In this document: positions 1-64,000 of the stretch, one piece after another
How the letters are laid out: each line of letters starts with the position of its first letter
Numbering within the stretch: the first letter of the stretch is position 1
NCBI RefSeq assembly: GCF_000621745.1
Contig: NZ_JHXK01000005.1
Span: 248,001 to 312,000, forward strand
DNA length: 64,000 nucleotides
Direction of reading: 5' to 3'
Origin: Clostridium beijerinckii HUN142
GTDB lineage: Bacteria; Bacillota; Clostridia; Clostridiales; Clostridiaceae
Notes under the pieces: model-generated
The model's database searches: none
What the model was told of the DNA's origin: nothing
Seen by the model: the letters and a program-made list of their open reading frames with translations, nothing else
Program-made: the position numbers and the translations under genes

Positions 1-4
1 ATCG

Positions 5-1132
5 TTGCTCTTTGTTCTAAAACTAGTACACATTTCAAGGTTAGTAATAATTATTTTTTATTTTGTGAATATTGTATTAATAATGATGAAAAGATTTATT
101 CTAAGAAAAATATTATCGCGAATGAGAACTAAAGGACTCAACTTAAAACATATAATAATTGTTGGTGCTGGTGAGGTCGCAAATGAATACTTAGAAGTTC
201 TAAATAGCAATAAAGGCTTTGGCTATAATTATTCTGGATATATATCGGATACTTCTAATTTTCAAGGTAAAAAGCTTGGAAACTATTCTGATTTATATAA
301 TGTTCTAAATGAGTTTAAACCTGATGAAGTTATTTGTGCTCTTGATCTGTCAGATGCAAAGCATTTAGAAAATATAGTTTCAGATTGTGAAAAAAGTGGT
401 ACAAAAATTTCGATAATACCCTTTTGCTACAAATACATTCCAAGCCAGCCATATATTGATCAACTCGGAAATATTCCTTTGATTAATATACGAAGGATTC
501 CTTTAGACAATCTGGGTAATGCTTTTATAAAAAGAATTATGGACATACTATGTTCACTTTTTTTAATACTATGTACAAGCCCTATAATGCTTATAACAGC
601 TATAATTATCAAACTTACTTCAAAAGGCCCTATAATATTCAAGCAAAAACGAGTAGGACTAAACAAAAACTTATTCGTTATGTATAAATTTAGATCAATG
701 AACATTAATTCACAAGAGGAGACTGGCTGGAGTACGAATAATGATCCTAGAAAAACTAAGTTTGGTTCTTTTATTCGCAAATTTTCCATAGATGAACTAC
801 CACAATTCTTTAACGTATTAAAAGGTGATATGAGTTTAGTTGGTCCTAGGCCTGAGCTCCCACATTTTGTTAAAAACTTTAAAAATGAAATTCCTCTTTA
901 CATGGTAAAACATCAAGTAAAGCCCGGGATTACTGGACTAGCTCAGGTAAATGGTTATAGAGGTGATACTTCCATAAAAAAAAGAATTGAATTTGATATT
1001 CACTATATAGAGAACTGGAATATCTTAATGGATATCAGTATATTGTTTAAAACCGCCTTCAAGGGGTTTAGAAACAGTGAAAAAATTATGACAAATAATC
1101 ATAAATCAACAAATAATGAAGTTAACTTATAA
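5..1132 (+). CDS. Exopolysaccharide priming glycosyl-phosphotransferase (5' partial)
   Basis: Polyprenyl glycosylphosphotransferase of the WcaJ/WbaP type. It transfers a sugar-1-phosphate from a nucleotide sugar to undecaprenyl phosphate at the inner face of the membrane and so starts the EPS repeat unit. The visible part has the last N-terminal membrane helix, a CoA-binding-3-like Rossmann region (IIIVGAGEVANEY, near residue 50), one more hydrophobic segment near 180 and the catalytic C-terminal domain with KRVGLN, YKFRSM, SIDELPQFFNVLKGDMS, VGPRPE and KPGITGLAQVNG. The frame stays open to the window edge and family members have about 460 residues, so roughly 90 N-terminal residues lie outside. 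The first methionine seen here is therefore not a supported start. The GT2 gene follows 72 bases downstream, which suggests one transcript. Confidence 0.93.
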   Translation: MLFVLKLVHISRLVIIIFYFVNIVLIMMKRFILRKILSRMRTKGLNLKHIIIVGAGEVANEYLEVLNSNKGFGYNYSGYISDTSNFQGKKLGNYSDLYNVLNEFKPDEVICALDLSDAKHLENIVSDCEKSGTKISIIPFCYKYIPSQPYIDQLGNIPLINIRRIPLDNLGNAFIKRIMDILCSLFLILCTSPIMLITAIIIKLTSKGPIIFKQKRVGLNKNLFVMYKFRSMNINSQEETGWSTNNDPRKTKFGSFIRKFSIDELPQFFNVLKGDMSLVGPRPELPHFVKNFKNEIPLYMVKHQVKPGITGLAQVNGYRGDTSIKKRIEFDIHYIENWNILMDISILFKTAFKGFRNSEKIMTNNHKSTNNEVNL

Positions 1133-1204
1133 CAAAACGTCGATTCCTATTGATTCTTATCAATATCTTTTGTACTTAATAAAAATTATCAAGGGAGAAA
1201 AAAC

Positions 1205-2074
1205 GTGAAATTATCTATTATCATTGTAAACTACAATACTTATAATCTTACTAAACAAGCAATAGAGTCTATAATTAAAGAACATCACAACTTTAATTAT
1301 GAAATTATACTTATAGATAATGCTTCTAGCGATGGCAGTATCTATAAATTACAAGATAAATTCAAAAATATTCTAATAACTCAAAAACTTCGCATAATTA
1401 TAAATAAAGATAACTTAGGCTTTGCAAAAGCAAATAATATAGGAATTAAGCTTGCCAAAGGAAAATACATACTATTATTAAATTCTGACACTGTGCTTAA
1501 AGAAAATTGTTTAGAAAAATGTATAGCACAGATAAAAAAAGACAAAAACATTGGTGCGTTAGGTTGTAAAGTAATTTTAGCCAATGGCGAACTAGATCAT
1601 GCTTGCAAACGTGGTTTCCCCACGCCCAAAGCCTCATTATATTATTTTTTGAAATTACATAAAAAAAATGCATTAAAGTATGGACAATATAATGCATTTC
1701 ACCTAGATGAGAATGAGATTGGAGAAATTGATTGCCTTACCGGAGCATTTATGCTTATGCCAAAATTTGTTTTCGAGGAAGTTGGTGGCCTTGATGAGGA
1801 CTTTTTTATGTACGGTGAAGATATAGATTTATGTTATAAAATTAAAGAACGCGGATATAAAATACTCTACTACCCTGAAGCACAAATTATACATTATAAA
1901 GGCGCTAGTTCTAAAAAGAAAAGATTTAAGGTTATATATGACTTCCATGAGGCAATGTGGATTTTTTACAAAAAACACTACAAAGATAAGTATGGTTCTT
2001 TTGTGACGTCGCTAGTATATTGTGGTATAAAGATGAAATATTTAATAGAAATATTTAAGAATTTATTTAAATAG
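1205..2074 (+). CDS. Family 2 glycosyltransferase (rhamnosyltransferase-like)
   Basis: GT-A fold glycosyltransferase that probably adds a sugar to the lipid-linked EPS unit on the cytoplasmic side. Visible motifs are the nucleotide-sugar site SIIIVNYNTYNLT at the N-terminus, the metal-binding LLLNSDTVL near residue 95, GALGCKV, and the C-terminal GGLDEDFFMYGEDIDLCYK, typical of WbbL-like rhamnosyl or galactosyl transferases. The donor sugar cannot be read from sequence. The start is GTG at 1205 with AAGGGAG about 8 bases upstream. It lies between the priming transferase and the ligase-like gene, as expected for an EPS operon. No N-terminal membrane anchor is seen; the C-terminal 20 residues are basic and amphipathic. 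Confidence 0.92.
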   Translation: MKLSIIIVNYNTYNLTKQAIESIIKEHHNFNYEIILIDNASSDGSIYKLQDKFKNILITQKLRIIINKDNLGFAKANNIGIKLAKGKYILLLNSDTVLKENCLEKCIAQIKKDKNIGALGCKVILANGELDHACKRGFPTPKASLYYFLKLHKKNALKYGQYNAFHLDENEIGEIDCLTGAFMLMPKFVFEEVGGLDEDFFMYGEDIDLCYKIKERGYKILYYPEAQIIHYKGASSKKKRFKVIYDFHEAMWIFYKKHYKDKYGSFVTSLVYCGIKMKYLIEIFKNLFK

Positions 2075-2145
2075 AAAATACCAAAATCTGCTTAATTCCA
2101 TTAAATAAGTAAGTCTTGTTTTATAAAGGTTGCCATTTCACTTAA

Positions 2146-2174
2146 TTGCAATGACTTATGTGGAGTGTTATAAT
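2146..2174 (+). promoter_or_regulatory. Sigma-A type promoter for the O-antigen ligase-like gene
   Basis: TTGCAA (2146-2151), a 17-base spacer and a perfect TATAAT (2169-2174). The predicted transcript would start near 2181, leaving a leader of about 50 bases. This gives the ligase-like gene its own promoter even though it follows the two EPS genes closely. Confidence 0.7.
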
Positions 2175-2229
2175 TTAAATAATTTGTATTAATAAATTAC
2201 AAAAATAAATATATTAGGATGTGTGGAAA

Positions 2230-4083
2230 TTGGAGAACATTAAAACCTTTTTTAAGAAAAGAAACATCGATTTTTTCTTTCCCATTGCATTTATACTGAC
2301 TATAGTACCTTTAATTGTCCGTATGGCAATTACTAATGCAGACGAAAATACTTTGAATATTTTTGGAGAAAAAGCCAAAAGGGAATTTTTCGCTCAAGAT
2401 AAAGCCTTTCTACTAATGATTTTCTGCATAATATTGGTTGGTATTAGTATTATCTTTTTTAAGCAAGTATTTAAAAAGAAAGATAAAACTGTAAACTCAA
2501 TTATATTGGCAGGCAGCATATTTCTGATTTTCACTTTGCTTTCTGCAATATTTTCAAATTATAAACAAGTATCTTTTTACGGTATATATGACAGGGCTGA
2601 AGGATTTATTACAATTGCTTGTTATTTTATTCTATTTGTGTATTCCATTTATACCTTTAAAACGACAAATGATTACAAATATATAATTACCCCTATTTTT
2701 ATATTAGTTGGTATCAACTCATTATTAGGTCTTTTTCAATATCTTGGACAAGACTTATTAAAAAGTAAACTAGGTATGACTATTGCTGTTCCTAGTGAAT
2801 ATAGAACTGGCGCTTCCCTAAATTTACTTTATGAAAAAGGTAAATTATACGGGACTTTATTTCATTATGATTATGTTGGCAGTTTTGTTGCTATCGTTTT
2901 ACCAATATTATTCTGCCTGACTTTGCTTGAAGATGAAGATATTTTCCATAAATTAAATCTTGGATTTTTTTCATTGCTTTCTATATGGTTATTGTTTGGA
3001 AGTACTTCTCGTGCTGGAATTATTGGCATTGCAGTTGCAGGTATTTTTGCCTTAATTATATTTTGGAAATTAGTTGTAGAGAAATGGAAGCCTCTTTTAA
3101 TAGTCTTTTCCTCTATATTAGTTATAGCTATTGTTGGTAATTTCGCTACCAAAGGTGCTCTTTTTGAAAGAGTTCCTAGTTTAATAACAGATGCGTTTAG
3201 TGTATTTAAAGATACTAGTGATTTTGATTACAAAGACCACGTGCCTATTAGAGATGTAAAGCACGTAGATAAAGATGTACAAGTTATATTACAAAACGAT
3301 ACTTTAAATATTTCTTATGAGAATAATGATTATGTATTCAAAAATTCAAAAAATGAAATCATTAGCTATGTCAAAGGGAATGTTAATGGAAATAAACTTT
3401 ATACAACTAATAATGAAAAATTTAAAAATATCTCTTTTAAATATGGAAAATTCTATCCTAATTCAAATAGAGATGATGCTTTACTTTTAAATCTAGATAA
3501 CCAACCAATGTTTATGTTTAACTTAAAAAGTGATAATAGTATTCATCTAATAAACTTAAATAGTAAAAAAGATATTGATGTGGAGCTCCCTCCAACTGTT
3601 GGATTTAAGGGAAAAGAAAAACTTGGCTCTGCTAGAGGTTATATTTGGTCACGATCACTTCCCATGCTTAAAGATAACCTAATACTAGGTAGTGGCCCTG
3701 ATACATTTGTTTTTAGATTTCCTCAAAATGATTTAATAGGTTTGTACTATACATATGGTTCGCCTAATACGATTATAGATAAACCACACAATCTTTACCT
3801 ACAAATTGCATTAAGTGATGGAATCATTGCACTATTGGCATTCTTAGCTGTTATGGTTATTTACATTATTGATAGTATGAAGCTTTATGCTTTGAAAAAA
3901 GATTTTACCAAATCTCAAAAACTTGGTGCTGCAACATGTTTAGGTGTTATAGGTTATCTATTTGCTGGAGTCTTTAATGATTCTGTTGTAAGTGTAGCTC
4001 CAGTATTCTGGATAGTTTTAGGTGTTGGTGTTTCACTTAATTATATGAATAGACAAAAACTTAATAAGAAATTAAATAAATAA
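2230..4083 (+). CDS. O-antigen ligase / polysaccharide polymerase-like membrane protein
   Basis: Wzy_C/WaaL-type integral membrane protein that would ligate or polymerise lipid-linked sugar units on the outer face of the membrane. About ten hydrophobic helices are spread over two blocks, residues 10-310 and 520-605. Between them lies a long hydrophilic, beta-rich insert (about 325-455). The conserved PHNLYLQIALSDG motif with the functional His of the family falls near 520. The longest frame begins with GTG at 2221, but AGGAT ends one base before it. TTG at 2230 has that ribosome site about 10 bases upstream and is preferred. At about 617 aa it is longer than many WaaL proteins because of the insert, a length often seen in firmicute relatives. 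The acceptor is unknown. Confidence 0.85.
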   Translation: MENIKTFFKKRNIDFFFPIAFILTIVPLIVRMAITNADENTLNIFGEKAKREFFAQDKAFLLMIFCIILVGISIIFFKQVFKKKDKTVNSIILAGSIFLIFTLLSAIFSNYKQVSFYGIYDRAEGFITIACYFILFVYSIYTFKTTNDYKYIITPIFILVGINSLLGLFQYLGQDLLKSKLGMTIAVPSEYRTGASLNLLYEKGKLYGTLFHYDYVGSFVAIVLPILFCLTLLEDEDIFHKLNLGFFSLLSIWLLFGSTSRAGIIGIAVAGIFALIIFWKLVVEKWKPLLIVFSSILVIAIVGNFATKGALFERVPSLITDAFSVFKDTSDFDYKDHVPIRDVKHVDKDVQVILQNDTLNISYENNDYVFKNSKNEIISYVKGNVNGNKLYTTNNEKFKNISFKYGKFYPNSNRDDALLLNLDNQPMFMFNLKSDNSIHLINLNSKKDIDVELPPTVGFKGKEKLGSARGYIWSRSLPMLKDNLILGSGPDTFVFRFPQNDLIGLYYTYGSPNTIIDKPHNLYLQIALSDGIIALLAFLAVMVIYIIDSMKLYALKKDFTKSQKLGAATCLGVIGYLFAGVFNDSVVSVAPVFWIVLGVGVSLNYMNRQKLNKKLNK

Positions 4084-4122
4084 GTATTAAGGAGGTATCA
4101 TTTAGATACCTCCTTAATACTT
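4082..4122. terminator. Perfect bidirectional hairpin at the strand switch
   Basis: An 18-base arm (4082-4099) and its exact complement (4105-4122) are separated by a 5-base loop, directly after the stop codon of the ligase-like gene. The next gene converges from the minus strand. The uridine tract is weak, so its role as a terminator rests on stem strength and position. Confidence 0.8.
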
Positions 4123-4154
4123 ATAAGAATTTACTGTAATTTTAAGATAATTTT

Positions 4155-5717
4155 TTATCTTATCCAAGTTCCATCAGTTCCAACCTTATAGTTTCCAACT
4201 GTAGTATTTACAGACATTGCTCCTGATTCACCTAAATAATACCACTTACCATCAGCATCTTTGAACCATCCTGTTCTCATTTTTCCTTGACTATCTAAGC
4301 AATACCAATTACTTCCTAATTGCTTCCATCCTGTTACCATAGCTCCATTTTGCTCTAAGTAATACCAACTCCCATTATTAAGCAGCCATCCTGTAGCCAT
4401 ATTTCCATCTTGATTAAGAAAATAATACTTCCCATAATTTTTGTCAAGATACCAAGTACCTTTTATTGGCTTTCCTGTAGAATCATAATACTGCCATTTT
4501 CCATTTACATTAATCCATTGGTTTACTTTATTTGAAGCTACAGTGTTTTGCACATTCTTACCTGCATCTTTATTATCGGTTTCCGAATTAGTAGCATTAC
4601 TTTCTGTTAAACTACTCCCTTCACTTGTTCCTCTATAAATTGTCAATGTATATATTCTTTTCTCATAGTCATCATCGTCTTCCTCACAATCCTTGTTAAC
4701 TTGTACCTCAATTACATTTTTACCTTTAGTTAAAGATACTCTTTTTCTATTTTTAGAATCTGCTGTAGTTCCATTAATCTTAACTATATTTGATCCATTT
4801 TCAGGTTCACCTTTTATTATAATATCCTCTGATGTTTCTGGAACATCAACGCTATATGAAGTTATTTTTTTATTAAAATTCGGAGTGTATTTCACATCAT
4901 TATCATCCAAAACTATATCATCTAAATATATTTCATCCTGTTTATTATCAAATTTAACATTATCCGTATTGTTAGTACTTTGTGATGGATTTTTTCCTCT
5001 ATATACATTTAAAGTGTATGTCTTAGTATTCTCATCATCTTCATCATCTTCAACATCTATTGATATTGAATTTTGTCCTTTGCTAAGCTTAACTTCTTTT
5101 CTAAATTTGTCATCATCATCTACTTTCAAACCGTCGATTCTGACTATATAATTATTATTTTCCGGTTCAGCTTGAACTCTTAATTCCTCTACATCCTCCG
5201 GAACGGTAACATCGTAAGAAGTAATATCTTTAGAAAATACCAAATCGCCAAAATCTAAATTTATATTATCTAAAAAAACAGATTCCGAGTCGCTCGACTG
5301 CTTCCCCCCCCTATCTATCTTCAAAGTGTACTCTCTTTCTTTTTCTCCATCTTCACTTTCAACTGTTACATCAAAGGTGTTAGTACCTTTCTCTAAGGTA
5401 ACTGTCTTTTTAAATTTTGTATCACTTTGTTTTTCAGGATTTTTATCCCCATCTATTGTTACCTTATCATCTTTATTATAAGTTGTGACTCTAATTACAA
5501 CTTCTTTATCTGAGTTAGGTACGTCTGTACTGTAAGTTTTTTTAGAACTATTTAATTCTATAGGATCCCCATCTGTAACATTTATACCTTTTAAATAAAT
5601 ATCACTATCTGCGTATGCCTTAATATTCATTACATTAATGTATTTTCCTGGCTCTAATACAGAAAATGTTCCTATAATAAGAGTTGCTGAAATTAAACAT
5701 TTTATACCTTTATTCAT
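4155..5717 (-). CDS. Secreted wall-binding protein, three cadherin-like domains
   Basis: 520-aa exported protein. Signal peptide at 1-36 (MNKGIKCLISATLIIG, cleavage after AYA). Three cadherin-like beta-sandwich (PF12733-type) modules follow at about 38-140, 147-240 and 262-365, each opening with YLKGI/FLDNI/YLDDI and closing with TYTLxIxRG. After a Ser/Asn-rich linker, residues 402-520 hold choline-binding-type repeats (GWLLNNGSWYYLEQNGAM, GWKQLGSNWYCL, GWFKDADGKWYYL) and end in the cap VGTDGTWIR. Known of the families: the repeats bind teichoic acid or other wall polymer, and the sandwiches are non-catalytic adhesion or display modules. No enzyme domain is visible. It is the first of seven tandem secreted wall proteins on this strand and lies next to EPS genes, suggesting a surface-structure role. 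A good AGGAAGG ribosome site precedes the start. Confidence 0.88.
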   Translation of the reverse strand: MNKGIKCLISATLIIGTFSVLEPGKYINVMNIKAYADSDIYLKGINVTDGDPIELNSSKKTYSTDVPNSDKEVVIRVTTYNKDDKVTIDGDKNPEKQSDTKFKKTVTLEKGTNTFDVTVESEDGEKEREYTLKIDRGGKQSSDSESVFLDNINLDFGDLVFSKDITSYDVTVPEDVEELRVQAEPENNNYIVRIDGLKVDDDDKFRKEVKLSKGQNSISIDVEDDEDDENTKTYTLNVYRGKNPSQSTNNTDNVKFDNKQDEIYLDDIVLDDNDVKYTPNFNKKITSYSVDVPETSEDIIIKGEPENGSNIVKINGTTADSKNRKRVSLTKGKNVIEVQVNKDCEEDDDDYEKRIYTLTIYRGTSEGSSLTESNATNSETDNKDAGKNVQNTVASNKVNQWINVNGKWQYYDSTGKPIKGTWYLDKNYGKYYFLNQDGNMATGWLLNNGSWYYLEQNGAMVTGWKQLGSNWYCLDSQGKMRTGWFKDADGKWYYLGESGAMSVNTTVGNYKVGTDGTWIR

Positions 5718-5808
5718 TTTTATCCTTCCTTCCTTTTATGACTAGAAATCAAGTATCCACCGACATAAAATCTTAACATATAATAATTTTCCTTCATTTT
5801 AACGAATA

Positions 5809-7080
5809 TTATTTTTTCCAGACTCCATCATTTCCTAGTTTATATCCATTTATAACAGCATCATGAACCATAGCCCCATTTGATTCATTTAAATAATAAT
5901 ACTTTCCATCTACATCTTTAAACCAACCTGTTCTCATTTTCCCATCATAGTCAAGGTAATACCAATTACCTCCAACTTGTTTCCAACCTGTTTCCATGGC
6001 TCCACTGCTATTTAGATAATACCAATTATTATCTAATCGTAACCATCCTACGACCATATATCCGTCTGCATCAAAATAATAATTTGTTTTATAATTATTA
6101 TCATAATACCATGTATTTCTTATTGGATTTCCAAATCCATCATTATATTTCCATTTACCCGAAACTTGAACCCAGCTATTTGGACTACCAGAACTTCCAG
6201 TATTATTGCTAGTATTAACGTTATTACCTATAGCTTTATCAGCATCATCGATTTGTTTTTCAGTATTAGTATCCTTCGTTACTTTATTCGAATCTCCGAC
6301 TCTATTTATATATACTATATAGGTCCTTTCTTTCTCGCCTTCTTGGGAAAGAGTAATTTCAAACTTATTCTCACCACTAACTAGACTTATATCTTTTTTA
6401 TATCCGTCATTTTCATCAATTGTTAAATTATTTATCTTAACGGTAGTTGCTCCATCTTCTGGTTCAGCTTTAATTGCTAATGATTTAACATCAGAATCTA
6501 CATTGACAGTATAATTTGATTTCTCTCTATTAAAACCTATAGGTATATCTCCATAATCTAATTCAATACTTTTTAGATATATATCTCCTTGATCGTCATT
6601 ATTAATTTCGTTTTCTTCTTCACTTGTATATTTTTTTACAATGACCTTATATTCTTTTTTAAAATTATTCGGATTACTTTCATCATATGTGTCATAAAGT
6701 CTTATGTGAAATGTAGTCTTTCCAGTAAGAATTGGTATCTCTTTTCCAGAATCATATACTTTTGAACTTTTGTCCTTAAAAATTTTAACATTTCCATCAA
6801 AACCACTTGTATTAAAGCTTACTGTTGATGTATCGGACGAAACCTTAGCATAATAAGTTTTTTCAATATCTCTATTATTATCCAATTCTCGAGTATAATT
6901 ATCATTTTTATAAAGATTTACATTTCCACCATTGCTATTTTCCATTCCTAAATCAGTTAATTGATAACTCATCCCATATGCTATATTAGCTTGAAACTTT
7001 GATAAGGTCAAAGACTCCATCGCAAAGAAAATAGTAATTAATGCAGTTGTAGATACCATACTTTTGATCCATTTATTCAT
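5809..7080 (-). CDS. Secreted wall-binding protein, variant plus cadherin-like domain
   Basis: 423 aa. Signal peptide at 1-35 (hydrophobic core STTALITIFFAMES). Residues about 38-150 form a divergent beta-rich domain of the same type found at the N-terminus of the proteins at 11268, 12754 and 14480 (NVNLYKND, KTYYAKVSSD, FKKEYKVIVKKY). Residues 168-262 are a regular cadherin-like module (DIYLKSIELDYGD to RTYIVYINRV). After a linker rich in Asn, Ser and Gly, wall-binding repeats run from about 303 to the C-terminal cap LGNDGVWKK. A GGGGAG ribosome site lies just upstream of the ATG. It is probably surface-attached; the ligand is unknown. Confidence 0.87.
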   Translation of the reverse strand: MNKWIKSMVSTTALITIFFAMESLTLSKFQANIAYGMSYQLTDLGMENSNGGNVNLYKNDNYTRELDNNRDIEKTYYAKVSSDTSTVSFNTSGFDGNVKIFKDKSSKVYDSGKEIPILTGKTTFHIRLYDTYDESNPNNFKKEYKVIVKKYTSEEENEINNDDQGDIYLKSIELDYGDIPIGFNREKSNYTVNVDSDVKSLAIKAEPEDGATTVKINNLTIDENDGYKKDISLVSGENKFEITLSQEGEKERTYIVYINRVGDSNKVTKDTNTEKQIDDADKAIGNNVNTSNNTGSSGSPNSWVQVSGKWKYNDGFGNPIRNTWYYDNNYKTNYYFDADGYMVVGWLRLDNNWYYLNSSGAMETGWKQVGGNWYYLDYDGKMRTGWFKDVDGKYYYLNESNGAMVHDAVINGYKLGNDGVWKK

Positions 7081-7160
7081 ATATTCCCCTCCTTATTCAT
7101 ACATTTTCAATTTTATTATTTAAACCAGTAATTAATACCATAGAAAGTTATTAACTATAT

Positions 7161-7190
7161 AAAAATAGACGAGGCATAGCCTCGTCCAAT
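7161..7190 (-). terminator. Rho-independent terminator of the 7243 gene
   Basis: GACGAGGC (7168-7175), a 3-base loop and GCCTCGTC (7179-7186). On the minus strand this GC-rich stem is followed by a uridine run (TATTTTT, 7161-7167). It lies 57 bases past the stop codon. Confidence 0.88.
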
Positions 7191-7242
7191 TTTAAATTGT
7201 CAATTTCCAAAACTAGTTGCTAGATAAAATCAAATATAAATA

Positions 7243-9012
7243 TTATCTAACCCAAGCTCCAGATGCTCCTACATAATATCCATCAGGAGTTGTTGTATTA
7301 GCTAACATAGCACCTGATGCATTTAAGTAATACCAGTTTCCACCGTCATTTATCCAACCAGTAGCCATAGCTCCTGATCCTGCTAAGTAGTACCAAGTAC
7401 CACCAACTTGTTGCCATCCTGTAGCCATAACACCGTCAGCTTTTAAGAAGTACCAAGCTCCACCAACGTTAACCCAGTTATTAGCAACCTTAGCACCTGT
7501 TGCATCGTAGAAGTTCCAAGTTCCATCTGCTAACTTATCCCAACCAACTTTAGCTGGAGTAACAGGTGTTACTGCTGCTGCATCATCTGCAGCTTGCTTT
7601 GTTCCTTCACCAACAGTTGTATAAGCATCTCCGCCATCTTCCCAAGCGATTAAATTCTTTTCATCATATACATCTAAAGAATCGAATGATCTATCTACAG
7701 TATATACTGTTTTAAAGTCACCAATTTTAGTTGATTCTAAAATTTCTCCATCTTTAAGTGCCCATACATTTCCTTTAGTATCAACAGTCCAAGCTGAGTT
7801 TGAGTTTGTTTCTTCGATCTTTTGATCTTTGTCTCCATCTTTCTTAACTACATGACCGTCAACTTTATCTCCATTAGAAACATTGTTCTTCTTAAGCTTT
7901 TCACTAGTCTTTAAGCTCATCTTGATAGTTTTAACTTTATCACTGTCTCTGAATGTGCTATAAAGGCATCCTTCTACAACATAAGTATAATAATCTTTTG
8001 CAGTACCATTGTAGTTATAAGAATCCATGATTGCATTATAAGCATCCTTTACATCCCCATCACCTAGAGTATCTGCTATTTGATAAGATTCAGTAGTTTT
8101 TGGTAAATATGCGTCTTTTTCTTTAGATCCACTTTGTTCCTTAGAAATCTTTTGAACGTAGTATAATTCTTGAGGATTAGTTTCTGTTCCACCTGATACG
8201 CTATCAACTAATTGAGCTCCATCAACATGAACCTTAACTAATCTATAGATGTACTTACTATCTTGTGCTAAAGTTTTAAGGTAAGTTATGCTTGTTACCT
8301 TTACATCATGTGCTCCTTTAGCTTTATCTTCAGATGAAGCTACATCTTGATCTCCAAGTTCTTCTAACTTAATCATCTTATATCCATTGTATACATAGAT
8401 ATTAAGATCTTTAGAACAATCTATATAAGTTCCTGAATTATTTGTATAACCAGAATAACTTATATTAGCTGCTCCATCAGTAGTAGTTGTTGATATAGCT
8501 CCACCTGTGCTTGCAGAATATGCATACCATACATCTTCAAATTCATCAACACCAGTGCTGCTTGAAATAGGTTGAAGTGTACCAACTTTTACGTTGTCGT
8601 TATTATATCTGTCTGTTTTCTTTAATTTATTTTCTAATTTAGTTTGTGCTGTTTCTTTTAAATCACTTGGAGTATCATCGTCTGAAATCTTTCCAGTTGA
8701 TAAATCTACAACATACTTATTATTTCCATCTTGTGCTGCAACGTATTTATCATCATATTTACCGTATTCAGTATCTATTTCTGATGCATCGTCTAACTTC
8801 TTGTCCTTATCTCCAGCATTGTAATATAATCCGCTATCATCATCGTCAGTTCTGTATCCTTGGTAAAGATACTTTCCATCACTGAATGCTACTGCCTTTT
8901 CAATTGTACCATCTTTAGTTCCTAATTTTGTTGCAGCCATTGCTGGTACTATTGCCATAACAGAAGTAGCTGCTACTAATAAAGCTGTAATTTTGTTTGC
9001 TCTTTTAAACAT
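7243..9012 (-). CDS. Abundant-type secreted wall protein with unknown N-terminal region
   Basis: 589 aa. Clear signal peptide (residues 1-26, MFKRANKITALLVAATSVMA, cleavage after AMA). Residues about 27-480 match no family I recognise. They are rich in Asp, Lys, Thr and Tyr, contain repeated short beta-type segments (KYVAAQDGNNKYVVDLS, KGNVWALKDGEILES) and lack the cadherin-like signature of the neighbours. Residues 492-589 hold four wall-binding repeats and the cap VGASGAWVR. These repeats use Gly, Ala and Val more than those of the neighbours. A near-consensus promoter, an AGGAGGG ribosome site and an efficient terminator suggest high expression, as for an S-layer-like or major wall protein. 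That role is inferred. Confidence 0.85.
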   Translation of the reverse strand: MFKRANKITALLVAATSVMAIVPAMAATKLGTKDGTIEKAVAFSDGKYLYQGYRTDDDDSGLYYNAGDKDKKLDDASEIDTEYGKYDDKYVAAQDGNNKYVVDLSTGKISDDDTPSDLKETAQTKLENKLKKTDRYNNDNVKVGTLQPISSSTGVDEFEDVWYAYSASTGGAISTTTTDGAANISYSGYTNNSGTYIDCSKDLNIYVYNGYKMIKLEELGDQDVASSEDKAKGAHDVKVTSITYLKTLAQDSKYIYRLVKVHVDGAQLVDSVSGGTETNPQELYYVQKISKEQSGSKEKDAYLPKTTESYQIADTLGDGDVKDAYNAIMDSYNYNGTAKDYYTYVVEGCLYSTFRDSDKVKTIKMSLKTSEKLKKNNVSNGDKVDGHVVKKDGDKDQKIEETNSNSAWTVDTKGNVWALKDGEILESTKIGDFKTVYTVDRSFDSLDVYDEKNLIAWEDGGDAYTTVGEGTKQAADDAAAVTPVTPAKVGWDKLADGTWNFYDATGAKVANNWVNVGGAWYFLKADGVMATGWQQVGGTWYYLAGSGAMATGWINDGGNWYYLNASGAMLANTTTPDGYYVGASGAWVR

Positions 9013-9023
9013 AATTTTTATTT

Positions 9024-9079
9024 CCCTCCTAAATTTTCGAATTCAGATAAATTATAGCATTATTGTACAACCATGTAAA
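9024..9079 (-). promoter_or_regulatory. Strong sigma-A promoter and ribosome site of the 7243 gene
   Basis: On the minus strand TTTACA (9079-9074), a 17-base spacer and a perfect TATAAT (9056-9051). Transcription would start near 9044, giving a leader of only about 30 bases. AGGAGGG (9030-9024) lies 11 bases before the ATG. Confidence 0.78.
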
Positions 9080-9642
9080 GTTGATAATGCTTATAATGTA
9101 TATTTTTGTATAAAAATCATTCTTAACAATTACTGTTATATGTAATTTATACTAAAATTACATTAGTTATTACATTCTACCACACTAAATACTACTTGTA
9201 CATAAAATGCCACTATTTTTTTAAATTTCATTATCTACCTGTCATTTCCTATATTGTCATTAAATAATACAACCAGGATTTCTTTTTTGGGTACCTTTTT
9301 AATAACTTATAATTATTTTCTTCAAATAATTTATAAAAATTTTGCCTCACATATTATATAGTAAGATAATTACTATATACTTTGGTGCCATTTTAGGTAT
9401 TTTACAAAATATATATTTTATATTAATATACTTCCTAAAGTCCCTTAAATATCCTTAAACACATTATACTATACAACACTCAAAATATATTTAGGTACTT
9501 TTTTACTTTTTAAAATTAAAATTTCATATAATTTTTTATACTCCCTATTATATATATATATTCTTGCTATATATTCCTTACAAAAAAATTAATTTAACAC
9601 TAGCGCCAAGAATTCTAGATTTCCTTATAAATATAATTAAAA
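9080..9642. other. Long gene-free AT-rich spacer
   Basis: About 560 bases between the strong promoter of the 7243 gene and the terminator of the 9686 gene. I find no credible reading frame, RNA motif or known repeat. It is very AT-rich with several A/T runs, which could act as an UP-type or curved upstream region for the adjacent promoter. Confidence 0.5.
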
Positions 9643-9678
9643 AAGTTATTCAAAATAGAATTCCATTTTGAATAACTT
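9637..9678 (-). terminator. Terminator of the 9686 gene
   Basis: A 14-base perfect stem (9643-9656 with 9665-9678) and an 8-base loop. On the minus strand it leads into a T-rich tail (9643-9637). It begins only 8 bases after the stop codon. Confidence 0.85.
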
Positions 9679-9685
9679 CTTCATT

Positions 9686-11119
9686 TTATTTTATCCAAGC
9701 CCCATCGTTTCCAAGTTTATATCCACCAATTTGTGTATTCTTAACCATAGCACCATTATCTTGAAGATAATAGTATTTTCCATTCACATCTTTAATCCAA
9801 CCAGCTTGCATTATCCCTTCTGAGTTAAGATAATACCAATTTCCACTGGTATTTATCCATCCCCTTTGCATACCTCCATTGCTATCTAAATAATACCACT
9901 TTCCGCTATTAAATAACCATCCAGTTGCCATCGTCCCATCTGCCTGCAAGTAATAACTTTTGCCTGTATTTTTATCATAAAACCATGTATTTTTTAGAGA
10001 ATTTCCAGCAGAATCATTATATTTCCACCCATTATTATCAAATACCCATTGATTATACTTAGCATTTATACTGGTTGTATCTTTTTCTACTTTCCCCACA
10101 TTAATATTTAATGTATAAATTCTCTGTTTATTATTGGGTTCATCCTGAATTTTTATTATGACTTTATTACTTCCTTGTTTTAGATCTACCGTATCTTTAT
10201 AATTATCAACATCTTCTGTAATTTTATCATTGATTTTGACCTTATATTCGCTTTTAGCTGGTTCCGCAGTTATATCTACTTGAGAAGTATCTTCATCGAG
10301 ATTTATATTGTATGTTCTCTTATTTTCGTCAACATCAATCCTCTTATCATCTACTTTTATATAATTTAGGTAAATATCATCTTGTGTGTCTTTATTATCT
10401 AACGAATCTTCCCTATTTATATTTAATATATATGTTCTTTGTTTGTCATGCTTGCTATCCTTTACTTTTATTATTATAGGATTTTTACCTTTATTTAAAT
10501 CTACCGTTTGCTTATAATCGTTTCCCTTATTTGCTATTCCTCCATCAATTATGACTTCATACATATCTGAGTCCGGAAAAGCTCCTATGGTTATTTTACC
10601 TATAGATTCGCTTACATTAATATCATAGTTTGTAGTATCCTTTGAAAAATTAATGGTACCATTACTTAAACTTATATTACCCAAATAAATATCATCCTGG
10701 TCAGCTTCACCTCTTATAATATTTAATGTATATATTTTGTAATCATCATCGTTACTTACTTTCACTCTCACTGTATTATTACCTTTTTCTAAACTTATTA
10801 CTTTTTTATAGACATTATTTTCACTTTTATCTACAAAATCATCATTAATGGAGATTGCTACATCTTCACTTTTAGGCTTTAGAGTAATTTTTATTTCATC
10901 TGTATCCTTGTCTACTTTTACATCATAATAAAAAGTATCTTGATCAAAATCAATATCACTTTTATTTAGAGATATATTTTTCAAATAAACACTTTCAGTT
11001 TCTGATGCATATACCTTTGATCCCATTGCTAAACCACTAAATATATTAAAGCCATATAATCCATTTATACAAATTGTAGTTAATGCAATGGAAACTATTT
11101 GTCCAATTCTCTTATTCAT
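9686..11119 (-). CDS. Secreted wall-binding protein, three cadherin-like domains
   Basis: 477 aa. Signal peptide at about 1-38 (QIVSIALTTICINGLYGFNI, cleavage after VYA). Three cadherin-like modules lie at about 43-137 (VYLKNISLNKSDI to YTLNIIRG), 143-235 (DIYLGNISLSNGTINF to YILNINRE) and 248-343 (DIYLNYIKVDDKRI to YTLNINVG). Wall-binding repeats fill 358-477, including GWLFNSGKWYYLDSNGGM and GWINTSGNWYYLNSEGIM, ending in LGNDGAWIK. The module order matches the protein at 4155, so these two are the closest architectural pair in the array. The protein is likely non-enzymatic and surface-bound. It has its own terminator and is separated from neighbours by more than 140 bases, so it is probably monocistronic. 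Confidence 0.88.
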   Translation of the reverse strand: MNKRIGQIVSIALTTICINGLYGFNIFSGLAMGSKVYASETESVYLKNISLNKSDIDFDQDTFYYDVKVDKDTDEIKITLKPKSEDVAISINDDFVDKSENNVYKKVISLEKGNNTVRVKVSNDDDYKIYTLNIIRGEADQDDIYLGNISLSNGTINFSKDTTNYDINVSESIGKITIGAFPDSDMYEVIIDGGIANKGNDYKQTVDLNKGKNPIIIKVKDSKHDKQRTYILNINREDSLDNKDTQDDIYLNYIKVDDKRIDVDENKRTYNINLDEDTSQVDITAEPAKSEYKVKINDKITEDVDNYKDTVDLKQGSNKVIIKIQDEPNNKQRIYTLNINVGKVEKDTTSINAKYNQWVFDNNGWKYNDSAGNSLKNTWFYDKNTGKSYYLQADGTMATGWLFNSGKWYYLDSNGGMQRGWINTSGNWYYLNSEGIMQAGWIKDVNGKYYYLQDNGAMVKNTQIGGYKLGNDGAWIK

Positions 11120-11225
11120 TTCAATTATCCCACCCCATCCATTTTATTCTTTATATAATTAATTTTAGCATATTCTATGAATCCTACAATCAGAATATTG
11201 TACTAAAAATAATATAATCTATTTA

Positions 11226-11258
11226 AAGAAAAAGAACGCCCTTTAAATGAGCGTTCTT
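11226..11258 (-). terminator. Terminator of the 11268 gene
   Basis: AAGAACGC (11232-11239) pairs with GCGTTCTT (11251-11258) around an 11-base loop, followed on the minus strand by TTTCTTTAAAT. It starts 10 bases after the stop codon. Confidence 0.82.
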
Positions 11259-11267
11259 ATAATTGCA

Positions 11268-12491
11268 TTAACGAATCCATGCACCATCATTTCCTAGTTT
11301 ATATTGACCAATTGAAGTATTGGAAGCCATAGTTCCATCAGCAGATAAGTAATAATACTTACCACCATCCATTATCCAGCCTGTTTGCATACCTCCATCT
11401 GAACCTAAATAGTACCACTTACCACCATAGCTTAACCAACCAGTAGCCATGCTTCCATCAGCTTGTAGAAAATAGTTTTTACCATAATTTCTATCGTAGA
11501 ACCAACTATTCTTTACTGCAGTTCCTGTTGAATCATTATATTGCCATTTCCCATTAACTTGTATCCATTGATTAGGTTTTAAAGTTGATACAGCATCCGC
11601 AGTACTTGGTGAAGAATCTGTTGTTGTATTTTTAGTACCTGTATTAGTAGAAGAAGTACCACCTCTAGTTATGTTTAAAGTATAAACTCTTTCTTCATTA
11701 TCATCATTTTCAATTTTCACTTCAATTTTATTTGTTCCTTTATCTAAAGATACGTCCTTTTTGAACTTATCATCATCTTCATTTACTTCATCACCATTAA
11801 TTTCAACAGTGTAATCTGTATCATCTGGCACTGCCTTAATTGTCACTTGATCTACATCACTAGCAACATTATAACTATATGTTGTTTTTGATTTTGATAA
11901 TGAAATACTATCTCCTTCTATACTTAATCTATCTAGATAGATATCATCATAGCTTTTCGAATCATCGCTATCACTGCCATTATTGCTATCACTTCCAGTA
12001 TATTTTACCTTAATTGTATATTGGTTTTCATAATCATCACTATACCTCACATCTGAATCAGGTTTATCCTTGTATACTCTTACTATAAGAGTTGTTGATC
12101 CTGAAGATACATCAATGTCGTCACTTATACTCTTTCCTTTAGTAGAGCTAGAAGTTCCTTTAAACACTTTAACATACTTTGACTTAGGTCCATCTATATC
12201 TATATTAATAGTCTTCGATGATGTTTTTGCGTAATATTTTTCACCCGCAGATACATCGTTGCTATCCACTTTATCACTGTTCTTATAGCTCTCATCACTA
12301 TAAAGCTTTATGCTACTTCCACTTGATGTTTTTAATTCTAAGCTAGATAAAGTTGTATCATCATTCTCATCATCATCTGTTGATGCATATGCCTTAGTAG
12401 TTAGTAAACTTATCTTAGTAATTGGTGATATAGCAGAAACAGTACCAATTGCTAACACTAAAGCAATTATTCTTTTTAAATTTTTATTCAT
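11268..12491 (-). CDS. Secreted wall-binding protein, variant plus cadherin-like domain
   Basis: 407 aa. Signal peptide at 1-36 (RIIALVLAIGTVSAISP, cleavage after AYA), then an acidic stretch. The variant N-terminal domain spans about 45-167 (SSLELKTSSGSSIKLYSDES, EKYYAKTSSKTINI, LIVRVYKDK, YTIKVKYTG). A canonical cadherin-like module lies at 180-277 (DIYLDRLSIEGDSISL to YTLNITRG). A Thr/Ser/Asn linker leads to wall-binding repeats from 305 to LGNDGAWIR. Asp and Ser are very frequent (pI clearly acidic), and the acidic loops could bind calcium as in other sandwich domains. That is inference. A GGAGG ribosome site precedes the ATG. Confidence 0.88.
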   Translation of the reverse strand: MNKNLKRIIALVLAIGTVSAISPITKISLLTTKAYASTDDDENDDTTLSSLELKTSSGSSIKLYSDESYKNSDKVDSNDVSAGEKYYAKTSSKTINIDIDGPKSKYVKVFKGTSSSTKGKSISDDIDVSSGSTTLIVRVYKDKPDSDVRYSDDYENQYTIKVKYTGSDSNNGSDSDDSKSYDDIYLDRLSIEGDSISLSKSKTTYSYNVASDVDQVTIKAVPDDTDYTVEINGDEVNEDDDKFKKDVSLDKGTNKIEVKIENDDNEERVYTLNITRGGTSSTNTGTKNTTTDSSPSTADAVSTLKPNQWIQVNGKWQYNDSTGTAVKNSWFYDRNYGKNYFLQADGSMATGWLSYGGKWYYLGSDGGMQTGWIMDGGKYYYLSADGTMASNTSIGQYKLGNDGAWIR

Positions 12492-12633
12492 AAATTTATT
12501 CCTCCATTTTTTTATCCTTCATCGTCTTTAATATATTAATTTTACCACTTTAGTAATGTTTGTCCATATTAATATTATTAAATTTTCTAATTCTCATCCA
12601 TTTTATATGTTGATATAACTTATATTAATAAAT

Positions 12634-12730
12634 TATATATATGTTCTAATAATAAACTCGCATTTAAAACTCTAGCAATCTAAGTTTTCAATTAAAATTA
12701 GATTGTATAAATTTAATTGCAACATATATT
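12634..12730. repeat. Imperfect inverted-repeat element, copy A
   Basis: About 97 bases. The left end reads ATATATGTTCTAATAATAAA. The right end, read on the other strand, is ATATATGTTGCAATTAAATT, so the ends are imperfect terminal inverted repeats of about 20 bases. The interior shares CATTTAAAAC-TCTAG-like and AATTAAAAT-like stretches with the copies at 17575, 18228, 55631 and 55720. It lies 24 bases downstream of the 12754 gene's stop codon. No coding capacity. Confidence 0.6.
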
Positions 12731-12753
12731 ACTTATTTTTAATATTTAAATCT

Positions 12754-14049
12754 CTAAGTTCTAGCAATTACAGTGTCTTTAATCATCTTTCCAGCCGAAT
12801 CTAAATAGTACCATTTTCCATCAGAATCCTCTATCCATCCGGTTTTCATAGCTCCACTGCCATCAAGATAATACCAATTTCCAGAAGCATCTTCTAACCA
12901 TCCCATTTGCATTACTCCACTTTTACTTAAATAATACCAGTTCTTATCTAGGCATATCCATCCAGTTTGCATTTCTCCGCTTTCACCTAAGTAGTACCAG
13001 TTATTATTATCATTTAACCATCCAGTGGCTAGATACCCATCACCTTTTAAATAATAATTTTTGCCTGTATTCTTGTCAAACCACCATCTGCTTTTTACAG
13101 GTTGTCCAGTTCCATCTATATATTGCCACTTTCCATTAACTCTTTGCCATGAATTAAATTTTCCTACATTGTTAGAGGTTTCAAAAGTTTGATTTTCGGA
13201 AATTGCATTTGATTGTGTTGCAGATGTAGTTGATGCCCCTGAATTTCCCCTATATACATTTAGTGTATAAGTCTTTTTCTCATCATCACTTTCAACTTCT
13301 ATATTTATTGTGTTATTCCCTTTATCTAATTTTATTGTTTGTTCATAATCCTTATCCTTATCAACTGAATAATCATTAATCGAAACTGAATAATCGTCAT
13401 CTTCCGGAGTTGCCCTAACAAGTATTTCTTCAACATTATCATTAACATTTATGCTATAAGAAGTTGTATCTTTCGAAAAATTAATACTTCCATTACTTAA
13501 ATAAATACTTTCTAAATATGCATGTTCTGCAAATGCTTCTTCATCAGAAACGATTGTTGGTTTTTTTAAATGAAGGATATAAGTCTTTTCACAGTCAGTT
13601 ACATCATCATTACTATAAGCTTCTTCATAAGCAGTTTCACTTTTATATGTTCTTAAATAAATATCTTCATATGTCGAATCTACATCAATGTATTCTCCGA
13701 CATCTTCACCTTTTTCATTCTTACTTCCTGATGTAAATTGCTTAACTACATATCCATCTCCCTGTACACTTGCAGATATTTGAAGTCCATCTGCTCCTGT
13801 TAGCTCAACGTAATAATCTTTCTTTCCTGTTAATGAACTATCATCGCTACTGTAAGTATCACCAAACTTTATCTCACTTCCAGTGCTCCTTGTTAGGGTC
13901 AATGAATTTAACTCTCCATTACTTGCCTCTTTATATGTTGCTGCATAAGCTCTAATACTTCCTGATAATAAATTATTTTCTGGTAAAAATCCTGAAATTG
14001 CTCCAATTACAAGAGTTGCAGCAATTAGACATTTAATTTTTCTATGCAC
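12754..14049 (-). CDS. Secreted wall-binding protein with atypical C-terminus
   Basis: 431 aa. Signal peptide at 1-36 (KCLIAATLVIGAISGFLP, cleavage after AYA). Variant N-terminal domain at about 45-157 (NSLTLTRSTGSEIKFGD, KKDYYVELTG, CEKTYILHLKKP). One cadherin-like module at 178-268 (AYLESIYLSNGSINF to YTLNVYRG). Wall-binding repeats run from 297 and include an extra GWIEDSDGKWYYLDSAGKM unit. Unlike its six neighbours it lacks the final cap (YKxGxDGxWIK/R) and stops with DTVIART. An inverted-repeat element lies just beyond the stop, so the end may have been rearranged. It has GGAGG-like initiation and no clear terminator of its own. Confidence 0.87.
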   Translation of the reverse strand: MHRKIKCLIAATLVIGAISGFLPENNLLSGSIRAYAATYKEASNGELNSLTLTRSTGSEIKFGDTYSSDDSSLTGKKDYYVELTGADGLQISASVQGDGYVVKQFTSGSKNEKGEDVGEYIDVDSTYEDIYLRTYKSETAYEEAYSNDDVTDCEKTYILHLKKPTIVSDEEAFAEHAYLESIYLSNGSINFSKDTTSYSINVNDNVEEILVRATPEDDDYSVSINDYSVDKDKDYEQTIKLDKGNNTINIEVESDDEKKTYTLNVYRGNSGASTTSATQSNAISENQTFETSNNVGKFNSWQRVNGKWQYIDGTGQPVKSRWWFDKNTGKNYYLKGDGYLATGWLNDNNNWYYLGESGEMQTGWICLDKNWYYLSKSGVMQMGWLEDASGNWYYLDGSGAMKTGWIEDSDGKWYYLDSAGKMIKDTVIART

Positions 14050-14479
14050 ACTCTTCCCTCCTCACATTTTTTCTGATTGTATAATATTTATTATTTTATC
14101 AACTTTCTATTAAACTTGTTTCAAATATTAAATACAAGTTAATCATACTTATATAATACCACAATACTAATTAGTTATAAATATATAACTAGTGTACTAT
14201 ATAAATCTAATCATACCACATAATTCTAAAATTTCTGTTATCTAATTATTAATATTTTCTAAACTCTTTTAGGTAAATATAGGAAAAGTGACTCGCACAT
14301 CTTTTAAGTATGATGACAAGTCACTTTTTTAAAATTATACTTTATTGAAATAATTAACTTTATAAGACCTAAATATATCTTATAAATAAACCTTTATTCA
14401 TAAACTTTTATTTTAAATTTCCTTAATTTATATTTTAAATCTAAATAGATTTATCATTAAAACGTAATAGATTAGCGTG
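14050..14479. other. Gene-free spacer between two wall-protein genes
   Basis: 430 AT-rich bases with no credible frame. It includes the promoter region of the 12754 gene, a hyphenated palindrome around 14175-14205 (TAGTTATAAATATATAACTA) of unknown role, and the hairpin at 14284-14328. Confidence 0.5.
14284..14330. terminator. Long-loop hairpin downstream of the 14480 gene
   Basis: AAAAGTGACT (14284-14293) pairs perfectly with AGTCACTTTT (14319-14328) around a 25-base loop. The thymine run is better on the plus strand, while the gene it should serve is on the minus strand. It may work in both directions. Confidence 0.55.
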
Positions 14480-16234
14480 CTATATTATTAAAGCTCCATT
14501 ACTGCTAAATTTATATTCCTTCCCATTGATTGTCTTTGTTCCTATAGCCATAGTTCCATCATCAGTCAAATAATATTTCGAGTTATAATCTATCAACCAC
14601 CCTCTCTGCATTGTTCCATTTGCATTAAAGAAGTACCATTTTCCATCATATGATAACCAGCCTGTTCTCATAGAACCATCTGAATTTAAGTAATACCAGT
14701 TTTCAGCATCTTTATCATTATTATTTGACTTGGCTGTATCACTACCTTGTACAGTTGAAGTTTCTTTATACCACCCTGTAAACATTGCTCCATCTGAACC
14801 TAACAAGTACCATTTGTCATTAACTTTCTGCCAGCCTGTAAGCATTGCACCCTTTTCATTAAGATAATACCATTTGCTATTATCTTTAAACCATCCGTTT
14901 ACTCTAAGACCATTTTTATCTAAGTAACAATACACCTTTTGATCTTTATCAAAAAACCATGAATTTTTTAACACATTTCCATTTTCATCATAATACTTCC
15001 ATCCATCTGATGTTTGGACCCATTGTGATTTTGGATTTGTTGTAGTATTATTTGATGATCCTGAATTAGAATTTTTTGTATCATCATTATTATCATTATC
15101 CTTAGACTTACCTCTTTGTACTGTTAGTGTATATGTTCTCTTTTTATCCTTCACCTCATCTTTAACTACTACTTTAATAGTATTTTCACCTTTATCTAAT
15201 GAAATCTTCTTTTTATAATCATCATTAGACTTTACTTCATCTCCATTGATAGTTACTAGATAATCTTCATCTTCTGGAGGTGCTTCTACCGTTATCTTAT
15301 CTACAGATTCATCAAGATCAACATCATAATTTGAATCATCCTTCGAGAAATCTATATCTCCTTCACTTAAAGTAAGATCGTCTAAATATACACCATCCTG
15401 GTTGCTTGAAGAACTGCCTCTTGTTATGTTTAAAGTATAAGTTCTTTGATTGTCTTTATCGTCTGTAATTTTTACTTTAATTTCATTCTTTCCATTATCT
15501 AGTGATACAGTCTTTTTATAATTATCTCTAGAATCCGCTAAATCTCCATCTATTCTAACTCTGTCACTTTCATCTTCTGGTTTTGCTGTAATCTTTATTT
15601 CATCCACAGAAGAATCAACCTTAATATCATAAGATGTTCTTTGCTTTAGGAATGTTATATCTCCTTTGCTAAGCTGAATATTATCTATATATATAGGATC
15701 TTGCTTTCCATCTTCATTAGAGCTTGCCTTAGTTTTTCTTATATTTATCTTATATTCCTCTTTACAAATTGTAACATCTTTCTTTTTATCTTTAGCATCT
15801 CTAAAATCCGCTAATGATTCATAAGTTCTTACATAAATAGTTGTATCACCTTTCCCAAGTGAAATTTCATCTCCAGGCTTATATGCTGTTGCATCAGCCT
15901 TATCAGAAGTGAATATTCTAACTATATAATCACTTCCCTTTACCTCTGAATCAATTTTAATTCCATCACTATCATCTGTAAGTTTTGCATAATATTCTTT
16001 ATCATCACTTAGTTTTACTGTATCTCCATTATAACCATCACGTAAATCCAAAGTATCCCCACTTGATGTTTTTATCTTTAATGTTTTCAACTCTCCTGTA
16101 CTTGGAGAATATGAAGAAGCATAGGCTGTTGTAGTTAAAATATTAAAAGGTTTATTTGATGTTATAGCTGAAAATGTTGAAAATGCACTAATAGTTAATG
16201 TAAGTGCAATAATACGTCTAATATTTTTATTCAT
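14480..16234 (-). CDS. Secreted wall-binding protein, variant plus two cadherin-like domains
   Basis: 584 aa from ATG at 16234, chosen because GGGGG (16245-16241) lies 6 bases upstream. A longer frame to 16282 lacks a ribosome site and would bury the signal peptide. Signal peptide at about 1-39 (RIIALTLTISAFSTFSA, cleavage after AYA). Variant domain at about 45-180 (LKTLKIKTSSGDTLDL, KEYYAKLTDD, CKEEYKINIRKT). Cadherin-like modules at about 187-284 and 288-386. Wall-binding repeats at 410-584, interrupted by a hydrophilic insertion of about 20 residues (QGSDTAKSNNNDKDAE) inside one repeat. The C-terminal cap is divergent (GKEYKFSSNGALII). It is the largest member of the cadherin-like set and the most upstream gene of the array. 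Confidence 0.87.
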   Translation of the reverse strand: MNKNIRRIIALTLTISAFSTFSAITSNKPFNILTTTAYASSYSPSTGELKTLKIKTSSGDTLDLRDGYNGDTVKLSDDKEYYAKLTDDSDGIKIDSEVKGSDYIVRIFTSDKADATAYKPGDEISLGKGDTTIYVRTYESLADFRDAKDKKKDVTICKEEYKINIRKTKASSNEDGKQDPIYIDNIQLSKGDITFLKQRTSYDIKVDSSVDEIKITAKPEDESDRVRIDGDLADSRDNYKKTVSLDNGKNEIKVKITDDKDNQRTYTLNITRGSSSSNQDGVYLDDLTLSEGDIDFSKDDSNYDVDLDESVDKITVEAPPEDEDYLVTINGDEVKSNDDYKKKISLDKGENTIKVVVKDEVKDKKRTYTLTVQRGKSKDNDNNDDTKNSNSGSSNNTTTNPKSQWVQTSDGWKYYDENGNVLKNSWFFDKDQKVYCYLDKNGLRVNGWFKDNSKWYYLNEKGAMLTGWQKVNDKWYLLGSDGAMFTGWYKETSTVQGSDTAKSNNNDKDAENWYYLNSDGSMRTGWLSYDGKWYFFNANGTMQRGWLIDYNSKYYLTDDGTMAIGTKTINGKEYKFSSNGALII

Positions 16235-16429
16235 AAAATTCCCCCTAATTCCATTATAAAATAATTCTACCATGATTATCATATAAAATCCAAATTTTCA
16301 ATGAATTAATCCGACTCTTTTTTCAGATAATAAGATATAACTAAGTTTTATTTACTTTAGTTATCGCATATTTTTAGACATTAGATACTATAAATAAATT
16401 TCAAATTTAATATGTTAGGAGTGATTTTT

Positions 16430-16627
16430 ATGAGCAAAGAAAAAACACCATATAATCCTACCCCAGGAGATTATGATGTTGAGAGGTTATCTGGTACAAG
16501 GCCTGAATCTTCTAACAGGCAAGAAGGACGAGATGATATTGCACCAACTAGAAGTTTAAATCCCCTTTCAACTGACGGTCCTAATAAAAACATAATAAGT
16601 CCAACGTCTTCTAAACCCATCCAGTAA
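16430..16627 (+). CDS. Small hydrophilic paralogue 1 (probably frameshifted)
   Basis: 65 aa from ATG at 16430, with TTAGGAGTGATTTTT directly upstream. I do not recognise the family. The protein is polar, rich in Pro, Ser, Asn and Asp, with no signal peptide or membrane segment, and probably disordered. The N-terminus MSKEK and a Pro-rich next segment (PYNPTPGDYD) are shared with the four following genes. The frame stops at 16625-16627. The -1 frame is open from 16615 to a stop at 16693-16695 and reads PVTGPVAMDHEDAFENK..., which has the family's composition. A joined product would be about 88 aa, equal to paralogue 5. The joined stop would overlap the next gene's ribosome site. Either a frameshift mutation, a sequencing error or recoding could explain this. 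Confidence 0.65.
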   Translation: MSKEKTPYNPTPGDYDVERLSGTRPESSNRQEGRDDIAPTRSLNPLSTDGPNKNIISPTSSKPIQ

Positions 16628-16707
16628 CAGGCCCTGTTGCTATGGATCATGAAGATGCCTTTGAAAATAAAAATCATAATATTTTGAGAAGTTAGGAGTG
16701 ATTATTA

Positions 16708-16929
16708 ATGAGCAAAGAAAAAATGTCATCAAACGAAAATGAAAAGTATTATTCTGGAGAGGAATTAACTGATTCACATCCATCAAACCCAGATGATTCT
16801 GAACTTAAAAAAATAAAAAGTATGTATCTTCCAGATTCAAAAGCTGATCATGCTCCAAGTGAAAAAAGCATTGAAGATGCTAATGGATTGGAGCATCCTG
16901 AACCTGTCAAACCAAAATCACTAATATAA
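16708..16929 (+). CDS. Small hydrophilic paralogue 2
   Basis: 73 aa from ATG at 16708, preceded by TTAGGAGTGATTATTA. Function unknown. Polar and acidic, starting MSKEKMSSNENEKYY, with HAPSEKSIEDANGLEHPEP in the C-terminal half. The latter resembles HPSRDDVESATGVDFP of paralogue 5, which is the best evidence that these proteins form one family. No cysteine, no hydrophobic segment. It lies 12 bases after the possible restored end of paralogue 1, so the two may be co-transcribed. Confidence 0.7.
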   Translation: MSKEKMSSNENEKYYSGEELTDSHPSNPDDSELKKIKSMYLPDSKADHAPSEKSIEDANGLEHPEPVKPKSLI

Positions 16930-17027
16930 ATAGATGAATATAACTCTATTTATAACAAGTCAAAATCTGTTCTAAATCTATATTTATATTGTAAATAGTA
17001 TTAAACAAAAGATAGGAGTGATTTTTT

Positions 17028-17279
17028 ATGAGTCAATCAAAAATTCCATTTAGTATAAATCCTGGAGATGATTATCCAATGGAAAAGTATAGTGAAGAAA
17101 ACTCACCAAAATCAAAGGCCTCTGATTCTGAAAATGTAGGAAAGACTACTGATTCACATGAAAGAAATGCTAAGAGTTTAAATAATGCAAACATATCTAG
17201 AACTAATCTAGATACAGAGCTTATTGATTTAAATGCTGATGGCGACGCTGATGAATCTAAATATAGTGATTTAATATAA
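17028..17279 (+). CDS. Small hydrophilic paralogue 3
   Basis: 83 aa from ATG at 17028 with ATAGGAGTGATTTTTT upstream. Function unknown. It starts MSQSKIPFSINPGDDYPMEKY, sharing a NPGDDY motif with the PTPGDYD of paralogue 1. The rest is Ser, Asn and Asp rich and ends with the acidic stretch LNADGDADESKYSDLI. A short acidic repeat (DLNADGDAD) resembles a calcium-binding loop but lacks a full EF-hand. Predicted soluble and disordered. Confidence 0.68.
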   Translation: MSQSKIPFSINPGDDYPMEKYSEENSPKSKASDSENVGKTTDSHERNAKSLNNANISRTNLDTELIDLNADGDADESKYSDLI

Positions 17280-17324
17280 AAAGCTTAAGAAAAATAATTT
17301 AATAGTATTAGGAGTGATTTTTTT

Positions 17325-17468
17325 ATGAGTAAAGGAAAATATCCATATGTTCCAACTCCAGAAGATGTTCCCGCTCCAGATCTAAGCGATATTTATTCAC
17401 CAGAAGCTAAAAATTCTAGTAATAAAAATTATAACAAAAACACTGATTCCAATAACAAGGATTCTTAA
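17325..17468 (+). CDS. Small hydrophilic paralogue 4 (47 aa)
   Basis: A 47-residue frame easily missed by length filters. ATG at 17325 follows TTAGGAGTGATTTTTTT, the same start context as its four neighbours. The product begins MSKGKYPYVPTPEDVPAPDL, matching the Pro-rich N-termini of paralogues 1 and 3, and ends in an Asn/Lys/Ser tail with stop TAA at 17466-17468. Conserved initiation signal, N-terminal similarity and position inside the array make it a real gene. Function unknown. Confidence 0.68.
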   Translation: MSKGKYPYVPTPEDVPAPDLSDIYSPEAKNSSNKNYNKNTDSNNKDS

Positions 17469-17574
17469 GCTTGAGCAAATATATATATACATATCAACAT
17501 GAATTTAAATGTAAAACTTATTCAACAAATATTTATAACTATAGTAGTTAATGAAAATAAAACTCTTAAATGAT

Positions 17575-17665
17575 AACTTATATGTTTCAATAATAAATTT
17601 ACATTTAAAATTCTAGTTTAAAACATGCTAAAGCCTAAGAAACCTAATTACAATCTATATATAAG
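17575..17665. repeat. Imperfect inverted-repeat element, copy C
   Basis: About 91 bases within the 327-base spacer between paralogues 4 and 5. The left end TATGTTTCAATAATAAATTT is nearly identical to the inverted copy at 55631-55728. The right end CCTAATTACAATCTATATAT is the approximate inverse of the left. The rest of the spacer (17469-17574 and 17666-17780) holds no gene that I can support. Confidence 0.6.
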
Positions 17666-17795
17666 CTCCAAATAACATAATTCATTCTTTATAAAATTAT
17701 TTAGGATATGTAACTGAATAGTTCAAGATACGCTTTGATGAATTAAATTTCTTAGAACATATATAATAAAAGCAATTAAGTTAGGAGTGATTTTT

Positions 17796-18062
17796 ATGAG
17801 TAAAGAAAAAGAAATATCTCATACTTCTGATGTGAGAGATGATAATAAAAAAGCCTTTACTAATTCTTACTTGCCAAAAATGAGAACTAATTATCATCCA
17901 AGCAGGGATGATGTTGAAAGTGCAACTGGTGTGGATTTTCCTATAAATATGCCTAATCCCGCAGTTGACCCTATTGTTGTAAATAATATAGCTAATCAAG
18001 AATTTGATTACACACAAGATATGCTTTCTCCTGATAACTATGAAATAGATGGAGATGATTAA
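17796..18062 (+). CDS. Small hydrophilic paralogue 5
   Basis: 88 aa from ATG at 17796, with TTAGGAGTGATTTTT immediately upstream. A longer frame upstream of this ATG has no ribosome site. Starts MSKEKEISHTSDVRDDNK and contains NYHPSRDDVESATGVDFP, NPAVDPIVVNN and an acidic C-terminus ending DGDD. This is the longest and best-structured member and probably approximates the ancestral form. No membrane or export signal. It may serve in spores or stress, as many small polar clostridial proteins do, but nothing in the sequence proves it. Confidence 0.7.
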   Translation: MSKEKEISHTSDVRDDNKKAFTNSYLPKMRTNYHPSRDDVESATGVDFPINMPNPAVDPIVVNNIANQEFDYTQDMLSPDNYEIDGDD

Positions 18063-18136
18063 TAAAAAATTTATTATATTTTTGAATAAATTTCCCGCTG
18101 TTGGTAAGAATAATATTCGTACCCCATAATACTCAG

Positions 18137-18215
18137 GCACTAAAGTTTATCATTTTAATTTAGTGCTTATTTCCAAAAAGTCCACCATAAACTAATTTTT
18201 ATGGTGGACTTTCAT
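18137..18215 (+). terminator. Double hairpin after the small-gene cluster
   Basis: First GCACTAAA (18137-18144) with TTTAGTGC (18159-18166). Then a 15-base stem (18177-18191 with 18198-18212) around a 6-base loop, with A and T runs on either side so that it could stop transcripts from either strand. It closes the paralogue cluster. Confidence 0.82.
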
Positions 18216-18227
18216 TTTATTAATTTT

Positions 18228-18327
18228 ATATACATATGCTACGATAACAAACTTGCATTAAATCCTCTAGTAAGCCAAGTACTCAATTAAGACTATAATA
18301 ACAGAAACTTAATTGAAATATATATTC
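18228..18327. repeat. Imperfect inverted-repeat element, copy B
   Basis: About 100 bases following the terminator hairpin. Left end ATACATATGCTACGATAACA and right end AAACTTAATTGAAATATATA are approximate inverses. The interior has TTGCATTAAATCCTCTAG, comparable to CGCATTTAAAACTCTAG in copy A. It is the most diverged copy. The remaining bases up to 18546 show no gene. Confidence 0.55.
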
Positions 18328-18546
18328 TAAAAAATTAATTGATAAGTAAAACTTTATTCAGGTGCGGTTCAATTTCAACCTGAATTTTAGTTAAATTTAT
18401 AATCTCAAAGGTCACAATGTGTTTTTATATCGATACATTGCCTATGATCATGTCACTTTTATATTCCTCTTTAAGAATAAAGCATTTTAAAGTGGTTATA
18501 TATTATATAAAAGCTTATTTTAAATTTTTATGTAATTCGAACTATT

Positions 18547-19407
18547 TTAAATAGTCAAGAAGCCCTTACCTCTAACTTCAGATATATCAATTATTGTTAT
18601 AAACGCTCCTGGGTCTATCTGATGTACAATGCTTTTTAATTCAACCATTTGGTGTGAACTCACAATGCAGTAAAGCATTTTCTTTTTATCATGAGTGTAT
18701 TCACCTTCCGCAAACAAAGATGTAACTCCACGGTTAAGATCTTTTATTACATAATCAATAATTTCTTTTTCTTTTCTTGTTAGAATAAGAAGAAGTTTTT
18801 TACTACTAAATCCCTTTAATACTCTGTCAAGAACTGTACTTTGGATAAACAAAGAAATAAGAGTATACAATGCTTGTGGAATACCAAATATTAATGCTCC
18901 TATGATAACTATTATCAAGTTTAGAGAAAACCCCAAACTTCCTATATTAAAATTCGAATATTTTTTTCTAATAAGCATGGTTATAATATCTGTTCCTCCC
19001 GTGGAACCATGTCTTAAAAATACCATTCCATAACCAATACCACACAAAACCCCACCATATATACAAAAGATAAGTAAATCACCATTCATATCAATTAGGC
19101 GTGAAAGTGGTTTTGTTATAAGCAGAGAAGCTGAAAGACTAAGCATCCCTATTGTTGTATAAATCGTAAATGATCTGTCGAGTTTTTTATAACTCAATAC
19201 AAGTAGTGGTAAATTAATTATTAAGATTACTACTCCAGATGGAACTTTAAGAGTGTACTCTAAAATCAGTGCAATACCAGTTGCACCACCACTTAAAAGT
19301 TTTGCATGTACTAAAAATAGATTCACCCCTAAGGATGCAATCATGCAGCCTAAAAATATGAAAAACACATCAACTATATTATGCTTCAACTTATAATATA
19401 AACTCAT
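18547..19407 (-). CDS. YitT family membrane protein
   Basis: 286 aa with five to six hydrophobic helices in residues 12-190 (YitT_membrane/DUF161 type, with the conserved LLSGGATGIALIL and GSTGGTDIITMLI segments) and a C-terminal cytosolic DUF2179 domain (about 215-278). The family is widespread in firmicutes. Its transport substrate is not established, and the DUF2179 part has a ferredoxin-like fold often proposed as regulatory. AAGGAG lies about 8 bases before the ATG. It stands alone between the small-gene cluster and a chemoreceptor. Confidence 0.9.
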   Translation of the reverse strand: MSLYYKLKHNIVDVFFIFLGCMIASLGVNLFLVHAKLLSGGATGIALILEYTLKVPSGVVILIINLPLLVLSYKKLDRSFTIYTTIGMLSLSASLLITKPLSRLIDMNGDLLIFCIYGGVLCGIGYGMVFLRHGSTGGTDIITMLIRKKYSNFNIGSLGFSLNLIIVIIGALIFGIPQALYTLISLFIQSTVLDRVLKGFSSKKLLLILTRKEKEIIDYVIKDLNRGVTSLFAEGEYTHDKKKMLYCIVSSHQMVELKSIVHQIDPGAFITIIDISEVRGKGFLTI

Positions 19408-19624
19408 TTGTATACTCCTTGCAAAATGGTTATTTGGGTTTCATTTCATTTTTCAGATATTATTCTATATTCAATCTTTAGTATTTTCAACAGATTTTTT
19501 ACAGTTTCTACAAAAAGTTTTTACTATTTATCAAGTAATTATTAATAATTTATGTGATATCGCAAATAAATATCAATATTACTATCATAATAGTAACATG
19601 ATATCTATTTACATTGAGAATTTA

Positions 19625-21742
19625 TTAAATTTTGAACTTATCAACTTCCATTTCTAAACGCTCAGCTTTTTCTTTCAGTTTTTCCACTTCTTGTGATACT
19701 TCTAAAATAGCTTCCGTTTGAGTTTGAATTGATGCTGTTACTTCTTCTGAACATGCCGCTGTTTCTTCTGATATTGCTGCTATATTATTTATCGAATTAA
19801 CTACTTGTTCATTTTTGTCATGCATTTCTTCAACAAAGCTTCCCATATAGTCTATAGCAGTTGTTATTGTGTCAGTCGCCTGCGTAATATTATTAAAGGC
19901 TTCATTCACTTCATTTACTGAAACGAATTGATCCATAGATACTTCTTTTACTTTCTTCATATCACTTACGCTGCTTAATATATCTTGCTTTATATTCAAA
20001 ATTATCTCTGCTATATTTTTAGTTGACACTGCTGAATTTTGTGATAATTTTTGAATCTCTGTTGCAACTACTGCAAAACCTTTTCCTGCTTCTCCCGCTC
20101 TTGCTGCTTCTATAGATGCATTTAGCGCGAGTAACTGAGTCTGCTCTGCAATGCCCTTTAAAACTCCAAGTATATTTTCTATATTCTTAGATTTATCACT
20201 TAAGCTTTCTATATTTCCTTGAGTTTTTTCTACAATCGAAATTGTTGTTTGTGCTTTTTCTTTTAAATCCTGAACCTTATTAATTCCATTTGCAATTGCT
20301 TTAGATGAATTAATCGATTCATTAATCATTAGATCAGTCTTTTCCTCCAGCTGATTGAATTCCCCTCTCATTTCTTCTCCGAGTCTTGCACTCTCTTCTG
20401 CTCCGCTAGCCTGATTAGATGCTCCTTGGGCTATTTCTTGTGATGTAATATTTATATCTCTTGCCACATTAGTTGTTTCTTGAGATTTTTCAGCTAAAAT
20501 TGCAGAACTCTCTTTCATATCATGAGTCAAATCTTTTGTTTTGATTAATAAAGCTGAAACCTTACCCATCATTTCATTAAAGCTTTCACCTAGTAATTTA
20601 ATTTCATTTTTTGCTCTAGTAGAAGATTTTACTGTAAAGTCGCCAGTTGATGCTACTGACAGTAAATTTGATATTTCTATTATAGGCATTGAAATTCTTT
20701 TTGATACATACATAATCACTGCAGCTGCTAAAAGTAATATTATTAATCCTGCAATTAATGAAATTTTTGTTATTTTATTTATAATCGCTTTTGCACTAGA
20801 TTCCTTTTGAACTGTTATAACTGACCAATTAAGTGAATTCCCATCTAATTTTATGTTCGTATAAGATGCATAGTAATTTTCACCATTTTCTTTATATTTA
20901 ATACTTCCATCGTTTCCAGCCATTAGCTGAGCTATAATTTCTTTCAATCCATCCGATACTTCTAACGGCTCTTCCTTAGGATTCCCCTCTTTAACTCCAG
21001 TAGTTCTAGTTTGATTTTTATAATTATATAATTCTTCAATTACTTCAGTATTGGGATGTGCAACAACAACACCCTCTCCATCTATTATGAAAGAATATCT
21101 TCCTGATGCTTCATCTGAATATTCACTTACTACTTCCTGCAATTTTTCTAAATTAATATCCGAGCCCATTACTCCAACAAACTTATTATCTTCAACCAAA
21201 GGAACAAATATTGAAGTTACTGGATTCTTAGAAGAAACTGAATAATATGACTTTGATACAAATGCTGATAAAGAACTTTTCGCTTGCGCAAACCACCATC
21301 TGTCTGATCTATCAGCAAGATCCCCTGATGATCTCCCAGTCTGCATTCCTTTTTCATCCTGCATATATAGTAATTCAAAATATGTATTTCTGTCTTTAGT
21401 TTCTTTAAGTACTTTTTCCTTTGTATCTTTACTTCCTTCTCTTACTTCTGAATTATATGCCAGATCTTCTGTCACTTTATATGCCGTATCCATAAAAGAA
21501 GAAACATTTTTTGATATAAGCTTAGATAACATTTCGTTCTTACTATTTATTTCATTATCATAATATCTTGATAAAATAGTGCTTACACATAAAATAATTC
21601 CAATAGTCAGTACAACGGATATTGATAACATTGTAATTAAGAGTTCGCTTTTTATGCTCTTTATTTTCATAGACCGACTTTTATCTTTATTATTCATTTG
21701 CTTGTCCATTGTCTTTTCATATTGTTTTTTAATCAATCCCAT
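19625..21742 (-). CDS. Methyl-accepting chemotaxis protein with double-Cache sensor
   Basis: 705 aa transmembrane receptor that would signal to CheA/CheW. A basic N-terminus is followed by TM1 (about 34-56) and an extracellular dCache-type sensor (about 57-325, with [13 protein letters not shown] and [19 protein letters not shown], typical of amino acid-binding Cache domains). TM2 lies at about 330-348, then HAMP (350-405) and the cytoplasmic coiled coil with the signalling hairpin [19 protein letters not shown] near 535. GGGGAG precedes the ATG. The ligand cannot be assigned from what is seen. It is monocistronic, and no other che genes are near. Confidence 0.93.
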
Positions 21743-22191
21743 TTATTTTCTCCCCTTATTAATATTTCTTATAAAATAAGTAGTAGCTTTAGAATTATTT
21801 TTAACACTATAAAAATTATGTTTATTACAATAAATATACTTATTCTTTTACAAGTTATTCTTATTTTTCATGTATTATTGATAAATTATAACATATTACT
21901 AGCTATTATCAACATTTATAATGCTTTTTATATAATAAACTACGTATTTAATAAAATTTTAAAGAAAACTTAGCCTTTGACTTAATTTTATGAATAGATT
22001 TACTTAAGCTAAGTAATATTAATTTCAGCGTAACACTTTTAACTTTTCATACTAATTAAATCATTAAAATCGCTTGTTATGTACATTGCAAAAATAATTC
22101 TTCATCATAATTCTAAAATATTACAAGAATTTTAGCCGTAACTATGCATTGTGAATTCCAACATGTATGAATAGAAATCTCTATACTTTTC
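21743..22191. other. Gene-free spacer upstream of the chemoreceptor
   Basis: About 450 AT-rich bases between the chemoreceptor start and the terminator of the glucan synthase gene. A 91-codon frame at 21698-21973 on the plus strand is hydrophobic low-complexity sequence without a ribosome site and overlaps the receptor gene, so I do not call it. I see nothing else definable. Confidence 0.5.
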
Positions 22192-22242
22192 TAAAAAACA
22201 AAAAGCTGTATAAGATAATTATAAAATCATCTTATACAGCTT
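22192..22242 (-). terminator. Terminator of the glucan synthase gene
   Basis: AAGCTGTATAAGAT (22203-22216) pairs perfectly with ATCTTATACAGCTT (22229-22242). On the minus strand a T-rich tail follows (TTTTGTTTTTT). It lies about 140 bases past the stop codon. Confidence 0.85.
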
Positions 22243-22383
22243 AAATTAATTTACTCTAAGTTCCTAACAATATCATATATACGACTTTTAAATTAAGTTT
22301 ATATGATCATCAACTGAAAACTTAGCTTTAGTGGAAATTAAAATTTCAGGTTAAATTTAGTGCTTAAATTTAGATATCTATAC

Positions 22384-25300
22384 TTATTTTAAGTATACAA
22401 AGACTTCTAACTTACCACCGTTTCTTGGAATTAGGTTATCCTTCATTACTTCTCCATTTACAACTACCTTTGCCACAACTTCATTATCACTATTTTTTGA
22501 GCTATAAGGTATGGATTCTACATCACTTTGATAATTATTATTTTGCTCATTATTCTTAGTATTTACGTTTAATCCATTTTCATCATTTGCTCTAGAGACT
22601 TTTATAGTGTAATCTTCTTTCTCATTTGTAATCTTTATTTCAAATTCATTCCAAGATTTTGGTATACAAGGATTTATAGCATATCCCTTGTCTTGAACCT
22701 TTCTAAGTCCCAAGATATTTTCAACACCAACTCTGTACATCCATCCTGAAGCTCCTGTATACCAACTCCAGCCTCCTCTTCCTGCATGAGGCTCTTTTAT
22801 ATACACGTCTGCCGCCATTACGTAAGGTTCCACTTTATATGTCATACACTCTAACTCTGTTTTTGCATGATTTATAGGATTTATCATATTAAAGTAGCTT
22901 ACCGCTTTATCACCAAGCCCAAGTTTAGTTAAAGCAAGTATAACCCAAACCGCAGCATGAGTATATTGACCTCCATTCTCTCTTACACCTGGCACATATC
23001 CTTTTATGTAACCTGGTTCTAACTTGGAATTACTAAATGGTGGTGCAAGCAATAGGATCATTCCTTTATCTTTCTTTACAAGATTATTATCCACCGCTTC
23101 CATTGCTTCAATACTACGATCCTTCTGTCCTGCACCTGATATAATTGCCCAGCTTTGAGCCAATGAGTCAATTCTGCATTCTGGATTTTCTCTTGATCCA
23201 AGAGGTGTACCATCATCAAAGTATGCTCTTCTATACCAGCCGCCATCCCAAGCGTTTTTCTCTAGGTTATCTCGTATAAACTCTCTTCTTTCTTCAAAAT
23301 GTTCTTTTGTTTTCTTATCGTTTTGTTTACCTGCAATTTCAATAAAGCTTTCTAATATTGAATATAGGAACCAGCCAAGCCATACGCTTTCTCCTTTTCC
23401 TTCGTTTCCAACAGTACTCATTCCATCATTCCAATCTCCACTGCCCATTAAAGGAATATTATGAATACCAAAATTCAAACTCTTTTCTATAGCTTTTAAA
23501 CAATGTTCATATATAGTTCCTTCTTTTGATGATTGATTCACTATTGTATATCTTTCATCCTCACCTTCTCTTAAAGGTTCATCTTCTAAGTAAGGTGCAG
23601 TAGAATTTAAAATCTCGTAATCTCCTGTCGAATTAATATACTCAGCAGTTACATAAGGAAGCCATAATAAATCATCGCTAAATCTAGTTCTTATTCCCGA
23701 ATTAACAACAGGATGCCACCAATGCTGAACATCGCCTTCTACATACTGTCTTGAAGCACTTCTTAATATTTGCGCTTTTGTTATTTCAGGCTTTACAAAG
23801 CCAAGTGACATGGAATCTTGAAGCTGGTCCCTGAATCCATAAGCACCACCACTTTGGTAAAATGCGCTTCTGCTTAAATATCTGCAACTTAAAGTTTGAT
23901 ATAAAAGCCATCCATTTAAAAGATAATCTAAAGACTTATCTGGTGTCTTAACTTGTATATTTCCTAGGAAATTGCTCCAATATTGTTTTACTTTATCTAA
24001 TTCACTTTCTGCATTTCCAAAAATCTTGTATTTACTTATTAATTCATCTATTTTTTCTTTCTCATCTTGACCAAATAAGATTAACAGTTCCTTTTTTTCA
24101 CCTTTTCTTAGAACAATACTTGTTTGTGCAGCTAAACAAGGGTCATAAATTGCACCAAACTTATTGCTTAGCCTATTACTCTTTAGAGCTTCAGGGCTAA
24201 AAGTTTCTCCTCCAATACCTAAAAACTCCTTATTATCTCCAGTGAAACTCAATTCCTTTCCACCTATAATAGTTAAATAAGCATTTAATCTTCCAAAATA
24301 CTCACTATATGGATTATGAGCACCTATAAACCTATTCTTGAAAGTAAAATCTGCACCACTATTTTCAATACTATCTCCATTTACTACATCTACTGTTTCC
24401 TTATGTTCCGATTTATCTCCACCTATATATGTTGAGATATACCTTGAACTATCATACTCATAAACACCCAAAACAAGTTTTGCATAGTAGAATAATGAAA
24501 TACTTCTATCTTCATTACTTAAGTTCTCTAGCGTAACTCTCTGAATTTTTAACCTTTCATCTTTAGGAGCAAAAACTTCTAATTTCCCTTTTATATTATA
24601 TGCTGTATGCCTGTATTCAGAGTATCCAAAGCTATGTTTTATTAAGTAATCACCTGAATCTCTTACAGGTTTTGGTGTTATCGAAAAATAATCGCCTGAG
24701 CCATTATCTTTAATATATAATGCCTCTCCTATAGGATCTCTAATATAATCATTGCTCCAAGGTGTTATTTTATTTTCTCTAGAATTCCCACACCAAGTAT
24801 ACCCTGAGCCTACTTCTGATATATGAAATCCAAAGTCATCATTTGAAATAACGTTAATCCAAGGTGCTGGCGTATTTCTATAATTAGATAATTTTATTAT
24901 ATAACTATTATCCTTTTTACAAAATCCACCATAACCATTAAAGAAATCTAAACCACTTACATCAAAATCTTCATCAGCATCTTCTTCATATTTATGAGAA
25001 TCTTTTGATACATCCAAATCTAAATCAACTAAACTTGAAATTTCTGAATTGTAAACTAATTCTCTTTCTTTTTTACTTTGATTAGATTTCTTACCTATCT
25101 CTACATCATCATTATCATCTTGATCTTCTGGCTCATTAATATTCTTTATTAAATCATGAATATTAATTACTTCCTCATCATTATCATATACCTCGTAAGG
25201 TATATTTTCACCATCCGTATCTTTACTAATATTTTCATTCTTATATTTATCCTTAAACCTTGAATTATTTCTTAAAGCTATTCGAGAATCTAATCCCTCA

Positions 25301-28300
25301 TCATCTAAGTCCATGTATCTATTAAAATTCTTCTCATTATGTGCATATGAACTTAATGGATTCTTATTGTCTACATATATCCTAGAAATTCCCATTAGTA
25401 AGTTCTTAATTTCAACATCCATGGTTGCCTTATTATGAATAAATATTCCACCCGCTTTATTCAAGTAATTACCTACATTAGATGATCTTATTACCTCCAT
25501 TATATTTTTTTGAAGTGGTTCATCATAGGAAACTTCTTCATTATTATATATAATTAAATCTAACTTAACTCCTTTAATTCTTAAGTAATTATGGAATTTT
25601 ACCATAGTATATACTAGATTCATGTCTTCTTCATTTTCTATCGCTAGCATTATGATAGGTAAGTCTCCTGAAATTCCATATGACCATAAATCCTTTTGAT
25701 GCTTTGAAATATTTCTAATATATTCTTCTCTATTTTTTCTAGTATTAGTTAGAAAGAAAATTGAGCTCGCAGCACTCTGGAATATATTGGCTATAGCGCT
25801 TCTTATTCCTAAAGTCTTTAGTTCAAGCTGTGCACTTATGCTATAATTTTTGAATACTCTTTCTAGCTTACTATTATCATTGTTATGTCTGCATATTTCA
25901 AATATTTGTTCTTTTGATTCACATATTCCAGTTATATAATAGATTTCTTTCTTAGAATTAGGCTCTAATCTGATTCTCGTTCTTATACTCATTATAGGAT
26001 CTAAAACTGTTCCAACCGTATTATCTAAGGCTTTATCATTATCCATGGCTTTTGGATTCTTCAACTCTCTATTTCTTCCTATAAAATTTATCCTTGAAGT
26101 TTCATATGAGATACTTCCTTCTAGCTCACCATTAACAACTGCCTTATGAAAAATATATGGAACCTTTGCATTCTTAACTCTACCTCTTCTGCTTCCTATA
26201 AGAACATTTTCCTTCGCATCATACTCTGTTTGCACAAATAAATTAGAGAATGTTGGATGAACTACATCAGCACTAAAAGTAGCTAATGTTACTTCCATAT
26301 AGCTTGTTATTTCAATACTTCTGCTTTTATCTCCTTTGTTATTTAAAGTTAATTTTCTAACTTCAAAACCTTCTTCTGAAGATATTGAAACTTCCATTGA
26401 AGTTTCAATGTTACCATCTTTTCTACTAAATTTGGCTTTATCTAAATTAAACTCAACAGAATACTTATCTCCAAGATCTTTACACGGCTCAAAAGTTGAA
26501 CTCCAATAGTCATTTGAATTTAAATTCTTTATATAGAAAAACATTCCACTATCATCGCTTGTAGAGTTTCCTTTCCATCTATAAAGCATTGTATCATTCT
26601 TTTTTGAATATCCATTTCCGTTTACTGTTAACATAGATGAATATTCACCATTGCTTAATAGTAATACTTGCGGGCTATCCTGATTCACTTTTTCAAATAC
26701 TCTTGGGATTAAAACCTCTCCCTCAAAATATCTATTCTTAACAGAAAAATCCTCATTTCTTTCAAAGACAACATTTTGCGGAATTTTCTCTTTTAGTAAA
26801 AGTTCTGTAGATTTTATCTCAGGAATATCATGAAATCTATTTATTAAAATATCATTGCATAGAATATTATCTAAAGCCATAAGTGACATTCCTAAATGAT
26901 GCACCATATAAGTGGCCACTTTATTAATCTTCTGTGGATAACTTGAGTTCTCATAATTACTTTTATCGCCATTATTCCTGTGAATTCTACTAGTTTCATC
27001 ATTACTATCCACACTATTCACATTATCCACATGCTTATTGTTCATATAACTTGTATTTTTATCCTGTGTATTATCCACTCTTTTTTCGTAGTTATCCACA
27101 TAATCCTCATAGTTATCCACATTTTGTGTATAATTTTTTCCATTTGTTGAAATATTCTGCTCTAGAAAATCACCTTTAGAAAGTGTCATTATGTACTTAT
27201 CTTTCCTAGCTTTAGTATAATCTAAAGCTTCTATGAAACCATATCTTCCTAATGCACCCAACTTTTCAAGCTCTTTAAGATTTTTAATACCAGAATCTTT
27301 GTCAAAAGAAATAGCCATTAATGTTGAATATGGAGATATTACAAGATCATCTTCAAGTCCTCTTTTAAGTCCAAGTCCAGGTACTCCAAATGCCTTGTAT
27401 TGATAATTTTCTCCTGCATCAAATTCATAAAATGCAGATTCTGATATTCCCCAAGGAGCTTTCTTTTGCTTTGCAAAGTTTTTTTGTGCCTTTATGACAG
27501 ACCTATAAGTTTGACTAAGTAAAGTTTTAGGATAATTCCTCATTATTAGCGACGGCATAAAATACTCAAACATAGTTCCACTCCAAGACACTAGGGAATG
27601 GGTATGGAATGCATTAGTCATCGAACGACCTAGCTTAAACCAATGGGAAGAAGGTACGTCGTTTTTAGCTATAGCAACAAAAGATGCTATCCTTGACTCA
27701 GATGCAAGCAAATCATAATAAGAGTTTCCAAGAGAATTTTCCTCTACATTATATCCTATAGAGAATAGTCCTCTAGTTTTATCATAAAGAAAAGTAAAAT
27801 CCATTTCTTCTGTTATCTTATCAATATCTTGTATTATATTATCTATCTTATCTATGTAATTTTTGAAATTATTTATCTTTTCTCTAAATTCACCTCTGAA
27901 GTTATCTCCATTTTTTCTTCTATAGTCCTCACATCTTTGGACTAACTCCATAATGTCTGGTACTCCTTCGAAAAATTCTTTACTATATAATTTTTCTATA
28001 CCCTCAAAAATGAAATTATAATAGCTAATCTTTTTTCTAACTTCACCTATAAGCTTATCAATCCAATACCTTGCTTCTTCGCTCTCAAGTTTTAATTCAC
28101 CTATAATATTTTCTTCTTCACCACTTAAATTATCTATATTATTGTTTTCCGATTTAAGTTGCTGTTTTAGACTAATTATTTGCTCTGTTTCCTTCAAATC
28201 TTGAAGTTTGAATAAAATTTCATTTAATACTTTTATATATTCTCCAATATTAATATGTGAAGAAAATTTAAGCTTTAGATTAGGTGCTTCATCTTCGATT

Positions 28301-31300
28301 ATTTTATAAATATCATTTAGTGATATGACCTCTTTTACTCTTATCACTTTATTATGCTTAAGCTCTTCCATAGATTTCTTTAGTACCCATAGGTTACCTA
28401 AAAGATTTCCACTATCAACTGTTGATACATATCTAGGCCATAAGGGTTCTTTTGTTTTAGTATCATACCAATTTAGATAATGACCATTTACCTTTTGAAG
28501 AGTTTCCATACTATTTAATATAAGCTCTATCCTGTCAACAAACTCTGCCATGGTTATATATCCCAAATCATATGCAGCAATGCTTGAAGTAATTCCCATG
28601 CCTATATTAGTTGGGGATGTTCTATGAGCAACTCCCTTGAATGGTTTTTCCTGATAGTTATCTGGAGCCAGGTAGTTATTCTCTTCATTAACAAAATCCT
28701 CATAATAAGCATATATCCTTCTAGAAATTTTTCTTAAGTATGTTTTTTCTTCATTCTTTAAAGCATTCTTCTTGTGTTCTGGACGTTTAATACTTATGCT
28801 ATAAGCCATGTAAGGACTGATTATCCATAATGCAGCAACCACTACACTATAAGTAACTACTCCTAATGAACTATAAAATGATAAATATAATACAAGTAGA
28901 CCCATTATCGGAGAAATCCACATTCTCTTCAAATAATTAATAAAATCATTTCTTGAATTTTTTTCTACAAGTTCTGCTGACTGCCATTCTAAAAGATTTT
29001 TCTTAGAAATCATTACTCTATATAGTGTTACTATTATAGCATCAAGCATCAAAAAAGCTTGGTAAGGAATAAAACTTACTATTAGCACTATCTGCTCTAG
29101 CGTTTTAAATGCTCCCATTAATTTGTTTTTAGGGGTTACAACAAAATCTGTTACTACAAATACTAATGGAGTTATTAAAGCTAAAAATGCAAGCAGTGCA
29201 ACTTGACTTCTTCCAAATAAAACAGTGAGAGATAAAATAAGAGCAAGAAGTAAATTAGGTGCTAATAAACTTCTTCTTAGATTATCAAATATCTTCCACT
29301 TATATAATAAATTTATTTTATTAGAAAACAGCCATCCTATTAGCTGCCAGTCACCTCTGACCCATCTATGCAATCTTTTGCAGCTAGATTCATAAAATGC
29401 TGGATATCCATCAATAAATTCCACATCACTTAATAATCCACATCTTGCAATACCACCTTCAAGCAAATCATGACTTAATACTGTATCATCTTTTATAGAG
29501 TTACTTAACACTTTATAGAATTCATCTATGCATATTATGCCTTTACCAGTAAAAGACCCTTCTCCAAATAAATCTTGGTAAGTATCAGAATAAGCAACAG
29601 AATATCCATCAACCCCTTCTTCTCCTCCAAATACTTTTGAAAAATAAGTTTGATTCTTAGCTTCTAGGCTAATGCTCACCTTAGGCTGCATTATTCCATA
29701 TCCTCTTGCAACTCTATTGTCTTTTATATGAGGAATATTAAGAATATGACTCATAGCCCCTACAAGTTTAAAAGCACTTTCTCTAGGCATGAAAGTATCT
29801 TCATCTAATGTAATTAAATACTTAACTTGTTTTAGTTCTTCAATATCTGAACTAAAGACATTATAAGTATGATTCTTACTTCCTCTAATAAGAGCCATAA
29901 ACTCCATTAGCTTTCCACGTTTTCTTTCTCGGCCCATAAATACATTTTGTTTCTTATTATAAACTCTCTTTCTACTAAAGAAAAAGAATCTATTTTCACT
30001 AATACCTTCATCATTTTTAAAATCATTTGAATATTTCTCATTTAGATCTCTAGCATATTGAACTCCAGATTTAATTATTTCTACATCTTCTTGAGCAGTC
30101 TCATGCTCAGAATCATGAAAATCGCTCAGTAAAGCAAAATAAATATTCTTATCCTTATTTCCACAATATGCTACTTCTAACTTTTTCATAAGTTCTTGAA
30201 CTTTCTCTTTAGAGTTCACTATAGCTGGAATTACAACTACAGTTTTATTTTCTTTAGGGATTCCCGAGCTAAAATTTAATTTTGGAATTAATCTAATATC
30301 AACAACTTTCCCTACAGTATAATTCGTAAGTCCAATTATTATTTCATTTACTGGAATTAATATTATAAGGAATGAAATCACATATTCTACTAGGGTATAT
30401 CTAACCCCTAGTAAGCCACTTATTAATAAAATGAGAAAACTTATTAAAAGTGTTCCAAAAATATTGCATGCTACATATGTATTTGCAGATATAGTTGTTT
30501 TTATATTATTTCCGTATTTTTTTAATTCGTTTATTCCCTCATCAATTAGATAATATCCAATATGGGATTTATAATTTTCTTCTTTATTAGTTTTACTATT
30601 TCTTGCAAGCTCTAAAATATTGCTAGCTAAGATAATTTCATCTGCATTTGATATTCTAGCCATCTTTTCAAGCTTATGTCTATAATAATCCTTAGATTCA
30701 AAATCCATACTATTATAAATATTCGCAGGATCATTTTTTAGGATTTTTTCAACAAAAGAAGTCTCTTCAAAAAATCTTCTCCAGCTTATTCCTTCAATTT
30801 TTCTAATAAATGTTATGTATTCTCCAATGTTTCTTTCTAAAACTTCTTCTCTTAAATCACTTCTAATATTATTTTTATCTAAATCTGAATTCACTTTCCA
30901 TTTAGATTCTACAATATCATTTATTCTTGGATCTTCTACAGAATTATCTCTTAATACACTAAAAAATTCTCTTAGAAATAAAGGAGCGATATTTTTTCCT
31001 ACATTGATATTTCCTATTTTCTCTTCAAATTTATTATTGTTAATTGCATCTATTATCTTTTCAGCTGTATCTCTTCCTTTCATGATTTCTTTTTGGATAT
31101 CAACTAGTTCATTAGTATATTTAGATAAATTTATTATGATAGCTATTTTAAGCATTAATGGGAATGCCCATAATTCTCCTGTAGTAAAAATCTTTTCTTT
31201 ATTATTAAAATTCCCGTTTTCAATGTCTCCTTGAAGTGCATTTATATATGATATGAGCTTATCGCAATCAATCTCATTCCCGTTATTTATATAATCTTTT

Positions 31301-31620
31301 GCCACTACAAAAATACGTGGAATAAATTCCATATTCTCATTATCTTTATTTGCATGATTATCTTTATTTCTATTGTAATTAACATTACCTATAGAAGATA
31401 GTCCCTTAAAATAATCTATAGGCATCTCAATCTTTATCGCTTTATACTCTTTTTCAATTAAATATATATTATCAAGAAGCCATTCAGATGCCCCAAGTAC
31501 TTTATATCCGTTCTTAGATAATTTGCTAAAGTACCTAAAATTTTCATGGATGCAAGAAAATCCATCAGCTAACTCTTTTAAAACACTCTTTCTTACTCCA
31601 TAAGAATTATTTCTCCTCAA
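22384..31620 (-). CDS. Cyclic beta-1,2-glucan synthase-type protein (GT84-GH94)
   Basis: 3078 aa. Order of parts: an N-terminal alpha-helical region (1-375), TM helices (380-443), a GT84-type glycosyltransferase with DEDT near 602 and RWVRGDWQ near 752, more TM helices (about 787-945), a glucoamylase-like domain (about 1000-1480, SPTNIGMG, EYFMPSLIMRNYP), and a C-terminal GH94 phosphorylase-type region (about 1590-3040) with MGSGDWNDGMS near 2725 holding the predicted catalytic Asp. Known NdvB/Cgs enzymes polymerise glucose from UDP-glucose and use the GH94 part to trim chain length before cyclisation. The product here may be cyclic or linear. Two unusual hydrophilic insertions occur: Asn/Asp-rich at about 1487-1560 (VDN repeats) and acidic at about 2090-2225. 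No export gene (NdvA-like) is adjacent. GH94 motifs are intact and no frameshift is seen. Confidence 0.92.
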   Translation of the reverse strand: MRRNNSYGVRKSVLKELADGFSCIHENFRYFSKLSKNGYKVLGASEWLLDNIYLIEKEYKAIKIEMPIDYFKGLSSIGNVNYNRNKDNHANKDNENMEFIPRIFVVAKDYINNGNEIDCDKLISYINALQGDIENGNFNNKEKIFTTGELWAFPLMLKIAIIINLSKYTNELVDIQKEIMKGRDTAEKIIDAINNNKFEEKIGNINVGKNIAPLFLREFFSVLRDNSVEDPRINDIVESKWKVNSDLDKNNIRSDLREEVLERNIGEYITFIRKIEGISWRRFFEETSFVEKILKNDPANIYNSMDFESKDYYRHKLEKMARISNADEIILASNILELARNSKTNKEENYKSHIGYYLIDEGINELKKYGNNIKTTISANTYVACNIFGTLLISFLILLISGLLGVRYTLVEYVISFLIILIPVNEIIIGLTNYTVGKVVDIRLIPKLNFSSGIPKENKTVVVIPAIVNSKEKVQELMKKLEVAYCGNKDKNIYFALLSDFHDSEHETAQEDVEIIKSGVQYARDLNEKYSNDFKNDEGISENRFFFFSRKRVYNKKQNVFMGRERKRGKLMEFMALIRGSKNHTYNVFSSDIEELKQVKYLITLDEDTFMPRESAFKLVGAMSHILNIPHIKDNRVARGYGIMQPKVSISLEAKNQTYFSKVFGGEEGVDGYSVAYSDTYQDLFGEGSFTGKGIICIDEFYKVLSNSIKDDTVLSHDLLEGGIARCGLLSDVEFIDGYPAFYESSCKRLHRWVRGDWQLIGWLFSNKINLLYKWKIFDNLRRSLLAPNLLLALILSLTVLFGRSQVALLAFLALITPLVFVVTDFVVTPKNKLMGAFKTLEQIVLIVSFIPYQAFLMLDAIIVTLYRVMISKKNLLEWQSAELVEKNSRNDFINYLKRMWISPIMGLLVLYLSFYSSLGVVTYSVVVAALWIISPYMAYSISIKRPEHKKNALKNEEKTYLRKISRRIYAYYEDFVNEENNYLAPDNYQEKPFKGVAHRTSPTNIGMGITSSIAAYDLGYITMAEFVDRIELILNSMETLQKVNGHYLNWYDTKTKEPLWPRYVSTVDSGNLLGNLWVLKKSMEELKHNKVIRVKEVISLNDIYKIIEDEAPNLKLKFSSHINIGEYIKVLNEILFKLQDLKETEQIISLKQQLKSENNNIDNLSGEEENIIGELKLESEEARYWIDKLIGEVRKKISYYNFIFEGIEKLYSKEFFEGVPDIMELVQRCEDYRRKNGDNFRGEFREKINNFKNYIDKIDNIIQDIDKITEEMDFTFLYDKTRGLFSIGYNVEENSLGNSYYDLLASESRIASFVAIAKNDVPSSHWFKLGRSMTNAFHTHSLVSWSGTMFEYFMPSLIMRNYPKTLLSQTYRSVIKAQKNFAKQKKAPWGISESAFYEFDAGENYQYKAFGVPGLGLKRGLEDDLVISPYSTLMAISFDKDSGIKNLKELEKLGALGRYGFIEALDYTKARKDKYIMTLSKGDFLEQNISTNGKNYTQNVDNYEDYVDNYEKRVDNTQDKNTSYMNNKHVDNVNSVDSNDETSRIHRNNGDKSNYENSSYPQKINKVATYMVHHLGMSLMALDNILCNDILINRFHDIPEIKSTELLLKEKIPQNVVFERNEDFSVKNRYFEGEVLIPRVFEKVNQDSPQVLLLSNGEYSSMLTVNGNGYSKKNDTMLYRWKGNSTSDDSGMFFYIKNLNSNDYWSSTFEPCKDLGDKYSVEFNLDKAKFSRKDGNIETSMEVSISSEEGFEVRKLTLNNKGDKSRSIEITSYMEVTLATFSADVVHPTFSNLFVQTEYDAKENVLIGSRRGRVKNAKVPYIFHKAVVNGELEGSISYETSRINFIGRNRELKNPKAMDNDKALDNTVGTVLDPIMSIRTRIRLEPNSKKEIYYITGICESKEQIFEICRHNNDNSKLERVFKNYSISAQLELKTLGIRSAIANIFQSAASSIFFLTNTRKNREEYIRNISKHQKDLWSYGISGDLPIIMLAIENEEDMNLVYTMVKFHNYLRIKGVKLDLIIYNNEEVSYDEPLQKNIMEVIRSSNVGNYLNKAGGIFIHNKATMDVEIKNLLMGISRIYVDNKNPLSSYAHNEKNFNRYMDLDDEGLDSRIALRNNSRFKDKYKNENISKDTDGENIPYEVYDNDEEVINIHDLIKNINEPEDQDDNDDVEIGKKSNQSKKERELVYNSEISSLVDLDLDVSKDSHKYEEDADEDFDVSGLDFFNGYGGFCKKDNSYIIKLSNYRNTPAPWINVISNDDFGFHISEVGSGYTWCGNSRENKITPWSNDYIRDPIGEALYIKDNGSGDYFSITPKPVRDSGDYLIKHSFGYSEYRHTAYNIKGKLEVFAPKDERLKIQRVTLENLSNEDRSISLFYYAKLVLGVYEYDSSRYISTYIGGDKSEHKETVDVVNGDSIENSGADFTFKNRFIGAHNPYSEYFGRLNAYLTIIGGKELSFTGDNKEFLGIGGETFSPEALKSNRLSNKFGAIYDPCLAAQTSIVLRKGEKKELLILFGQDEKEKIDELISKYKIFGNAESELDKVKQYWSNFLGNIQVKTPDKSLDYLLNGWLLYQTLSCRYLSRSAFYQSGGAYGFRDQLQDSMSLGFVKPEITKAQILRSASRQYVEGDVQHWWHPVVNSGIRTRFSDDLLWLPYVTAEYINSTGDYEILNSTAPYLEDEPLREGEDERYTIVNQSSKEGTIYEHCLKAIEKSLNFGIHNIPLMGSGDWNDGMSTVGNEGKGESVWLGWFLYSILESFIEIAGKQNDKKTKEHFEERREFIRDNLEKNAWDGGWYRRAYFDDGTPLGSRENPECRIDSLAQSWAIISGAGQKDRSIEAMEAVDNNLVKKDKGMILLLAPPFSNSKLEPGYIKGYVPGVRENGGQYTHAAVWVILALTKLGLGDKAVSYFNMINPINHAKTELECMTYKVEPYVMAADVYIKEPHAGRGGWSWYTGASGWMYRVGVENILGLRKVQDKGYAINPCIPKSWNEFEIKITNEKEDYTIKVSRANDENGLNVNTKNNEQNNNYQSDVESIPYSSKNSDNEVVAKVVVNGEVMKDNLIPRNGGKLEVFVYLK
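26933..27121. promoter_or_regulatory. DnaA-box cluster inside the glucan synthase gene
   Basis: Perfect TTATCCACA at 27023-27031, 27092-27100 and 27113-27121, and perfect TGTGGATAA at 26933-26941. One-mismatch copies lie at 27005-27013 (CTATCCACA) and 27071-27079 (TTATCCACT). Six boxes in 189 bases are far above chance. On the coding strand they translate as repeated VDN in a low-complexity linker. Confidence 0.6.
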
Positions 31621-31879
31621 GTAAAAAACTCCCTTCTTACTATTGGTATATTCAAAAAAATAATAAGTTAATATGCTAGTCTATTTACCCTTATACTTTA
31701 TAAGCATAATTCCCCAATAGTACCACGCTATGAGGAAATCACACTTTCTTATCTAAGACTAAATACACTTTGCATTATTTATTCACTATTTTCTTTCATA
31801 TACCTAATATTAATAACAATTACCCAACGGAGATATTTTTACCAAAATTATAAAAAGTATTCTTATATTCATAATCTAT
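31621..31879. other. Promoter region of the glucan synthase gene, nothing else seen
   Basis: About 260 AT-rich bases between the glucan synthase start and the terminator of the aminopeptidase gene. There is AAGGGAG before the glucan synthase start codon. I see no convincing -35/-10 pair or RNA structure. Confidence 0.45.
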
Positions 31880-31933
31880 AAAAAAATAGCCATTCAAAGT
31901 TATCATATGGACAACTTTGAATTGGCTATTTAT
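31880..31933 (-). terminator. Terminator of the M18 aminopeptidase gene
   Basis: AAATAGCCATTCAAAGTT (31884-31901) pairs with AACTTTGAATTGGCTATTT (31913-31931) with one bulge. On the minus strand it is followed by a T run (31885-31880). Confidence 0.82.
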
Positions 31934-32042
31934 TAACATATATTAAATAACAGTTAATGTTTTAAAATTAACAGGTCCTTGAAAAATCTTTACTTTAATA
32001 GGTACTTAAGTATCTTTACTTATTAATTACTAATATGATTTA

Positions 32043-33329
32043 TTATTTGAAAAACTCCGTAAATGCTTTAATAGTATATTCATTATCTTTTACAGTTGCT
32101 AATTCTCTTATTGAATGCATACTTAGTAGTGGTGCGCCCATATCTATTACTGGTATATTTAATTTTGATGCAGTAATAGGTCCAATGGTTGTTCCCCCTC
32201 TTAAATCTGATCTATTTACAAATACCTGGCATGGAACTTCAGCTTTTTCACAGATTCCTTTGAAGACAGCACTTGCATAACTATCAGTTGAATAACTTCC
32301 CCCTGCTGCAATTTTAAGAACAGGACCCATTCCTAACATTGGTTTATTAGTAGGATCACATTTTTCAACATAGTTCGGATGTATTGCATGAGCTAAGTCT
32401 GCTGAAATCATTATTGAATTGCTTAATGCTCTCTTGAAACTTTCTCTATCTTTTTCAAGACCTAAAGTTATTCTCTCTAAAATATTTTCTAAAATTGATG
32501 AATTTGCGCCTTGAGATGTTAAGCTTCCTATTTCCTCATTGTCTAACGCCACTAACACTTTAGTTGCTTTAATTTCATCGCTGCTTATTAAAGCTTTTAA
32601 TCCTGCAAATACCATCCATAAGTCATCTAGTCTTCCACATGATATAAATTCATCATTTAATCCAATTAGCATACCTTCTGCATACTCATATAAAAACAAA
32701 TCGAAATCTAATATATCGTTAGAGTCTACCTTTAAAGTGTCTGCTATTAAGTTAATTAAATAATTATCCTTTTCTAGCTTATCTTCAACTAATGTAAGCA
32801 TTGGTAAAGTATCTTTTTGCTTATTATATTCATATCCCTCATTCACGCTTCTATTCATATGTATTGCTAAGTTAGGAATAATTAAAATTGGCTTGTTTAC
32901 ATCTAATAATTCAACTCTTGGATTGAATGGATTTTCTCCCTTTAAAGTTACTCTTCCTGCTATGCTTAAAGGTCTATCAAACCAAGTACTTAGTATTGGA
33001 CCTCCATATACTTCAGTATTTAATTTAACATAATGCCCTTCAACTTTCATTTCTGGATTTGGCTTTATTCTAAATCCAGGTGAATCAGTATGTGCTCCTA
33101 TTAATCTGAACCCATCTTTTTCAATATCACCATTTCCTATTTCAAAGGCAATTAATGCAGAGTTATTTTTTATAATATAGTGTTTTCCACCTTTTTTCAA
33201 CTCCCATTTATCTTCTTCTTTAATTTCTGTATAGCCTTGCTTATCTAAAATATTTTTAATTTCATAAGTACTTTGAAAAGCAGTCTTACCCTTATTTATA
33301 AAATCTAATAATTCTTGCGCATTATTCAT
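32043..33329 (-). CDS. M18 family aminopeptidase
   Basis: 428 aa zinc metallopeptidase (aspartyl aminopeptidase family) that releases N-terminal residues from peptides in the cytoplasm. Conserved metal and active-site segments are IGAHTDSPGFRIKPNPE near 90, the NEEIGSLTSQGA stretch near 265-280, SADLAHAIHPNY near 310 and GGTTIGPITA near 395. The longest frame begins at 33377, but ATG at 33329 (MNNAQELLDFI) has GGGAGAG about 12 bases upstream and matches the usual family start, so it is chosen. Length is normal for M18. No signal peptide. It is monocistronic, with its own terminator. Confidence 0.93.
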   Translation of the reverse strand: MNNAQELLDFINKGKTAFQSTYEIKNILDKQGYTEIKEEDKWELKKGGKHYIIKNNSALIAFEIGNGDIEKDGFRLIGAHTDSPGFRIKPNPEMKVEGHYVKLNTEVYGGPILSTWFDRPLSIAGRVTLKGENPFNPRVELLDVNKPILIIPNLAIHMNRSVNEGYEYNKQKDTLPMLTLVEDKLEKDNYLINLIADTLKVDSNDILDFDLFLYEYAEGMLIGLNDEFISCGRLDDLWMVFAGLKALISSDEIKATKVLVALDNEEIGSLTSQGANSSILENILERITLGLEKDRESFKRALSNSIMISADLAHAIHPNYVEKCDPTNKPMLGMGPVLKIAAGGSYSTDSYASAVFKGICEKAEVPCQVFVNRSDLRGGTTIGPITASKLNIPVIDMGAPLLSMHSIRELATVKDNEYTIKAFTEFFK

Positions 33330-33477
33330 ATAGTTATTATCTCTCCCTACATAAATTAAATTTTTCTCGTAAAACATTAAACAATATTAAATTCACTTTT
33401 AATATTATATACCTTTTTAGAAAATAATGCATATTTTATATATGTGATTCTCTAGAAAATTTCATATTAGATAATAG

Positions 33478-34494
33478 CTACATAGTAAATGCCATGACTA
33501 CTTTTTCATCTTTTCCTAGCGGCACATCTCCTGAACAAAGTTCAACAATTTCTTCATCATCGTCATTTAAATTTATCTCGTTAATCCCGTTTTTATTATT
33601 GGATTTTTTTCTACTCTTACTATTCTTCTTTTGCAAGGATATTGGAATGCTTGACTGTAAATTATCTTCATAAGCATGCTTTTTAATTTCCAAGCCGTTA
33701 TTAGTATTATCGTTGTTATAATTGGCATCACTAGGAATCATATCTATATTATTAGTATTGTTTATAGATTCTATGTTTTCATTGTCATTTTTATTATTGA
33801 TAATATCTATGCTAATATTTGTAGTTTCACTATTTCTGATTTTATCAACTCTTATGGCATTACTACTGTTTATGCTGCTTTTATTATGCGTATTACTTTT
33901 AACTCCAAACTCAGAATCTATGCTAGCAGAATTTTCCCTACATTGATTACAACTATTAATATTATTATCATTACTGTTCTTATTTACTTCTTCTTTAGAA
34001 ATCACAGTATTTTCAACTTCAGTAGTATTTTTCTTAATCATTTCACCAATACTTTTATAATTATTATTCTTTAAATCATCACCTACTAGATTTTCTCCAA
34101 GTTTCTCTCCCTCTACATCAGAATTCTTTTCTTCTACTATATTCTCTTTAATTTGATTATTCTTATTTATTTTAATATTTTGGTGTTTAGCAAAGTTTTT
34201 TACTTTATAGATTTTGTCTTCTGTAAACTCAATCATTTCTAAATCCATTAAAACTTTCATAGCTAATTCTACTTGTATAATATCTCTATTAAATTCTATA
34301 GCAAGGGTTTCCATTGTGTATGGAATATTTCTAGATAAAAATAATTCTCCTTCTAAATTCACCTTCCCAGCTAAAGCAATAAGTCTAATCCAAATGTATT
34401 GAATAATATCCCTTTCATCCATTGTATCTATTATTTTAGATTTAGTATCATCATACATATCAACTCTTAATTTAACAAATTTTCTTTCCTTCAT
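33478..34494 (-). CDS. Orphan phage-replisome-organizer-N-like protein
   Basis: 338 aa from ATG at 34494, which has GGGAG 10 bases upstream; the longer GTG start at 34503 abuts that site. Residues 1-110 resemble the Phage_rep_org_N winged-helix domain (KFVKLRVDMYDDTKSKIID, IWIRLIALAGKVN, IPYTMETLAIEF, MDLEMIEFTEDKIYKVKNF). Family members usually continue into a DnaD/DnaB-like domain, but here residues 120-300 are Asn/Ser-rich low complexity, followed by a basic KKNSKSRKKSNNKNG patch and an acidic end. No phage genes are nearby, so it may be a domesticated replication or DNA-binding protein. Function is unproven. Confidence 0.75.
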   Translation of the reverse strand: MKERKFVKLRVDMYDDTKSKIIDTMDERDIIQYIWIRLIALAGKVNLEGELFLSRNIPYTMETLAIEFNRDIIQVELAMKVLMDLEMIEFTEDKIYKVKNFAKHQNIKINKNNQIKENIVEEKNSDVEGEKLGENLVGDDLKNNNYKSIGEMIKKNTTEVENTVISKEEVNKNSNDNNINSCNQCRENSASIDSEFGVKSNTHNKSSINSSNAIRVDKIRNSETTNISIDIINNKNDNENIESINNTNNIDMIPSDANYNNDNTNNGLEIKKHAYEDNLQSSIPISLQKKNSKSRKKSNNKNGINEINLNDDDEEIVELCSGDVPLGKDEKVVMAFTM

Positions 34495-34873
34495 TTTTAA
34501 CACTCTCCCATTTAAATTAATCTTCTATATGGAATATATGTTTTAAAATGAATAGTTACATAATTTCTCTAAAATTTTTTATATTTTTCTAAAAATCATT
34601 TTATTCCAAAAGTAAAATAGATCTAAATTTTATTCTAGATCTAATACATCAAGTATGTTGACACGACAAAATTGAATGTGATTATGGAGCCGGAGATTTT
34701 TTTACTCATCTGCCCTCTCGAACACATATGAGTAAAATATAACAGACGAATATATATTTTTTTATTATTTCTATTCTTTTCACCCTACTTGAACGTCCTA
34801 TTATATAAATTATTCCCACAAGAAGTACCTCTTCCATAAATTTAACTTCATTATAATTTTCCAAACAATAAAA
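34495..34873. other. Gene-free spacer with two hairpins
   Basis: Holds TAGATCTAAA...TTCTAGATCTA (about 34618-34644) and TTTTACTCAT (34700-34709) with ATGAGTAAAA (34728-34737) around an 18-base loop. A 64-codon minus-strand frame (34706-34900) overlaps the dapA terminator and lacks a ribosome site, so it is not called. Confidence 0.5.
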
Positions 34874-34908
34874 AAGAACGCTCGAATTTATAACATCCAA
34901 GCGTCCTT
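34871..34908 (-). terminator. Terminator of dapA
   Basis: AAGAACGCT (34874-34882) pairs with AGCGTCCTT (34900-34908) with one mismatch, followed on the minus strand by TTTTTTATTG. It lies about 90 bases beyond the dapA stop. Confidence 0.75.
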
Positions 34909-34997
34909 ATTAAAATATATCAATTTAATGTATAATCATTCTACATATAAGTCTAAATTATATATTGTTTATCTATACTTAAAATATACAATAAAGC

Positions 34998-35882
34998 TTA
35001 TATAAGATTATTTTTAGCAAGTTCTTCGCGTAGTTTTTCTAGATTCTTACCTTCCATAGGGAATAACGGCATTCTAAGCGGTCCTACATTATATCCCATA
35101 AGCCCTAAAGCTGTCTTCACTGGAATCGGATTTACTTCTATAAATAACGCATTAATAAGATCTAAATATTTTGTTTGAAGGTTACAGCTTTCTTCTACTT
35201 TCCCCTCAAAGTATGAACTGCAAATTTCATGAGCCTCTTTTGGCATAATATTTGAAAAGACCGAAATAACACCTTTTCCCCCAAGTGATAAGATCGGAAC
35301 TATTTGATCATCATTTCCAGAATATATATTAAGTTCATCCTTACATATAGCCTTTATCTTTGCAATAGCTGAAAGATCTCCACTAGCTTCCTTTGTCGCA
35401 ACTATACGCGGATGTTTAGCTAATTCTGCATATGTTTCAGGTGTTATGTTAACCCCTGTTCTTGATGGTACATTATATAGAATTATTGGGATATTAACTC
35501 TATCCGCAATATAATTGTAATGTTTTATTAATCCAGTTTGCGTAGTTTTATTATAATATGGTGTTACCAATAAAAGTGCATCTGCACCAACACTTTCAGC
35601 ATACTGTGATAATTGAACTGCATAAACTGTATCATTAGATCCTGTACCTGCAATAACTGGCACTCTTTTATTTGCATATTCAACTGTAAATCTAATGACT
35701 TCTCTGTGTTCTTCATCAGTCATAGTTGAAGATTCACCTGTAGTTCCTGCAATTACAATTGCATCTGTACCATTCTCTATATTAAAATCAATCAATTTTT
35801 TTAATTCAGAGAAATTAATTCCATCTTCCGTAAAAGGTGTAACAATTGCAACTGCTGCACCAGTAAATATAATATCCTTCAT
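34998..35882 (-). CDS. dapA: 4-hydroxy-tetrahydrodipicolinate synthase
   Basis: 294 aa. Condenses pyruvate with aspartate semialdehyde, the first committed step of the diaminopimelate/lysine pathway, in the cytoplasm. The TIM-barrel class I aldolase family is shown by AGTTGESSTMTDEEH near 44, VTPYYNKTTQTGLIKHY near 105 with the active Tyr, YNVPSRTGVNI near 135, IVATKEASGDL with the Schiff-base Lys near 161, and GNDDQIVPILSLGGKGVISV. Full length. A GGGGGCAA ribosome site precedes the ATG. No lysine riboswitch is visible in its leader, unlike lysA in the same window. It may also supply diaminopimelate for the wall or dipicolinate for spores. Confidence 0.96.
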   Translation of the reverse strand: MKDIIFTGAAVAIVTPFTEDGINFSELKKLIDFNIENGTDAIVIAGTTGESSTMTDEEHREVIRFTVEYANKRVPVIAGTGSNDTVYAVQLSQYAESVGADALLLVTPYYNKTTQTGLIKHYNYIADRVNIPIILYNVPSRTGVNITPETYAELAKHPRIVATKEASGDLSAIAKIKAICKDELNIYSGNDDQIVPILSLGGKGVISVFSNIMPKEAHEICSSYFEGKVEESCNLQTKYLDLINALFIEVNPIPVKTALGLMGYNVGPLRMPLFPMEGKNLEKLREELAKNNLI

Positions 35883-36013
35883 AAAAATTGCCCCCTCGAA
35901 TATTTTCTATATAAATTATAACACAGTAAAGTGCTACTATAAACTTAGAATATATTTAAATTATAAAATGTATACTTATTAGTGTTCCATTGCTCAATTT
36001 CTTGAAAAAATAC

Positions 36014-36041
36014 TTGCTTAACTAAGAATATTTAATATAAT
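36014..36041 (+). promoter_or_regulatory. Promoter of the CDF transporter gene
   Basis: TTGCTT (36014-36019), a 16-base spacer and a perfect TATAAT (36036-36041), about 45 bases before the start codon. Confidence 0.6.
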
Positions 36042-36086
36042 AGATGTAATGTCCATTGGTAATTTTTTATGATTGGAGTGTATCTT

Positions 36087-37262
36087 ATGCTTTTTGAACT
36101 TATGGTTAATAAATTTATTAAAGACAATTCTAACATTAAAGATGATAATGTTAGGAATTCTTACGGTGTGCTTGGGGGTATCATAGGTATTGTAGTAAAT
36201 ATTATCTTATTTATAATAAAACTCTCTGTTGGAGTTATAGTTTCGAGTATAGCAATTATGGCTGATGCTTTTAATAATCTTTCTGATGCAGCATCCTCTT
36301 TAATTACTATTTTAGGCTTTAAGCTTTCCACTAAACCAGCAGATAGAGAACATCCCTTTGGTCATGGACGAATAGAATATCTTTCAGCGCTTATCGTTGC
36401 CTTCATGGTAATGTTAGTTGGTCTGCAATTTATAAAATCTTCATTTGAAAGAATAGTTAATCCATCACCAGTTGCTTTCGAGTTAGTTTCATTTATTCTG
36501 CTTATAGTGTCAATATTTTTTAAGATTTGGCTTTCTAAATTTAATAAATTTATTGGTGAAAAGATTAACTCCTCTGCTCTAAAAGCTGCTTCTACAGATG
36601 CTCTGGGTGATGTATTTACCACTACTTGTGTTGCTATTTCATTTTTAGCTTCAAAATTCACTTCTTTTCCTGTAGATGGATATATAGGAATGTTTGTTGC
36701 CTTATTCATTGTTTATGCTGGTTTTAATTTAGTTAAAGATACTATAAATCCTCTTTTAGGAGAAGCACCTGACCCTGAACTTGTTAGGTCTATTAGTGAA
36801 ATGGTATTATCTTATGATAACATCCTCGGCTCACATGATTTAATAGTTCATAACTATGGTCCTGGTAAATGTATGGCATCCATTCATGCCGAAATTCCTG
36901 GAAATATCAATGTTGTAGATATTCACGAAGTGATTGATAAAGCTGAAAGAGAGATTTCAAAAGCGCTTAAAATTTACTTAGTTATTCACATCGATCCTAT
37001 TTGCGTTATTGAAGGTGAGGTAAAAGAAGCTTATGATGAAATTTTATCTATAATTAAAAAATATGATTATATAGAATCAATACACGATTTTAGAGTAGTA
37101 GGTAAAGGTGATATTAAGAACTTAATTTTTGACGTTGTTATTGAACCATCCAAAAAACTTTCTATAACCGATACTGAACTGATAAATATAATATCTGAAG
37201 GAGTAAAGAAACATCATGCTTCTTATAACTGTGTCATTACTATAGACAAACACTACACATAG
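36087..37262 (+). CDS. Cation diffusion facilitator family transporter
   Basis: 391 aa from ATG at 36087, where TTGGAGTG lies about 8 bases upstream; a frame beginning 18 bases earlier lacks a ribosome site. CDF proteins export divalent cations (Zn, Mn, Fe, Co) by proton antiport. Six TM helices fall in residues 20-215. The metal-site signatures are DAFNNLSDAASS in TM2, HPFGHGRIEYLSAL after it and ASTDALGDVFTT in TM5. Two cytosolic domains follow: the usual CDF dimerisation domain (about 220-300) and an extra segment of about 80 residues (KEAYDEILSIIKKYDYIESI...), as in longer firmicute members. Which metal it moves cannot be assigned. Confidence 0.93.
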   Translation: MLFELMVNKFIKDNSNIKDDNVRNSYGVLGGIIGIVVNIILFIIKLSVGVIVSSIAIMADAFNNLSDAASSLITILGFKLSTKPADREHPFGHGRIEYLSALIVAFMVMLVGLQFIKSSFERIVNPSPVAFELVSFILLIVSIFFKIWLSKFNKFIGEKINSSALKAASTDALGDVFTTTCVAISFLASKFTSFPVDGYIGMFVALFIVYAGFNLVKDTINPLLGEAPDPELVRSISEMVLSYDNILGSHDLIVHNYGPGKCMASIHAEIPGNINVVDIHEVIDKAEREISKALKIYLVIHIDPICVIEGEVKEAYDEILSIIKKYDYIESIHDFRVVGKGDIKNLIFDVVIEPSKKLSITDTELINIISEGVKKHHASYNCVITIDKHYT

Positions 37263-37322
37263 AAATACAGCCGTTATTTCAAACCAATAAACTTCTAGTT
37301 TGAAATAACGGCTGTATTTTTT
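37263..37322 (+). terminator. Terminator of the CDF transporter gene
   Basis: A 22-base perfect stem (37263-37284 with 37298-37319) starts at the stop codon and is followed by a T run. Confidence 0.92.
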
Positions 37323-37518
37323 CTATATCGCTGCATCCCATTTAATACATATTTTTATCCTTAAAATTATAAGTATAAATAAAGCTGAAACCCCACCTAA
37401 ATTTTTTCAATTTATTATTCCTTTTTGCCTTATCCTATTTGCTGTCCTTCTCATTGTTAATTGGATAAATTTGTGATATCCTTTTAATATTAAGTGCTAT
37501 TAAAAGGAGGATATAATT

Positions 37519-38325
37519 TTGAAATGTCCACATTGTGAAGAAGAACTCGGGATAAATGATGTATGCATAAATCCTATTTGTTCTCATTTCGGTACTACGA
37601 TTAGAAATACTGAAAAAACTAATATAGATACTATTGGAAATAACTTAAATAACGGAATTAATCCTAATAATCAAGTACATGATTTTGACAATAATTCTAA
37701 TTTTAATAATAATTCTAATCAAAACAAAGTTTATTATAATAGAAATGACTATGGTAATAATCAGAATACAAACAAATTTAAAAATATATATTCTATTCCT
37801 TACAACAAAAGCAACAATATTTCTCAAGACGAACTAGCTATCTTTATTGGTAATAATAGCGGTTTCTATATTAAGCACCTCAACAAATATAACGATAAAC
37901 ATAAATTTTTATCTTGGAACTGGCCATGTTTTTTCTTCGGTTACTATTGGTTATTATACAGAAAACTTTATGTTCCAGGAGCCGCTTTGATACTCTTAAC
38001 CTTAATATCTTCAGCGATTTTTCCAAAAGGAATACACTTATTTTTGATACTGCTCATAAGAATTATAGTAACTTTATATGCAAATTTTATTTATCTTAAC
38101 AATTGCGAACGTAAGATTAAAAGCTTCAAAATGAATATTATCAATATACAAAATCTCAGCAATACTCAATATATAAATAAATTACGTAAAAAAGGCGGAG
38201 TTAATTTAGCCGCACCATTAATTGTATTAGCTCTCCATATTATGTTTATAGTAATTTCACTTGGCATGTGGCTTTCAACTAGGATTACACCACATAACTT
38301 TTCTGCTCCTTCATACTACTTTTAA
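37519..38325 (+). CDS. Zinc-ribbon membrane protein, DUF2628-like
   Basis: 268 aa from TTG at 37519 with a perfect AGGAGG 8 bases upstream. Residues 1-25 form a four-Cys zinc ribbon (CPHCEE ... CINPIC). Residues 30-105 are an Asn-rich low-complexity linker. From 110 on, the DUF2628-type region has FLSWNWPCFFFGYYWLLYRK, a conserved aromatic entry motif, followed by hydrophobic helices at about 150-195 and 235-258. Function unknown; the family is found in small bacterial membrane proteins. A strong terminator separates it from the convergent ABC transporter. Confidence 0.8.
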   Translation: MKCPHCEEELGINDVCINPICSHFGTTIRNTEKTNIDTIGNNLNNGINPNNQVHDFDNNSNFNNNSNQNKVYYNRNDYGNNQNTNKFKNIYSIPYNKSNNISQDELAIFIGNNSGFYIKHLNKYNDKHKFLSWNWPCFFFGYYWLLYRKLYVPGAALILLTLISSAIFPKGIHLFLILLIRIIVTLYANFIYLNNCERKIKSFKMNIINIQNLSNTQYINKLRKKGGVNLAAPLIVLALHIMFIVISLGMWLSTRITPHNFSAPSYYF

Positions 38326-38375
38326 CTTGTTCAACTAACAGTTGGAGCATACTAAAAAGTATAGATTAAAATTTT

Positions 38376-38430
38376 AGGCGTTCACCATAATAACTATTTT
38401 TATTAGTTATTATTTGGCGAACGCCTTTTT
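38376..38430. terminator. Bidirectional terminator between convergent genes
   Basis: AGGCGTTC plus CATAATAACTA (38376-38396) pairs with TAGTTATTATTTGGCGAACGCCT (38404-38426) with a small internal loop, and a T run follows on the plus strand. It serves the DUF2628-like gene and the ABC ATPase gene. Confidence 0.88.
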
Positions 38431-38440
38431 ATATTGTTAA

Positions 38441-39163
38441 TTATAAAACTTTTGATAAAAAGTCTATTGTACGTGGGTTTTTAGGATTTTTAAATACTTC
38501 TTCTGGAGTTCCAGATTCTAATATTTTTCCTTCATCCATAAATAATATTCTATCTCCAACTTCTCTTGCAAATCCCATTTCATGTGTAACAACTACCATT
38601 GTCATACCTTCCTTTGCAAGATCCTTCATAACATTTAGAACTTCTCCAACCATTTCAGGATCTAAAGCAGATGTTGGTTCGTCAAATAACATAACATCTG
38701 GCTGCATAGCTAGAGCTCTAGCTATTGCAATTCTTTGCTTTTGTCCACCTGATAATGATGATGGGTACGCATTTATTTTATCTATCAATCCAACCTTTTT
38801 CAATAAGTTTTCTGCTATATCCTTAGCTTCTTCTTTGGAGATTCCTTTTACTTTCATAGGAGCTAAACATATATTTTCACATACTGTTTTATGTGGAAAT
38901 AAATTGAATTGTTGGAATACCATTCCCATCTTTTCTCTCATTTTATCTATATTAGTTGCTTTTGATGTTATATCTTTATCTTCAAAAGTAATTTGTCCAG
39001 ATGTAGGAGTTTCTAATAAATTAAGACATCTTAAGAATGTACTTTTTCCTGAACCAGAAGGTCCAATTACAACTACAACTTCTCCCTTGCTGATGTGTTC
39101 ATCTATTCCTTTTAACACCTCATTTTTCCCGAAGCTTTTATGTAAATTTTTAACGTATATCAC
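38441..39163 (-). CDS. glnQ: Polar amino acid ABC transporter ATP-binding protein
   Basis: 240 aa cytoplasmic ATPase of the GlnQ/HisP family that powers amino acid import. Walker [10 protein letters not shown] near 33, Q-loop [14 protein letters not shown] near 85, signature [17 protein letters not shown] near 135, Walker [15 protein letters not shown] near 157 and H-loop [14 protein letters not shown] near 192. Start is GTG at 39163 with AAGGAGG about 10 bases upstream. It overlaps the permease gene by 14 bases, so the two are translationally linked. The symbol denotes family only; the amino acid carried is not known. Confidence 0.94.
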
Positions 39164-39809
39164 TTGCCTTCATCCTCCTTTCAACATAACCTAAACATCT
39201 TGTCAAAGTGAAAGTTAAAATAAAGTAAACTACTGCTGCTACAATTATTGGTTCTAAACCTAAAGCCGTATTTCCTCTTACAATACTTGCATTGTACATA
39301 AGTTCTGCAACACCTATAACAGAAACCATTGATGATTCTTTTATTACAGAAATAAATTCATTTCCAAGAGCAGGCAATATATTCTTAAATGCCTGTGGTA
39401 TTATAACATGCACCATTGCTAACCCTTGATTCATTCCTAAACTTCTAGCTGCTTCCATTTGACCTTTGTCCACTGCTTCGATTCCAGCTCTTATTATTTC
39501 AGATATATATGCTGCTGAATTTAATGCTAAAGCTACTGATCCAACAATCATATCAGGCATATCTATTCCTATAAGCTTAGGTAATCCTATATAGATTATA
39601 TAGATTTGAACTAGAAGTGGAGTACCTCTTACAAATTCTACATAAGCTGTTGCTATATAACTTATCGGCTTAAATTTCGAACGCCTTAAAAGAGTTAATG
39701 CAAGGCCTAAAACCGTACCGCATAGCACTGCAAAAAACGCTAATACAATAGTAATTTCCGCACCTTTTAAATAATATTCAGAGTATTTTCCTAAAAATGT
39801 AAAATTCAA
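39150..39809 (-). CDS. Polar amino acid ABC transporter permease
   Basis: 219 aa integral membrane component of the HisMQ type. TM helices lie at about 18-40, 55-78, 85-105 and 182-205. The cytoplasmic EAA loop ([23 protein letters not shown]) near 125-150 contacts the ATPase. Start is TTG at 39809 with GAGGG 6 bases upstream (AGGAGGGA); there is no better in-frame ATG. Only one permease gene is present, so it probably forms a homodimer. It is followed directly by the ATPase gene. The binding protein gene lies 656 bases upstream. Confidence 0.93.
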
Positions 39810-40465
39810 TTTTTTCCCTCCTAGTTCTTTATCTGATATCTAGCCACTGTAACACTCTCACAATATATGAAACGCCTTTTCCTAGAGTCATATGAGTAAG
39901 CGATTCACACAAAATCATTGATTTAGGTTCTCTGCTCAAGCGAGAGATAACAGTGACAAGACCCTACATAAGTTCAACTAAGATTCAGCTAAGGACTAAC
40001 CCCTATCTGAATCAAGTTTCACTTAATAATACACATATAATAAAATAATCACTAATTTTTAATTATAAGACATTATTTGATAATTTTCAACTGTTGTTAA
40101 TTTCCAATACTAAAGTAATTTTAAATATCTAATACTCAAAAAAATAACAAGCTATGATGTAAGTATATTTGCATTCCACTATACCGGTATGTATTACCTC
40201 ATAGTTTCTATATGCTAAAAACTTTCATTACTTAATACAAGGTAAAACTTTTCAAGTGAAGATTTCCTTATCACCTGATTTCAGTTAAACTTATACCCAC
40301 AAGGGATACAAAGTGATTTTAAATTATTGCAATATAACTTCTAAGATTTTAACTAATTCTCATAGAGGAGTAAATCACATTCTTTAAATTCACCTTGTCA
40401 ATAACAAAATATACACTACATCTCTAACTCGTTATTTTCTATCGTATTTCTTAGTGTCAATAATA
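39810..40465. other. Large gene-free gap inside the amino acid ABC transporter locus
   Basis: 656 bases between binding-protein gene and permease gene. No supported frame. I looked for T-box (no TGGNACCGCG-type stretch on the minus strand) and lysine riboswitch motifs and found none. Visible items are AGTAAGCGATTCAC at 39896-39909 (the same 14 bases occur inverted near 46905), an inverted pair CTCGCTTGAGCAGAG-like near 39930-39947, and GTGAAGATTTCCTTATCACC near 40258. Either the genes have separate promoters or this holds an unidentified leader RNA. Confidence 0.5.
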
Positions 40466-41299
40466 CTAATCTACTAGTTTATTTGCATCTAACACAAACT
40501 GCTTTATCTTATCTTCATCTTTTAATCTCTTTATTGTCTTATTAACTTGGTCTGCTAATTCAGTTGAACCTTTTTTCATAGCTATAGCAGATCCGCCGTC
40601 TGGATCTTTAACTTCTAATTTATCTGCAATTGCTATGCCTTCATTCTTGGCAACATTTATTTGAGCAACTGGTTGTTCAGCTAAAACAGCATCAACTTTA
40701 TTATTTTTTAAATCTAATATTAAATCAGTAACTTTGTCCAATGATTTAATATTTGCTGCATCGAAGTTATCCTTTGCTATACCTTCTTGTATAGAACCTT
40801 TTTGTACTCCAATTTTCTTTCCTTTTAAATCTTCCATTTTAGTTATTCCAGCTTCATCACCTGATCTAAGTACAAATCTATGTGTTGCAGTATAATATAT
40901 GTCTGAGAAATCTGCATTCTGTTTTCTTTCATCTGTTGGAGTCATACCTGCAAATACCATATCTATTTTATCTGATTGAAGTGCTACTAGCAATCCATCA
41001 AAAGCCATGTCTTTTATTTCAAGTTCTACTCCTAAATCTTTTGCAATTTCTTTTGCCATTTCAATATCAAATCCAACTATTTGATCTTTTCCGTCTACTT
41101 CTTTATGGAATTCATATGGTGGATAATCTGCACTTGTTCCAATTACAAGTTTACCTTTTGATTTTATTGCCTGTAATGCTGAAGCATTACTACTTGTATT
41201 TTCTTTGTTTCCAGTACTGCTTCCACAGCCTACCATACCTATTGCAATAGCTGATGCTGCTGCAATAGCAACTAATTTTTTCACTATACCAACTTTCAT
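40466..41299 (-). CDS. Polar amino acid-binding lipoprotein of an ABC transporter
   Basis: 277 aa extracytoplasmic solute-binding protein, SBP_bac_3 type. Lipoprotein signal (KKLVAIAAASAIAIGMVGC) with Cys at about 25 for lipid attachment. The fold motifs are KGKLVIGTSADYPPYEFH near 48, GFDIEMAKEIAKDLGVELE near 75, DGLLVALQSDKIDMVFAGMTPTDERK near 100, and GKKIGVQKGSIQEGI near 165. Arg in TDERK is the usual contact to the amino acid carboxylate. GGAGGTATT lies before the ATG. Similar throughout to the lipoprotein at 62497. The ligand may be basic or polar amino acids, but this is not certain. Confidence 0.94.
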   Translation of the reverse strand: MKVGIVKKLVAIAAASAIAIGMVGCGSSTGNKENTSSNASALQAIKSKGKLVIGTSADYPPYEFHKEVDGKDQIVGFDIEMAKEIAKDLGVELEIKDMAFDGLLVALQSDKIDMVFAGMTPTDERKQNADFSDIYYTATHRFVLRSGDEAGITKMEDLKGKKIGVQKGSIQEGIAKDNFDAANIKSLDKVTDLILDLKNNKVDAVLAEQPVAQINVAKNEGIAIADKLEVKDPDGGSAIAMKKGSTELADQVNKTIKRLKDEDKIKQFVLDANKLVD

Positions 41300-41665
41300 T
41301 TATTAATACCTCCAAAAATTTTCTCTAATAACGATAGCATAATTATACACACTTTTTCATATTTACTCAATAGTAATATGATAAAAAATTTTAATTATTA
41401 TTCATTAAAATTAAATTTACCTTCACTAGTTATTATATATTTAAATATATATTTTATGTATTAGAAATAGTTGTATATATTATTATTATAAGTCGTACAA
41501 GCTTATTTCAAGCTTTATTTAACCTATTTTAAAATTCCAAAAGAATTTTATTTAATATTTCTATATATTTCTATAATTTTAAAGTTATGAAATTTTATTC
41601 TTATTAAATTTATATTATAATTTTTCACTTTGCATACTTTATGAAAAATTATTCACATAATAAAT
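41300..41665. other. Gene-free AT-rich spacer
   Basis: About 365 bases upstream of the binding-lipoprotein gene. It is very AT-rich, with its promoter presumably near the gene (GGAGGT ribosome site at about 41306). No frame, riboswitch or repeat could be recognised. Confidence 0.45.
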
Positions 41666-41712
41666 ATAAGTAGCACTACTATGCAAATCATATTATTAGT
41701 GCTACTTATTCG
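41660..41712 (-). terminator. Terminator of helD
   Basis: ATAAGTAGCACTA (41666-41678) pairs perfectly with TAGTGCTACTTAT (41697-41709) around an 18-base loop. It is 27 bases past the helD stop, with a weak T-rich tail on the minus strand. Confidence 0.78.
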
Positions 41713-41738
41713 TTATTTAAAATTTGCTATTTAATTTA

Positions 41739-43913
41739 TTACATTATATACTTAACTACAGATAATCTGTGTAATGCTCTAGTACACATTATATACTTAA
41801 CTAGTGATTCAATTCTCTCATTTTCTACTATTATAACCCCATCAAATTCTAAGCCTTTTGCTAAATAAGCTGGTATGAGTATTTTTCCGCCCTTGTATAG
41901 AATATCATCATTATCCAAACTTTGTATATTAATCTTTTCTTTAATAATATGAGATAATTTACTTAATTCATTTTTATCTTTGAAAATTACCGCAATATTC
42001 TCATATCCTTCTTCTTCATAATCTTCAATTAATGATATTATTGTATCAACAAATTCCTCATCGTCGGAAACCTCTTCTTCAATGACAGCTTCTCCTTTTC
42101 TAACTAAAGGAACAATTTTATATTTATCTAAGAACTTATTTGAGTATTCCATTATTTCTTGAGTAGATCTATAACTCTTATTTAACTCATACTTTGTAAT
42201 TTCTACATTAAGATCTTTAAATACTTCCTCGAGATTAAGCATTGCAGGCTCTTCACTAGTTGTAATCAATCTCTGATTTGAATCACCAACAATTGTATAA
42301 CTCTTACAACCCGTTATTTCTTTAATTATTTCAAATTGGATAAAACTATAATCTTGTGCTTCATCAATTACAATATGTTTTATCTCATTTTCTACTTTTA
42401 TTCCTTTTAATTTAATCATTAAATAAAGTATGCCAGATAAATCCATATAACTTAGTTTCCCTTTATTTTCGCTTAAAGCTTCATTATATAGATTATCTAA
42501 ATCATTGATGTACTCTTTATCACTCTCTAAATTAATGATTTTCTTATAAATATCTATTACTGGTTCATGCTTAATCCAGGCAGCTAATTCATCACGAGAT
42601 TTCATAACTGCTTTTATAAGATTTCTTATTTTAATTCTTCTTAAATATTCTAGATTACTTCTTTCCATTTCACGTTCTTTTTCTGATAAACTGCCAATCT
42701 TTTCTTTAAACTCAGTATTTATTTTATAAAATTCTTCATCTCTCTTATCTTTTATTTTAGATATTAGTATTCTTTTTATTTTCTCACTTCTTCTAAATAA
42801 AGGCATATCCTTATAATAATTTGTAAATAGCTCCTCTATTTCTTGAATTGTGACGATCTCTTCTTCCTTAAATTTAATTGCTTGTATCTTAAAATATTCT
42901 TTATTTAAAATTTCTAAATTAGAATTCAATAAATCAACAAACTTCTTAGAACTCTTATATCTATATTCTTCTAAGGCGTCATCATTTCCATTCATGACAT
43001 CTTCAATATAGCTGCCGAAGCTCTTTATATTTTCATATTTCAAATGAATTTCTTTTTTCGCAAAACCTTCAAAAGTTGTTTGCTTAATATTGCTTTCTCC
43101 AAGTGAAGGCAATACTTGAGCTATATAATCCATAAAAATATCATTAGGTCCAAAAATTAATACTTTATCTCCAAATTGCTTTCTAAAATTGTATAGTAAA
43201 TAAGATATTCTATGAAGCGCAATAGTTGTCTTTCCAGAACCAGCAACTCCATTTACAACAACTATTTTATTTCTATCTTCTCTTATAATTTCATCTTGTT
43301 CCTTCTGAATAGTCATTACTATATCTTTCAATTTATCCGATGAATTGTCTGTTAGAACCATTTGTAGTATTTCATCTTTAACATCTATAGCTGAGTCGAA
43401 TACTCCTTTTAACTGACCTTTCTTAATTACAAGTTGTTTTCTTGATAATATATCTGCTTCTATTTCTCCTGAAGGTGGATTATAACTAGCTCTGCCAAGA
43501 GTCCCCTTATAAAAAAGTGATGCAATTGGTGCTCTCCAATCAACAATTAGTGGTTCAAAACTATTTTCTAGTGTTAATCCATATCTACCTACATAAATTT
43601 CTTCTGGAATGTCTTCTCCTTCTTTAAAGGAAACCTTTCCGAAATAAGGTATCTCTTTAAGCTTTGTAAATTCCATAAGCCTTTTATCAATTGTCCTATA
43701 AGCTTCTTCTTTAACATAATTTTCATGATCAAAATAATCTATAATTTGGTCTTCATCATCTTTATATTCTTCAACGTATTTCTTTCTAGCTTCAAGAATA
43801 TAGTTTGTAACATTCTTTCTTTTTTCTAGATACTTTAAAATCTCTTTATTTAAAATCTCTAAGATTTCATTTAGCTTTTCTTCTTCTCTTATAAAATCTA
43901 CTTGTTTACTCAA
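41739..43913 (-). CDS. helD: RNA polymerase recycling motor HelD (UvrD-like helicase)
   Basis: 724 aa. Superfamily 1 helicase-like ATPase; known HelD proteins of Gram-positives bind RNA polymerase and release stalled enzyme from DNA. An N-terminal coiled-coil arm (1-70) is followed by a conserved block YVGRYGLTLENSFEPLIVDWRAPIASLFY (115-145) specific to this family. Walker A VVNGVAGSGKTTIALHR lies near 221, a long helical insertion at about 300-480, Walker B IVIDEAQDYSFIQFEII near 515, and the C-terminal helicase motifs DSNQRLITT, LNKSYRSTQEI and a final RALHRLSVVKY. Start is TTG at 43913 with GGGGG 8 bases upstream. Full length. Confidence 0.9.
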   Translation of the reverse strand: MSKQVDFIREEEKLNEILEILNKEILKYLEKRKNVTNYILEARKKYVEEYKDDEDQIIDYFDHENYVKEEAYRTIDKRLMEFTKLKEIPYFGKVSFKEGEDIPEEIYVGRYGLTLENSFEPLIVDWRAPIASLFYKGTLGRASYNPPSGEIEADILSRKQLVIKKGQLKGVFDSAIDVKDEILQMVLTDNSSDKLKDIVMTIQKEQDEIIREDRNKIVVVNGVAGSGKTTIALHRISYLLYNFRKQFGDKVLIFGPNDIFMDYIAQVLPSLGESNIKQTTFEGFAKKEIHLKYENIKSFGSYIEDVMNGNDDALEEYRYKSSKKFVDLLNSNLEILNKEYFKIQAIKFKEEEIVTIQEIEELFTNYYKDMPLFRRSEKIKRILISKIKDKRDEEFYKINTEFKEKIGSLSEKEREMERSNLEYLRRIKIRNLIKAVMKSRDELAAWIKHEPVIDIYKKIINLESDKEYINDLDNLYNEALSENKGKLSYMDLSGILYLMIKLKGIKVENEIKHIVIDEAQDYSFIQFEIIKEITGCKSYTIVGDSNQRLITTSEEPAMLNLEEVFKDLNVEITKYELNKSYRSTQEIMEYSNKFLDKYKIVPLVRKGEAVIEEEVSDDEEFVDTIISLIEDYEEEGYENIAVIFKDKNELSKLSHIIKEKINIQSLDNDDILYKGGKILIPAYLAKGLEFDGVIIVENERIESLVKYIMCTRALHRLSVVKYIM

Positions 43914-44294
43914 TATTACGACCCCCTTAGATCACTAGATAGTTAATTTATCACATTACAAGATCATATAAAATAATTAACCATCAATAACTATTTTTTT
44001 ATTTCTTCCTGTGAAATATTATTATATACTTATAGCAATATTTTTACACAAGTTCCATCAATTTTGTATTGTTAATTATACATTATAAACTATAAAATGC
44101 ACAATGTATGGCTAAAAACTCTTTTTGGTTTTATTCCTCCATTGTGCATTAAATGCTATATTTACATTTTTTATAGTTAGCTATTTTTAATATATATTAC
44201 AATTGAGTTTCTACACCTTAATACTAGTTAGTTACTTAACTTGCTAGATTTCTATATAAACTTATTGTTGCGCATATATACTATATTGGTCTGC
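43914..44294. other. Gene-free spacer with AATGCACAATG hairpin
   Basis: 381 bases between helD and ftsH. Contains AATGCACAATG (44096-44106) and its exact inverse CATTGTGCATT (44140-44150) around a 33-base loop. The same palindromic core forms the hairpin at 53973-54017. It may terminate ftsH transcripts, about 150 bases past the stop. No frame is credible. Confidence 0.55.
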
Positions 44295-46427
44295 TTAAAT
44301 ATTATTACTTTCAGAATCTTTCTTATCAGATCCATCTTCTTTAGATATAGGTCTATCATCAGTCATATTTTCAGCCGCACCCTCTGCTTTAGCTTCACTT
44401 TCCATAATAACAGAAGTTTGATCATTTATTATTAATTCTGATTTAAATGCGTCTTGAGAATCTCTTTCTGACCTTTCAGGCTTATCATCTATAACAATAT
44501 CTAAAGAGTGCTTTTTAGCTCTTCTTTCTGCTAACTCTTTCACTCTTTTTTCATTCTCTGATTTTTCTTTTTCTTTTTCTTCCTTCTTTTCAGGATATTT
44601 TTCATAAACTAAATCGAAGAATTCTTCTCCAAATATTGTTTCTTTCTCTAAAAGTACTTCTGAAATTTTATCTAGTAAATCTCTATTATCTCGAAGAATT
44701 TGTCTAGCATTTTCATGTGCAAGCCTTATTATCCTTAGTGTTTCTTCATCCAAAATAGTCGAAGTCTCTTCACTACAGTTTCTGACAGCTCTACCATCCA
44801 GATATCTATTCTGTACTGATTCTAAAGCCATCATATCAAATCTATCACTCATTCCATAAATCGAAACCATGCTTCTAGCCTGCTGAGTGGCTCTCTCTAT
44901 ATCATTTGATGCTCCTGTAGAAACTAAATCAAATACTTCCTCTTCAGCAGATCTACCACCAAGCATTACAGTAATTTGATTTATTAATTCTTCTTTTGAT
45001 GTTAAATACTTTTCTTCTTCTGGTAATTGCATAGTATAGCCTAATGCTCCCATAGTTCTAGGTACTATTGTTATTTTATGTACAGGATCCGCTCCTTTAA
45101 GCATCGCTGCAACAAGTGCATGCCCAACTTCATGGAATGCAACAACTTCTCTTTCCTTAGGTGATAAAATTCTATCTTTCTTTTCTTTACCTGCAATTAT
45201 AACCTCAACAGCTTCTCTTAAATCCTCTTGAAGAACTGTTTTTCTTCTTCTTCTTACAGCTCTCAAAGCACCTTCATTTATGATATTCGCAAGATCAGCT
45301 CCTACAGCTCCAGGGGTACTCTTAGCTATTTCAGCTAAATCTACATCTGGCCCTAGCATTACACTCTTTGCATGAACATGAAGTATAGCTTCTCTTCCTT
45401 TAAAGTCTGGTCTATCAACTATAACTCTTCTATCAAATCTACCTGGCCTTAAAAGCGCCTTATCAAGTATTTCTGGTCTATTTGTAGCTCCAAGTAAAAC
45501 TACACCTTTAGATGAATCAAATCCATCCATTTCAGAAAGCAATTGATTTAGAGTTTGTTCTCTTTCATCGTTACTTTGCATCTGATTATCTCTGCTCTTA
45601 CCAATTGCATCAATTTCATCTATAAAAATGATACATGGAGCTTTAGCTACTGCATCTTTGAATAACTCTCTTACTCTTGATGCTCCAACTCCAACGAACA
45701 TTTCAACAAAACTTGAACCTGAAAGTGAGAAAAATGGAACTCTTGCTTCTCCTGCAACTGCTTTTGCAATAAGGGTTTTCCCTGTTCCTGGAGGTCCTAC
45801 AAGTAAAACACCTTTAGGTAATTTAGCTCCAATTTCAGTATATTTGGCTGGCGCATTTAAGAAATCTATTACTTCTTTTAAAGATTCTTTAGCTTCTTCC
45901 TGACCTGCTACATCATCAAAAGTAACTTTTATTTCACTTTCCATATAAACCTTAGCGTTGTTTTTGCCGATGCCCATGACACCGCCTCCGCCTCCGCCCA
46001 TCTTAGAGAACAAAAATCTCCACATAAAGAATATAAGCACCATAGGCAATATCCATGTAAGTAGAATATTCATCATTGGTGATTCTTTAGGATTTTTACC
46101 TGTAAAATCAACTCCGGCTGCATTAAGCTTAGTTATTAATGTTTCATCATTTACATTTGCTGTATATAAGGTCTTTCCTTTATATTCTTCATTATCCTCA
46201 CTTGGTGTTATTAATAAGTTTTCACTAGTTATAACTACCTTTGAAATTTCCTTATTATCTAATAAAGTTAAGAACTCATTATAGTTAATTTCTTTCGTTG
46301 TAGCTGTATCTTTTGCATAATTAAACGCCATTAAAAACGCAAAAGCTATTAAAAAATAAGTAATTGCTACAGTAAAAGAATTCTTATTTTTATTATTCTT
46401 TTTGTTACCATTATTATTATTCTGCAT
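44295..46427 (-). CDS. ftsH: ATP-dependent zinc metalloprotease FtsH
   Basis: 710 aa membrane-anchored AAA protease that degrades damaged membrane proteins and short-lived regulators. TM1 at about 19-38, extracellular loop, TM2 at about 118-140, then the glycine-rich stretch [14 protein letters not shown] module: Walker A GPPGTGKT near 215, Walker [12 protein letters not shown] near 270, pore motif FVG ([14 protein letters not shown]) and the second region of homology [20 protein letters not shown]. Peptidase: zinc motif HEVGH near 430 and LGGRSAEE near 500. The C-terminal 110 residues are a charged tail, longer than in E. coli FtsH. GGGAAGGTGA precedes the ATG. Confidence 0.97.
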
Positions 46428-46643
46428 CTAATCACCTTCCCATTATATTTATTAATCCTTATGTCTAATACTGCAATACTTCTACATTCATCAATTCCTT
46501 TAGTGATTATAATATTAGTAACACAATTCCAGACAATATAACATTTCATTACCTTTTATTTTTTATTGCAAGTTAAACTCAACTTCAATTATATCTGAAT
46601 TGGTTTTAACTTTACGCTTTGATAATATTCATCGATTAGATTA

Positions 46644-46865
46644 TTATTTCCACATATCTTTCATTTCATCTTCTATTTGTTTTTTACGAATTTCTGTGAA
46701 CTTTTTATCTACTTCAAAATATTTATCATCTATATTAATTAAAATATCTCCTTCTTTAAACTCCCCTTTAACATTACTAATAGATATTTTATCTATATCT
46801 GCATTTTCCTTTTCAATTATAACATACTTCCCTTCCACTCTATCTATTATATACTTTTCACTCAC
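46644..46865 (-). CDS. DUF3006 family small protein
   Basis: 73 aa. Starts MSEKYIIDRVEGKYVIIE, the conserved opening of DUF3006 proteins, with a beta-rich fold to residue 50 (GEFKEGDILINIDDKYFEV) and a C-terminal helix rich in Lys and Glu. No signal peptide. DUF3006 genes often accompany secreted nuclease or competence-like beta-lactamase genes, but here it lies between ftsH and a signal peptidase gene. Function unknown. AAAAGAGGATGTTAAG provides a ribosome site. Confidence 0.85.
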   Translation of the reverse strand: MSEKYIIDRVEGKYVIIEKENADIDKISISNVKGEFKEGDILINIDDKYFEVDKKFTEIRKKQIEDEMKDMWK

Positions 46866-46998
46866 TTAACATCCTCTTTTCATAGTATAAATTAATTCCA
46901 AGAATAGTGAATCGCTTACTTAGAGAGCGAACGCAAGTCAGTTTTCCTCTGATCTCCTAAATTATACATTATATCCAGCAAAATATCATCAATAACTC

Positions 46999-47664
46999 TT
47001 AATTTAAGCTTCCGAAATCTTTAAATGGATAGAATTTCAATACAGCTCTTCCTTGTATATTTGAAGCATCTATATATGGATTAATCCATCTTCTTGCATC
47101 ATTTGATCGGCTCCTATTATCTCCTAAAAAGAAAAATTTATTTTCAGGCACATCAAAAACGCCATCAAAATTCTCGTTATTTTTTACATAATCCTCTTTA
47201 ATATCTGATCCATTTACACTAACAATACCATCACGTATTTCAATATGATCTCCTGGAAGACCTATAACTCTTTTTATAAGCACCTGATCAAGCTCCTTTG
47301 AATAGAACACTGTTATATCTCCTCTATTAATTCTATTAGTGTTATAAATCTTGGTTACTATTAATTTATCACCAATATTTAAAGTAGGAACCATTGATTC
47401 GCTAGGTATATATACTGTATAAATCAAAAATTTATTTATCAAAAAAGCCATTCCTATAGCTGCTAGTATAGGAATTATCCACTCCCTAAAAAAGGTGCTT
47501 TCAAGTGAAAAACTTCCTATAATGCTTTTATTAGATAGCAATTCTTTATTCTCTTTTTCATTTAATTTTTTCTTCAAAAAATCTCTATCTGATTTATTAG
47601 TGATGTTCTCAGAACAATTTAAATCTATGTCCTTTGATTCCATTATATAATCATTTTCATTCAT
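46999..47664 (-). CDS. lepB: Signal peptidase I (first paralogue)
   Basis: 221 aa type I signal peptidase. It is anchored by one TM helix near 68-88 (WIIPILAAIGMAFLINKFLIY) with the catalytic domain outside. Catalytic Ser in PSESMVPTL near 96, catalytic Lys in LIKRVIGLPGDHIEI near 137 and the C-terminal box FFLGDNRSRSNDARRW. Compared with the second lepB, the cytosolic N-terminus is longer (about 65 residues, charged). GGGAGAAC lies before the ATG. It lies 85 bases downstream of the second lepB, probably in one operon. The abundant secreted wall proteins at the left of the window would be typical substrates. Confidence 0.95.
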   Translation of the reverse strand: MNENDYIMESKDIDLNCSENITNKSDRDFLKKKLNEKENKELLSNKSIIGSFSLESTFFREWIIPILAAIGMAFLINKFLIYTVYIPSESMVPTLNIGDKLIVTKIYNTNRINRGDITVFYSKELDQVLIKRVIGLPGDHIEIRDGIVSVNGSDIKEDYVKNNENFDGVFDVPENKFFFLGDNRSRSNDARRWINPYIDASNIQGRAVLKFYPFKDFGSLN

Positions 47665-47749
47665 TAAATGTTCTCCCTTTTTGCAAGATTCGTTTATCTA
47701 ATGCTGCATATTAAGTATTATTCACACTTTATAAAAATTTTAACTAATA

Positions 47750-48304
47750 TTATTTTAATATTTCAAAATCTTTTATAGGATAATACTTTATTTGAGCCTT
47801 CCCTTCTATATATGATTCATCAACGTAAGGATCTTTCCAATACCTAGAATCATCTGAATTTGCTCTATTATCTCCCAAGAAGAAATACTTATTATCTGGC
47901 ACTTTAAAAGCTCCATTATATATCTCATTATTTTTTACATAGTCTTCATTAAGCTCTTGACCATTTCTATAAACAATACCATTTTTGATTTCTATTGTAT
48001 CTCCTGGAAGTCCTATTAATCTTTTTATTAAAATTTCACCCTTAAACTCATCATTTTTAAATAATACAATGTCTCCTTCTTTTAAATTTTTAGGATTATG
48101 CACTCTAGTTACGATCAATCTGTCTTTAACTTCTAATGTTGGAATCATAGATCCACTTGTAATCCAAACACCATATCCCACAAAGTTCCATAATAGAAGC
48201 GCTATGCCAAGAATAACTGCAATATCAATTATCCATTCATTCAATATGGACTTCTTTTTTTCTTTTTTATCTGCTACAATTTCATCTTCGTTATTTTCTG
48301 CCAC
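47750..48304 (-). CDS. lepB: Signal peptidase I (second paralogue)
   Basis: 184 aa from GTG at 48304, because a strong GGAGGG (48316-48311) lies 6 bases upstream; the longer frame to 48334 would place that site inside the gene. TM helix near 31-53 (IAVILGIALLLWNFVGYGVWI), catalytic Ser in TSGSMIPTL near 59, Lys in LIKRLIGLPGDTIEI near 100 and the box FFLGDNRANSDDSRYW. Same fold and order as the neighbouring lepB. The two are clearly duplicates, with about half the residues identical by eye. Substrate preference may differ because the Ser-flanking residue is Gly here and Glu in the other. Confidence 0.94.
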   Translation of the reverse strand: MAENNEDEIVADKKEKKKSILNEWIIDIAVILGIALLLWNFVGYGVWITSGSMIPTLEVKDRLIVTRVHNPKNLKEGDIVLFKNDEFKGEILIKRLIGLPGDTIEIKNGIVYRNGQELNEDYVKNNEIYNGAFKVPDNKYFFLGDNRANSDDSRYWKDPYVDESYIEGKAQIKYYPIKDFEILK

Positions 48305-48455
48305 AATATTCCCTCCATGTCCCACATTACACATAAATTTTCATTAATACCCCATTTTTCATAACCCTCGATCATCTATTATTGTATGTTTTAATATACT
48401 ATTTTAGTATAACATATTTTACTATCTAAAATATTTATAGGATGTTAATTTTATA

Positions 48456-48492
48456 ACAAAAATATGCACCAATCTTAAAAATTAGTGCATAA
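48456..48492 (-). terminator. Terminator of lysA
   Basis: On the minus strand ATGCACTAAT (48490-48481) pairs with ATTGGTGCAT (48473-48464), including one G-U pair, followed by ATTTTTGTT. It lies about 60 bases past the lysA stop. Confidence 0.78.
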
Positions 48493-48554
48493 TCCTTTTA
48501 AGGAATCTATATATAATTTAAACTCTTACCTGAACATAGTCAATATACTTATAT

Positions 48555-49850
48555 CTATTCAACATCATTCTTTAACAAATCATCATAAGACTCTCTTCTG
48601 CAAATAAGTCTTGTTTCATTATCCTTAACCATCACCACTGCTGGCTTTGGTATCCTATTGTAATTGCTTGACATAGAATAACCATATGCTCCTGTAGTCA
48701 TTATGGCTAGAACATCTCCGCTTTTAGCTTCTGGAATCTTAATGTTTTCCAATAATATATCCCCTGATTCACAGCACTTCCCTGATATTGTAACAGTTTC
48801 TTCTTTTTCACACTCAACTCTACTCGCAAGAATACACTCATATCCTGCATTATAAAGAGCTGGTCTTATATTATCAGTCATTCCGCCATCTACTGACACA
48901 TATTTTCTAACACTTGGGATTTCCTTAACTGAGCCTACAGTATATAAAGTTGTTCCTGCATTGGCTACAATGCTTCTTCCTGGCTCTATTGTAAGAATTG
49001 GTCTTTCCTGACCTGTTCTTGCACACACTTCATCAACTTTGTTAATTATTGTGCTACAATATTCCTCAGTACTTCTTGGTTCATCTCCATTGGTATAGTA
49101 TATACCAAAACCTCCACCAAAATCTACTTCTTTTATCAGGTAACCTAGGTTCTCTTTTGTATTCCTTACAAGTTCTAACATTATTTCAACAGCATCTTCA
49201 TATGGCTCCAAATCAAATATTTGGGAACCTATATGACAGTGTATTCCTGCAAGATTTATATTCTCTAAACTTATGGCTTTTTTAATAGCATCTTCTATTA
49301 CAGTACCAACTGGCGCAAAACCAAATTTCGAATCTATTTGTCCAGTCTTGATATACTCATGAGTATGCGCTTCAATTCCTGGTGTTATTCTTAAATAAAT
49401 ATTTTGTATCTTATTATATTCTTTAGCTATATCATTTAACGCGTCTATTTCGTAATAATTATCTACTACAAAGTTCCCTACACCTAGTCTTACACCAAGC
49501 TCAATCTCTGATAAAGTCTTATTATTCCCATGGAACATTACTTTTTCAAGTGGAAATCCAGATTTATGTGCAGTATATAATTCTCCTCCTGATACAACAT
49601 CAAGACACATATTCTCTTCCTTCAATAGTTTACACATTTGAATTGTCAAAAATGCTTTTCCCGCGAAAGCTACTCTATTGTTATTCTCTTCACATTTGAA
49701 ATATTTCCTATAATCCCTACAGTATTCTCGTATTAAAGCTTCATCAAATACATATAATGGACTCCCGTATTCCCTTACTAAATTTTTAGCACTGATGCCT
49801 CCAATCATTAATTGATTCTCTTGTATTTTCATTGTTCCAAACAATTTCAT
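48555..49850 (-). CDS. lysA: Diaminopimelate decarboxylase
   Basis: 431 aa. PLP enzyme converting meso-diaminopimelate to L-lysine and carbon dioxide, the last step of lysine synthesis. Alanine-racemase-like barrel with the PLP Lys in NRVAFAGKAFLTI near 64, HGNNKTLSE near 110, IHCHIGSQI near 205, GGGFGIYY near 245, PGRSIVANAG near 290, and the C-terminal domain with CCESGDILLE holding the conserved Cys and Asp. Start is ATG at 49850 with GGGGG 8 bases upstream; the longest frame begins 15 bases earlier at a TTG within that site. A lysine riboswitch precedes the gene, giving feedback control by its product. Confidence 0.96.
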   Translation of the reverse strand: MKLFGTMKIQENQLMIGGISAKNLVREYGSPLYVFDEALIREYCRDYRKYFKCEENNNRVAFAGKAFLTIQMCKLLKEENMCLDVVSGGELYTAHKSGFPLEKVMFHGNNKTLSEIELGVRLGVGNFVVDNYYEIDALNDIAKEYNKIQNIYLRITPGIEAHTHEYIKTGQIDSKFGFAPVGTVIEDAIKKAISLENINLAGIHCHIGSQIFDLEPYEDAVEIMLELVRNTKENLGYLIKEVDFGGGFGIYYTNGDEPRSTEEYCSTIINKVDEVCARTGQERPILTIEPGRSIVANAGTTLYTVGSVKEIPSVRKYVSVDGGMTDNIRPALYNAGYECILASRVECEKEETVTISGKCCESGDILLENIKIPEAKSGDVLAIMTTGAYGYSMSSNYNRIPKPAVVMVKDNETRLICRRESYDDLLKNDVE

Positions 49851-49998
49851 TTGATTAACCCCCAAATTATATTTTATTAGCTATTGCTTTATTGACTAAG
49901 TTACTTAAACTAAATCCCAACACCAATTTCAACAAAAAAATATCCACTTTCTTCGTTCTCTTTGAATTATTGCTGTTGTATTCCACTAATAGTTATAA

Positions 49999-50032
49999 TA
50001 AAAAACAAACGCCACAGAATATGTCTGTGACG
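49999..50032 (-). terminator. Riboswitch-linked intrinsic terminator before lysA
   Basis: On the minus strand CGTCACAGAC-AT-ATTCTGTGGCG (50032-50010) forms a stem with small mismatches and is followed by TTTGTTTTTTATTAT (50009-49995). It lies between the lysine aptamer and lysA, where the expression platform is expected. Confidence 0.75.
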
Positions 50033-50177
50033 AGCGGTAGATCTTTACGCTAAATTTATGCACAATATTTTCGTTAATTATCAATTCTTTACAAAAAGAT
50101 CAACAAATGAATTTGAAAATCTATATTAACAAAATCATTACTGTTCTTTTCAAACTGTTAATTTTCAACTGAAAAAA

Positions 50178-50352
50178 GTACCTTGTAGCTCAACACTCTT
50201 CGTGACAGTTATTCACATATTCTATGAATACCCAGAAAAAAATTATCGCATAATAATTTATTTTCTTCGGCCATAATACCTTTTAGCATAAATCAATGTC
50301 TGCCAACTACTTATGCCTACTCTTTATTACAGCACCTCTACCCCAGGTCATG
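50178..50352 (-). ncRNA. Lysine riboswitch (L box) aptamer upstream of lysA
   Basis: Read on the minus strand, the conserved L-box elements appear in order: GGTAGAGGTGC (50344-50332 region), AAGAGTAGGCA, AAAAGG, GGCCGAAGAAAATAAA near 50270, CTGGG near 50234, and AACTGTCACGAAGAGTG followed by GAGCTACAAGG near 50190. The order and core sequences match the Bacillus lysC lysine riboswitch (AGAGGTGC, AAGAGTA, AAAGG, GCCGAAGCAAATAA, CTGTC). Lysine binding should favour the terminator at 49999-50032, which lies about 145 bases further on, so the expression platform is unusually distant. Confidence 0.9.
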
Positions 50353-50518
50353 TTATATATTACATTATTAGAATTCTTTAACATTAATGATATTATAGAT
50401 CACTATCTGCATAATATCATTTTATTAAACTGTTACAAATATGATACCATAAATTAAACTTAAAGCAATACTTTTTTAACTTTAAATTAATGGTATAAAA
50501 CCCAAGTTTGTTGTATTC

Positions 50519-51193
50519 CTATTCTTTCCTATACTCATCCATAAGATCTCCCATAATACTTGCTGATGATGGTGGAGTAAAAGTTATAGCATTTGCTCCA
50601 GCTTGAATTGTCTCTTTAATTGACTCTTCTGTTGGACCACCAGTTGCTATTATAGGAAATTCTGGAAACCTCTTTCTGATATTTCTAACTATACTAGCGG
50701 TATTTCTTCCACCTGAAACATTTAGTATTGTAGCTCCAGCTTCAATCCTTTTAGCAATATCTTCATCTTCAGAAATAACTGTCACTATGACCGGTATATC
50801 TATGGTTGATCTAATCTTATTAACAACTTCATTACTTGTAGGAGCATTTACAACCACTCCCATAGCACCTTTAAATTCTGCATCCATAGCTAAATTTACA
50901 ACTCTTTTTCCTTGTGTTATTCCTCCGCCTACACCACAAAAAACTGGGACATCAGCTGCCATAACAAGTGCCTGTGTTATTACAGGCTGTGGTGTAAATG
51001 GGTATACCGCAATAATTGCATCTGCATTACTGTTTCTTATTAATGCTACATCAGTACTAAATAGCAATGACTTTATTCTTTTTCCAAAAATTTTGATTCC
51101 GCCACAATTCCTTATAACTGTTGGAACCTCAATTACATGATTTCTAAGCGTACCTTTTATTTGAGGAACATATTTAACATCTTTATTTGTCAT
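50519..51193 (-). CDS. TIM-barrel protein, function unknown
   Basis: 224 aa (beta/alpha)8-barrel-like protein with a phosphate-binding C-terminal region (IIATGGPTEESIKETIQAGANAITFTPPS near 180-212) resembling ThiG, IGPS or nitronate monooxygenase folds. Repeated strands end in Gly or Asp: DAIIAVYPFTPQPV, DVPVFCGVGGGIT, GATILNVSGGRN. It starts MTNKDVKYVPQIKGTLRNHVI with GGGGAGG upstream. Clostridial relatives are usually labelled only hydrolase or hypothetical. It does not contain the catalytic residues of a class I aldolase that I can identify. Its promoter region overlaps the DnaA-box region. Confidence 0.65.
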   Translation of the reverse strand: MTNKDVKYVPQIKGTLRNHVIEVPTVIRNCGGIKIFGKRIKSLLFSTDVALIRNSNADAIIAVYPFTPQPVITQALVMAADVPVFCGVGGGITQGKRVVNLAMDAEFKGAMGVVVNAPTSNEVVNKIRSTIDIPVIVTVISEDEDIAKRIEAGATILNVSGGRNTASIVRNIRKRFPEFPIIATGGPTEESIKETIQAGANAITFTPPSSASIMGDLMDEYRKE

Positions 51194-52044
51194 GATTTTT
51201 ATCCCCTCCCCATTAACTATTGGTTAGATTTTTATAATAAATTTCTCTAGTTATAAATTTTTATTTTATTATATTTATAATTATATTTTCCTATAAACTC
51301 ACACTCTATTAAAAGTTCCTTAAATTAGAACTATCTTTCTCATATATACTCACAATTATAATATTTTCAAAACAAATCACTTATTTTAGGTATAATATGT
51401 TAAATTCCATTAATTACTATTTATATTATACTACTTTCTCCTATTACTTAAAGTTAAATTTTATTTATCCACAATATCCACAGTTTTTATCCACAAATGT
51501 GTGAATATTGTTTATAAATATATATCATAAAATTTCTTAACAAGAAATCGCTAAGAAAGACTTTCTACAAATTTCTCTTATTATACTCAATTATCTCCAT
51601 ATTTATTGGAATCAAGTCTGTCATTACTTCTAAAATATTCATAAATAACTAATTGAATATCATATTTGACAATTAAGTTATCCACAGATTTTATACTATT
51701 ATCAACAATATACACAAGCGTTATGTTTACTAGCCTAAGGCTTAGTTTTATTTTATAATATTTAAGTTTGTCCACAAGTTTATTCACAAAATTTCTTGTT
51801 TAAGCGTATAATTACAAAATTCGATTCTAGAATTAAACATATTTATGTGGATAACAATAACAACAATAATATCAAAATACTATAAAATCCTTAAGAGTTT
51901 CTTAATACTTTGTTAATTTCTAAGTTATAACACCTTAATAAAACATTAAAGTATAAAGTAATATCTTGTGGTCTTTTCATTCCTATCATATACTTTTAAT
52001 CAGGAAATATATTCTTAAGTTACAGTAAAAGGAGATTTATTATA
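51194..52044. other. Gene-free 851-base divergent region with DnaA boxes
   Basis: Upstream of both the minus-strand TIM-barrel gene and the plus-strand DUF1700 gene. It is extremely AT-rich. The DnaA-box cluster at 51465-51854 is the only definable structure, plus an A/C-rich stretch AACAATAACAACAATAATAT (51853-51872) of the type found in unwinding regions. A 66-codon minus frame at 51587-51787 only mirrors the boxes and has no ribosome site. Confidence 0.6.
51465..51854. promoter_or_regulatory. Intergenic DnaA-box cluster
   Basis: Perfect TTATCCACA at 51465-51473, 51487-51495 and 51678-51686, and TGTGGATAA at 51846-51854. One-mismatch copies at 51474-51482 (ATATCCACA), 51768-51776 (TTGTCCACA) and 51780-51788 (TTATTCACA). 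Seven sites within 390 bases. The usual oriC neighbours (dnaA, dnaN, rpmH) are absent, so this is more likely a titration or regulatory cluster than the chromosomal origin. Confidence 0.65.
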
Positions 52045-53043
52045 ATGACCCAAAATGAATTTTTTAACATTTTAATGGATGGTTTAAAAGACTTTCCTGA
52101 AATAAAGCTGCAAGATATTATTTCTTATTATGAAAACTACTTTAAAATTAGATTAACTGTTGGAAGAACAGAAGACGATATATCAAAGGAGTTAGATAAT
52201 CCTAATTTAATAGTTAATAAACTTAGAAGTGAAAATTCACATATTACCGTTAACTTAGACAATTTAACTAATAGTTCTAATACTAAAACTAGCGATAAGA
52301 TTTCTAACATAGATACTACTGATATAGATATTAATAATAGTCATAGCAATGTATATGACAGTTTTAAAACTAACAGAAAGTTTGGTAATATCTATTCAGA
52401 AAACAAGAATGATTTAAAAACTGATTCCAACTTTAATGATTTTAAGTCTAATAATTCTTATGCTTCAAATGATTGTTTTTATGACCTTCATAATGAAAAT
52501 ATATCACTTGATATTCAAAAAAGCAATTATAAATGTGCTGAATTAAAAGAATCAAAATATAATATCAATAATGAGGATAAATTTAATCGCAGTGATGATA
52601 TTTCCTTCAACTCAGAATTTAATTTTAGTACATGTCAAATAAAGAATATTTTTAATACTCATAAATCTAAAAATAAGATTCCTAACTTTAATATAAATAT
52701 TATCTTAAAGATTTGTATTATAATCTTATCTTTAATAATATTGTTTCCAGTTATAACTGGTATTGTTGGTTGCTTTATAGGGCTTTTAGGAATAGCGATA
52801 AGTCTTTTTATTGCTAGTATTGGAGTGCTAATTGGTGGAACTTTTACAAACCTTTTTACTATTCCTAATATTCCAGCATTTGTCTCCAATTTTCCGTACC
52901 CAGTAATAGTATTATTTTCTTTGGGTTCACTCTCATTATCACTGCTTTTAATAATTATATTTTTCTACCTTTGTAAATTTCTTATATTAATTCTGGCCAA
53001 AATATATAACTTTTTAAAGTTTAAAGGTGGTGAATCATTATGA
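52045..53043 (+). CDS. DUF1700/HAAS family membrane protein
   Basis: 332 aa. Residues 1-75 carry the DUF1700 (HAAS) N-terminal motif (MTQNEFFNILMDGLKDFPE, IISYYENYF, ISKELDNPNLIVNKL). Residues 80-215 are Asn/Ser/Asp-rich low complexity and differ from the short linkers usual in the family. Two or three TM helices fill 220-325 (KICIIILSLIILFPVITGIV, PYPVIVLFSLGSLSLSLLLI). Such proteins are usually partnered with a PadR regulator and a DUF4097 protein and are thought to act in envelope stress. Here the PadR gene is missing upstream. AAAGGAG precedes the ATG. The stop overlaps the next start (ATGA). Confidence 0.85.
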   Translation: MTQNEFFNILMDGLKDFPEIKLQDIISYYENYFKIRLTVGRTEDDISKELDNPNLIVNKLRSENSHITVNLDNLTNSSNTKTSDKISNIDTTDIDINNSHSNVYDSFKTNRKFGNIYSENKNDLKTDSNFNDFKSNNSYASNDCFYDLHNENISLDIQKSNYKCAELKESKYNINNEDKFNRSDDISFNSEFNFSTCQIKNIFNTHKSKNKIPNFNINIILKICIIILSLIILFPVITGIVGCFIGLLGIAISLFIASIGVLIGGTFTNLFTIPNIPAFVSNFPYPVIVLFSLGSLSLSLLLIIIFFYLCKFLILILAKIYNFLKFKGGESL

Positions 53044-53966
53044 AAAAAAAATTCATTTCTTCTAATATGAAGATATTTATGTTAATATTATTGCTTCTAT
53101 CTATTACGTTCTATACTTCTGGATGCATTGCTCTAGTTCAAAGTGGCTACAAGCTTTCTAATTATGCTGATGAACTTCATATAAATCCTTATACATTGGA
53201 ACATAATTTGAATTTTAAAAATTTTAATCTCGACTTTAATACTTCATACTTATCTAAGGATTATGTCCTCAATAATAATGTCAATGAGATCGATTTTAAC
53301 TTAAACTCTCAGGATATTAAATTAGTTGATTATAATGGTGATGATTTAAAGATTCAAATCAAGAGTAACAATAATATTTCTAATGATTTATCTGAAATTC
53401 AAAGCGGAAGTAAATTAACTTTCAGCACTAGATATGATACTCCAAGTGATGCAAGTATTTCAGTAAGTATTCCTTATAAATTTAAAGACAGAAGAATTCT
53501 AAAAATAATCACAAGTAGCGGTGATATAAATATTTCTGGTTTATCGCTAAATACACTGAATCTTTCATCTGCTAGTGGATCCATAGTTCTTTCAGATTCA
53601 TTTTTAAATTATTTAGGATTAAATAGTTCCAGCGGAAACATAAATTTTAATAATATAGAAACATCAACTGAAACAAAACTATCTTCTTCTTCTGGTAATA
53701 TTATTGGAAGTGGTAATTTAGGAAGTATAATTGGAAATATCTCATCTGGAGATATTAATTTGAGGATCATTAATTATTTAAATAATATATCTTTAAGCTC
53801 TCATTCTGGATCTATAAACTTATCTATACCAGAAGGCTCAGGCTATAAAATAAACTATGAAACAAATTCCGGAAGTTTAAATTCGCCTAATAATCAATTA
53901 TCTTCTGGCGATGAAAGTTCTCTTATAAACATTACTACTGTAAGTGGAGATCTTAATATAAAATAA
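53040..53966 (+). CDS. DUF4097 family putative adhesin
   Basis: 308 aa. N-terminal membrane anchor or lipoprotein-like signal (MKIFMLILLLLSITFYTSGC, Cys near 29 fits a lipobox, TSGC). From about 70 the protein is a beta-solenoid of short repeats, each with a SSGDI/SSGSI/SSGNI motif (ITSSGDINIS, SSASGSIVLS, NSSSGNINF, SSSSGNIIGS, ISSGDINL, SHSGSINLS), the DUF4097 signature. Translation is coupled to the DUF1700 gene by an ATGA overlap. It probably sits on the outer surface; function is not established. A hairpin follows the stop codon. Confidence 0.87.
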   Translation: MKKKFISSNMKIFMLILLLLSITFYTSGCIALVQSGYKLSNYADELHINPYTLEHNLNFKNFNLDFNTSYLSKDYVLNNNVNEIDFNLNSQDIKLVDYNGDDLKIQIKSNNNISNDLSEIQSGSKLTFSTRYDTPSDASISVSIPYKFKDRRILKIITSSGDINISGLSLNTLNLSSASGSIVLSDSFLNYLGLNSSSGNINFNNIETSTETKLSSSSGNIIGSGNLGSIIGNISSGDINLRIINYLNNISLSSHSGSINLSIPEGSGYKINYETNSGSLNSPNNQLSSGDESSLINITTVSGDLNIK

Positions 53967-53972
53967 AAACTT

Positions 53973-54017
53973 TAATGCACAATGAACAGTCTTATATTAA
54001 TTGTTCATTGTGCATTA
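53973..54017. terminator. AATGCACAATG hairpin between convergent genes
   Basis: TAATGCACAATGAACA (53973-53988) pairs exactly with TGTTCATTGTGCATTA (54002-54017). It lies 6 bases after the DUF4097 stop and 13 bases from the end of the convergent chemoreceptor gene. There is no strong T run. Its core is shared with the hairpin at 44096-44150. Confidence 0.72.
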
Positions 54018-54029
54018 CGTTATATAACC

Positions 54030-55292
54030 CTATAACTTAAACTTTGAAATAACACTGCTTAGTTCTTCAGCTTTAATTGCTTCCCTACTTATCGTTTCAA
54101 CTACTTGTTTCATAGCTGTTGATGTATCATCTATTCCTTGTTGTATACTATGTGTGCTACCAGAAACTTCTTCAGAATTTTTTGCAGTATTTGATATGGC
54201 TGCGCTAACTTGTTCAATTGATGCATTCACATGCTCAGACATCTCAGCTATTTGCTTAGACATTGTACTTATAAATGCACCATCTTTAGTATATTGCAAA
54301 GCGATACTTCCATATCCCTCTAAATCTTCTTTTACATTAGTTTTAATAAAGCGAATTATTTCTTTGCTATTCTCTGAAAGATTATTAAATGCTTTTTCTA
54401 CTCTTTCTATTGTATTTTGTATTGTAATTACTGATGATGCTGACTCCTCTGCAAGCTTTCTCACTTCTTCTGCAACGACTGCAAACCCCTTACCTGATTC
54501 ACCAGCTCTAGCAGCTTCAATTGCTGCATTCAATGCCAATAAATTTGTTTGCTCCGCTATACTCGCTATTGAATCTGCCATCACTTTTATTTCTTCTACT
54601 ACCTTAGATTCTTCGATTGCTATCTTTATATGCTCTTCTTTCTCACGATATACAAGTGATGTATTTTCAATTGCCCTTTTGCTATTTTTTTCTACAACCT
54701 TAGCTCTTTCCTTTATACTATTTGAATTCTGATTACCTCTTTCCGCTTGTGCCTCTAATTCCTCCATATTAGCAGTTACTTGTTGAATTGATGCATAAAC
54801 CTCTTCAACATTGCTGCTATTAGCTTGTGTTTTTGAATCAATTTTTTCAAACTCTAGATTTATATTTTCTAGACTTGTTGATATTTCTTGAACAACAGCG
54901 GAGGCTTCTTCACTTAAAGCAGATACATTTGCTGCATTATCTGCACATAATTCTATCATATATCTTAGATTATCTTGAGCTTTGTTCAAAGCTTGTCCTA
55001 TAAATCCAAATTCATCTTTTCTTGTAATTGTAATATTAGTTGAGATATCATACTCGCTCATTCTTTCTGCTAACTTCTTTATTTTATGTAGTGGTGTAAT
55101 TATTTTGCCTAATGTTGTAACTACAAATATAACTCCTAATATAATGGAAATTCCTACAGCTATAATCGTAAGTGTTGTACTAGTTTTTATTCCTATTCCT
55201 ATTCCGATTCCCATTAATGCCATTATGAAATATCCAGAGAAAATTTTTACTCCAACAGATTGTAACAAGCTAATTTTTTTATCTTCATTCAT
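54030..55292 (-). CDS. Methyl-accepting chemotaxis protein without extracellular sensor
   Basis: 420 aa from ATG at 55292, chosen because GGGG (55304-55301) lies 8 bases upstream; a longer frame to 55319 lacks a site. Two closely spaced hydrophobic segments (about 8-28 and 34-58) leave almost no extracellular domain. HAMP-like region at 58-115, then the cytoplasmic coiled coil with the hairpin [19 protein letters not shown] near 250. With no external sensor, it may detect membrane state, pressure or signals passed by partner proteins. That is inference. Confidence 0.9.
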
Positions 55293-55630
55293 ATAAAACA
55301 CCCCTTCTTTCTGCTTCATCGTATAATTAATACTTATATTTAATTTTACTAAAATTATTTATACTTTAATTTTTAACAAATATAATTATCTAATATCTAA
55401 AAGATTTCCTAACTATAGTTAATATTAATCTGTACTAAATATAATTCACTGTAATCGTTCTACCACTTTTTAATATTTAATGTAAAATTTCTACTTTTTT
55501 ATACACATATTAGCATATCATGCGATTTTTTTATTTTCAACCATATTGATTAAAGTTTCATGTTATTTTAAGTTTAACTAGATTTAGCTTAATGAGGTTC
55601 ATATATAATATTATTTCTAATCATTCACTA

Positions 55631-55728
55631 AGATATATATATTGCTATTGAATTTCTACATTTGTCTTAACTTAGGACTTACCTGACTGAAATTTAAAAT
55701 GTAAATTTATTATTGCAACATATATATT
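55631..55728. repeat. Imperfect inverted-repeat element, inverted copy E
   Basis: Read on the minus strand it begins ATATATGTTGCAATAATAAA, continues with TTTACATTTTAAATTTCAG and ends with ATAGCAATATATATATCT. It is the best match to copies A and C. It lies directly next to copy D, with an overlap of about 9 bases. Confidence 0.6.
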
Positions 55729-55820
55729 ATATTTTTAGTGATAAATTTACATATATAAACCTTACAAGTTAAGTTACAAATTAAAACTAAAATTGTATAA
55801 ACTTAATTGTAATATATTCC
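55720..55820. repeat. Imperfect inverted-repeat element, copy D
   Basis: About 101 bases starting ATATATTATATTTTTAGTGA. The right end AATTGTATAAACTTAATTGT resembles the right end of copy A (GATTGTATAAATTTAATTGC). The left part is diverged. The rest of the 646-base spacer 55293-55938 has no gene that I can support. Confidence 0.55.
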
Positions 55821-55938
55821 TAAATAAATTACTCTATTATTAATTATTATTGTAAAATGTGATAAACTATATATATTAAATTGAACATGCTTGTAAAAAA
55901 TTAGAATAAATTTTAAATATAAATCGGGGGGGCTAGAA

Positions 55939-57129
55939 ATGATATCAAATAAAATGAAATCTCTTGTTGCAAATAATTCCATTATAAGAGCTATGTTTGA
56001 AGAAGGAAAAAGATTATCTGAAATATATGGAGAAGAAAATGTTTTCGATTATAGTATAGGAAATCCAAACGTTGAACCTCCAAGTAAAGTAAAGGAAGTT
56101 ATCTTTGAAATCTTGAATGAAGAAACACCAAATTTAGTACATGGTTATATGAATAATTCTGGCTATGAGGATGTTAGAACGAATATAAGTGATTTTATAA
56201 ACAAAAAACATAATTTAACACTTTCAAAAGATAATATTGTTATGACTTGTGGGGCTGCCGGCGGATTAAATATAATTTTAAAATCTATATTAAATCCTGA
56301 TGACGAAGTTGTTACCTTTTCTCCTTACTTTGGAGAATATGGAAACTATGTAAGAAACTTTGATGGCAAACTAGTAACTTGTCCTACTAATACTGAAACT
56401 TTTGAGCCTGACTTAAAGGCTTTAAGTGAAGTTATTACTCCTAGAACAAAAGCTTTAATAATAAACAATCCAAATAATCCTACTGGTGTTATTTACTCAG
56501 AAAAAGCAATAAAAGATTTAGCAGTGTTACTTAATAATAAGCAAGAAGAATTTAATACATCAATATATTTAATCTCTGATGAACCATACAGAGAAATTGT
56601 TTATGATGATATTGAAGTCCCTTGTATCTTAAAATATTATGATAATACTTTCATCGGATACTCTTATAGCAAATCTTTATCTTTGCCTGGTGAACGTATT
56701 GGTTATGTAGTTGCTAGCTCATCTATGGCTGATTTTACAGATATGATGGCTTCACTAAACATTGCAACTAGAATTTTAGGATTTGTAAATGCTCCATCTT
56801 TATTCCAAAGAGTAATTGCAAAATCCTTAGATGCTGAAGTAGATGTAAATATTTATAAGAAAAATCGTGATCTTTTATATAATCATTTAATATCTCTTGG
56901 TTTCACTTGCGTTAAACCACAAGGTGCATTTTACTTATTCCCAAAATCACCAATTGCTGATGATAAAAAATTCTGCGAAGCTGCAAAACAATTTAATTTA
57001 TTACTTGTGCCAGGATCTTCGTTTGGATGCCCTGGGCACGTAAGATTAGCTTACTGCACTTCATATGAGAAAATAAAAAAATCTTTGCCCGCTTTTGATA
57101 AGTTAGCTCCTCTATACAATTTAAAATAA
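55939..57129 (+). CDS. Class I/II pyridoxal phosphate aminotransferase
   Basis: 396 aa fold type I aminotransferase, best described as aspartate aminotransferase-like. DYSIGNPNVEPPSKVK near 32, MTCGAAGGLNIIL near 99, NNPNNPTGVIYSEKAI near 175 (Asn and Pro binding PLP), SDEPYREIVYDD near 213 with Asp and Tyr, and SYSKSLSLPGERIGYV near 240 with the PLP-binding Lys. C-terminal substrate Arg in GHVRLAYCTS near 372. The ribosome site is an unusual run of eight G near 55925-55932, about 7 bases before the ATG. Amino acid specificity is not defined. Confidence 0.93.
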   Translation: MISNKMKSLVANNSIIRAMFEEGKRLSEIYGEENVFDYSIGNPNVEPPSKVKEVIFEILNEETPNLVHGYMNNSGYEDVRTNISDFINKKHNLTLSKDNIVMTCGAAGGLNIILKSILNPDDEVVTFSPYFGEYGNYVRNFDGKLVTCPTNTETFEPDLKALSEVITPRTKALIINNPNNPTGVIYSEKAIKDLAVLLNNKQEEFNTSIYLISDEPYREIVYDDIEVPCILKYYDNTFIGYSYSKSLSLPGERIGYVVASSSMADFTDMMASLNIATRILGFVNAPSLFQRVIAKSLDAEVDVNIYKKNRDLLYNHLISLGFTCVKPQGAFYLFPKSPIADDKKFCEAAKQFNLLLVPGSSFGCPGHVRLAYCTSYEKIKKSLPAFDKLAPLYNLK

Positions 57130-57147
57130 TACTTTCTATAATTTAAG

Positions 57148-57188
57148 TAGATATAAATATTACTCAGATAATATTTATATCTATTTTT
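57148..57188 (+). terminator. Terminator of the aminotransferase gene
   Basis: TAGATATAAATATT (57148-57161) pairs exactly with AATATTTATATCTA (57170-57183), followed by TTTTTT. It lies about 20 bases past the stop. Confidence 0.82.
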
Positions 57189-57224
57189 TATAAAAGCATG
57201 ATTTCTACTATTTTTCTAAAAAAA

Positions 57225-57749
57225 TTACTGTATCATTCTAAGCCTCTCATATGCTAATTTCTTTACAGTTATATATAGATCTATTAATAATATAGCTCCT
57301 CCTAAAATCACAGAGATATTAAGAATTTTCATATTCTCCATATATAACTCATATAAACTAGGTTGCAAATAATAAAGCCCAATAAGGCTAAGCACCATCC
57401 AATATATAGAGAATCTAAGAGTGACAAATCCATGAATATTATACTTAAATCCAGAGTAATCCCAATATACTTTGTTAAAAGAGTGCTTAAGTATATATCC
57501 ACTTATATATTCTACTGTTGTTGGTATTAAGAAACATAATAATATTAATGGAAGTCCAGAAATCTCTAACAATTCATTGCATATTATAAGAAACGTAACT
57601 GCTGTTCCATACATAGGCTTAAACGGTCCTATTAAGAAACCATCTTCTTGAAACTTTTTTGTAGTTGAAAAGCTATAACCTTCCTCTAATATCCACCCTA
57701 TAAATGAATAAAATATAAAATTAAATACCAGATAAAACACTACATTCAT
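57225..57749 (-). CDS. Putative membrane protein of the PF06541 (CmpB-like) family
   Basis: 174 aa from ATG at 57749, with AGAGGTGA as ribosome site; a GTG nine bases upstream overlaps that site. Four to five TM helices, with the conserved opening FVFNFIFYSFIGWILEE-like segment (residues 8-24), FLIGPFKPMYGTAV near 42, TTVEYISGYILKHSF near 82, and the YNIHGFVTLRFSIYWM block near 105. Family members are labelled ABC transporter permease CmpB-like, but no ATPase is adjacent and the true function is unknown. Predicted integral membrane protein. Confidence 0.82.
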   Translation of the reverse strand: MNVVFYLVFNFIFYSFIGWILEEGYSFSTTKKFQEDGFLIGPFKPMYGTAVTFLIICNELLEISGLPLILLCFLIPTTVEYISGYILKHSFNKVYWDYSGFKYNIHGFVTLRFSIYWMVLSLIGLYYLQPSLYELYMENMKILNISVILGGAILLIDLYITVKKLAYERLRMIQ

Positions 57750-58049
57750 ATTAATCACCTCTTCTAAATATCAAGGTATAAAAGATATGTATCTTTTTGT
57801 ACACCTAAAGTTATTACTATTATTTGTAGGGTTTAACTCTTTTATCCCGTAAAAAACTTCTACTATAGGGTAATAATAATTCTTAAGGAAATTTTGTACC
57901 TATTTCTTAATCCTTAAAAATGCAATATTAATAAACTATCTGCTATAATAGTATTATTGAACTTTTCTTAGACTCAGGTTAAACAAACTATAAAAATTAT
58001 TTATAGCTGAGCCTTAGATATTATTATATTTTAGGAGGCTAATTTACAT
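57750..58049. other. Divergent intergenic region
   Basis: 300 bases between the PF06541 gene and the AlaX gene. Contains a small hairpin AAAAGATA/TATCTTTT (57780-57797) and a paired region CTTAGACTCAG (57967-57977) with CTGAGCCTTAG (58006-58016), which is too mismatched to call a leader structure. No frame is seen. Confidence 0.45.
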
Positions 58050-59252
58050 ATGGAAAAATTATATTATGATAATCGATACCTTAAAGAATTTACTGCTGAA
58101 ATTATTGATATAAAAGAAATTGATAATAAATTTCATGTTGTATTGGATAAAACAGCATTTTTCCCAGGAGGTGGCGGACAAAGCTGTGATATTGGAACTC
58201 TAGAAGATCAAAAAGTTATTGATGTATACGAAAAAGAGGAAATTGTTTATCATGTGGTTGAAAAGAAACCACTCAAAATACATAAAGTTAAATGTTCAAT
58301 TGATTGGAATAGAAGACAAGATGGCATGCATCAGCATTTAGGTCAACATGTCTTATCAGGATCTTTCTTCAACCTTTTTAACGCTAATACTTTTGCTATT
58401 CACCTAGGTTCTGATATAAGTACAGTTGATATTTATGGTGTTCTAACTGAAGAACAAGTTAGAGAAGCAGAAAGACTTGCTAACAAAGTTATAGGGGATG
58501 CTATACCTGTAGAATCTTTTGTTCCAACTAAAGCTGAACTTAAAAAGATATCTCTTAGACGTGCTCTTCCAAATACCGAAGAGGATATCAGAATCGTAAA
58601 AATAGGAGATTTTGATATTAATGCTTGCTGCGGACTTCACCCTACGTCTACTCTTGACTTAAGACTTATTAAAATTAAAAAATTTGAGAAACATAAAGAA
58701 GGAACAAGGATAGAATTTCTAGCTGGTGAACGTGCCATTTCTGATTCTTTTAAGAAAGATGAATTTCAGACTTCTATATGCAGATATTTAAGTTGTAATG
58801 AAAATGAAGCTATAAATGGCATAAAGAACTTAAATCAAAGTCTTCGTGAAGCCAATGAAACAAATAAAAACCTTAATATTTTACTAGCCAAATATCAAGT
58901 TAAAGAAATTCTTGAAAATGCAGCTAAAATAAATAATGTTAAAGTAATTAAACAAATATTTGATGGTGAAAACCTAAAATATGTGAATAACCTTACTTCT
59001 AAGCTTATCGAAACTGAGAACACAATAGCTCTAATGGCAGTAAAATCTGATGAAAAAGTAAATCTATTATTTGCTTGTTCTAAAGACATTAAAGATATCA
59101 AAATGAATGAACTTTTGAAAGATGCTATATCTCTTGTTGATGGAAAAGGCGGCGGAAGTCCTTTCCAATCTCAAGGAGCAGGAAAAAATAATTCAAATTT
59201 AGAAAGTGCAATGGACTATGCATTTAATAAAGTATCTCAATCCCTAGTATAA
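58050..59252 (+). CDS. Alanyl-tRNA editing protein, AlaX long form
   Basis: 400 aa free-standing editing enzyme that hydrolyses Ser or Gly mischarged on tRNA-Ala. N-terminal TGS-like beta domain (1-85) with TAFFPGGGGQSCDIG near 40. The editing domain carries the zinc ligands HQHLGQHVLS near 95 and CCGLHP near 195. A coiled coil (about 240-285) and a C-terminal DHH-associated-like domain (about 295-395, with GKGGGSPFQSQGAG near 370) show it is the AlaX-L type. TTAGGAGGC lies before the ATG. The start is unambiguous. It forms a single-gene unit. Confidence 0.93.
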   Translation: MEKLYYDNRYLKEFTAEIIDIKEIDNKFHVVLDKTAFFPGGGGQSCDIGTLEDQKVIDVYEKEEIVYHVVEKKPLKIHKVKCSIDWNRRQDGMHQHLGQHVLSGSFFNLFNANTFAIHLGSDISTVDIYGVLTEEQVREAERLANKVIGDAIPVESFVPTKAELKKISLRRALPNTEEDIRIVKIGDFDINACCGLHPTSTLDLRLIKIKKFEKHKEGTRIEFLAGERAISDSFKKDEFQTSICRYLSCNENEAINGIKNLNQSLREANETNKNLNILLAKYQVKEILENAAKINNVKVIKQIFDGENLKYVNNLTSKLIETENTIALMAVKSDEKVNLLFACSKDIKDIKMNELLKDAISLVDGKGGGSPFQSQGAGKNNSNLESAMDYAFNKVSQSLV

Positions 59253-59335
59253 AATATATTTTATACTATTAGATTTACTTAAATAAATTTGATAGTTATT
59301 CCTAATATCTTTGTTAATTTATGTAGGTTTTAATT

Positions 59336-59380
59336 CAAAAAGAAGAGCGTTGAACTTTCTTTCAACGCTCTTCTCTTTAA
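59336..59380. terminator. Bidirectional terminator between AlaX and GntR genes
   Basis: AGAAGAGCGTTGAA (59341-59354) pairs exactly with TTCAACGCTCTTCT (59361-59374) around a 6-base loop. T-rich sequence follows on the plus strand and, more weakly, on the minus strand. Confidence 0.88.
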
Positions 59381-59390
59381 TAAATTTATA

Positions 59391-60122
59391 TTATGATATT
59401 ACGAATTTATATCTTTCACCTATAACATACTGTTTTCCTATATGTACCGGTCTATTCTTATCATCATAAATAACAGTCTTTATATAAAACAAAGGTTCAC
59501 CCTTTTGCACCATCAATAACCCAGCCTCTTCATCCATGGCTTTTGCAATTTCTATTGTGGTATGGTCATTTCCTGAATTAGGTGAATCAGATGGATTTAT
59601 ATCATATTTATCTCTTAACAATTCATATAGTGAACCACTTAAATCTTCTGTTAGTAAAAAATTAAACCTTTTAAAAGAAAAATAATTATTTTCTAACATT
59701 AATGGCTCTCCACCTGCAAATCTAACTCTTTGAATATATATTAACTTATCATCATCATCTAGTTCTAGAGCTTTCTTGTCTTCTATTTTGGGCTCCATTA
59801 CCTCTCTTTTAATAATTTCATTAGTTACTTTTAATCCACTAGCCTCACAGGCGGCAGTAAAACTAGATAAATATTCAATTTTCCTCTGAACTTTTGGCTT
59901 ACTTACAAATGTTCCTTTTCCTTGTTTTTTTATAATAAAACCTGACTCAACTAATTCATTTATAGCTGCACGTACTGTTATCCTACTAACATTATATTTT
60001 TCACTTAACTCAACTTCTGTTGGAATCTTATCTCCATATTTTAATTCTCCGCTCGTTATTGAATTACGTATAATATCCGCTAATTGTTGATATAAAGGAA
60101 TAATATTATCTTGTATTAGCAT
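59391..60122 (-). CDS. GntR/HutC family transcriptional regulator
   Basis: 243 aa from ATG at 60122, with AAAAGGAG (60137-60130) 7 bases upstream; a longer frame to 60143 has no site. N-terminal winged helix (about 5-72, IPLYQQLADIIRNSITSGE, KIPTEVELSEKYNVSRITVRAAI) and a C-terminal UTRA effector domain (about 92-240, RVRFAGGEPLMLENNYF). HutC-type regulators bind sugar phosphates or amino acids and usually act as repressors released by ligand. Next to frlD and frlB it is the probable regulator of fructosamine use, comparable in position to FrlR. This link is inferred from context. Confidence 0.92.
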   Translation of the reverse strand: MLIQDNIIPLYQQLADIIRNSITSGELKYGDKIPTEVELSEKYNVSRITVRAAINELVESGFIIKKQGKGTFVSKPKVQRKIEYLSSFTAACEASGLKVTNEIIKREVMEPKIEDKKALELDDDDKLIYIQRVRFAGGEPLMLENNYFSFKRFNFLLTEDLSGSLYELLRDKYDINPSDSPNSGNDHTTIEIAKAMDEEAGLLMVQKGEPLFYIKTVIYDDKNRPVHIGKQYVIGERYKFVIS

Positions 60123-60163
60123 ATAAAGACTCCTTTTAAACATCTATAATATTAACTATATAC

Positions 60164-60207
60164 TATCACAACATTTTTGAAACTTCAATTAATCTATTGT
60201 TGTGATA
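60164..60207. promoter_or_regulatory. Inverted repeat upstream of the GntR gene
   Basis: TATCACAACA (60164-60173) and TGTTGTGATA (60198-60207) are exact inverses 24 bases apart. A third TATCAC lies near 60226. It covers the presumed promoter of the regulator gene and could be an autoregulatory site. It does not resemble the palindromes before frlB. Confidence 0.45.
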
Positions 60208-60235
60208 ATATCAATTTTTTGCTTTATCACAGTAA

Positions 60236-60292
60236 TCTTAAAATAGCTGTTGTATACTAGTCATTAAATAATCACCATTCAACAGCCACTAT
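60236..60292 (-). terminator. Probable terminator of the frlB-frlD transcript
   Basis: On the minus strand AGTGGCTGTTG (60290-60280) pairs with CAACAGCTATT (60252-60242) with a G-U pair, leading into TTTTAAG. It lies just after the frlD stop and separates it from the regulator gene. Confidence 0.65.
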
Positions 60293-60300
60293 ACTTTTAA

Positions 60301-61143
60301 TTAATATTTTTTACCATATCCAAATGAGCCTTCTACTAGACATGTTTTAGCTGAAAATATAGCACCCTCATTTAGACTTTCTTTAATTATAGTTTCCCTA
60401 TCCAATTCATTTTCTTTAATTTTGCTTATGTAATTTATCAAGAACGCTGTTATGAATGAATCCCCTGCTCCCATTGTATCTACAGCTTCAACGAGCTCTG
60501 GCTCTTGTGAATAGAACTTAGTTCCATCATATAGTAATGCACCTTTTTCTCCCATAGTAACTACTACTATTTTACTTCCAAGCTTATGGGCTTTCATTAT
60601 TAGATTAAGCATTTCATCAGTCTTTAAATGACTACATGAGAAGAAGCTAAAATCTACTTTAGGCGCAATTCTTTCAACTTCCTCCATTGTAAAATCATCA
60701 GAGAAATCAAAAGATATTGGAATATTTAATTCTTTTATTTTATCAAGTTCTAGCTCAGTATATCCGTATAAACCCGCATGTACTAAATCGAAGGTTTTAA
60801 TATATTCTAAATCATCTTGCGTAAGATTTAATCCATTTTCTCTTAAAACTCCACCTTCATTACTTCCAAAAAAAACTCTATCACCATCTTCTAAAGTTAC
60901 TCTTGCACATCCATTTTCTCCATTAAAATGTCTGCACTTTGAAATATCTAAATCAAGCTCATGAATTATATTTTGAACATGTTCTGCTTCAGCATCTGAT
61001 CCAAATGCTCCTAAAAATGCTGAACTTGCTCCTAATTTTTTTGCATAGGCTGCAAAATTTAGTGCATTTCCACCTGGATACATTGTTCTAATATGCTCAT
61101 ATTTATCTACAACGTTATCTCCTAACCCAATAACTTTTACCAT
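60301..61143 (-). CDS. frlD: Fructoselysine 6-kinase-like PfkB sugar kinase
   Basis: 280 aa PfkB family kinase. FrlD phosphorylates the Amadori compound fructoselysine (or a related fructosamine) at C6. The start KVIGLGDNVVDKYEHI matches the FrlD-specific opening, followed by the sugar-binding MYPGGNALNFAAYAKKLG near 22, GLYGYTELELD near 125, SFDFSDDFTMEEV near 145 and the ATP/base motif AVDTMGAGDSFITAF near 235 with the catalytic Asp. It lies 26 bases after frlB, hence one operon. Specificity could extend to other glycated amino acids. Confidence 0.9.
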   Translation of the reverse strand: MVKVIGLGDNVVDKYEHIRTMYPGGNALNFAAYAKKLGASSAFLGAFGSDAEAEHVQNIIHELDLDISKCRHFNGENGCARVTLEDGDRVFFGSNEGGVLRENGLNLTQDDLEYIKTFDLVHAGLYGYTELELDKIKELNIPISFDFSDDFTMEEVERIAPKVDFSFFSCSHLKTDEMLNLIMKAHKLGSKIVVVTMGEKGALLYDGTKFYSQEPELVEAVDTMGAGDSFITAFLINYISKIKENELDRETIIKESLNEGAIFSAKTCLVEGSFGYGKKY

Positions 61144-61169
61144 AATATCTTCTCCTACACTTAAATGTT

Positions 61170-62138
61170 TTAATATTCAACTTTTCCCATATATCTTCTA
61201 GTATCTAAATCATGGTTTCTGAGTTTTGCTAATTCTCCTCTATACACACATAATATGCTATAGAATACTATAGGATTAAAGAATTCAACGACTGAACTAT
61301 CAATTACACTGATTCCAAGTTCCTTACAATCCACAACTTCAACTTTTCCACCATATTTATTTAAGAATTTAAGTGCTCTTTCATCTAATTCTCTAGTTCT
61401 TCCTTCATTCATTAATAATAAATATAATGTTTCTTTATCAGTTACTTCAAATGGTCCGTGGAAGTATTCACCTGAGTGCACTGCTGATGCATTCATCCAT
61501 TGCATTTCCATTAGCGAACATATTGAGAATCCATAGGCATGACCATATGATGCCCCGCTTCCTAATACATATGTTATTGGCTCATCTTTATATTTTTCTG
61601 CATATTTCTTTGCTCTTTCTGCAACTAAGCCTTGCCCCCTTTTTACAACATCATTTACAATCTTTAAACCTTCCATAAATTTATTATATCCTTCATAAAT
61701 TTCTGTTTGATTTAATATTTCAACAGCTATATTTAGAATTATTGCCATTGGATTATCTTCTACACTTGTATCATTTCCCCATTTGTAAAGGATATTATAA
61801 TCTGCATACTTGATTAAATCTGCATCCTTATTATGCGTTAATGTTATAGTTGCTGCACCTTTCTCTTTAGCTACTTTAGCCGCTTCAACTGTTTCAGGAG
61901 TATTTCCACCGTGTGAGCATACTATTACTACTGAACTTTTTCCTAATGATTTTGGTGTTGCATGTACAAATTCATTACTTGTATATGATAAAGCCCTTAA
62001 TTCTCTTGCTTCACTTTGTAAAAAATATTGTGATGCATACATATCTACTAAAGACCCACCACATGCTACTAAAAATACTTCTTTTATTCCATCTTCCTTA
62101 CTTGATCTAATCTTCCCTACGATTTCTCTAATATTCAT
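61170..62138 (-). CDS. frlB: Fructoselysine 6-phosphate deglycase-like SIS protein
   Basis: 322 aa double-SIS-domain protein. FrlB splits fructosamine 6-phosphate into glucose 6-phosphate and the free amino acid. The first SIS domain at about 15-150 has EVFLVACGGSLVDMYAS and VVIVCSHGGNTPETVEA; the second at about 180-300 has TYVLGSGASYGHAYGFSICSLMEMQWM and HSGEYFHGPFEV, where Glu and His are typical of this group. The end LDTRRYMGKVEY agrees with E. coli FrlB (ERRYYGGLVEY). GGAGGAATAAC precedes the ATG. It is promoter-proximal in the frlBD operon. Confidence 0.9.
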   Translation of the reverse strand: MNIREIVGKIRSSKEDGIKEVFLVACGGSLVDMYASQYFLQSEARELRALSYTSNEFVHATPKSLGKSSVVIVCSHGGNTPETVEAAKVAKEKGAATITLTHNKDADLIKYADYNILYKWGNDTSVEDNPMAIILNIAVEILNQTEIYEGYNKFMEGLKIVNDVVKRGQGLVAERAKKYAEKYKDEPITYVLGSGASYGHAYGFSICSLMEMQWMNASAVHSGEYFHGPFEVTDKETLYLLLMNEGRTRELDERALKFLNKYGGKVEVVDCKELGISVIDSSVVEFFNPIVFYSILCVYRGELAKLRNHDLDTRRYMGKVEY

Positions 62139-62230
62139 TGTTATTCCTCCTATACATTTATAATCTCATTCTATGGATTTATATTTTTTCATTTTTTATG
62201 ATGATGAATATTCTTCTTAACCGAGCTTAT

Positions 62231-62267
62231 TAATACGTATTATAACGTATTGTATAATGTTATACAA
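62231..62267 (-). promoter_or_regulatory. frlB promoter with two palindromic operator candidates
   Basis: On the minus strand TTGTAT (62267-62262), a 17-base spacer and a perfect TATAAT (62244-62239). An 18-base palindrome, TTGTATAA-TG-TTATACAA on the plus strand (62250-62267), covers the -35. A 12-base perfect palindrome TAATACGTATTA (62231-62242) covers the -10. The former suits a HutC-type GntR repressor. The latter recurs before the 62497 lipoprotein gene. Confidence 0.7.
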
Positions 62268-62422
62268 CTTATTTTAAAATTAAATATTGAGTATATGTTT
62301 TCCGCCTAAACAGTGTAAGTTGATAGAAATATTACTCGCCAATTATTTAAGCATATTATATTATATAGATACCTTTTCTCGAACCTGATTGATCTATTAC
62401 CAAAACTTCTCCATTTAAAATA

Positions 62423-62468
62423 TAAAATTATTGATGTAAGGTATCAATAACTTCCTTACACCAATAAT
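62423..62468 (-). terminator. Terminator of the 62497 lipoprotein gene
   Basis: ATTATTGATGTAAGG (62427-62441) pairs with CCTTACACCAATAAT (62454-62468), with one non-standard pair, and the minus strand continues into TTTATATTTTA. It separates the lipoprotein gene from frlB. The stretch 62139-62422 otherwise holds only the frlB promoter and operators. Confidence 0.75.
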
Positions 62469-62496
62469 TATGTAAATAATAAAACTTTATTAGAAT

Positions 62497-63330
62497 CTAA
62501 TCCATTAACTTATTTGCTTCTACAACAAATTCATCAATTTTTCCTTCATCTTTTAATCTTTTTATTGTTTTATTGATTTCTGTTTGCAATTCAGTAGAAC
62601 CTTTCCTCATTGCTATCGCTGCTCCATCTTCTTGCGCCGCAATAGTTACTGAAGTCAATTCTATATCATTGTTTTTCTCACAATTAAACTTAGCCACTGG
62701 TGAGTCAAGTAATATCGCATCAACTTTTTTATTCTTTAAATCAAGTACTAGGTCAGTAGCTTTTCCTAATCCTTTCACTTCCGCACTTGGTAAGTTATCT
62801 TTTACTAAGCCTTCTTGAACTGATCCTTTTTGAACCCCAATTTTCTTATTTTTCAAATCATCCATTGATTTTATTGAATCCGCTTCACCTTTTCTAACTA
62901 TAAATATATTTTTCTCTTTGTTGTATATATCTGAAAAGTCAGCATTTTCTCTTCTTTCATCCGTCGGATTCATTGCAGCAAATACTAAATCAGATTTTCC
63001 TGCCTGAAGCGATACAAGAAGTCCATCGAAATCCATATCCTTAATTTCAAGCTCTACACCTAAATCTTTAGCAACTTCTTTTGCTATACTTACATCAATA
63101 CCTACAATTTGATCCTTACCATCTATTTCTTTATGAAATTCATATGGTGGGTAATCGGCACTCGTTCCAACTACAATTTTGCCTTTTGATTTTATATCAC
63201 TTAATGATGATGACTTAACATCTGAGTTTTTGCTAGAACTATTAGTGTTACTACTACATCCTATAATTCCAACTGCTACACTGCTAATTGCCACAAATAC
63301 TATTAACTTTTTTAATAAAAATTTTTTCAT
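62497..63330 (-). CDS. Polar amino acid-binding lipoprotein (orphan paralogue)
   Basis: 277 aa, equal in length to the binding protein at 40466 and similar along its entire length. Lipoprotein signal (KKLIVFVAISSVAVGIIGC) with Cys near 25, GKIVVGTSADYPPYEFHKEI near 50, GIDVSIAKEVAKDLGVELE, DGLLVSLQAGKSDLVFAAMNPTDERR with the ligand Arg, and a shared end IKRLKDEGKIDEFVVEANKLMD. No permease or ATPase gene lies beside it; it may use the transporter at 38441-39809. Context with frlBD suggests that the ligand is a glycated amino acid or the amino acid released from it, which is inference. GGGGG precedes the ATG. Confidence 0.92.
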   Translation of the reverse strand: MKKFLLKKLIVFVAISSVAVGIIGCSSNTNSSSKNSDVKSSSLSDIKSKGKIVVGTSADYPPYEFHKEIDGKDQIVGIDVSIAKEVAKDLGVELEIKDMDFDGLLVSLQAGKSDLVFAAMNPTDERRENADFSDIYNKEKNIFIVRKGEADSIKSMDDLKNKKIGVQKGSVQEGLVKDNLPSAEVKGLGKATDLVLDLKNKKVDAILLDSPVAKFNCEKNNDIELTSVTIAAQEDGAAIAMRKGSTELQTEINKTIKRLKDEGKIDEFVVEANKLMD

Positions 63331-63515
63331 ATATTGTCCCCCTTTAAATTTTATCGAGTATTATTCTTTAGTATTTTGCTACTAATTGAATAATATTGCT
63401 ATAAGATAAAAATGTCAATACATTATAATAATGTTTTAATACGTATTAATAAGTAATAGTATTTTTTATGCCTATTACTTTTTTCTAGAATCTATAAACA
63501 GATAGTTTAATTTAA
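63331..63515. promoter_or_regulatory. Promoter of the 62497 gene with upstream TAATACGTATTA
   Basis: On the minus strand a perfect -35 TTGACA (63418-63413), a 17-base spacer and TATTAT (63395-63390). The palindrome TAATACGTATTA lies at 63437-63448, about 18 bases upstream of the -35, an activator-like position. A weaker second promoter (TATAAT near 63422-63427) would place it between -35 and -10. The sequence holds no other recognisable element. Confidence 0.65.
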
Positions 63516-63565
63516 TAAAAAAATAGTTAACAACATGAAAAATAAATCCTTGTTGTTAACTATTT
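63516..63565 (-). terminator. Terminator of the CopZ-like gene
   Basis: AAATAGTTAACAAC (63521-63534) pairs exactly with GTTGTTAACTATTT (63552-63565), followed on the minus strand by a long T run (63523-63514). It lies about 90 bases past the stop. Confidence 0.88.
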
Positions 63566-63652
63566 ATTAAAATTATTTAACTTATTCTTTTAATTCCTTA
63601 AATCAAAAAATTTCCCATTTACCCAAATTTATCAAAAGAATATTGTGTGCTT

Positions 63653-63859
63653 TTATTCTTCTATTTTAACTACATCATAGCCTTCTTCTTCAATAGCTTC
63701 TTTTATTTCTTCATTACTATTTTCTGTTTCAACTATTGCACAATTATCCTTAAGGCTAACTTCAACTGAAGTTACCTTATCCAAATTTTCTAATGCTTCC
63801 TTTACGTGAGCAACACAATGTTCGCAACTCATTCCTTCAATTAATATTTTCTTTTTCAT
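63653..63859 (-). CDS. copZ: Heavy-metal-associated domain protein, CopZ-like
   Basis: 68 aa single HMA domain with the metal-binding motif GMSCEHCVAHV at residues 9-19 (Cys-x-x-Cys type). The beta-alpha-beta-beta-alpha-beta pattern continues through ALENLDKVTSVEVSLKDNCAIVE to a final EGYDVVKIEE. Such proteins ferry copper(I) to a CopA ATPase, or are fragments of one. No ATPase is visible inside the window, but the region upstream of the gene ends at the window edge. GGGAGGTAATAG provides the ribosome site. Full length for the family. Confidence 0.92.
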   Translation of the reverse strand: MKKKILIEGMSCEHCVAHVKEALENLDKVTSVEVSLKDNCAIVETENSNEEIKEAIEEEGYDVVKIEE

Positions 63860-64000
63860 ATCTATTACCTCCCGTTTATTAATGATTAAAATTTAGAAAT
63901 CAAAATATAGCTATTTGAAATAAATTTCTTCAAGAATATAGATACAATTATCTGATACCTAAGAAATGTCCTAATATGCTATTTTTGCTTATCATCGTAT

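Follow-up and report, generated by a model that had tools for sequence, protein, structure and literature searches.

A cluster of predicted DnaA boxes inside the coding sequence of a cyclic beta-glucan synthase-like gene of Clostridium, and box pairs in unrelated genes of the genus

Introduction

Why would a very large cyclic beta-glucan synthase-like gene (cgs) carry a cluster of DnaA boxes in the middle of its coding sequence, and is it the DNA or the encoded peptide that has been kept by selection? The gene lies in the window, by which we mean the whole stretch of 64,000 nucleotides analysed here (29% GC), which is part of a 6.1 Mb genome in 53 contigs; the nearest named matches of its proteins are from Clostridium species. 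That DnaA-box clusters exist outside oriC is already known: Okumura et al. reportedly described, in 2012, oriC-proximal DnaA-box clusters (DBCs) in Bacillus subtilis. An earlier note on the window had suggested that in cgs selection may act on the DNA and not on the linker peptide, the site serving to titrate DnaA or to link envelope glucan synthesis to replication, and had named simple expansion of a VDN repeat as the alternative.

A cluster of boxes within the cgs gene

The features of the locus are given below (strand relative to the window; B1 to B3 name three of the boxes).

22384-31620, minus strand: host gene, cyclic beta-glucan synthase-like, 3078 aa, with Pfam matches to Glycoamylase, GH94 supersandwich and GH94 catalytic domains
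26929-27156, minus strand: in-frame insert (linker) with boxes, codons 1489-1564
26933-26941, minus strand: perfect DnaA box in the opposite orientation, encoding YPQ
27005-27013, plus strand: one-mismatch DnaA box, 87 bp from B2
27023-27031, plus strand: perfect DnaA box, from the motif scan of the window
27071-27079, plus strand: one-mismatch DnaA box B3, 21 bp from B2
27092-27100, plus strand: perfect DnaA box B2, 21 bp from B1
27113-27121, plus strand: perfect DnaA box B1, encoding VDN on the minus strand
27125-27133, minus strand: seventh box, one mismatch, opposite orientation, 12 bp from B1
51465-51854, no strand assigned: second cluster of DnaA boxes, lying between genes, upstream of the gene at 52045; four of its boxes are perfect and four have one mismatch

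The host protein combines Glycoamylase and GH94 domains and matches the solved cyclic beta-1,2-glucan synthases 8rf9 and 8rf0 at E = 0 (an NCBIfam search of the protein gave no match), and by this architecture and this match it is a cyclic beta-glucan synthase, its activity being predicted. The insert sits after the Glycoamylase match (residues 1301-1479) and ahead of the GH94 supersandwich match (from 1650); the earlier note, which had placed a linker at about residues 1487-1560 between the glucoamylase-like and GH94 regions, was right to within a few residues. In a structure model of residues 1250-1700 (36 sequences), residues 1471-1563 have a pLDDT below 50, with the insert near 30. Only this very low value is taken from the model because its mean is 55: it is compatible with the insert being a disordered loop, and nothing further is drawn from it.

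A rescan of the window returned the four perfect and two one-mismatch boxes of 26933-27121 exactly where they had been reported, and with the seventh box the count within about 200 bp, outside oriC, rises to four perfect boxes and three with one mismatch. At the place of the seventh, three relatives (L014, L020, L021) have a perfect box. The window as a whole holds 40 matches with at most one mismatch, against 23.3 (SD 4.3, maximum 34) in 100 shuffles. In the genome (6,106,710 bp) perfect TTATCCACA occurs at 126 sites, and the same pattern read backwards, a control, at 80; when the genome-wide density check proposed in the earlier note was applied to perfect boxes, none of 5000 uniform placements of 126 sites put four within 189 bp. 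The cluster at 26933-27121 is not a product of chance. Among 100 of the 126 sites that were listed, four fall within 400 bp at two spots only, and both are in the window: this cluster and the intergenic one at 51465-51854. No conserved DnaA-trio was seen by eye.

Boxes kept beyond the needs of the protein

A search for cgs in 59 genomes of the genus gave matches in 45, and loci were prepared and examined for 30 of these: in 15 the two anchors are 151-229 aa apart, a long linker that holds two to six perfect boxes, and 15 are boxless. A second collection of 78 loci, which overlaps with the first, yielded 61 that could be parsed (ten with boxes, 51 without) and 17 that could not, their matches being short or, for one, partial. 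Among the orthologues parsed the long linker is confined to box-bearing genes, and none carries the VDN insert without boxes, so that the orthologue check suggested in the earlier note came out in favour of selection on DNA.

Codon choice within the insert points the same way. The survey, three genomes found through the pair pattern described below and C. chromiireducens DSM 23318 (L041) together provided 19 insert-bearing genes from 19 genomes. Each linker was redrawn 1000 times with the protein held fixed and synonymous codons drawn according to how the gene uses them outside the linker. In these 19 genes, which were defined by the insert plus at least two perfect boxes, 73 perfect boxes are observed where 8.7 are expected (SD 2.7, maximum 20 in 1000 redraws); with up to one mismatch allowed, 143 are observed where 77.0 are expected (SD 4.9, maximum 96). 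Taken singly, 17 of the 19 genes have a number of perfect boxes that at most five of 1000 redraws reach, the weaker results being those of G046 (17 redraws) and G032 (30); at up to one mismatch G028, G037 and G050 do not stand out on their own (at least as many boxes arise in 101, 111 and 189 redraws). The valine of VD is written GTG in 91 of 101 cases, against 4-21% for other valines of the same genes; in the window gene the figures are six of six for the linker and 21 of 169 for the rest. Synonymous redrawing cannot account for the boxes, and the proposal of selection on the DNA instead of the linker peptide is borne out to that extent.

Spacing is held as well. The perfect B1-B2 pair, with a step of exactly 21 bp, is present in 16 of the 19 insert-bearing genes (it is absent in G046, G023 and G021), and in all 16 a B3 with one or two mismatches follows 21 bp beyond B2. 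The outer base of B3 is the consensus base in none of them, so B3 may be a weaker site. In 14 of the 16 a further perfect box comes after B2, either 78 bp on (five genes) or 87 bp on (nine); the two exceptions are G051 and the present genome (G000), which has its one-mismatch box of 27005-27013 at 87 bp. VDN or VDK is the commonest reading of the boxes (60 of 73), and the other 13, on the opposite strand, encode YPQ (ten aligned rows displayed). Across the aligned genes the codons between boxes diverge while the spacing holds. As judged from these alignments and redraws, the predicted boxes are kept in sequence and in spacing beyond what the protein requires.

Descent of the insert

A tree was built, with the linker excluded, from 29 cgs proteins: those of the 28 loci that could be parsed out of 34, and the window gene. 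Its 11 box-bearing rows need two changes, as few as in none of 500 shuffles, and a single change suffices in 2% of 200 bootstrap trees. Their distribution is read as one gain and one loss, the loss being placed in a box-free subclade of three rows (C. uliginosum, C. weizhouense and Clostridium sp. CMCC3677); the branches that nest it within the box-bearing rows have moderate support (91/91 and 90/89). The linker measures 93-105 aa in this subclade against 146-223 aa in box-bearing rows of the tree: insert and boxes were gained and lost together. That these three did without the site counts against reading it as a titration device.

Box pairs elsewhere in Clostridium

Two perfect boxes 21 bp apart occur at 57 places in 45 of 68 genomes of the genus, and the reversed control pattern in none. 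In 194 genomes of the family the 21-bp pattern is found in 63 (38 of 56 within the genus, 25 of 138 outside it), again with none for the control. Among the first 150 same-direction pairs listed, from 39 of the 68 genomes, the commonest steps are 38 bp (32 pairs), 21 bp (32) and 13 bp (21).

The surroundings of all 57 places were inspected, and 38 lie inside open reading frames. Fifteen are in cgs, eight in a gene for a cspB-like subtilase (with four more just upstream of such a gene), six in addA and five in a short-chain dehydrogenase gene. Nine are intergenic, beside sfsA, a PadR gene and a homologue of the window gene at 52045, which is the neighbourhood of the second cluster; three are at oriC, one of them judged from box density alone; four are in other reading frames (L133, L135, L141, L211); one overlaps or precedes the start of a cutC-like gene (L206), and two are unplaced (L147, L156). 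The names addA and sfsA rest on NCBIfam matches over the cut-off and the dehydrogenase on Pfam; for cspB the CspB prodomain is over the Pfam cut-off and CspBA below that of NCBIfam; homologues of the gene at 52045 were recognised through the Pfam HAAS domain. In the window, near cgs, the gene at 33478-34503 (minus strand) encodes a protein with a phage replisome organiser N-terminal domain, and its C. neonatale relative (L141) has a 21-bp box pair inside the reading frame.

The three genes other than cgs each have an arrangement of their own. In all eight cspB genes the boxes are spaced at 21 and 63 bp, and they coincide with VDK or VDN at three fixed positions in the prodomain. Nine cspB orthologues examined (complete or own genomes) are boxless and have other residues at those positions; a single box is present in that of G017, and where the pair is upstream of cspB (four species) the reading frame itself is boxless. 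Five of six addA genes have an inverted box, then 44 bp, then the 21-bp pair. Here the boxes read VDN or VDK, LST and LWI, the last being one box of L164 in another frame; the addA match of G051 (L187) has one in-frame TAA, a sequencing error or a broken gene. The dehydrogenase gene of the present genome has two boxes 54 bp apart (L205). In redraws, observed and expected perfect boxes number 24 and 2.0 for cspB, 26 and 1.7 for addA, and 14 and 1.9 for the dehydrogenase, figures that are conditioned because the genes were found through their boxes (the 21-bp pair for cspB, addA and five of six dehydrogenase genes, the boxes 54 bp apart for the sixth). Since cspB-like, addA and dehydrogenase genes are unrelated, such pairs mean that clusters of predicted DnaA boxes in coding DNA recur in the genus. 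A mobile repeat as their source is disfavoured, as the cgs insert appears to fit vertical descent and the in-frame sites of cspB and addA lie in alignable protein.

In the intergenic cluster at 51465-51854 the perfect boxes show steps of 22 and 191 bp, and there is also a near-21-bp pair, which G008 and G059 have in perfect form; these two genomes, and G011, G017 and G019, also have clusters in this neighbourhood. It is likely a partner site of the cgs cluster. Two further groups of perfect boxes were seen in the present genome: upstream of a malic enzyme gene (L202, contig C29, 36-36.2 kb) four are separated by steps of 26, 26 and 52 bp, with three boxes spaced alike 26 kb from dnaA in G008, and two lie 33 bp apart in a 1210-aa reading frame with DUF445 matches (L204, contig C9).

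Position relative to dnaA and oriC

In the six complete insert-bearing genomes in which both genes could be placed (G008, G028, G030, G037, G043, G051), cgs lies 324-590 kb from dnaA (6.7-9.1% of the chromosome), always on the same side; judged from these relatives, the cluster is oriC-proximal, as B. subtilis DBCs are. Position alone proves nothing, because the box-free cgs of G017 is at a similar distance (391 kb, 11.5%) and synteny can give such a distance; in G011 cgs is 604 kb (21%) away. For addA the distance is 22-48 kb in eight complete genomes where both genes could be located, and we infer a place near dnaA for the six pair-bearing addA genes because their own genomes are drafts.

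Perfect boxes outside oriC also tend towards dnaA. A quarter would be expected no farther than 12.5% of the chromosome from dnaA in either direction, and 40 of 95 are found there in G008, 25 of 44 in G011 and 44 of 87 in G043. With neighbouring sites merged the counts are 27 of 81 (P = 0.058), 14 of 32 (P = 0.016) and 31 of 74 (P = 0.001), an excess that is weak in G008 and G011. In the complete genome of G008 the two arms differ in the orientation of TTATCCACA, the minus strand prevailing on the right arm and the plus strand on the left, for which a general strand bias may be the explanation.

The cluster is not next to dnaA: in this genome dnaA is on contig C29, with three boxes on each side (L201), and the cluster on C3. 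A hidden origin at the cgs cluster is ruled out by these boxes bracketing dnaA on another contig.

Discussion

The boxes of the insert are predicted sites that DnaA very probably binds. On balance we favour a reading in which the cgs insert, close to oriC, binds DnaA and by titrating it would delay re-initiation. A step of 21 bp is two helical turns and would set the boxes on one face of the DNA, where DnaA could bind cooperatively in an ordered array, both at the cgs insert and at the intergenic neighbour cluster; the site, doubled early after initiation, would withdraw free DnaA and hold it down. The host gene might be merely a carrier, the disordered loop of a very large enzyme tolerating whatever peptide the boxes encode. 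Titration fits the position near dnaA and, by analogy, the published Bacillus clusters. In B. subtilis, deletion of six DnaA-box clusters outside oriC leads to early initiation, according to the available text of two papers (PMC5295017, PMC13220808), and the second, a review, states, against titration, that tenfold DnaA causes no over-initiation in the wild type.

A broader proposition seems to us evenly balanced between right and wrong: that Clostridium writes origin-proximal DnaA sinks into coding DNA, as arrays of perfect boxes at two-turn steps that may sit in any gene near oriC (cgs, cspB, addA, the dehydrogenase), move between genes over evolution and dictate the local amino acids, the cgs insert then having no protein purpose.

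Other explanations would keep DnaA and change what it does. A bound site might act as a switch like datA or DARS, altering the nucleotide state of DnaA instead of simply holding it; the ordered boxes, the one conserved imperfect box and a distance from dnaA that resembles a control locus all speak for this, and yet, as far as the sources available to us describe them, the E. coli loci use IHF and Fis. To our knowledge both proteins are absent from Clostridium, and we consider such a switch unlikely. Alternatively, DnaA bound within the gene could regulate cgs itself, for example as a transcription roadblock that couples glucan synthesis to replication: the cluster is in mid-gene, and DnaA is described as a transcription factor in B. 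subtilis in the part of the paper at hand (PMC4447404). Most cgs orthologues examined in the genus are boxless, however, and other species have their box pairs in unrelated genes, which makes self-regulation quite unlikely and leaves the link to envelope glucan synthesis put forward in the earlier note without support.

It is also conceivable that the boxes belong to something other than DnaA. With a motif of just nine bases, the true ligand could be another protein that knows the same sequence, but this we hold very unlikely: the same 9-mer is clustered on both sides of dnaA in this genome, the sites lie towards dnaA, and TTATCCACA is the box published for low-GC Gram-positive bacteria (PMC5749712, as far as its accessible text goes). 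Least of all do we expect that a VDN-rich repeat was expanded in the linker for the sake of its peptide, with the boxes a by-product. The peptide is of low complexity and VDN or VDK prevails in it, but codon redrawing already contradicts this account, and boxes are read as YPQ in cgs and in three different ways in addA. Simple repeat expansion fails too, because of the opposite-strand YPQ boxes and because codons between boxes diverge while their spacing holds.

The likeness is closest to the DBCs of B. subtilis, which are box clusters outside oriC, near the origin and with the same consensus, as far as the sources at hand describe them; the cgs cluster differs in its regular 21-bp step and in lying not between genes but within a single large gene whose open frame runs to 3078 codons. 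According to the available text of one study (PMC4447404), the eight strongest DnaA regions of B. subtilis flank genes, upstream or downstream, with one that spans yyzF, and are the only ones readily seen in vivo, while the next-strongest in-vitro sites, within reading frames (codV, rplB), are weak; sites within reading frames therefore need not be functional in general. In E. coli boxes are concentrated near oriC, and the part of the work available gives evidence for titration (Olivi et al. 2025; PMC12371093). What the two cases share is that boxes are over-represented close to the origin and interpreted as a means of titration; the E. coli excess is a broad density gradient, whereas the cgs cluster is compact, ordered, conserved and in one gene. 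Like datA, DARS1 and DARS2, the cgs cluster would be a DnaA-box locus away from oriC that tunes DnaA, but these E. coli loci are described as non-coding and as working with IHF and Fis (PMC4585315, in its accessible portion, for the former), and the cgs cluster is coding.

A literature search, largely outside subscription journals, found no account of DnaA-box clusters inside Clostridium genes. New with respect to the literature searched are conserved clusters in coding DNA, with fixed residues, that recur in unrelated genes. DnaA-control loci have so far been described, in the texts available, as non-coding (datA, DARS) or gene-flanking (the strong B. subtilis regions). If clusters in coding DNA are held against codon choice and shape the protein in unrelated genes, then searches confined to intergenic DNA would have left part of the replication-control map uncharted. 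Sister species with and without the insert would make a clean Gram-positive test system for titration, and the cgs site can be erased by synonymous changes with the protein untouched.

With the bipartite oriC of clostridia, the subject of two papers in their available parts (PMC7561715, PMC5749712), the cgs cluster shares box consensus and box clustering; the difference is one of place, since oriC brackets dnaA and in complete relatives cgs lies hundreds of kb away. Very dense arrays at oriC, or likely so, were seen in three genomes of the genus: about 6 kb holds 14 perfect boxes in L166, 21 in L167 and 14 in L175.
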